This document shows positions 1 through 14,057 of a stretch of DNA of 14,057 nucleotides, one piece after another. Numbering within the stretch: position 1 is the first letter of the stretch; every line of letters begins with the position of its first letter. The position numbers and the translations under genes were made by a program. The notes under the pieces are model-generated. The model was not told where the DNA came from and made no database searches. It was given only the letters and a program-made list of their open reading frames with translations. Source of the stretch: Parcubacteria group bacterium GW2011_GWB1_44_7 (lineage in GTDB: Bacteria; Patescibacteria; Paceibacteria; UBA9973; DSPV01); assembly GCA_000999175.1 (NCBI GenBank), contig LCJJ01000010.1:1-14057 (forward strand). Direction: 5' to 3'.

Positions 1-1
1 G

Positions 2-163
2 AACATTCGCAATCAGGGATGGATTTTAGATTTCAAAAGGTTTAGAGTTTACTTGAAAGACAAATATGGAGTGTCAAAGGCGTTTTTATTTATCGGTTAT
101 ATGGAAGCAAACAAAAAGTTATATGCTTTTAAAAGAAAAGACCCCGGAAGGACGAAACCTTAG
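2..163 (+). pseudogene. 3' fragment of a truncated NYN-domain (PIN-like RNase) gene
   Basis: An open frame enters from the window edge and stops at TAG 161-163, giving 53 residues. It contains GWILDFKRFRVYLKDKYGV followed by KAFLFIGYMEANKKLY. This aligns closely with GWKLDYARFRVWLSDKYKI and KAYIFLGLIPKYKQLY of the intact NYN protein at 11016-11561, so it is a paralogue of the first half of that domain. After LYAF the frame leaves the family and ends within 11 residues, so the second half, with the downstream acidic residues (the GNCDAD and SSDGD region of the other copy), is missing. The coding sequence runs straight into the hairpin at 136-176. The family is metal-dependent RNase-like (LabA/DUF88). 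This copy is probably not active unless the window edge hides an unusual arrangement. It may be a remnant left by insertion or deletion upstream of pheT. Confidence 0.75.
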
Positions 164-176
164 GGGGTGATCTTTT
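136..176 (+). terminator. Terminator-like hairpin at the end of the NYN fragment
   Basis: AAAAGA (136-141) pairs with TCTTTT (171-176), CCCC (142-145) with GGGG (163-166, with a GTGA bulge), and AAGG (148-151) with CCTT (158-161), closing a 6-nt ACGAAA loop. The U-rich part lies inside the stem rather than after it. It overlaps the last codons of the fragment. It would separate upstream transcription from pheT. I saw no T-box motif that would make it a tRNA-sensing pheT leader. Confidence 0.5.
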
Positions 177-232
177 CCGTTCGGGATACGTTGCAATCCT
201 AGCAAAATTAAAAATAAAGTCAAGTAAACAAC

Positions 233-2140
233 ATGTTGATATCTTATAACTGGCTTCAGAGATACTTCAAAAAGAAACTGCCAACGGTGGAGAAGGTGGC
301 GGAAATTTTGACCTTCGCGGTTTTTGAAGTGGAAGGTGTGGCTAAAACCCGCCCTTGGCGGGTTCGCCCGACTGAATCTGATTTACAGATTCAGTTTAGG
401 GAAAAAAAAGAAAATGATTTTATTTTGGATGTGAAAGTGCTTCCGGATAGGGCATGCTACGCACTTTCGCATCGGGGTATTGCTCGCGAACTTGCCGCCG
501 CCCTTACTTGGGAACTCAACTCCCAAGTTTCTAGAGTAAAGATTTCTCAAGCCAAACTCACGCCGCTTTCCGTAAAAATAAAAGACTCTGTCGACTGCCG
601 CCGTTACATCGGCCGTCGGGTGGAAAATGTGACAATCCAACTGCTACAAAATGAAATTTCAGAAAAATTAGCAGTGGTTGGCCAACGGCCAATCAACAAC
701 ATCGTAAACGCGGGAAATTTTGTGATGTTTGATATGGGCCAGCCGCTTCACGCTTTTGACGCCGACAAAGTAAATGGCGCCATTCAAATTCGACGAGCGC
801 AAAAAGACGAAAAAATTATTACGCTGGATGAAAAAGAAATTATTCTGACTCCTGATATTTTAATCATCGCCGACAATGAGGGTCCGCTGGCAATTGCCGG
901 CATTAAGGGCGGGCAAAGAGCGGGGGTGACGGAAAAAACAAAAAATTTGATTCTTGAATCGGCAAATTTCAACCCGACTTTTATTCGGAAAACCGCCCAA
1001 AAACTTAATCTCCAAACTGACGCTTCAAAAAGATTTGAAAATAATCTTTCGCCGGTTATTGCCGAGCAGGCGATAATGGAATTGTCGGCGCTAATTATGG
1101 AATCTTCGCCTGACGCAAAATTTGGAGAAATTATTGACCAATATCCGATTCCTGAATCGCCTAAAAAAATTGAACTCTCGCCCGTTTTTGCCACTCAAAA
1201 ACTCGGTATGAAAATTTCAGAAAAAGAAATCAGGAAAATTTTAAATCGACTGAATATCGTAGACGGCCTAATTCCTCCGGAACGGCGGGATTTGCAAATC
1301 CCAGAAGATTTAGTGGAAGAAATTGGTCGGCTTTACGGTTACGAAAAAATTCCGGCAGAAAAATTACCAATAACCGAAAAAACAACGACGATTAACAAAA
1401 CTTTTTATTGGGAAAACAAAATTCGACAAATTTTGATTGAACTTGGTTTTTCGGAAATTATTACTTCTTCTTTTAAACCAACGGGGGAAATGGAAATAGA
1501 AAAACCGCTGGCGTCAGACAAGGCGTTCCTGCGGATTCAACTCGCTGACCAATTGATTGCCAGCTTGAAATTGAACACTCTCAACTTACCGCTTTTAGGT
1601 CTAAAGAAAGTAAAAATTTTTGAAATCGGCAAGGTATTTACCAAAAGCGGGGAAGAAACTCATTTAGCGCTCAATGATTTTGTTGAAGTTGAAATTATCC
1701 TGGAAAAAACTCTGGGCGAAAAAATTATTGGACAAACCCACAATAATATTTTAGAGATTAATCTTGACTTGCTAATTGAAAAACTTTCCACACCAAAAAC
1801 TTGGGATTTAACCAAAGGAACAAATCTTGAAAGACAAAAAAAATTAACTTTTAAATCTTTTTCACTCTATCCTTTCATCGTTCGCGACATCGCGATTTTC
1901 GTGCCAACAGATATTACGATAGAAAAACTCTGGCAAGTAATTGAAGAGGGAATTGGCCAAGAAAAAAACCTGCTCACCAATTATTATCTTTTTGACCAAT
2001 ATCAAAAAAATGATAGAAAATCCCTGGCTTTTCGTTTAGTTTTTCAAGCGCCAGCTCGAACGCTCACTGACGACGAAGTAAATAAAATTATGGATAGAAT
2101 TTCGATTGCTATTTCCCAAAATGACTGGCAAGTCCGGTAG
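233..2140 (+). CDS. pheT: Phenylalanine--tRNA ligase beta subunit (short form)
   Basis: This is the beta chain of the cytosolic (PheST)2 enzyme that charges tRNA-Phe. At 635 residues it is far shorter than the usual roughly 800. The N-terminal helix region MLISYNWLQRYF to about residue 35 (FEVEGV) leads almost directly to DVKVLPDRACYALSHRGIAREL (67-88), so the OB-fold tRNA-binding domain is absent. Then come B3/B4 (about 110-290, with RPINNIVNAGNFVMFDMGQP and PLHAFDA), B5 (about 311-375, ending EEIGRLYGYEKIP), the catalytic-like core (about 395-530) and a C-terminal FDX-ACB anticodon-binding domain (about 545-635, YPFIVRDIAIFVP). Residues 37-57, encoded by two hairpins at 346-395, look like an insertion. 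No Shine-Dalgarno is visible before ATG 233. pheS is not adjacent inside the window, since a NYN fragment lies upstream instead. A tRNA-Phe gene lies 3 kb downstream. lepA follows after 11 bp. Confidence 0.97.
   Translation: MLISYNWLQRYFKKKLPTVEKVAEILTFAVFEVEGVAKTRPWRVRPTESDLQIQFREKKENDFILDVKVLPDRACYALSHRGIARELAAALTWELNSQVSRVKISQAKLTPLSVKIKDSVDCRRYIGRRVENVTIQLLQNEISEKLAVVGQRPINNIVNAGNFVMFDMGQPLHAFDADKVNGAIQIRRAQKDEKIITLDEKEIILTPDILIIADNEGPLAIAGIKGGQRAGVTEKTKNLILESANFNPTFIRKTAQKLNLQTDASKRFENNLSPVIAEQAIMELSALIMESSPDAKFGEIIDQYPIPESPKKIELSPVFATQKLGMKISEKEIRKILNRLNIVDGLIPPERRDLQIPEDLVEEIGRLYGYEKIPAEKLPITEKTTTINKTFYWENKIRQILIELGFSEIITSSFKPTGEMEIEKPLASDKAFLRIQLADQLIASLKLNTLNLPLLGLKKVKIFEIGKVFTKSGEETHLALNDFVEVEIILEKTLGEKIIGQTHNNILEINLDLLIEKLSTPKTWDLTKGTNLERQKKLTFKSFSLYPFIVRDIAIFVPTDITIEKLWQVIEEGIGQEKNLLTNYYLFDQYQKNDRKSLAFRLVFQAPARTLTDDEVNKIMDRISIAISQNDWQVR
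346..395. repeat. Two adjacent perfect hairpins inside pheT
   Basis: AACCCGCC (346-353) and GGCGGGTT (357-364) form an 8-bp stem with a 3-nt loop. Six bases later ACTGAATCTG (371-380) and CAGATTCAGT (386-395) form a perfect 10-bp stem with a 5-nt loop. They encode about 17 residues (RPWRVRPTESDLQIQF) at the junction where other PheT proteins carry the OB-fold and where short PheTs pass directly to the conserved DxxVLPxR segment. This fits an in-frame insertion of a palindromic element. Confidence 0.8.
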
Positions 2141-2145
2141 GAAAG
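2139..2145 (+). promoter_or_regulatory. Shine-Dalgarno of lepA overlapping the pheT stop
   Basis: AGGAAAG begins within the TAG stop of pheT and ends 6 nt before ATG 2152. It supports that start and translation of lepA as the second gene of a pheT-lepA transcript. Confidence 0.7.
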
Positions 2146-2151
2146 AGAATT

Positions 2152-3933
2152 ATGGATAAGATTAACAATATCAGGAATTTTTGTATTATTGCCCACATCG
2201 ACCACGGCAAAAGCACTTTGGCTGACCGGTTTTTGGAATTAACCGGCACTATTGAAAAAAGAAAAATGACCGAGCAGGTTTTAGACCGAATGGAATTGGA
2301 ACGAGAGCGGGGGATTACCATCAAGATGAAGCCTGTTCGTATGATCTATGGTGATTACGTTTTGAATTTGATTGATACGCCCGGACATATTGACTTTTCT
2401 TACGAAGTATCACGGGCTTTACGGGCGGTGGAAGGTGCGATTTTATTGGTTGATGCCACCCAAGGCGTACAAGCGCAAACTCTGACCACTTTGGAAATGG
2501 CGCGGGAAGCGGGATTGGCAATTATTCCCGTTGTCACTAAAATTGACTCGCCATTAGCCAAAATTGCCGAAACTAAAACAGAAATGGCAAAAATTTTGGA
2601 TTGCCAACCGGCGGTAATTTTGGAAGTATCAGGTAAAACGGGAAAGGGAGTAGAGCAATTACTGAAAGCTATCATTAAAAAAGTTCCACCGCCATATTCG
2701 GGACAAAACAGAGATTTTCGGGGACTGATTTTTGATTTTAAATACTCAAATCATACGGGTATAACTATTTATCTCCGAGCTTTTGATGGTATGATTTCCA
2801 AAAAAGATAAACTGGCTTTCGCTGTTGGCCAAAGAAAATTCACGCCGATAGATATCGGCGTATTCAAACCGATGGAAACATCAACTGAAACGCTCGGTGC
2901 CGGCGAAATCGGCTACATCACCACCGGCATCAAGGAACCGGGCATCGCTTTAGTCGGCGATACGGTTGTTTCCGCTGACAAAAATTTACGGCCGCTTGAA
3001 GGTTACCTCGCGCCCAAACCGGTTGTTTGGGCATCGCTTTATCCAGAAAGTCAAGATGATTGGAATAATTTGCGGCAAGCATTGGAACGATTGCGTTTGT
3101 CAGATTCATCTTTTACCCATGAAGAAGAATCTTCCGGCGTTTTGGGGCGCGGTTTCCGTTGTGGTTTCCTCGGCATGCTTCATTTGGAAATCGTCGCCGA
3201 ACGATTGCGTCGCGAATTCAACTTGTCGTTGATCGTCACTTCGCCTTCCATCACTTATGAAGTTCTAAACAAAAAAAATAAAAAACTGACGGTTTATTCA
3301 CCGAACCAATTTCCCGCCGACGGCGAAATCCAAAAAATTTTCGAGCCTTGGGCAAAATTAAAAATAATCACGCCCGCCGATTATCTCGGTGAAATAATTC
3401 AATTGGTCCATCGCCACGAAGCAATAATCAATCAAACCGAAACTTTCAGCGGTAATCGCAATTCGTTGGAACTGAAAATGCCTCTACGGGAATTAATGCG
3501 CGATTTTTTTGATGAAATAAAAAGCGTCACTTCCGGCTTCGCTTCGTTATCTTATAAGATTATTGAACCCCAGGAGACTGATGTTGCCAAACTGGAAATT
3601 TTGGTCGCCGAGGAATCAGTGCCGGCCTTCGCCAGAATCGTTTCGCGAGCGCGGCTCCAAGAAGAAGCGGAAGCGGCAGTGGAAAAACTTTATAAAATTT
3701 TGCCCCGGCAACTCTTCACTGCCAAAATTCAAGCTAAAGCGCTCGGACGTATTATCGCCTCGCGTACGCTTAAAGCTCTCCGCAAGGATGTAACCGGTTA
3801 TCTTTATGGCGGCGATATTACCCGCAAGCGAAAACTTTGGGAACAACAAAAAGAAGGCAAAAAACGACTTAAGGAACAGGGTAGAGTCAACATCCCGCCG
3901 GCGGTTTTTTTAAAGATGATTAAAAAAGAATAA
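2152..3933 (+). CDS. lepA: Elongation factor 4 (LepA), ribosome back-translocase GTPase
   Basis: This ribosome-bound translational GTPase is proposed to relieve stalled or mistranslocated ribosomes and to aid 30S biogenesis. At 593 residues it is full length for the family. The G domain shows G1 AHIDHGKS (14-21), G2 ERERGITIK (50-58), G3 DTPGH (75-79, with the catalytic His79), G4 TKID (129-132) and G5 SGKTG (160-164). Domain II and the G''-like region follow, and then the LepA-specific C-terminal domain with RTLKALRKDVTGYLYGGDI and RKRKLWEQQKEGKKRLKEQG. Oddities: G4 has Thr instead of the canonical Asn of NKxD, and G5 has Gly instead of Ala of SAK. Both loops contact the guanine base. The gene follows pheT by 11 bp and has a good Shine-Dalgarno. 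It converges with a 36-residue minus-strand gene only 6 bp away. No clear terminator is visible between them. Confidence 0.98.
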   Translation: MDKINNIRNFCIIAHIDHGKSTLADRFLELTGTIEKRKMTEQVLDRMELERERGITIKMKPVRMIYGDYVLNLIDTPGHIDFSYEVSRALRAVEGAILLVDATQGVQAQTLTTLEMAREAGLAIIPVVTKIDSPLAKIAETKTEMAKILDCQPAVILEVSGKTGKGVEQLLKAIIKKVPPPYSGQNRDFRGLIFDFKYSNHTGITIYLRAFDGMISKKDKLAFAVGQRKFTPIDIGVFKPMETSTETLGAGEIGYITTGIKEPGIALVGDTVVSADKNLRPLEGYLAPKPVVWASLYPESQDDWNNLRQALERLRLSDSSFTHEEESSGVLGRGFRCGFLGMLHLEIVAERLRREFNLSLIVTSPSITYEVLNKKNKKLTVYSPNQFPADGEIQKIFEPWAKLKIITPADYLGEIIQLVHRHEAIINQTETFSGNRNSLELKMPLRELMRDFFDEIKSVTSGFASLSYKIIEPQETDVAKLEILVAEESVPAFARIVSRARLQEEAEAAVEKLYKILPRQLFTAKIQAKALGRIIASRTLKALRKDVTGYLYGGDITRKRKLWEQQKEGKKRLKEQGRVNIPPAVFLKMIKKE

Positions 3934-3939
3934 ACCTCG

Positions 3940-4050
3940 TCAAAAAACGCCGGGGGTATAAAGCAAAACCATACTGATGGAAACAAGAATGCCAAGCACT
4001 ATCCAAATCATCTTGAACATTTTTTTATTCTGCTGGGAAAAAAGCGACAT
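3940..4050 (-). CDS. 36-residue single-span membrane protein
   Basis: ATG at 4050-4048 to TGA at 3942-3940 encodes 36 residues: a charged start MSLFSQQNKKMFK, one hydrophobic helix MIWIVLGILVSISMVLLY (about 14-31), and the short tail TPGVF. Tiny proteins of this make-up (a few Lys, IWIVLGILV..SMVLLY, a Pro-containing tail) are, as far as I recall, common and conserved in Parcubacteria, but no function is known to me. Support for a real gene is threefold: a typical membrane segment, a TATCAT hexamer ending 6 nt before ATG, and the exact fit into the gap between lepA and the ftsL-like gene. It is likely inserted in the cytoplasmic membrane. Confidence 0.7.
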   Translation of the reverse strand: MSLFSQQNKKMFKMIWIVLGILVSISMVLLYTPGVF

Positions 4051-4075
4051 TGTTTTATGATATCATAATAGCGAC
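4051..4075. promoter_or_regulatory. 25-bp divergent promoter with abutting -10 elements
   Basis: The whole intergenic space is 25 bp. On -, TATCAT (plus-strand 4057-4062) ends 6 nt before the ATG of the 36-aa gene. On +, CATAAT (4064-4069) ends 6 nt before the ATG of the ftsL-like gene. The two hexamers are 1 bp apart and lie around the palindrome ATGATATCAT (4057-4066). Start sites would coincide with the A of each ATG, meaning leaderless transcripts. No convincing -35 is seen. RNA polymerase could not occupy both promoters at once. Confidence 0.5.
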
Positions 4076-4453
4076 ATGTTGCCAAAAATACAAAAAATTC
4101 AGGGGGTGTTCCGCGTTCACTGGAAACTCGCGATTCTGGTGATTCTGATATTATTCGCCGGGCGGGCGGTTATTAATGTTTACGGCCGCTATCAAGATAG
4201 CTTGGCCAATTTGGCATCGGCGGAAAAAGAATTGACAACGATGGAAAATAAAAAAACGGCATTAGAAAAAACCACGGAAAAATTAAAAACTGAACAGGGG
4301 ATTGAAGAGGCTATCCGGCAAAAATATCAAGTGGCCAAGAACGATGAACGATTGATTGTGATTATTGACGCTCAACAAAAAAAATCTACCGAAACTACCG
4401 CGAAACGAACCGGCTGGTGGCAGACAATAGTAGAATTTTTCAGCGGTGATTAA
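4076..4453 (+). CDS. FtsL/DivIC-type septum formation initiator protein
   Basis: The 125 residues have the layout of the DivIC/FtsB family (septum formation initiator). A short cytoplasmic N-terminus is followed by a membrane helix LAILVILILFAGRAVINVYG (18-37), then a coiled coil (about 41-78, with LASAEKELTTMENKKTALEKTTEKL). The family-typical segment EEAIRQKYQVAKNDERLIVI (about 77-96) follows, equivalent to the 'ExxAReklgmvkpgE' end of DivIC. A tail with WWQTIVEFF closes the protein. Members bridge FtsQ-like and FtsW/FtsI proteins at the division site. This one would sit in the cytoplasmic membrane with the coiled coil outside. The exact member (FtsL, FtsB or DivIC) cannot be told from sequence alone. 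The start is supported by CATAAT 6 nt upstream and the lack of a Shine-Dalgarno. Confidence 0.8.
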   Translation: MLPKIQKIQGVFRVHWKLAILVILILFAGRAVINVYGRYQDSLANLASAEKELTTMENKKTALEKTTEKLKTEQGIEEAIRQKYQVAKNDERLIVIIDAQQKKSTETTAKRTGWWQTIVEFFSGD

Positions 4454-4459
4454 TTATTT

Positions 4460-4530
4460 TGCGGGATACGAGAATCGAACTCGTATCTACTGCTTGGGAA
4501 GCAGTCGTTCTGCCACTAAACTAATCCCGC
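4460..4530 (-). tRNA. tRNA-Gly (anticodon CCC)
   Basis: On - the acceptor GCGGGAT pairs fully with ATCCCGC, the D arm is GTTT..GAAC, the anticodon arm is ACTGC-TTCCCAA-GCAGT (anticodon CCC, reading GGG), and the T arm is ACGAG-TTCGATT-CTCGT. CCA is not encoded. The discriminator is A (4460), whereas many bacterial tRNA-Gly have U73. A73 goes with the eukaryote/archaea-like alpha2 GlyRS, so that enzyme type is expected in this genome (inference). The gene lies 6 bp after the ftsL-like gene, on the opposite strand. Confidence 0.95.
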
Positions 4531-4582
4531 AACAAACAACGAAATTTATTTCACAACAAGTGGGCAAAAAATAAGTGGACGA

Positions 4583-4588
4583 TATAAT
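4583..4588 (+). promoter_or_regulatory. -10 element of the glutaredoxin-like gene (leaderless)
   Basis: A perfect TATAAT ends 6 nt before ATG 4595. Transcription would begin at or next to the start codon, so there would be no Shine-Dalgarno, and none is seen. No good -35 is visible at 16-18 bp. Confidence 0.65.
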
Positions 4589-4594
4589 CATACT

Positions 4595-4831
4595 ATGAAA
4601 GTAACAATTTATTCCACCGCCACCTGCGTGTATTGTAAAATGGCGAAAGATTTTTTTAATCAACACAACATCAAATATGAAGAATTTGACGTTGGCAATG
4701 ATTTGGAAAAGCGCCGAGAAATGGTGGAAAAAAGCGCTCAAATGGGCGTGCCGGTGATTCAGGTGGGCAACGAAATTATCGTCGGTTTTAATAAAGCTCT
4801 ACTTTCGGAATTGCTAAAGATAAAAAAATAA
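4595..4831 (+). CDS. Glutaredoxin-like (NrdH-type) thiol oxidoreductase
   Basis: This is a 78-residue thioredoxin-fold protein. The first strand is MKVTIYST, followed by the dithiol active site CVYC (11-14), a helix KMAKDFFNQHNI, a second strand KYEEFDV, the cis-proline loop GVPVIQVG (about 51-58) and the C-terminal segment EIIVGFNKALLSELL. Length and order match glutaredoxin/NrdH-like proteins. They reduce protein disulfides in the cytoplasm, classically ribonucleotide reductase. The CVYC motif and lack of other Cys support a dithiol mechanism. The electron donor (glutathione or thioredoxin reductase) cannot be inferred. The gene lies between two minus-strand tRNA genes and has its own promoter. 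Confidence 0.9.
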   Translation: MKVTIYSTATCVYCKMAKDFFNQHNIKYEEFDVGNDLEKRREMVEKSAQMGVPVIQVGNEIIVGFNKALLSELLKIKK

Positions 4832-4837
4832 ATATAT

Positions 4838-4909
4838 TGCCCCCACCAAGAGTCGAACTTGGATTTGCGCGTTAGGAGTGCGCCGTTCTATCCGTTGAAC
4901 TATAAGGGC
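4838..4909 (-). tRNA. tRNA-Arg (anticodon CCU)
   Basis: On - the acceptor GCCCTTA pairs with TGGGGGC (two G-U pairs), the D arm is GTTC-AACGGATA-GAAC, and the T arm is CCAAG-TTCGACT-CTTGG. The anticodon loop CTCCTAA gives CCU, reading AGG. The anticodon stem GCGCA/CGCGC has four good pairs and an A31-C39 mismatch next to the loop. The discriminator is A and CCA is not encoded. The 5' part contains the -35 of the opposite-strand gene at 4930. Confidence 0.93.
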
Positions 4910-4922
4910 GCTTTGTTATAAT
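4895..4922 (+). promoter_or_regulatory. Promoter of the 86-aa gene, extended -10, leaderless
   Basis: TTGAAC (4895-4900) and TATAAT (4917-4922) are separated by 16 bp. TG at 4914-4915 makes an extended -10 (TGTTATAAT). The hexamer ends 7 nt before ATG 4930, so the mRNA would be leaderless. The -35 lies inside the antisense tRNA-Arg gene. Confidence 0.65.
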
Positions 4923-4929
4923 ACCCGAT

Positions 4930-5190
4930 ATGGATGAAAATGAAAGAGAGCTCTTGGAGCGAACTTATGAATTGGCCAAAGATACCAATGATAAGGTCTC
5001 GCGGCTTTATCGCAGTCATAAGTGGGGCAGAACAATCAAAATTTTTTATTGGACGGTAATTATCGGCTTATCGGTCGGCGCCTACTGGTTGATTCAGCCC
5101 TATGTTGAACAACTCGGCCAAGTTTATGGCGGCTTAAGCAACAAGGTTAACAGTATTCACGATGCCAGCCAAAATTTGCTGAACTTTTAA
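4930..5190 (+). CDS. Small single-span membrane protein, 86 aa, conserved type in Parcubacteria
   Basis: The acidic/charged N-terminus MDENERELLERTYELAKDTN resembles a short amphipathic helix. Then KVSRLYRSHKWGRTIK leads into one membrane helix IFYWTVIIGLSVGAYWLIQP (about 39-58) and a C-terminal helix VEQLGQVYGGLSNKV. No enzymatic motif is visible. Proteins with this ELLxxTYELAxxTN..R..RW....F.W..I.G...GA...IQPY layout are, as I recall, frequent in Parcubacteria without known function. By the positive-inside rule the N-terminus should be cytoplasmic. The promoter immediately upstream supports the start. Confidence 0.8.
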   Translation: MDENERELLERTYELAKDTNDKVSRLYRSHKWGRTIKIFYWTVIIGLSVGAYWLIQPYVEQLGQVYGGLSNKVNSIHDASQNLLNF

Positions 5191-5212
5191 AATGGTTGTA
5201 AATTGTCGTTAA

Positions 5213-5288
5213 GCTGGGATAGCTCAGTTAGTAGAGCATTCGCCTGAAGAGCGAAGGGTCCCCGGTGCAAACCCGGGTCCCAGCACCA
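5213..5288 (+). tRNA. tRNA-Phe (anticodon GAA), CCA encoded
   Basis: The acceptor is GCTGGGA/TCCCAGC, the D arm GCTC..GAGC, the anticodon arm TTCGC-CTGAAGA-GCGAA with GAA, and the T arm CCCGG-TGCAAAC-CCGGG. A73 and the CCA tail (5286-5288) are encoded, unlike the two other tRNA genes here. The T loop starts TGC instead of the usual TTC. This is the substrate of the PheST enzyme whose beta chain is at 233-2140. Confidence 0.95.
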
Positions 5289-5388
5289 AGATAATCTCAC
5301 GCACTAGGGGAAGGGAAGCCGGTTTTTTTGTAATTGGAATATATTCGTGTCGCACAATATACATTTTGGGTAATGTTGTGTTATTATT

Positions 5389-5424
5389 TTGCTCTATTTC
5401 CCGCTATCGCGGGAATTAGAGCAA
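5389..5424. repeat. 16-bp hairpin before the stop of the 65-aa gene
   Basis: TTGCTCTA-T-TTCCCGC and GCGGGAA-T-TAGAGCAA form a 16-bp stem with one T-T mismatch and a 4-nt TATC loop. It directly follows the 65-aa minus gene in its reading direction. A T tract on the exit side is absent (AAAATAATAA follows on -), so it is not a classical intrinsic terminator. It may stabilise the 3' end or be a dispersed hairpin. The rest of 5289-5388 holds nothing I can assign beyond an AT-rich stretch and a weak CACAA/TTGTG inverted repeat near 5353-5382. Confidence 0.6.
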
Positions 5425-5425
5425 C

Positions 5426-5623
5426 TTACTTTACCAAACCGCTTGCCTTTTCCCAAACCCAACTGACACCGGTTTTGGTAATATTCCAAGCATAACTCAA
5501 ATTTTTTTGAATCAGCGGCGATTTTATCCGTTCCTCTATGTCCACACCAAACAAGCTTAAAATCACAAGGGAAATAACAATTGTCACCATCATTTGCACA
5601 AACCCTCCCCTATTTTTAATCAT
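5426..5623 (-). CDS. Small single-span membrane protein, 65 aa
   Basis: MIKNRGGFVQ is followed by a hydrophobic helix MMVTIVISLVILSLFGVDI (about 11-29), then ERIKSPLIQKNLSYAWNITK and an amphipathic end GVSWVWEKASGLVK. The pattern 'basic residues, GFvQ, membrane helix, FG(I/V)(D/N)I, SPLxQxN' is one I recognise as common in Parcubacteria, but no function is assigned. No Shine-Dalgarno or clear -10 is visible. The long palindromic element 5637-5756 lies just upstream and the M23 gene beyond it, so it could be co-transcribed with gltX and the M23 peptidase. Confidence 0.7.
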   Translation of the reverse strand: MIKNRGGFVQMMVTIVISLVILSLFGVDIEERIKSPLIQKNLSYAWNITKTGVSWVWEKASGLVK

Positions 5624-5636
5624 TAGTTTAGTTGTG

Positions 5637-5756
5637 AAGGAATGACAGAAAGAACAAATTTTAAAAATTCTAGGTGGGGGCGTGCCAAATTGCGAGGTCT
5701 ACCGAGCAATTTGGGGTTAAGGAATTTTTAAAATTTAGTTCTTGAAGTCATTCTTT
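5637..5756. repeat. About 120-bp palindromic element (MITE-like or structured RNA)
   Basis: The outer arms 5637-5670 and 5722-5756 are inverted copies of about 34 nt with a few mismatches. Shared blocks are GAATGAC, AAGAAC and AATTTTAAAAATTC. A second, inner perfect inverted repeat is nested within: CCAAATTGC (5685-5693) and GCAATTTGG (5706-5714). Its loop GAGGTCTACCGA can extend the stem through symmetric GA/GA mismatches and GGT/ACC. The element fills nearly the whole gap between the M23 gene and the 65-aa gene. No target-site duplication is obvious. It could be a non-autonomous mobile element or a folded RNA/processing signal in the minus-strand transcript. Confidence 0.8.
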
Positions 5757-5760
5757 AAAT

Positions 5761-7020
5761 TCATAAATACTTCAGCGGATCCAGATACGCTTTCGGGTCG
5801 GCAATTGGCATCCGATAAATACCACCGCAAATTTTACTCTGTCGATTCGCCACCTGCACGCCTTGAGTGGCATAAACCGTGAAATGTAAATGCGGTCCAG
5901 TGGCATAACCGGTCGCCCCGCTGTAACCTAGCACCGCGCCAGTTGCCACCTGTTCCCCTTCACTGACTTTTATCAGCGATAGATGAGCGTAAAGAGTGGA
6001 CAGACCGTTGTTATGCTCAATCAAAACCCATTTTCCGTAGGAAGCACTCGGACAAACTTGGTCGGTATCGCCGACGCCACGCACTTTGCCTTCAAGCGCC
6101 GCTTTAACCGGCGTGCCGATTGAAGCCCGAAAGTCCACACCATTGTGACCAGAACCATTATACACCGTCGGATTAGACAAAGAAAATGAAGTCAAACCAA
6201 ATTTTTGGGTAATGGCAACGCTGTCCAAGGGCCAATGCAGGACACCAAGACCGGCTGGTGGAATTTTACTGGGGTCAATGGCAATGTTGAGCGCCGATTC
6301 AAATTCCCCCAATTCTTTTTCAAACGCCTCTTTAAGCGCCAATTTTTCCGCTAAAGTTTTTTTGTAATTAGCCTCTTTATTTTTAGTCGCTGAAAGCAAA
6401 GTGTTGGTTTCCTTTTTATTGTATTCAATGATGGTTTTTTGGTCGGCAAGGTTGCCGCGAAAAGTTACCAAATTTTTCTTTTTGGCTTCTTCCGTTCTTT
6501 TGTCCGTTTCCAAACCAACTTTCAGTTCTTTAATCACCGTCAACGCCGCACCAATGCCGCTTTTGAGCTGACTAAGCGCCTCCAAATCATTCCAAAGCGC
6601 CGAAAATTTTCCATTGAGCGCCGTTTCCACAAAAGTGTTTGATTCTAGTTGATTAATTTGGCGAATGGCTTCGGCAATTTCCCCCCGACGAGTTAAAATA
6701 TTGTCTTCTTTTTGAGTAATCGCCAAACCCAATTCTTCAATGCTCAAAGACGCGCTGGCGATTCTATTTTCGGTAACTTTTAATTCAGCGGCCAATTTTT
6801 TTCTGGTATTTTCCAGTTCGTTGATTTTTGCCTGTAAGGTCTGTTTCTCCGCTCCGGCCACCGAAAGCTTTTCTTGGTAAGTGGCAATTTCTTTTTCTAA
6901 ATCAGCAATGGCATTACTGCGCTCAGAAATTTTCGCCCGCAACTCATCAATAGTCGCGGCGTTATTAAAACTCGGTATGACGAAAATAAAAATCACCAAA
7001 AAAATTATCTTGGTTTTCAT
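5761..7020 (-). CDS. Secreted coiled-coil M23 (LytM/EnvC-type) peptidoglycan endopeptidase
   Basis: The signal peptide MKTKIIFLVIFIFVIPSFNNA is followed by a long coiled coil (about 23-245, rich in Lys, Glu and Leu) and a C-terminal LytM domain (about 260-385). The metal site is visible: GHNGVDF gives His292 and Asp296, YAHLS gives His346, and GPHLHF gives His377 and His379. All are present, so the enzyme should be active as a zinc metallopeptidase cleaving peptide cross-links, unlike the degenerate EnvC. The layout (signal, coiled coil, LytM) is that of EnvC-like septal hydrolases or their regulators. It overlaps gltX by ATGA (4 bp), so the two are translationally coupled. The stop is TGA 5763-5761, followed at once by the palindromic element. 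Confidence 0.93.
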   Translation of the reverse strand: MKTKIIFLVIFIFVIPSFNNAATIDELRAKISERSNAIADLEKEIATYQEKLSVAGAEKQTLQAKINELENTRKKLAAELKVTENRIASASLSIEELGLAITQKEDNILTRRGEIAEAIRQINQLESNTFVETALNGKFSALWNDLEALSQLKSGIGAALTVIKELKVGLETDKRTEEAKKKNLVTFRGNLADQKTIIEYNKKETNTLLSATKNKEANYKKTLAEKLALKEAFEKELGEFESALNIAIDPSKIPPAGLGVLHWPLDSVAITQKFGLTSFSLSNPTVYNGSGHNGVDFRASIGTPVKAALEGKVRGVGDTDQVCPSASYGKWVLIEHNNGLSTLYAHLSLIKVSEGEQVATGAVLGYSGATGYATGPHLHFTVYATQGVQVANRQSKICGGIYRMPIADPKAYLDPLKYL

Positions 7021-8393
7021 TCCAATAGTTTTATTGCTTTGTCAATACGAGCCAAACTTTCTTCTTTGCCGAAAATTTCCAAGAGTGCCAATGGATCGGG
7101 CGATTTTTCCCGACCAGATAATGCCACCCGCAAAGGCCATAAAATCTCGCCTCTCCCCTCTTTTTCTGCTAAGACCATCAAATTTCCCGAAAGTTCTTTA
7201 AGGTTGAACCTTGAATCTTCAAAAAGGTTCAACCTTTTTCTGACCTCTTGCAAACGCGCGCGCGTCCGGCCCGCGTCTTTATCTTTCTTCCACAAAAGCA
7301 ACTCCTTCGGATATTCCGGCGCCTGGAAAAAATATGCCAATTCTCCCCTGTCCGCCATTTCCTTTATATCCCCGAGTTTATTAATTCTCTCAGTCAAAAC
7401 TGGTTCAATTTTTTTCAAAATCTCTTCGTTAAATCCTAATAAATTTAATTTCCTAAATCCTTCTTCGTACTTCTTAATTCTTACTTCATACTTCGTCTGC
7501 TTCAAATGTTCCCTATTTAGCCACTCTAACTTTTCTTTATTAAAAATCGCTCCGCTTTTTTGGACTTTCGTCAAATCAAAAAGCTTAATCAGTTCCGCCA
7601 TTGAGAAAATCTCCCGCTCCCCGCCCGGATTCCAACCGAGCAAAGCCAAATAATTCACCAACGCTTCGGGCAAAAAACCCTGCTCTCGATAAAAACCAAC
7701 CGAGACACTTTCGCCGTGTTTGCGTTTGGAAAGTTTGGCGCGGTCAGACGCAAGTATCAACGGTAGATGCGCATAAATCGGCTCGCTTTCGCTCGCCGCA
7801 GACTTTGGCGAAACAAGCGTTAGCGCCCGCCAAATCAAAATCTGTCGCGCCGTATTGGAAATATGGTCTTCGCCACGAATGATGTGGGTAATGTCCATTT
7901 CCTTGTCGTCTGCCACATTGGCAAAGTGAAAAATTGGTTCGTCCACGCTTTTGGCAATTACAAAATCACCAAGCTCTTTAGTATCAAAAGTAATTTCACC
8001 TTTAATCAAATCAATAAAAGAAATTTTTTGACCGGGATTTTTAAAACGAATTACCTGCTTTCTCTCCCCTTCACTTTCTTCCGAAACATAGGCAAAGCCT
8101 TTATCCAAAAAATCTTTCAAGAATTTTTTATAAATTTCCAAACGCTCCGACTGGCGAAAAAATTCATCATGCTTGATACCCAGCCATTCTAAATTTTCCA
8201 AAATATCTTTTTCATATTCCGGCTTGTCACGCTCTTTGTCAGTATCTTCTATTCGTAAAATAAATTTACCGCCGGTATGGCGGGCGAAAAGAAAATTAAA
8301 TAACGCCGTCCGCGCGTTGCCCAAATGTAAAAACCCCGTCGGCGACGGCGCGAACCGTACCCTTATTTGTTTTCCTGTCATTTTTCCTACCAT
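7017..8393 (-). CDS. gltX: Glutamate--tRNA ligase (class I)
   Basis: This cytosolic enzyme charges tRNA-Glu. The Rossmann core starts RVRFAPSPTGFLHLGNARTA with the HIGH-type motif HLGN (23-26). The middle has GDFVIAKSVDEPIFHFANV and HIIRGEDHISNTARQ, and the KMSKS-type motif is KLSKR (220-224) in DRAKLSKRKHG. The C-terminal anticodon-binding region runs from about residue 300 to 458. Length (458) is in the normal range. Segments that look like additions include LVSPKSAASESEP (about 193-205), YEVRIKKYEE near the middle of the C-terminal domain, and RLNLFEDSRFNLKE, which is encoded by the palindrome pair at 7200-7239. ATG 8393 is preferred because TATGAT ends 6 nt upstream. ATG four codons later, preceded by GGTAGGA, is an alternative. 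First gene of the gltX-M23 unit. Confidence 0.97.
   Translation of the reverse strand: MVGKMTGKQIRVRFAPSPTGFLHLGNARTALFNFLFARHTGGKFILRIEDTDKERDKPEYEKDILENLEWLGIKHDEFFRQSERLEIYKKFLKDFLDKGFAYVSEESEGERKQVIRFKNPGQKISFIDLIKGEITFDTKELGDFVIAKSVDEPIFHFANVADDKEMDITHIIRGEDHISNTARQILIWRALTLVSPKSAASESEPIYAHLPLILASDRAKLSKRKHGESVSVGFYREQGFLPEALVNYLALLGWNPGGEREIFSMAELIKLFDLTKVQKSGAIFNKEKLEWLNREHLKQTKYEVRIKKYEEGFRKLNLLGFNEEILKKIEPVLTERINKLGDIKEMADRGELAYFFQAPEYPKELLLWKKDKDAGRTRARLQEVRKRLNLFEDSRFNLKELSGNLMVLAEKEGRGEILWPLRVALSGREKSPDPLALLEIFGKEESLARIDKAIKLLE
7200..7239. repeat. Palindrome pair in gltX (AAGGTTNAACCTT family)
   Basis: AAGGTTGAACCTT (7200-7212, centre G) and AAGGTTCAACCTT (7224-7236, centre C, extended by flanking A and T runs to 7221-7239) start exactly 24 nt apart. 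Each is a perfect odd-length palindrome, and they are reverse complements of each other. They encode about 14 residues in frame near the variable C-terminal part of GluRS. Same family as 9528-9561 and 12065-12101. Confidence 0.85.
7464..7496. repeat. Degenerate short direct repeats in gltX
   Basis: TACTTC/TTACTTC units recur (7469, 7481 and 7489 region) within about 33 nt. On the coding strand they give KYEVRIKKYEE. Low-complexity insertions of this sort look foreign to the GluRS fold and may be a dispersed repeat. Weak evidence from this window alone. Confidence 0.35.
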
Positions 8394-8412
8394 ATCGTTA
8401 TCATATCGTTAT
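8391..8412 (-). promoter_or_regulatory. gltX promoter built by an 11-bp tandem duplication
   Basis: CATATCGTTAT occurs twice head to tail (8391-8401 and 8402-8412). On - the junction creates TATGAT (8405-8400), which ends 6 nt before ATG 8393. The upstream repeat copy carries its own out-of-frame ATG that meets TAG after five codons. A leaderless gltX transcript is implied. Confidence 0.5.
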
Positions 8413-8447
8413 TTTGTTATTTTACCATAATTTCCCAACCACAAAGA

Positions 8448-8476
8448 TTTTCCATCAACTCCGAGTTGATGGAAAA
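8448..8476. repeat. Left palindrome of the Y1 transposase element
   Basis: TTTTCCATCAACTC (8448-8461), centre C, and GAGTTGATGGAAAA (8463-8476) form a perfect 29-nt palindrome. TTGATG in its right arm (8466-8471) lies 17 bp before TAAAAT (8489-8494), a plausible promoter for the transposase, so the hairpin may also control expression. Confidence 0.9.
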
Positions 8477-8506
8477 ACAAAACTTTGTTAAAATTTAGTT
8501 ATTCTT

Positions 8507-9187
8507 ATGAGAAGAGAACCTCGTCCCATCGGTTGTTATATGCACATCACCAAACGCGGCACCCGTGGTATGGAAATTGTGCGCGACGATTCAGATCATT
8601 GGCGCTTTATTAAACTTCTTTATTATTTAAACAACAACAATTACAGACATCTGGAGTGGGAACAAGAACTTTTTAGAAGTAAAACTCCGATTTTCACTTG
8701 GCCCAATCAGTGGCCGCCCCGCGAAAAATTAGTAGAAGTCGTCGCTTATATACTTATGCCAAATCACTTTCACTTACTTTTGAAAGAAATTCGCGATGGC
8801 GGTATTTCTCTTTTTATGCAAGGACTATGCGGCAGTATGACACTTCATTTTAATGAAAAATACAAAGAAAAAGGTAGTATTTTTCAAGGCGCCTATAAAG
8901 GCAAACTAATTGACACTGATGAATATTTCAAACGAGCGGCAATTTACATTATGGTTAAAAATTCTTTTGAACTTCTGCCTGGTGGAATAAAAAAAGCGTT
9001 AAAAAATTTTGATTCGGCTTGGGATAAATCAATAGCATACAAATTTTCCAGTTTGGCGGATTATGTTGGTCAGCGAAACTCGTCGATAATAGATAAAGGA
9101 TTGTTAAAGGAAATATTCAAATCTCCGGCCAAATTTAAAGAATTCGCCAAAGACACAATGTTTGGCAGAAAAATCGACATCTTATGA
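8507..9187 (+). CDS. REP-associated/IS200-like Y1 (HUH) transposase
   Basis: This single-strand DNA transposase is 226 residues. The N-terminus RPIGCYMHITKRGTRGMEIV with RDDSDHWRFIKLL fits the RAYT/Y1_Tnp family start (GxYxHvxnRG..). The HUH motif is MPNHFHLLL with His87 and His89. The region SIFQGAYKGKLID is equivalent to the conserved 'vFqgRyks..vd..yl' of the family. The likely nucleophilic tyrosine is Tyr147 in AAIYIMVKN, where relatives have YIHxNP. All key residues are present and the frame is intact, so it may be active. These enzymes cut and join hairpin-marked single strands, and RAYTs are linked to the spread of REP palindromes. No Shine-Dalgarno. Probably expressed from TTGATG-17 bp-TAAAAT at 8466-8494. 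Independent of gltX, which is divergent. Confidence 0.92.
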   Translation: MRREPRPIGCYMHITKRGTRGMEIVRDDSDHWRFIKLLYYLNNNNYRHLEWEQELFRSKTPIFTWPNQWPPREKLVEVVAYILMPNHFHLLLKEIRDGGISLFMQGLCGSMTLHFNEKYKEKGSIFQGAYKGKLIDTDEYFKRAAIYIMVKNSFELLPGGIKKALKNFDSAWDKSIAYKFSSLADYVGQRNSSIIDKGLLKEIFKSPAKFKEFAKDTMFGRKIDIL

Positions 9188-9194
9188 GTTGTCG

Positions 9195-9229
9195 TTGATT
9201 TCCATCAACTCTGAGTTGATGGAAATCAA
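9195..9229. repeat. Right palindrome of the Y1 transposase element
   Basis: TTGATTTCCATCAACTC (9195-9211), centre T, and its perfect reverse complement (9213-9229) begin 7 bp after the transposase stop. It shares the CCATCAACTC core and the TTT/AAA flank with the left copy. The single-base centre means the real loop would be 3-5 nt. Confidence 0.9.
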
Positions 9230-9231
9230 AT

Positions 9232-9533
9232 ATGACCGGTACCCAAATTTTGAATCGCATTAAAAACGAAGGCGTCTCGGTCACCCAAGCCGCCAAAGAC
9301 CACTCGGAAAACTTCGCCGGGAAAACAAATCTTTGCTTGAACTGGTTGGCGAAATGACACTCAATCTTTCTGAAACCCAAAAAAGAATTGAGAAGAATTG
9401 TTATGTCATCAAAAACAATTCTGACCAGAGAGCCGGGCGTTTCCAGAATATTTTTCCTCAACATTTAACTTCAAAACATTCATCTCCGATTGGATGAATC
9501 TTAAGAAAGCCGACGAAACTCTCAAGGAAGGCT
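9232..9533 (+). pseudogene. Decayed IS3-like transposase (orfA/orfB remnants)
   Basis: No intact gene, but three frames carry transposase-like pieces in order. ATG 9232 gives TQILNRIKNEGVSVTQAAKDH, an OrfA helix-turn-helix start, stopping at 9355-9357 after an internal deletion or frameshift. The frame entered at 9318 gives RENKSLLELVGEMTLNLSET, the typical OrfA leucine-rich end. The frame at 9403-9468 gives SSKTILTREPGVSR, like the OrfB start before the usual SxLYY. A last piece, ISDWMNLKKADETLKEG, ends at 9533. So an IS3-type insertion sequence lost most of its length, including the catalytic domain. It begins 2 bp after the right palindrome of the Y1 element. Family assignment rests on motif memory. 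Confidence 0.6.
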
Positions 9534-9568
9534 AAACCTTCCTAAAAGAAGGTTTAACCTTCCTTTTT
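9524..9568 (+). terminator. Strong 18-bp hairpin terminator made of an AAGGTTNAACCTT-type pair
   Basis: AAGGAAGGCTAAACCTTC (9524-9541) pairs with GAAGGTTTAACCTTCCTT (9548-9565), with one C-A mismatch and the loop CTAAAA. A T run extends to 9568 on +. On - the stem could also end the surface-operon transcript, whose last stop is at 9577-9575, though the minus T tract is poor. The sequence is a diverged pair of the palindrome family seen in gltX (AAGGCTAAACCTT at 9528 and AAGGTTTAACCTT at 9549). Confidence 0.75.
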
Positions 9569-9574
9569 AGGATG

Positions 9575-11005
9575 TTACCGACCTAAATTGTAGAGCTGCA
9601 ACACTTCGGCCGCGGAGAGGGCGCGGCTGTAAATCCGGACATCATCAAGCGAGCCGCCAAGATACGCGGCGGAAATGCGTCCAATGTTCATTGCGCTGGC
9701 ATTGATGCCGGTGCCGGTCGTAATTGCCACATGATGCCAGTTGGTGTCGTTAATGGTAGAGGCCGCGGTGCCATCCACATAGCGGGTGGGGCTCGTGAAG
9801 TTGTTCCCGTTGAGGGTGCCGGAATCAATGGTAACGGTAGCGGTGCCGTTGAGGTCAAGAATCTTCTGCAAAGTGGTGGAGGTGGCAACTTTAATCCAGA
9901 ACGAAACCGACTGGACGCCATTGTAGGAAGCGCCCAGGGTTACATAATCGTTGATGCCGTCGAATGAAAGCGCTTGGCCAACTTTGCCGGGGACGGTCGT
10001 CGTGCCCGAGCTGCTATGTATGAGCGAGCCGTTATCCCCCTGCCCGCTTTTGTCGGCGATGTTGGTGAGCATGTCGGGGCCGTCAAAGGTCCACCAACCG
10101 ACGAGGCCGGAGGTCAAAGAATCGCGGCCGGGGAGAGTTTTGGCGATTTTGGATGTGGCGCCGATTTGGTAGAGACGCGTTACTTCGGCGGCGGAGAGTG
10201 CGCGGGTGTAGACGCGGACATCGTCAATGTTACCATTAAAATAATAACCGGCGAATTTCTTCCCCCCTATTCCGGCGCCACCTGAAGGATTATAAAAAGT
10301 GGAAGCGCCAACCGCCGCGTTCTGGTAAGTGCTGTACAGCGCACCATTGATATACAATCGGAGAGAGTTGTCCGCTTTATCAATCACACCGGCAACGTGA
10401 TACCATGTATTGAGTGATGGCGCGAAGTCGGTACCCGTATCAAAATAGCTGAGACCGCTATTATAGGATTGAAAGAGATAAATATATTTTTCAGAACTTC
10501 CATTTGTTGACAATCCAACATAATTTGCATTATCAAACACGGGGTCTGAATCCATGACCATCATTTGCCAACCGGACCCCAGGCTGTTCCACCTGAACCA
10601 CCCCGCAAATGTCTTAGCATCAAGCCCACCGACATCGGTCGCTGTATTCACCCAATCATTAGTCCCATCAAACGACATCGCCTGGCCGACGCGGCCGGGA
10701 GCGGTCGTCGTGCCCGAGCCGCCGTGCGAAAACGACCCGTTATTTCCCGACCCGCTTTTGTCGGCGATGTTGGTGAGCGTGTCGGGACCATCCATCGTCC
10801 ACCAGCCAACTAGCCCTATTTCATTTACCGGACGGGTGAGGGTTTTGGAAATGGTGGCCGCCGCGCGAGCTTCACTTGGGATAAATACAGAAAATACACC
10901 CGGAAAAATAAACCCGAGAATGAGCGCGGCGCTTAGTGAAGCTCGCGCGGCAATTTTCAATTGTGGATAAAAGTTGCTTGACATTTTTTTTCTGTTTGCT
11001 ACCAT
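9575..11005 (-). CDS. Secreted protein with two LamG/concanavalin-like domains
   Basis: About 476 residues. The N-terminal export signal MVANRKKMSSNFYPQLKIAA.. has a hydrophobic core SLSAALILGFIFPGVFSVFI and a cleavage-like EARAAA, then two jelly-roll domains. Domain 1 (about 65-283) opens LVGWWTMDGPDTLTNIADKS and ends NIDDVRVYTRALSAAEVTRL. Domain 2 (about 300-476) opens LVGWWTFDGPDMLTNIADKS and ends SLDDVRIYSRALSAAEVLQL. Their edges are near-identical while the cores differ. LamG domains bind carbohydrates or proteins, so a cell-surface adhesive or binding role is likely (inference). Start: ATG 11005 has AGGG 8 nt upstream. GTG at 11011 in the same frame is an alternative. Last gene of the minus operon, 10 bp after the NYN gene stop. 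GC-rich edges with AT-richer cores. Confidence 0.85.
   Translation of the reverse strand: MVANRKKMSSNFYPQLKIAARASLSAALILGFIFPGVFSVFIPSEARAAATISKTLTRPVNEIGLVGWWTMDGPDTLTNIADKSGSGNNGSFSHGGSGTTTAPGRVGQAMSFDGTNDWVNTATDVGGLDAKTFAGWFRWNSLGSGWQMMVMDSDPVFDNANYVGLSTNGSSEKYIYLFQSYNSGLSYFDTGTDFAPSLNTWYHVAGVIDKADNSLRLYINGALYSTYQNAAVGASTFYNPSGGAGIGGKKFAGYYFNGNIDDVRVYTRALSAAEVTRLYQIGATSKIAKTLPGRDSLTSGLVGWWTFDGPDMLTNIADKSGQGDNGSLIHSSSGTTTVPGKVGQALSFDGINDYVTLGASYNGVQSVSFWIKVATSTTLQKILDLNGTATVTIDSGTLNGNNFTSPTRYVDGTAASTINDTNWHHVAITTGTGINASAMNIGRISAAYLGGSLDDVRIYSRALSAAEVLQLYNLGR
9579..10850 (-). repeat. Imperfect duplicated edges of the two LamG modules
   Basis: The stretch 9595-9660 resembles 10175-10240 (shared TTCGGC, GCGGAGAG and CGGACATC blocks), and 9975-10110 resembles 10684-10815 (shared GGTCGTCGTGCCCGAG and CCCGCTTTTGTCGGCGATGT). 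Between these edges the two copies no longer match. This is the DNA signature of a domain duplication in which the core of one module diverged or was replaced. Confidence 0.7.
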
Positions 11006-11015
11006 GTTCACATCC

Positions 11016-11561
11016 CTACGAAAGAGACCCTTGCGAGGTTTTGTCCTCGCCGGGGGCTTTTTCTTTTTGACTTAGCTCTAACAAACTTCTTTGCCCATTA
11101 ATATAGGCAATTTTTGCTCCCGTCCGCTTAAGTAAAATGGAACATTTTTCGGGAAGATGCGGCGATAAAACAGCTCCGAGTCTTTCGCGCGCGATAAGAA
11201 AATTGACTAATCCGGCATAATCGCCATCACTTGAAACGATAAGAGCCAAATCACATTTTTTCTCATAGGCATCGCACACCGCCTGCAAAACCAAATCAGC
11301 GTCGCAGTTGCCTTTCGGCTTACCCAAACCGTCATAGACAACTTCCTTAAATACCAAAGTGAAGCCGGTTTCCTGTAAGTATTTATACAGCTGTTTATAT
11401 TTTGGTATTAATCCCAAAAAGATATAGGCCTTCTGAATCTTATATTTATCCGAAAGCCAAACTCTAAAACGAGCGTAATCCAGTTTCCAGCCCAAAGCAA
11501 CCATTCCGTGATGTAAATTGGCGCCGTCTATGTAAGCAAAGTTGTTTTTTCTTTCTCTCAT
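11016..11561 (-). CDS. NYN-domain (LabA/DUF88-type) putative RNase
   Basis: A PIN-like fold protein of about 181 residues. Acidic metal-site candidates are visible: YIDGANLHHG (first Asp of the family), KGNCDADLVLQAV and IVSSDGDYAGLVNFL. The order (FAYIDGANL, helix, KAYIFLGL, CDADL, SSDGDY, GAVLSP) is standard for NYN proteins, thought to be metal-dependent RNases. A basic/acidic tail follows INGQRSLLEL. ATG 11561 is chosen because it makes an ATGA overlap with the upstream stop and has GGAA a few bases before. ATG 11573 in the same frame would overlap by 16 bp. It sits between two surface-protein genes. Its own truncated relative lies at 2-163. Substrate unknown. Confidence 0.88.
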   Translation of the reverse strand: MRERKNNFAYIDGANLHHGMVALGWKLDYARFRVWLSDKYKIQKAYIFLGLIPKYKQLYKYLQETGFTLVFKEVVYDGLGKPKGNCDADLVLQAVCDAYEKKCDLALIVSSDGDYAGLVNFLIARERLGAVLSPHLPEKCSILLKRTGAKIAYINGQRSLLELSQKEKAPGEDKTSQGSLS

Positions 11562-12190
11562 TTGAAGTTCCATGTATTTAACACTCTTTGTAATAAAGTG
11601 TCATTGGAGAGCGGCGCGGTGAGCTGGTAGAGGGTGCCGCCGAAGATAAACCAGACCTCGCGGGTGCCGGTGTCTTCCGCGACCCACGCCAGTCCTGTAG
11701 AAATCAGATTTCTACGGGGCGTGGAAATCTGATTTCTACCGGAGGCGCCGCCAATGAGCACGTCCTGCGGGTCTTTCACTTTCATTTCCGGAATATCGCG
11801 GGCGAGGCGCGCGGCAGTAATGTCGGTATCCGGGTCGTTGTAGGGTTCAAGGTGAATCTGAAATCCGGCTTGGCGCTTTGAATCTTGAACCACGATTGTT
11901 TCGCCCGCCCCTTCTGCTGAAGCGGATAACCGCGATACCGAAAAGCCATCAGGGTAAGAAAACGAAAATCCGGCTTCGTGGCGGAAAGTTTTTGGCAAAT
12001 CCATTTTTTTCTGCTCCGGTTCGGGGATGGTGTCGGGGTAAATTTCCGAGAGTCCTGGATTAGAAAGGTCAGACCTTAAATCTACAGAAAGGTCTGACCT
12101 TTTTTTAGACGAATCAGCGAAATACCAAACCGCCGCCGCGAGAGCCGCAAGAATAAGTATGACTATTAAAATTTTTACAGTTTTTTTCAT
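11558..12190 (-). CDS. Membrane-anchored protein of unknown function, 210 aa
   Basis: The N-terminal anchor KKTVKILIVILILAALAAAV with WYF is followed by a low-complexity linker (about 28-65) and a compact extracytoplasmic domain from FRHEAGFSFSYPDGFSV to the end (LTAPLSNDTLLQRVLNTWNF). The 'fsYPdgFsv...w...tW.f' pattern resembles the PsbP-like or MOG1-like small domains often found on bacterial lipoproteins. I do not assign a family. Two pairs of palindromes lie in frame: one in the linker (RSDLSVDLRSDLS) and one in the domain (GRNQISTPRRNLIST). Both look like insertions that a permissive loop tolerates. AGGA just before ATG 12190 and a 15-bp gap after the surface-protein stop mark it as an internal operon gene. 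ATGA overlap with the NYN gene. Confidence 0.8.
   Translation of the reverse strand: MKKTVKILIVILILAALAAAVWYFADSSKKRSDLSVDLRSDLSNPGLSEIYPDTIPEPEQKKMDLPKTFRHEAGFSFSYPDGFSVSRLSASAEGAGETIVVQDSKRQAGFQIHLEPYNDPDTDITAARLARDIPEMKVKDPQDVLIGGASGRNQISTPRRNLISTGLAWVAEDTGTREVWFIFGGTLYQLTAPLSNDTLLQRVLNTWNFK
11697..11739. repeat. Palindrome pair in the 210-aa gene, folded-domain part
   Basis: GTAGAAATCAGATTTCTAC (11697-11715, centre A) is a perfect palindrome. GTGGAAATCTGATTTCTAC (11721-11739, centre T) differs from its reverse complement at one base. The starts are 24 nt apart, with a 5-nt spacer. In frame, encoding GRNQISTPRRNLIST. Confidence 0.9.
12065..12103. repeat. Palindrome pair in the 210-aa gene, linker part (AAGGTYNRACCTT family)
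   Basis: AAGGTCAGACCTT (12065-12077, centre A) and AAGGTCTGACCTT (12089-12101, centre T) are both perfect palindromes whose starts are 24 nt apart. A T run follows on +, so the same DNA looks like a terminator on the antisense strand although it lies inside a gene. In frame, encoding RSDLSVDLRSDLS. Confidence 0.9.
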
Positions 12191-12205
12191 TTTCCTGTGA
12201 AATTT

Positions 12206-14057
12206 TTAAATCACCGGCTCGGTGGTGGTCGCAACCCCACCCTCCGTCCCTCCCCCAAGGGGAGGGGTGGAAGTGGAAACGTCAATTGGCGATTCTTCCA
12301 CTATCGGCGGAGTGGTGGTAGCGGTTTCCGTCGGTAGTGGTTGGTCGCCTGCCCCGTTTGGTCCGCCCGAGGCGGATCCATCGGGGTTGGTTGTAATGTT
12401 AACTATTCTAGTGGAAGTTGCGGTCAAACCATTATTATCGGTCGCCGAGTAATCAATGGTATAAGTGGTGCTGGTGGAAGTGTCTAAAGAAATTTGAACA
12501 ACTTGGATGCCGTTCACGAAATTGCGGACGCTCAAATCAAGACCGTTGCTGTCTCTGGCAATCACTCCCAAATCAACATAGCTCGCTCCCACTTCAATTT
12601 CTGCCGGATTATTCCCTTGAATAGTAATAGTGGGACCAATCGCCGGAGAACTGGAGGCGAAACCTCCAGTGGAGGTTTCGCCTCCTCCGGAAGAATTTCC
12701 CGCATTCTGCAACAATGCCACCAGCTGCGTTTCCGTAACGCAAGTCGCGCCGATACATAGCTCATCATCCACCACTAGTTTTTTAACTTGAAGCAAACCT
12801 TGAGTAATTCTGGTTCCTAACGAAGCCAAATAATCCAAAACCTTAACCGCCACTTTTTCAATGAAAGACGGCGAATCGGCGAGCGCGCTGGTGGTGGAGG
12901 CTATTAACGACTCAATTTCCGACAAATCCTCGCCGACAAAATTGAACTGTCGGTCAATAAATACCGTAATAGAGGTATCGGTACTCGTAGCGGTAAACGG
13001 CTCAAGGGCGATACCGAGCGTCTGCCCGCTTGTCGTCGCCTTGGCGCCTATGCCGGAAACGAAAGACGGACTAATCCGGTCGCCGATGGCAATCTCTCCG
13101 CCATCCAAATTTACTTTAACCGGCACTCTACCTGCCAAAACCACCGGCACTTTTATTTCCTCGGCGTAAAGCGCGTTGCCGAAACCGCCAAGCAAAACGC
13201 CGGGCGCGGTGGAAATCACGCCGAGAAGAACAGGAGAAGTGGAACTAGTTGCATTAGCTTCGTTAGCTTGATACTTTTTGACAAACACCGGATTGACCGG
13301 GTCCAACATCACCAAATCGCCCGCCGAAAGCGTCTCGTCTTTAGTCGGATAATTTTCCGCCAAGTCAATCAGTCCAATGGAACTGGATTCGGCGTAAATG
13401 TTGCCGCGCGTCAAAGCGCCGTCATCGCAGTTGCTCGCCCCGCCGTCATCCACGCAGAGCGCGCCGTCGGCGACAATCAGCGACCCGTACGGAATGTTGG
13501 CGCTTGTGAGAACCGCCGCCGTGGAAGTGCCGACAACGGCGCGGGTCTTCGTAATTACTCCACTACCATCCGCCTCGCCGTAGACCGTAAAGACTTGCTC
13601 ACCCTGGAGAGTGGCAGAGAACGCCTCGCTCGTCCCCGACGGCGCCGAGGAGTTAATCGGTAAATCAATCCAGGTCGCCCAACCGGCGTTGGTTTCAAAG
13701 GCGAGGTTCCCGAGTTCCAGATTGTCCACCTGCGTTATGCCGCTCGCGTAATGCCGGAAGGCGCCGTCGGTGAGCGAGAGCCCGCCTTGGAACGAAGAGG
13801 TCGCCGTGGCACTGTCCGCGTTGTAATATCCGCTTGCGGTGAGGCCTGCGACAGAAAGTTGTGCGTATGGGGTCGTGGTGCCGATGCCGACTCTTCCCTG
13901 CGAATCAATCACGAAGGCGGTGCTCGTTGCGGTGAGAGTGGAGGTGGAGATTCTGAATAAGTCAGCCGTCGTGTTCGCATACCCCGCCATGTAGAACCCG
14001 AGGGCGTTTGAGGCGGCGTTGACCGAGAGCTTTGCGGCGGGAGAGGTAGTGCCGATG
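12206..14057 (-). CDS. C-terminal part of a very large surface (tail-fibre-like) protein
   Basis: The frame is open to the window edge: 22 codons precede the first internal ATG (13990) and read IGTTSPAAKLSV, the same repeat as VGIGTTTPYAQLSV further on, so the true start lies outside. Counting from that ATG, the order is: beta-repeat region (1-170), a C..C segment LCVDDGGASNCDD, then LIDLAENYPTKDETLSAGDLVMLD (about 207-230) leading a domain like the intramolecular chaperone/autoprocessing domains of tail fibres (Peptidase_G2 type, to about 348). A helical hairpin with LASLGTRITQGLLQVKKLVV (about 375-412) follows, then LCIGATCV with two Cys, an Ig-like DUF5011-type domain (about 448-533) and a Thr/Pro-rich end. 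Cleavage at the chaperone domain would be an inference. First visible gene of the operon. Palindromic insertions lie in its low-complexity parts. Confidence 0.85.
   Translation of the reverse strand, partial: IGTTSPAAKLSVNAASNALGFYMAGYANTTADLFRISTSTLTATSTAFVIDSQGRVGIGTTTPYAQLSVAGLTASGYYNADSATATSSFQGGLSLTDGAFRHYASGITQVDNLELGNLAFETNAGWATWIDLPINSSAPSGTSEAFSATLQGEQVFTVYGEADGSGVITKTRAVVGTSTAAVLTSANIPYGSLIVADGALCVDDGGASNCDDGALTRGNIYAESSSIGLIDLAENYPTKDETLSAGDLVMLDPVNPVFVKKYQANEANATSSTSPVLLGVISTAPGVLLGGFGNALYAEEIKVPVVLAGRVPVKVNLDGGEIAIGDRISPSFVSGIGAKATTSGQTLGIALEPFTATSTDTSITVFIDRQFNFVGEDLSEIESLIASTTSALADSPSFIEKVAVKVLDYLASLGTRITQGLLQVKKLVVDDELCIGATCVTETQLVALLQNAGNSSGGGETSTGGFASSSPAIGPTITIQGNNPAEIEVGASYVDLGVIARDSNGLDLSVRNFVNGIQVVQISLDTSTSTTYTIDYSATDNNGLTATSTRIVNITTNPDGSASGGPNGAGDQPLPTETATTTPPIVEESPIDVSTSTPPLGGGTEGGVATTTEPVI
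12237..12270. repeat. Hairpin repeat at the surface-protein C-terminus
   Basis: CCCTCCCC (12248-12255) and GGGGAGGG (12259-12266) form an 8-bp stem with a CAA loop. CCAC (12237-12240) and GTGG (12267-12270) can extend it. On the coding strand it gives PPLGGGTEGGV in a Thr-rich tail. C/G-rich hairpins of this type are, from memory, a frequent dispersed repeat in Parcubacteria genomes. Confidence 0.7.
12362..12376. repeat. Short hairpin TCCGCC-CGA-GGCGGA
   Basis: A 6-bp stem with a 3-nt loop in the linker after the Ig-like domain (coding NPDGSASGGP). Short, but the same kind of in-frame GC hairpin as its neighbours. Confidence 0.5.
12653..12685. repeat. Inverted repeat whose arms are themselves hairpins
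   Basis: GGAGGCGAAACCTCC (12653-12667) and its exact reverse complement (12671-12685) are separated by AGT. Each arm is also GGAGG-5 nt-CCTCC, so it folds either as one 15-bp hairpin or as two 5-bp hairpins. In frame, encoding GGGETSTGGFASS between the conserved LCIGATCV segment and the Ig-like domain. Start-to-start distance is 18 nt. Confidence 0.85.

Follow-up and report, generated by a model that had tools for sequence, protein, structure and literature searches.

REPs were named for being extragenic, and published REPINs are extragenic as well: in SBW25, the three main 16-mers occur 1,067 times and overlap genes in only 14 cases. REPIN units have imperfect cores and lie 71 bp apart in group I. 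REPs within genes and in-frame REPs within genes of REP-associated tyrosine transposases (RAYTs) are already published. In the passages concerned of Di Nocera et al. (2013; PMC3733652), the GTAG/CGTC REPs are tagged and mostly intergenic; REP dimers inside genes encode 20-30 residues, their hosts include tRNA synthetase and tRNA-modification genes, and recB of two Xanthomonas species is hit at nearly the same position in both. Patescibacteria are absent from these passages, in which the R. conorii elements RPE-4 and RPE-6 are classed as CGTC-tagged REPs, so that Rickettsia palindromic elements (RPEs) and REPs are not wholly apart. RPEs are described in the relevant part of a review as about 150 bp long and inserted in frame in metabolic genes (PMC10969869). 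For TnpA_REP subclass 2.4, the relevant sections of Quentin et al. (2018; PMC6006769) describe symmetric palindromes, some with GTGG...CCAC ends, palindromes within RAYT genes that leave the frame intact, and a Y motif YIxNNP; the main text mentions neither parcubacteria nor CPR nor candidate phyla. Likewise, no report of such elements in Patescibacteria or the Candidate Phyla Radiation was found in the titles and opening parts of abstracts among the matches listed, a scope outside which subscription papers and preprints lie.

The window, that is, the whole stretch of 14,057 nt that was analysed (positions 1-14,057 of contig LCJJ01000010.1, assembly GCA_000999175.1), comes from Parcubacteria group bacterium GW2011_GWB1_44_7, an uncultured, small-genomed bacterium. 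The element found in it is a doublet: two palindromic units face each other over a short spacer and together make up a single inverted repeat. REPINs have in common with these doublets the two inverted units and spacer, the single long hairpin, compensatory changes, dispersed copies and the proximity of a tyrosine transposase (here a RAYT-like gene, RAYT linkage being a REPIN feature); unlike REPINs, the doublets have a usual pitch of 24 nt, mostly a perfect odd palindrome as first unit, and a frequent position inside ORFs. As in the intragenic GTAG/CGTC REPs of PMC3733652, dimers occur in genes, and the hosts include both tRNA synthetases and tRNA-modification genes, although the AAGGTY family described below has no tag at its foot. 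Subclass 2.4 shares symmetric palindromes, of which only some have GTGG...CCAC ends here (the GATATC family of relative G001, Ca. Taylorbacteria), and palindromes in RAYT genes. RPEs share in-frame insertion but belong to another phylum, exceed the 35-39 nt of AAGGTY doublets and have no RAYT link in the review passages concerned; because of the RAYT-like gene link and the short length, the likeness is to REP/REPIN systems more than to RPEs. What is new is the occurrence in Patescibacteria, the proportion of doublets that lie within ORFs and the use of the same loops in different relatives. The doublets are very probably REPIN-like elements, mobilised by RAYTs and tolerated where they fall in loops of proteins.

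Doublets of the window

7017..8393, minus strand: gltX, host gene (Pfam tRNA-synt_1c and Anticodon_2)
7200..7236, no strand assigned: gltX doublet, AAGGTTGAACCTT, 11-nt spacer, AAGGTTCAACCTT; codes RLNLFEDSRFNL
9528..9561, no strand assigned: intergenic doublet, AAGGCTAAACCTT / AAGGTTTAACCTT, pitch 21
11558..12190, minus strand: 210-aa gene, host of two doublets, function not assigned by Pfam
11697..11739, no strand assigned: first doublet of the 210-aa gene, two units of GTRGAAATCNGATTTCTAC
12065..12101, no strand assigned: second doublet of the 210-aa gene, AAGGTCAGACCTT, spacer, AAGGTCTGACCTT; codes RSDLSVDLRSDL
12653..12685, no strand assigned: doublet of the 594-aa gene, GGAGGCGAAACCTCC / GGAGGTTTCGCCTCC, pitch 18; codes GGETSTGGFAS

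The 24-nt pitch that a first-pass annotation had reported at 7200/7224, 11697/11721 and 12065/12089 was borne out, centre to centre, as was the reverse complementarity of the arms (apart from a single mismatch within the 19-mer at 11721) and a sequence family common to three sites, AAGGTYNRACCTT being present at 7200, 12065 and 9549. The further pair that it placed at 9528/9549 exists, but is intergenic and has one mismatch in its first arm; the arms of its pair at 12653 are imperfect palindromes, yet exact reverse complements of each other. Window doublets span 33-43 nt, AAGGTY doublets 35-39 nt between outer arm ends. Folding as one long hairpin, likewise proposed earlier, was the predicted minimum-energy state of all five window doublets folded, and the predicted DNA hairpins of the five doublets and of two RAYT-flanking palindromes had z-scores of -4.5 to -10.8.

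In a predicted GltX model, the residues coded by the element (about 386-398) fall between two helices, H374-388 and H398-412, and mean pLDDT over residues 391-400 is 67; in the homologue alignment, the element residues take the place of native residues with the length unchanged, none being gained. Homologue comparison bore out insertion in the 210-aa protein, in transketolase and in Dus, so that the claim of in-frame insertion held for these three but failed for GltX. A search with the 210-aa protein gave 27 proteins, its own entry included, and a Pfam search of it was without match. At its 11697 site, relative L001 has one unit against two in the window and is exactly 24 nt shorter; at 12065, the spacer is identical in L001 and the window, and both centre bases are exchanged. 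L001 has other residues at the 12653 site. Wherever homologues without the palindrome were compared, they carried other residues or a shorter loop rather than the same residues. The AAGGCTAAACCTT arm was also found flanking a RAYT-like gene of G001, which in addition holds an intergenic pitch-18 GAGGCGAAGCCTC doublet.

Excess over chance, arm symmetry and frame

The pairing of odd palindromes is genuine and greatly exceeds chance. The window contains 13 odd palindromes with an arm of at least 6, compared with a mean of 5.5 and a maximum of 10 in 30 dinucleotide shuffles, and odd pairs with centres 14-40 nt apart averaged 0.03 per shuffle against three in the window palindrome list. Codon-preserving controls gave 1 pair per 1000 synonymous resamplings in gltX and 7 per 1000 in the 210-aa gene, with 0 per 1000 codon-order shuffles in either; in the 594-aa gene, the pair detector of these controls finds none, the 12653 arms being too imperfect for it. 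Genome-wide enrichment was measured in G001, which has the gene order of the window and stood in for the window's genome: 480 kb held 35 odd pairs, 2 even pairs and, when shuffled, none, while seven relatives without a RAYT match had no odd pairs in 227 kb. The residues encoded are ordinary, as chance or codon constraint would have it, but with 0-7 pairs per 1000 codon-control sequences and none in whole-stretch shuffles, this explanation is effectively ruled out.

Among 35 pairs picked by a pattern fixing 8 of 13 positions, the first arm was a perfect palindrome in 26 and an imperfect one in nine; the second arm was the exact reverse complement of the first in 31, including eight of those nine. 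The usual spacer is RRATCYGNAGA and the unit A-AGG-TYN-RAC-CTT; as read from the sequence, the unit has one frame open whatever its centre base, and that frame also stays open across the spacer, whichever way the spacer is oriented. Spacers of G001 and G003 are identical at a mean of 7.5 of 11 positions.

A pitch that is always a multiple of three, as earlier proposed, did not survive the scan of G001, where 11 of 21 ORF pairs have a pitch of 20, 22, 23 or 25, which also rules out such a pitch as a coding adaptation. Pitch 24 accounts for 8 of the 21 ORF pairs and 6 of 13 pairs between genes; since families with this pitch occur between genes as well as within them, the 24-nt, 8-codon pitch belongs to the family rather than to coding insertion. 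Core-motif units in genes use the AGG frame 35 times and the other frames 15 and 7 times. For the 33 units without a stop in any frame, the counts are 13, 14 and 6 (p 0.18); most of the bias is therefore due to stop avoidance, and frame preference as design was dropped.

RAYT-like genes and host genes

8448..8476, no strand assigned: odd palindrome left of the RAYT-like gene, core CCATCAACTC C GAGTTGATGG
8507..9187, plus strand: gene for a RAYT-like Y1 (HUH) transposase of 226 aa with the motifs NHFH and YIMVKN, Pfam Y1_Tnp E 1.2e-5
9195..9229, no strand assigned: odd palindrome right of the RAYT-like gene, core CCATCAACTC T GAGTTGATGG

The window RAYT-like protein matches NCBIfam REP_Tyr_transpos with E 3.9e-7 and 30 bits, below a cut-off (80) that all nine RAYT-like proteins tested missed (best 46.8 bits). 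A PDB sequence search with it found nothing; its predicted model (pLDDT 92) has 4er8 as top PDB match (E 2.3e-5, TM-scores 0.44/0.58), with IS200-type transposases close behind. N86, H87, H89 and Y147 are invariant in 52 aligned proteins and F88 is nearly so, Y147 being, to judge from its motif, the probable catalytic tyrosine. The Y motif, YIMVKN in the window protein and YIHLNP in many relatives, others occurring too, does not match that described for subclass 2.4 in the relevant sections of PMC6006769.

RAYT-like genes and odd palindromes are associated. Across 31 loci (30 of 60 RAYT matches plus the window), 51 odd palindromes with an arm of at least 8 lay in the 12.4 kb within 200 nt of the RAYT match, against 12 in the 58.3 kb at 500-1500 nt; such flanking palindromes occurred at 24 loci, on both sides in 14, and seven had none within 200 nt. 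Two of the three RAYTs of G001 have doublets on both sides, from families dispersed in G001, and the third has a matching single palindrome on one side; among the matches listed, the RAYT-flank core is the commonest core in G020, G013 and G026. The RAGGTYNRACCTY core occurred 398 times in the 25 RAYT-bearing genomes, of which G001 is one, and 15 times in the 16 without RAYT (p 5e-5), compared with 30 and 26 for the reversed-pattern control of RAGGTYNRACCTY. Six of the 25 (G004, G009, G018, G029, G031, G034) had 0 or 1 core motifs, and genomes without RAYT had up to 4. The palindrome flanking the window gene differs from the AAGGTY family; GT[AG]G ... C[TC]AC feet are present in GATATC-type units and at 11697, and occur neither in the AAGGTY family nor on the flanks of the window RAYT. 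Six of the 31 loci have a palindrome inside the matched RAYT stretch, with frames open and free of stops (e.g., G020); the window's own RAYT-like gene has no internal palindrome.

Of 43 AAGGTY-type doublets, 29 lay within ORFs (80 aa or longer), 12 were intergenic and 2 partial; with ORF cover at 86-90% in the examined stretches of G001, G003 and the window, a preference for genes was ruled out. Doublets were in ORFs more often than single units (23/33 vs 10/44, p 6e-5, partial overlaps excluded and stretches partly chosen for matches). Hosts include tRNA synthetases, Dus, transketolase, MurB, a TP methylase and a glycosyltransferase, and both orientations and all three frames are used. Being common inside housekeeping genes of small-genomed bacteria, RAYT-linked doublets shape proteins. 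AAGGTY units occupied the transketolase linker in 4 of 30 genomes read and Dus in 3 of 29 usable genomes; presence and unit number vary between homologues, with the frame kept. The AAGGTY doublet was found in 3 of 5 genomes of the taxonomic family, and only in 4 of 379 genomes, so that a phylum-wide spread was rejected.

Origin of the doublets

Enrichment in G001, presence and absence among homologues and RAYT linkage indicate that the element is copied and probably mobile, as first suspected. By analogy with TnpA_REP, RAYT-like proteins may recognise, cleave and transpose the palindromes: two copies of an odd-length palindrome, inverted across a short spacer, would form a hairpin in single-stranded DNA, and this nonautonomous element would most likely be recognised and copied or moved by RAYT-like HUH/Y1 transposases. 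Copies in genes would survive where the frame is kept, no stop arises and the position is a loop, adding or replacing about 7-14 residues that are presumably neutral for the protein; afterwards, unit number would rise or fall in steps of one pitch, and arms would change together with complementarity preserved.

Quasi-palindrome correction, i.e., template switching at hairpins during replication, could have the doublets grow and keep their symmetry with no transposase moving them. It would explain why arms of the 210-aa gene changed together between the window and L001 around an unchanged spacer, and the one-pitch length difference in that gene fits slippage; one-arm differences are mirrored in the other arm, an outcome that correction would give without selection. 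Nevertheless, it accounts for neither one motif at many unrelated places, nor the partly conserved spacer, nor the RAYT association, and is improbable as the origin, although it may well act on copies after insertion. Decidedly improbable, too, is a set of selected regulatory hairpins acting in RNA stability, translation pausing or termination: the stability of the predicted DNA hairpins speaks for it, but the hosts are unrelated, most homologues of two surveyed genes have no elements, and both orientation and frame vary. Membership in a family of the RPE kind, the likeness first proposed, draws on in-frame palindromic insertion in housekeeping genes and on the counting of RPE-4 and RPE-6 among REPs in the passages concerned (PMC3733652), yet 33-43 nt against about 150 bp in the review passages (PMC10969869), the different phylum and the RAYT link make it highly improbable.

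RAYT-linked, REPIN-like doublets in coding DNA form a natural series in which to study the tolerance of genes for a transposase-linked repeat, and bear on whether paired arm changes reflect hairpin selection or templated repair. Only tentatively can a REPIN-like lineage specialised on coding DNA in compact genomes be envisaged, with an open frame and spacer, a sequence that follows the local RAYT, and copies kept in or returning to the same loops (transketolase linker, Dus, a glycyl-tRNA-synthetase-like protein) across relatives. In a test of vertical descent, the transketolase spacer was identical between G001 and G003 at 11/11 positions, which 2 of 133 spacer pairs reach, itself included; the other shared-site spacers were no better than the family mean (Dus 7/11, glycyl-type synthetase 7/12). 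Transketolases bearing linker elements in relatives share only 56-60 per cent identity with the G001 enzyme. The RAYT-less G012 and G022 have long transketolase loops without such palindromes, the units of G005 are in tandem and not an inverted pair, and a further four transketolase rows, including two from genomes without RAYT, carry single odd 13-mers of other sequence.

Paired palindromes in the window and its relatives

By its sequence, the window belongs to a Patescibacteria genome: where close matches of its GltX carry a name, they are proteins of Patescibacteria and Parcubacteria, and this GltX is 74% identical to that of Ca. Taylorbacteria bacterium RIFCSPLOWO2_02_FULL_44_35, whose locus L001 (genome G001) has a gene order largely common with the window. 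The odd palindromes claimed in the first-pass annotation are present: the window holds 13 with arms of at least 6 nt (30 shuffles: mean 5.5, maximum 10), and pairs with centres 14-40 nt apart averaged 0.03 per shuffle. With a pair detector requiring 13-nt arms, each a palindrome with at most one mismatch, that are mutual reverse complements (at most one mismatch) and contain at least three G or C, the gltX, 210-aa, and 594-aa genes yielded 1, 2, and 0 pairs, respectively, versus 0-7 per 1000 trials of synonymous resampling or codon-order shuffling, the codon-preserving control that had been asked for.

The same detector, applied to 480 of about 600 kb of G001, returned 35 odd pairs and 2 even ones, against 0 in a shuffle, bearing out in this relative the genome-wide enrichment that had been predicted. 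By core, the families of G001 are AAGGTYNRACCTT, GAAATC/GATATC, GACACC, GAGGC, AAGGC, and CGAGTC. The centre-to-centre pitch of the odd pairs is 24 nt in 15 of 35 and 25 nt in 8, and the earlier notion that it is a multiple of three fails for 11 of the 21 pairs located in ORFs. Samples of three further relatives, including some stretches chosen for their matches to the REP-associated tyrosine transposase (RAYT, TnpA_REP), gave 11 odd pairs and 1 even (G003, 152 kb), 1 pair (G004, 86 kb), and none (G005, 100 kb). The 227 kb sampled from seven genomes lacking a RAYT match contained no pairs; the 1171 kb surrounding gltX at 79 other loci contained 8 odd pairs and 3 even.

Association with RAYT genes

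The window gene at 8507-9187, flanked on either side by an odd palindrome, encodes a Y1 transposase whose best NCBIfam match is the RAYT model, at a score under that model's cut-off. Of the PDB entries, 4er8 (TnpA_REP bound to a REP hairpin) matches its predicted structure (pLDDT 92) best, at modest TM-scores, and the HUH histidines and one tyrosine are invariant among 52 aligned homologues. A RAYT-like gene adjoins gltX at the same place and in the same relative orientation at L001:7023-7757; the two proteins are only 46% identical, and their flanking palindromes differ.

Across G001 and 40 relatives, 60 RAYT matches were obtained in 25 of 41 genomes. Thirty of these and the window were examined, and in 24 of the 31 loci a perfect odd palindrome with arms of 8 nt or more lies within 200 nt of the RAYT match, in 14 of them on both sides. 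Odd palindromes number 51 in the 12.4 kb within 200 nt versus 12 in the 58.3 kb at 500-1500 nt, while even ones number 4 and 7 in the same zones. The core motif occurs 398 times in the 25 RAYT-bearing genomes versus 15 times in the 16 others (reversed-pattern control: 30 and 26). The G003 RAYT closest to that of the window (62%) has AAGGTYNRACCTT palindromes on both flanks, and the third RAYT of G001 has AAGGCTAAACCTT doublets on both, an arm of which is also found at window 9528. In the relative G020, AAGGTCTGACCTT lies on one flank of the RAYT gene and inside it, with AAGGTTCAACCTT then AAGGTCAGACCTT on the other; the palindrome family in G020 genes is AAGGTCWGACCTT.

Doublets within genes

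In stretches retrieved from G001, G002, G003, G020, and the window, partly picked for holding matches, 43 AAGGTY-type doublets were catalogued (29 inside ORFs of 80 aa or more, 12 intergenic, and 2 partial), 32 of them 37 nt long; the G005 stretches scanned contained none. Pfam identified the hosts among ten scanned proteins as Dus (twice), a tRNA methyltransferase-type protein, a glycosyltransferase, a class II tRNA synthetase, both transketolase halves, GatB, MurB, and TP methylase; the names MnmA, GlyRS, and RsmI are our own reading beyond these identifications. Loci were read in the 30 best of the 36 genomes matched for each gene, with G020 added for Dus. The transketolase linker carries AAGGTY units in 4 of 30 (G001, G003, G005, and G020), namely in 4 of the 19 genomes that have a RAYT match and in none of the 11 that do not, and Dus carries the element in 3 of 29 usable rows. 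Elsewhere the linker is mostly a shorter loop; in the RAYT-less G012 and G022 it is long and of a different sequence. The G005 linker (L224, near 2075) holds two identical AAGGTCCGACCTT units across a short spacer and, because they are identical with non-complementary centres, they form a tandem rather than an inverted pair. A 1174-aa protein of G001 contig 12 (L156:10670-14191) contains an intein (Pfam Intein_splicing, 674-1008), within which lies a triple AAGGTY palindrome element; a homing endonuclease is the usual expectation for an intein's middle, and the middle of this one is an NYN domain (746-901).

The proposed in-frame insertion holds for the 210-aa gene: at one of its two sites the window has two units and L001 only one, which makes the L001 copy exactly 24 nt shorter, and some homologues lack both sites. 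It does not hold for GltX, where the window protein has no net gain relative to distant homologues. At that site, compared at the protein level only, close homologues carry either the residues of the window element or GGEASLGGFASK, which looks, by sequence, like the 12653 family; in the GltX model the element-coded residues sit between two helices, at a dip in confidence. Other genes of the window are as follows; the LamG and Ig-like proteins differ strongly in length from their apparent L001 counterparts.

9575-11011, protein with two LamG-type stretches, 478 aa (apparent L001 counterpart 705 aa)
11016-11573, stand-alone NYN-domain protein, between the LamG-domain and 210-aa genes (matching spot of L001 free of ORFs of 80 aa or more)
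12206-13990, Ig-like surface protein, 594 aa (apparent L001 counterpart 929 aa)

Likeness to REPINs and folding

By analogy, the doublets behave like REPINs belonging to a RAYT, and we infer their movement. They are termed REPIN-like because two of the characteristics attributed to REPINs do not apply: REPINs are described as extragenic, whereas the Patescibacteria doublets often lie in genes, and REPIN units as imperfect, which does not fit the doublets. Two publications already report intragenic REPs with one common recB site (PMC3733652) and REPs in frame within RAYT genes (PMC6006769). New are the occurrence of the doublets in Patescibacteria, the share of them that sits in housekeeping genes, the finding that different relatives carry them in the same loops, and the anatomy of spacer plus arms.

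The doublet is predicted to fold as a single long hairpin instead of two small ones. In 31 of 35 pairs that the core pattern picked out at distances of 18-45 nt, one arm is the exact reverse complement of the other, a test in which the pattern fixes 8 of 13 positions and only the other five are informative. The first arm is an imperfect palindrome in 9 pairs, and in 8 of these the arms are still exact reverse complements; 34 of the 35 have complementary centre bases (37 of 38 when pairs may lie farther apart). Paired changes in the arms would be explained by selection on the long hairpin and also by templated correction. Such changes are seen at the centre bases, with an identical spacer, when the 210-aa gene of the window is compared with that of L001 and the transketolase of G001 with that of G003, where one further position is mismatched in the G003 copy.
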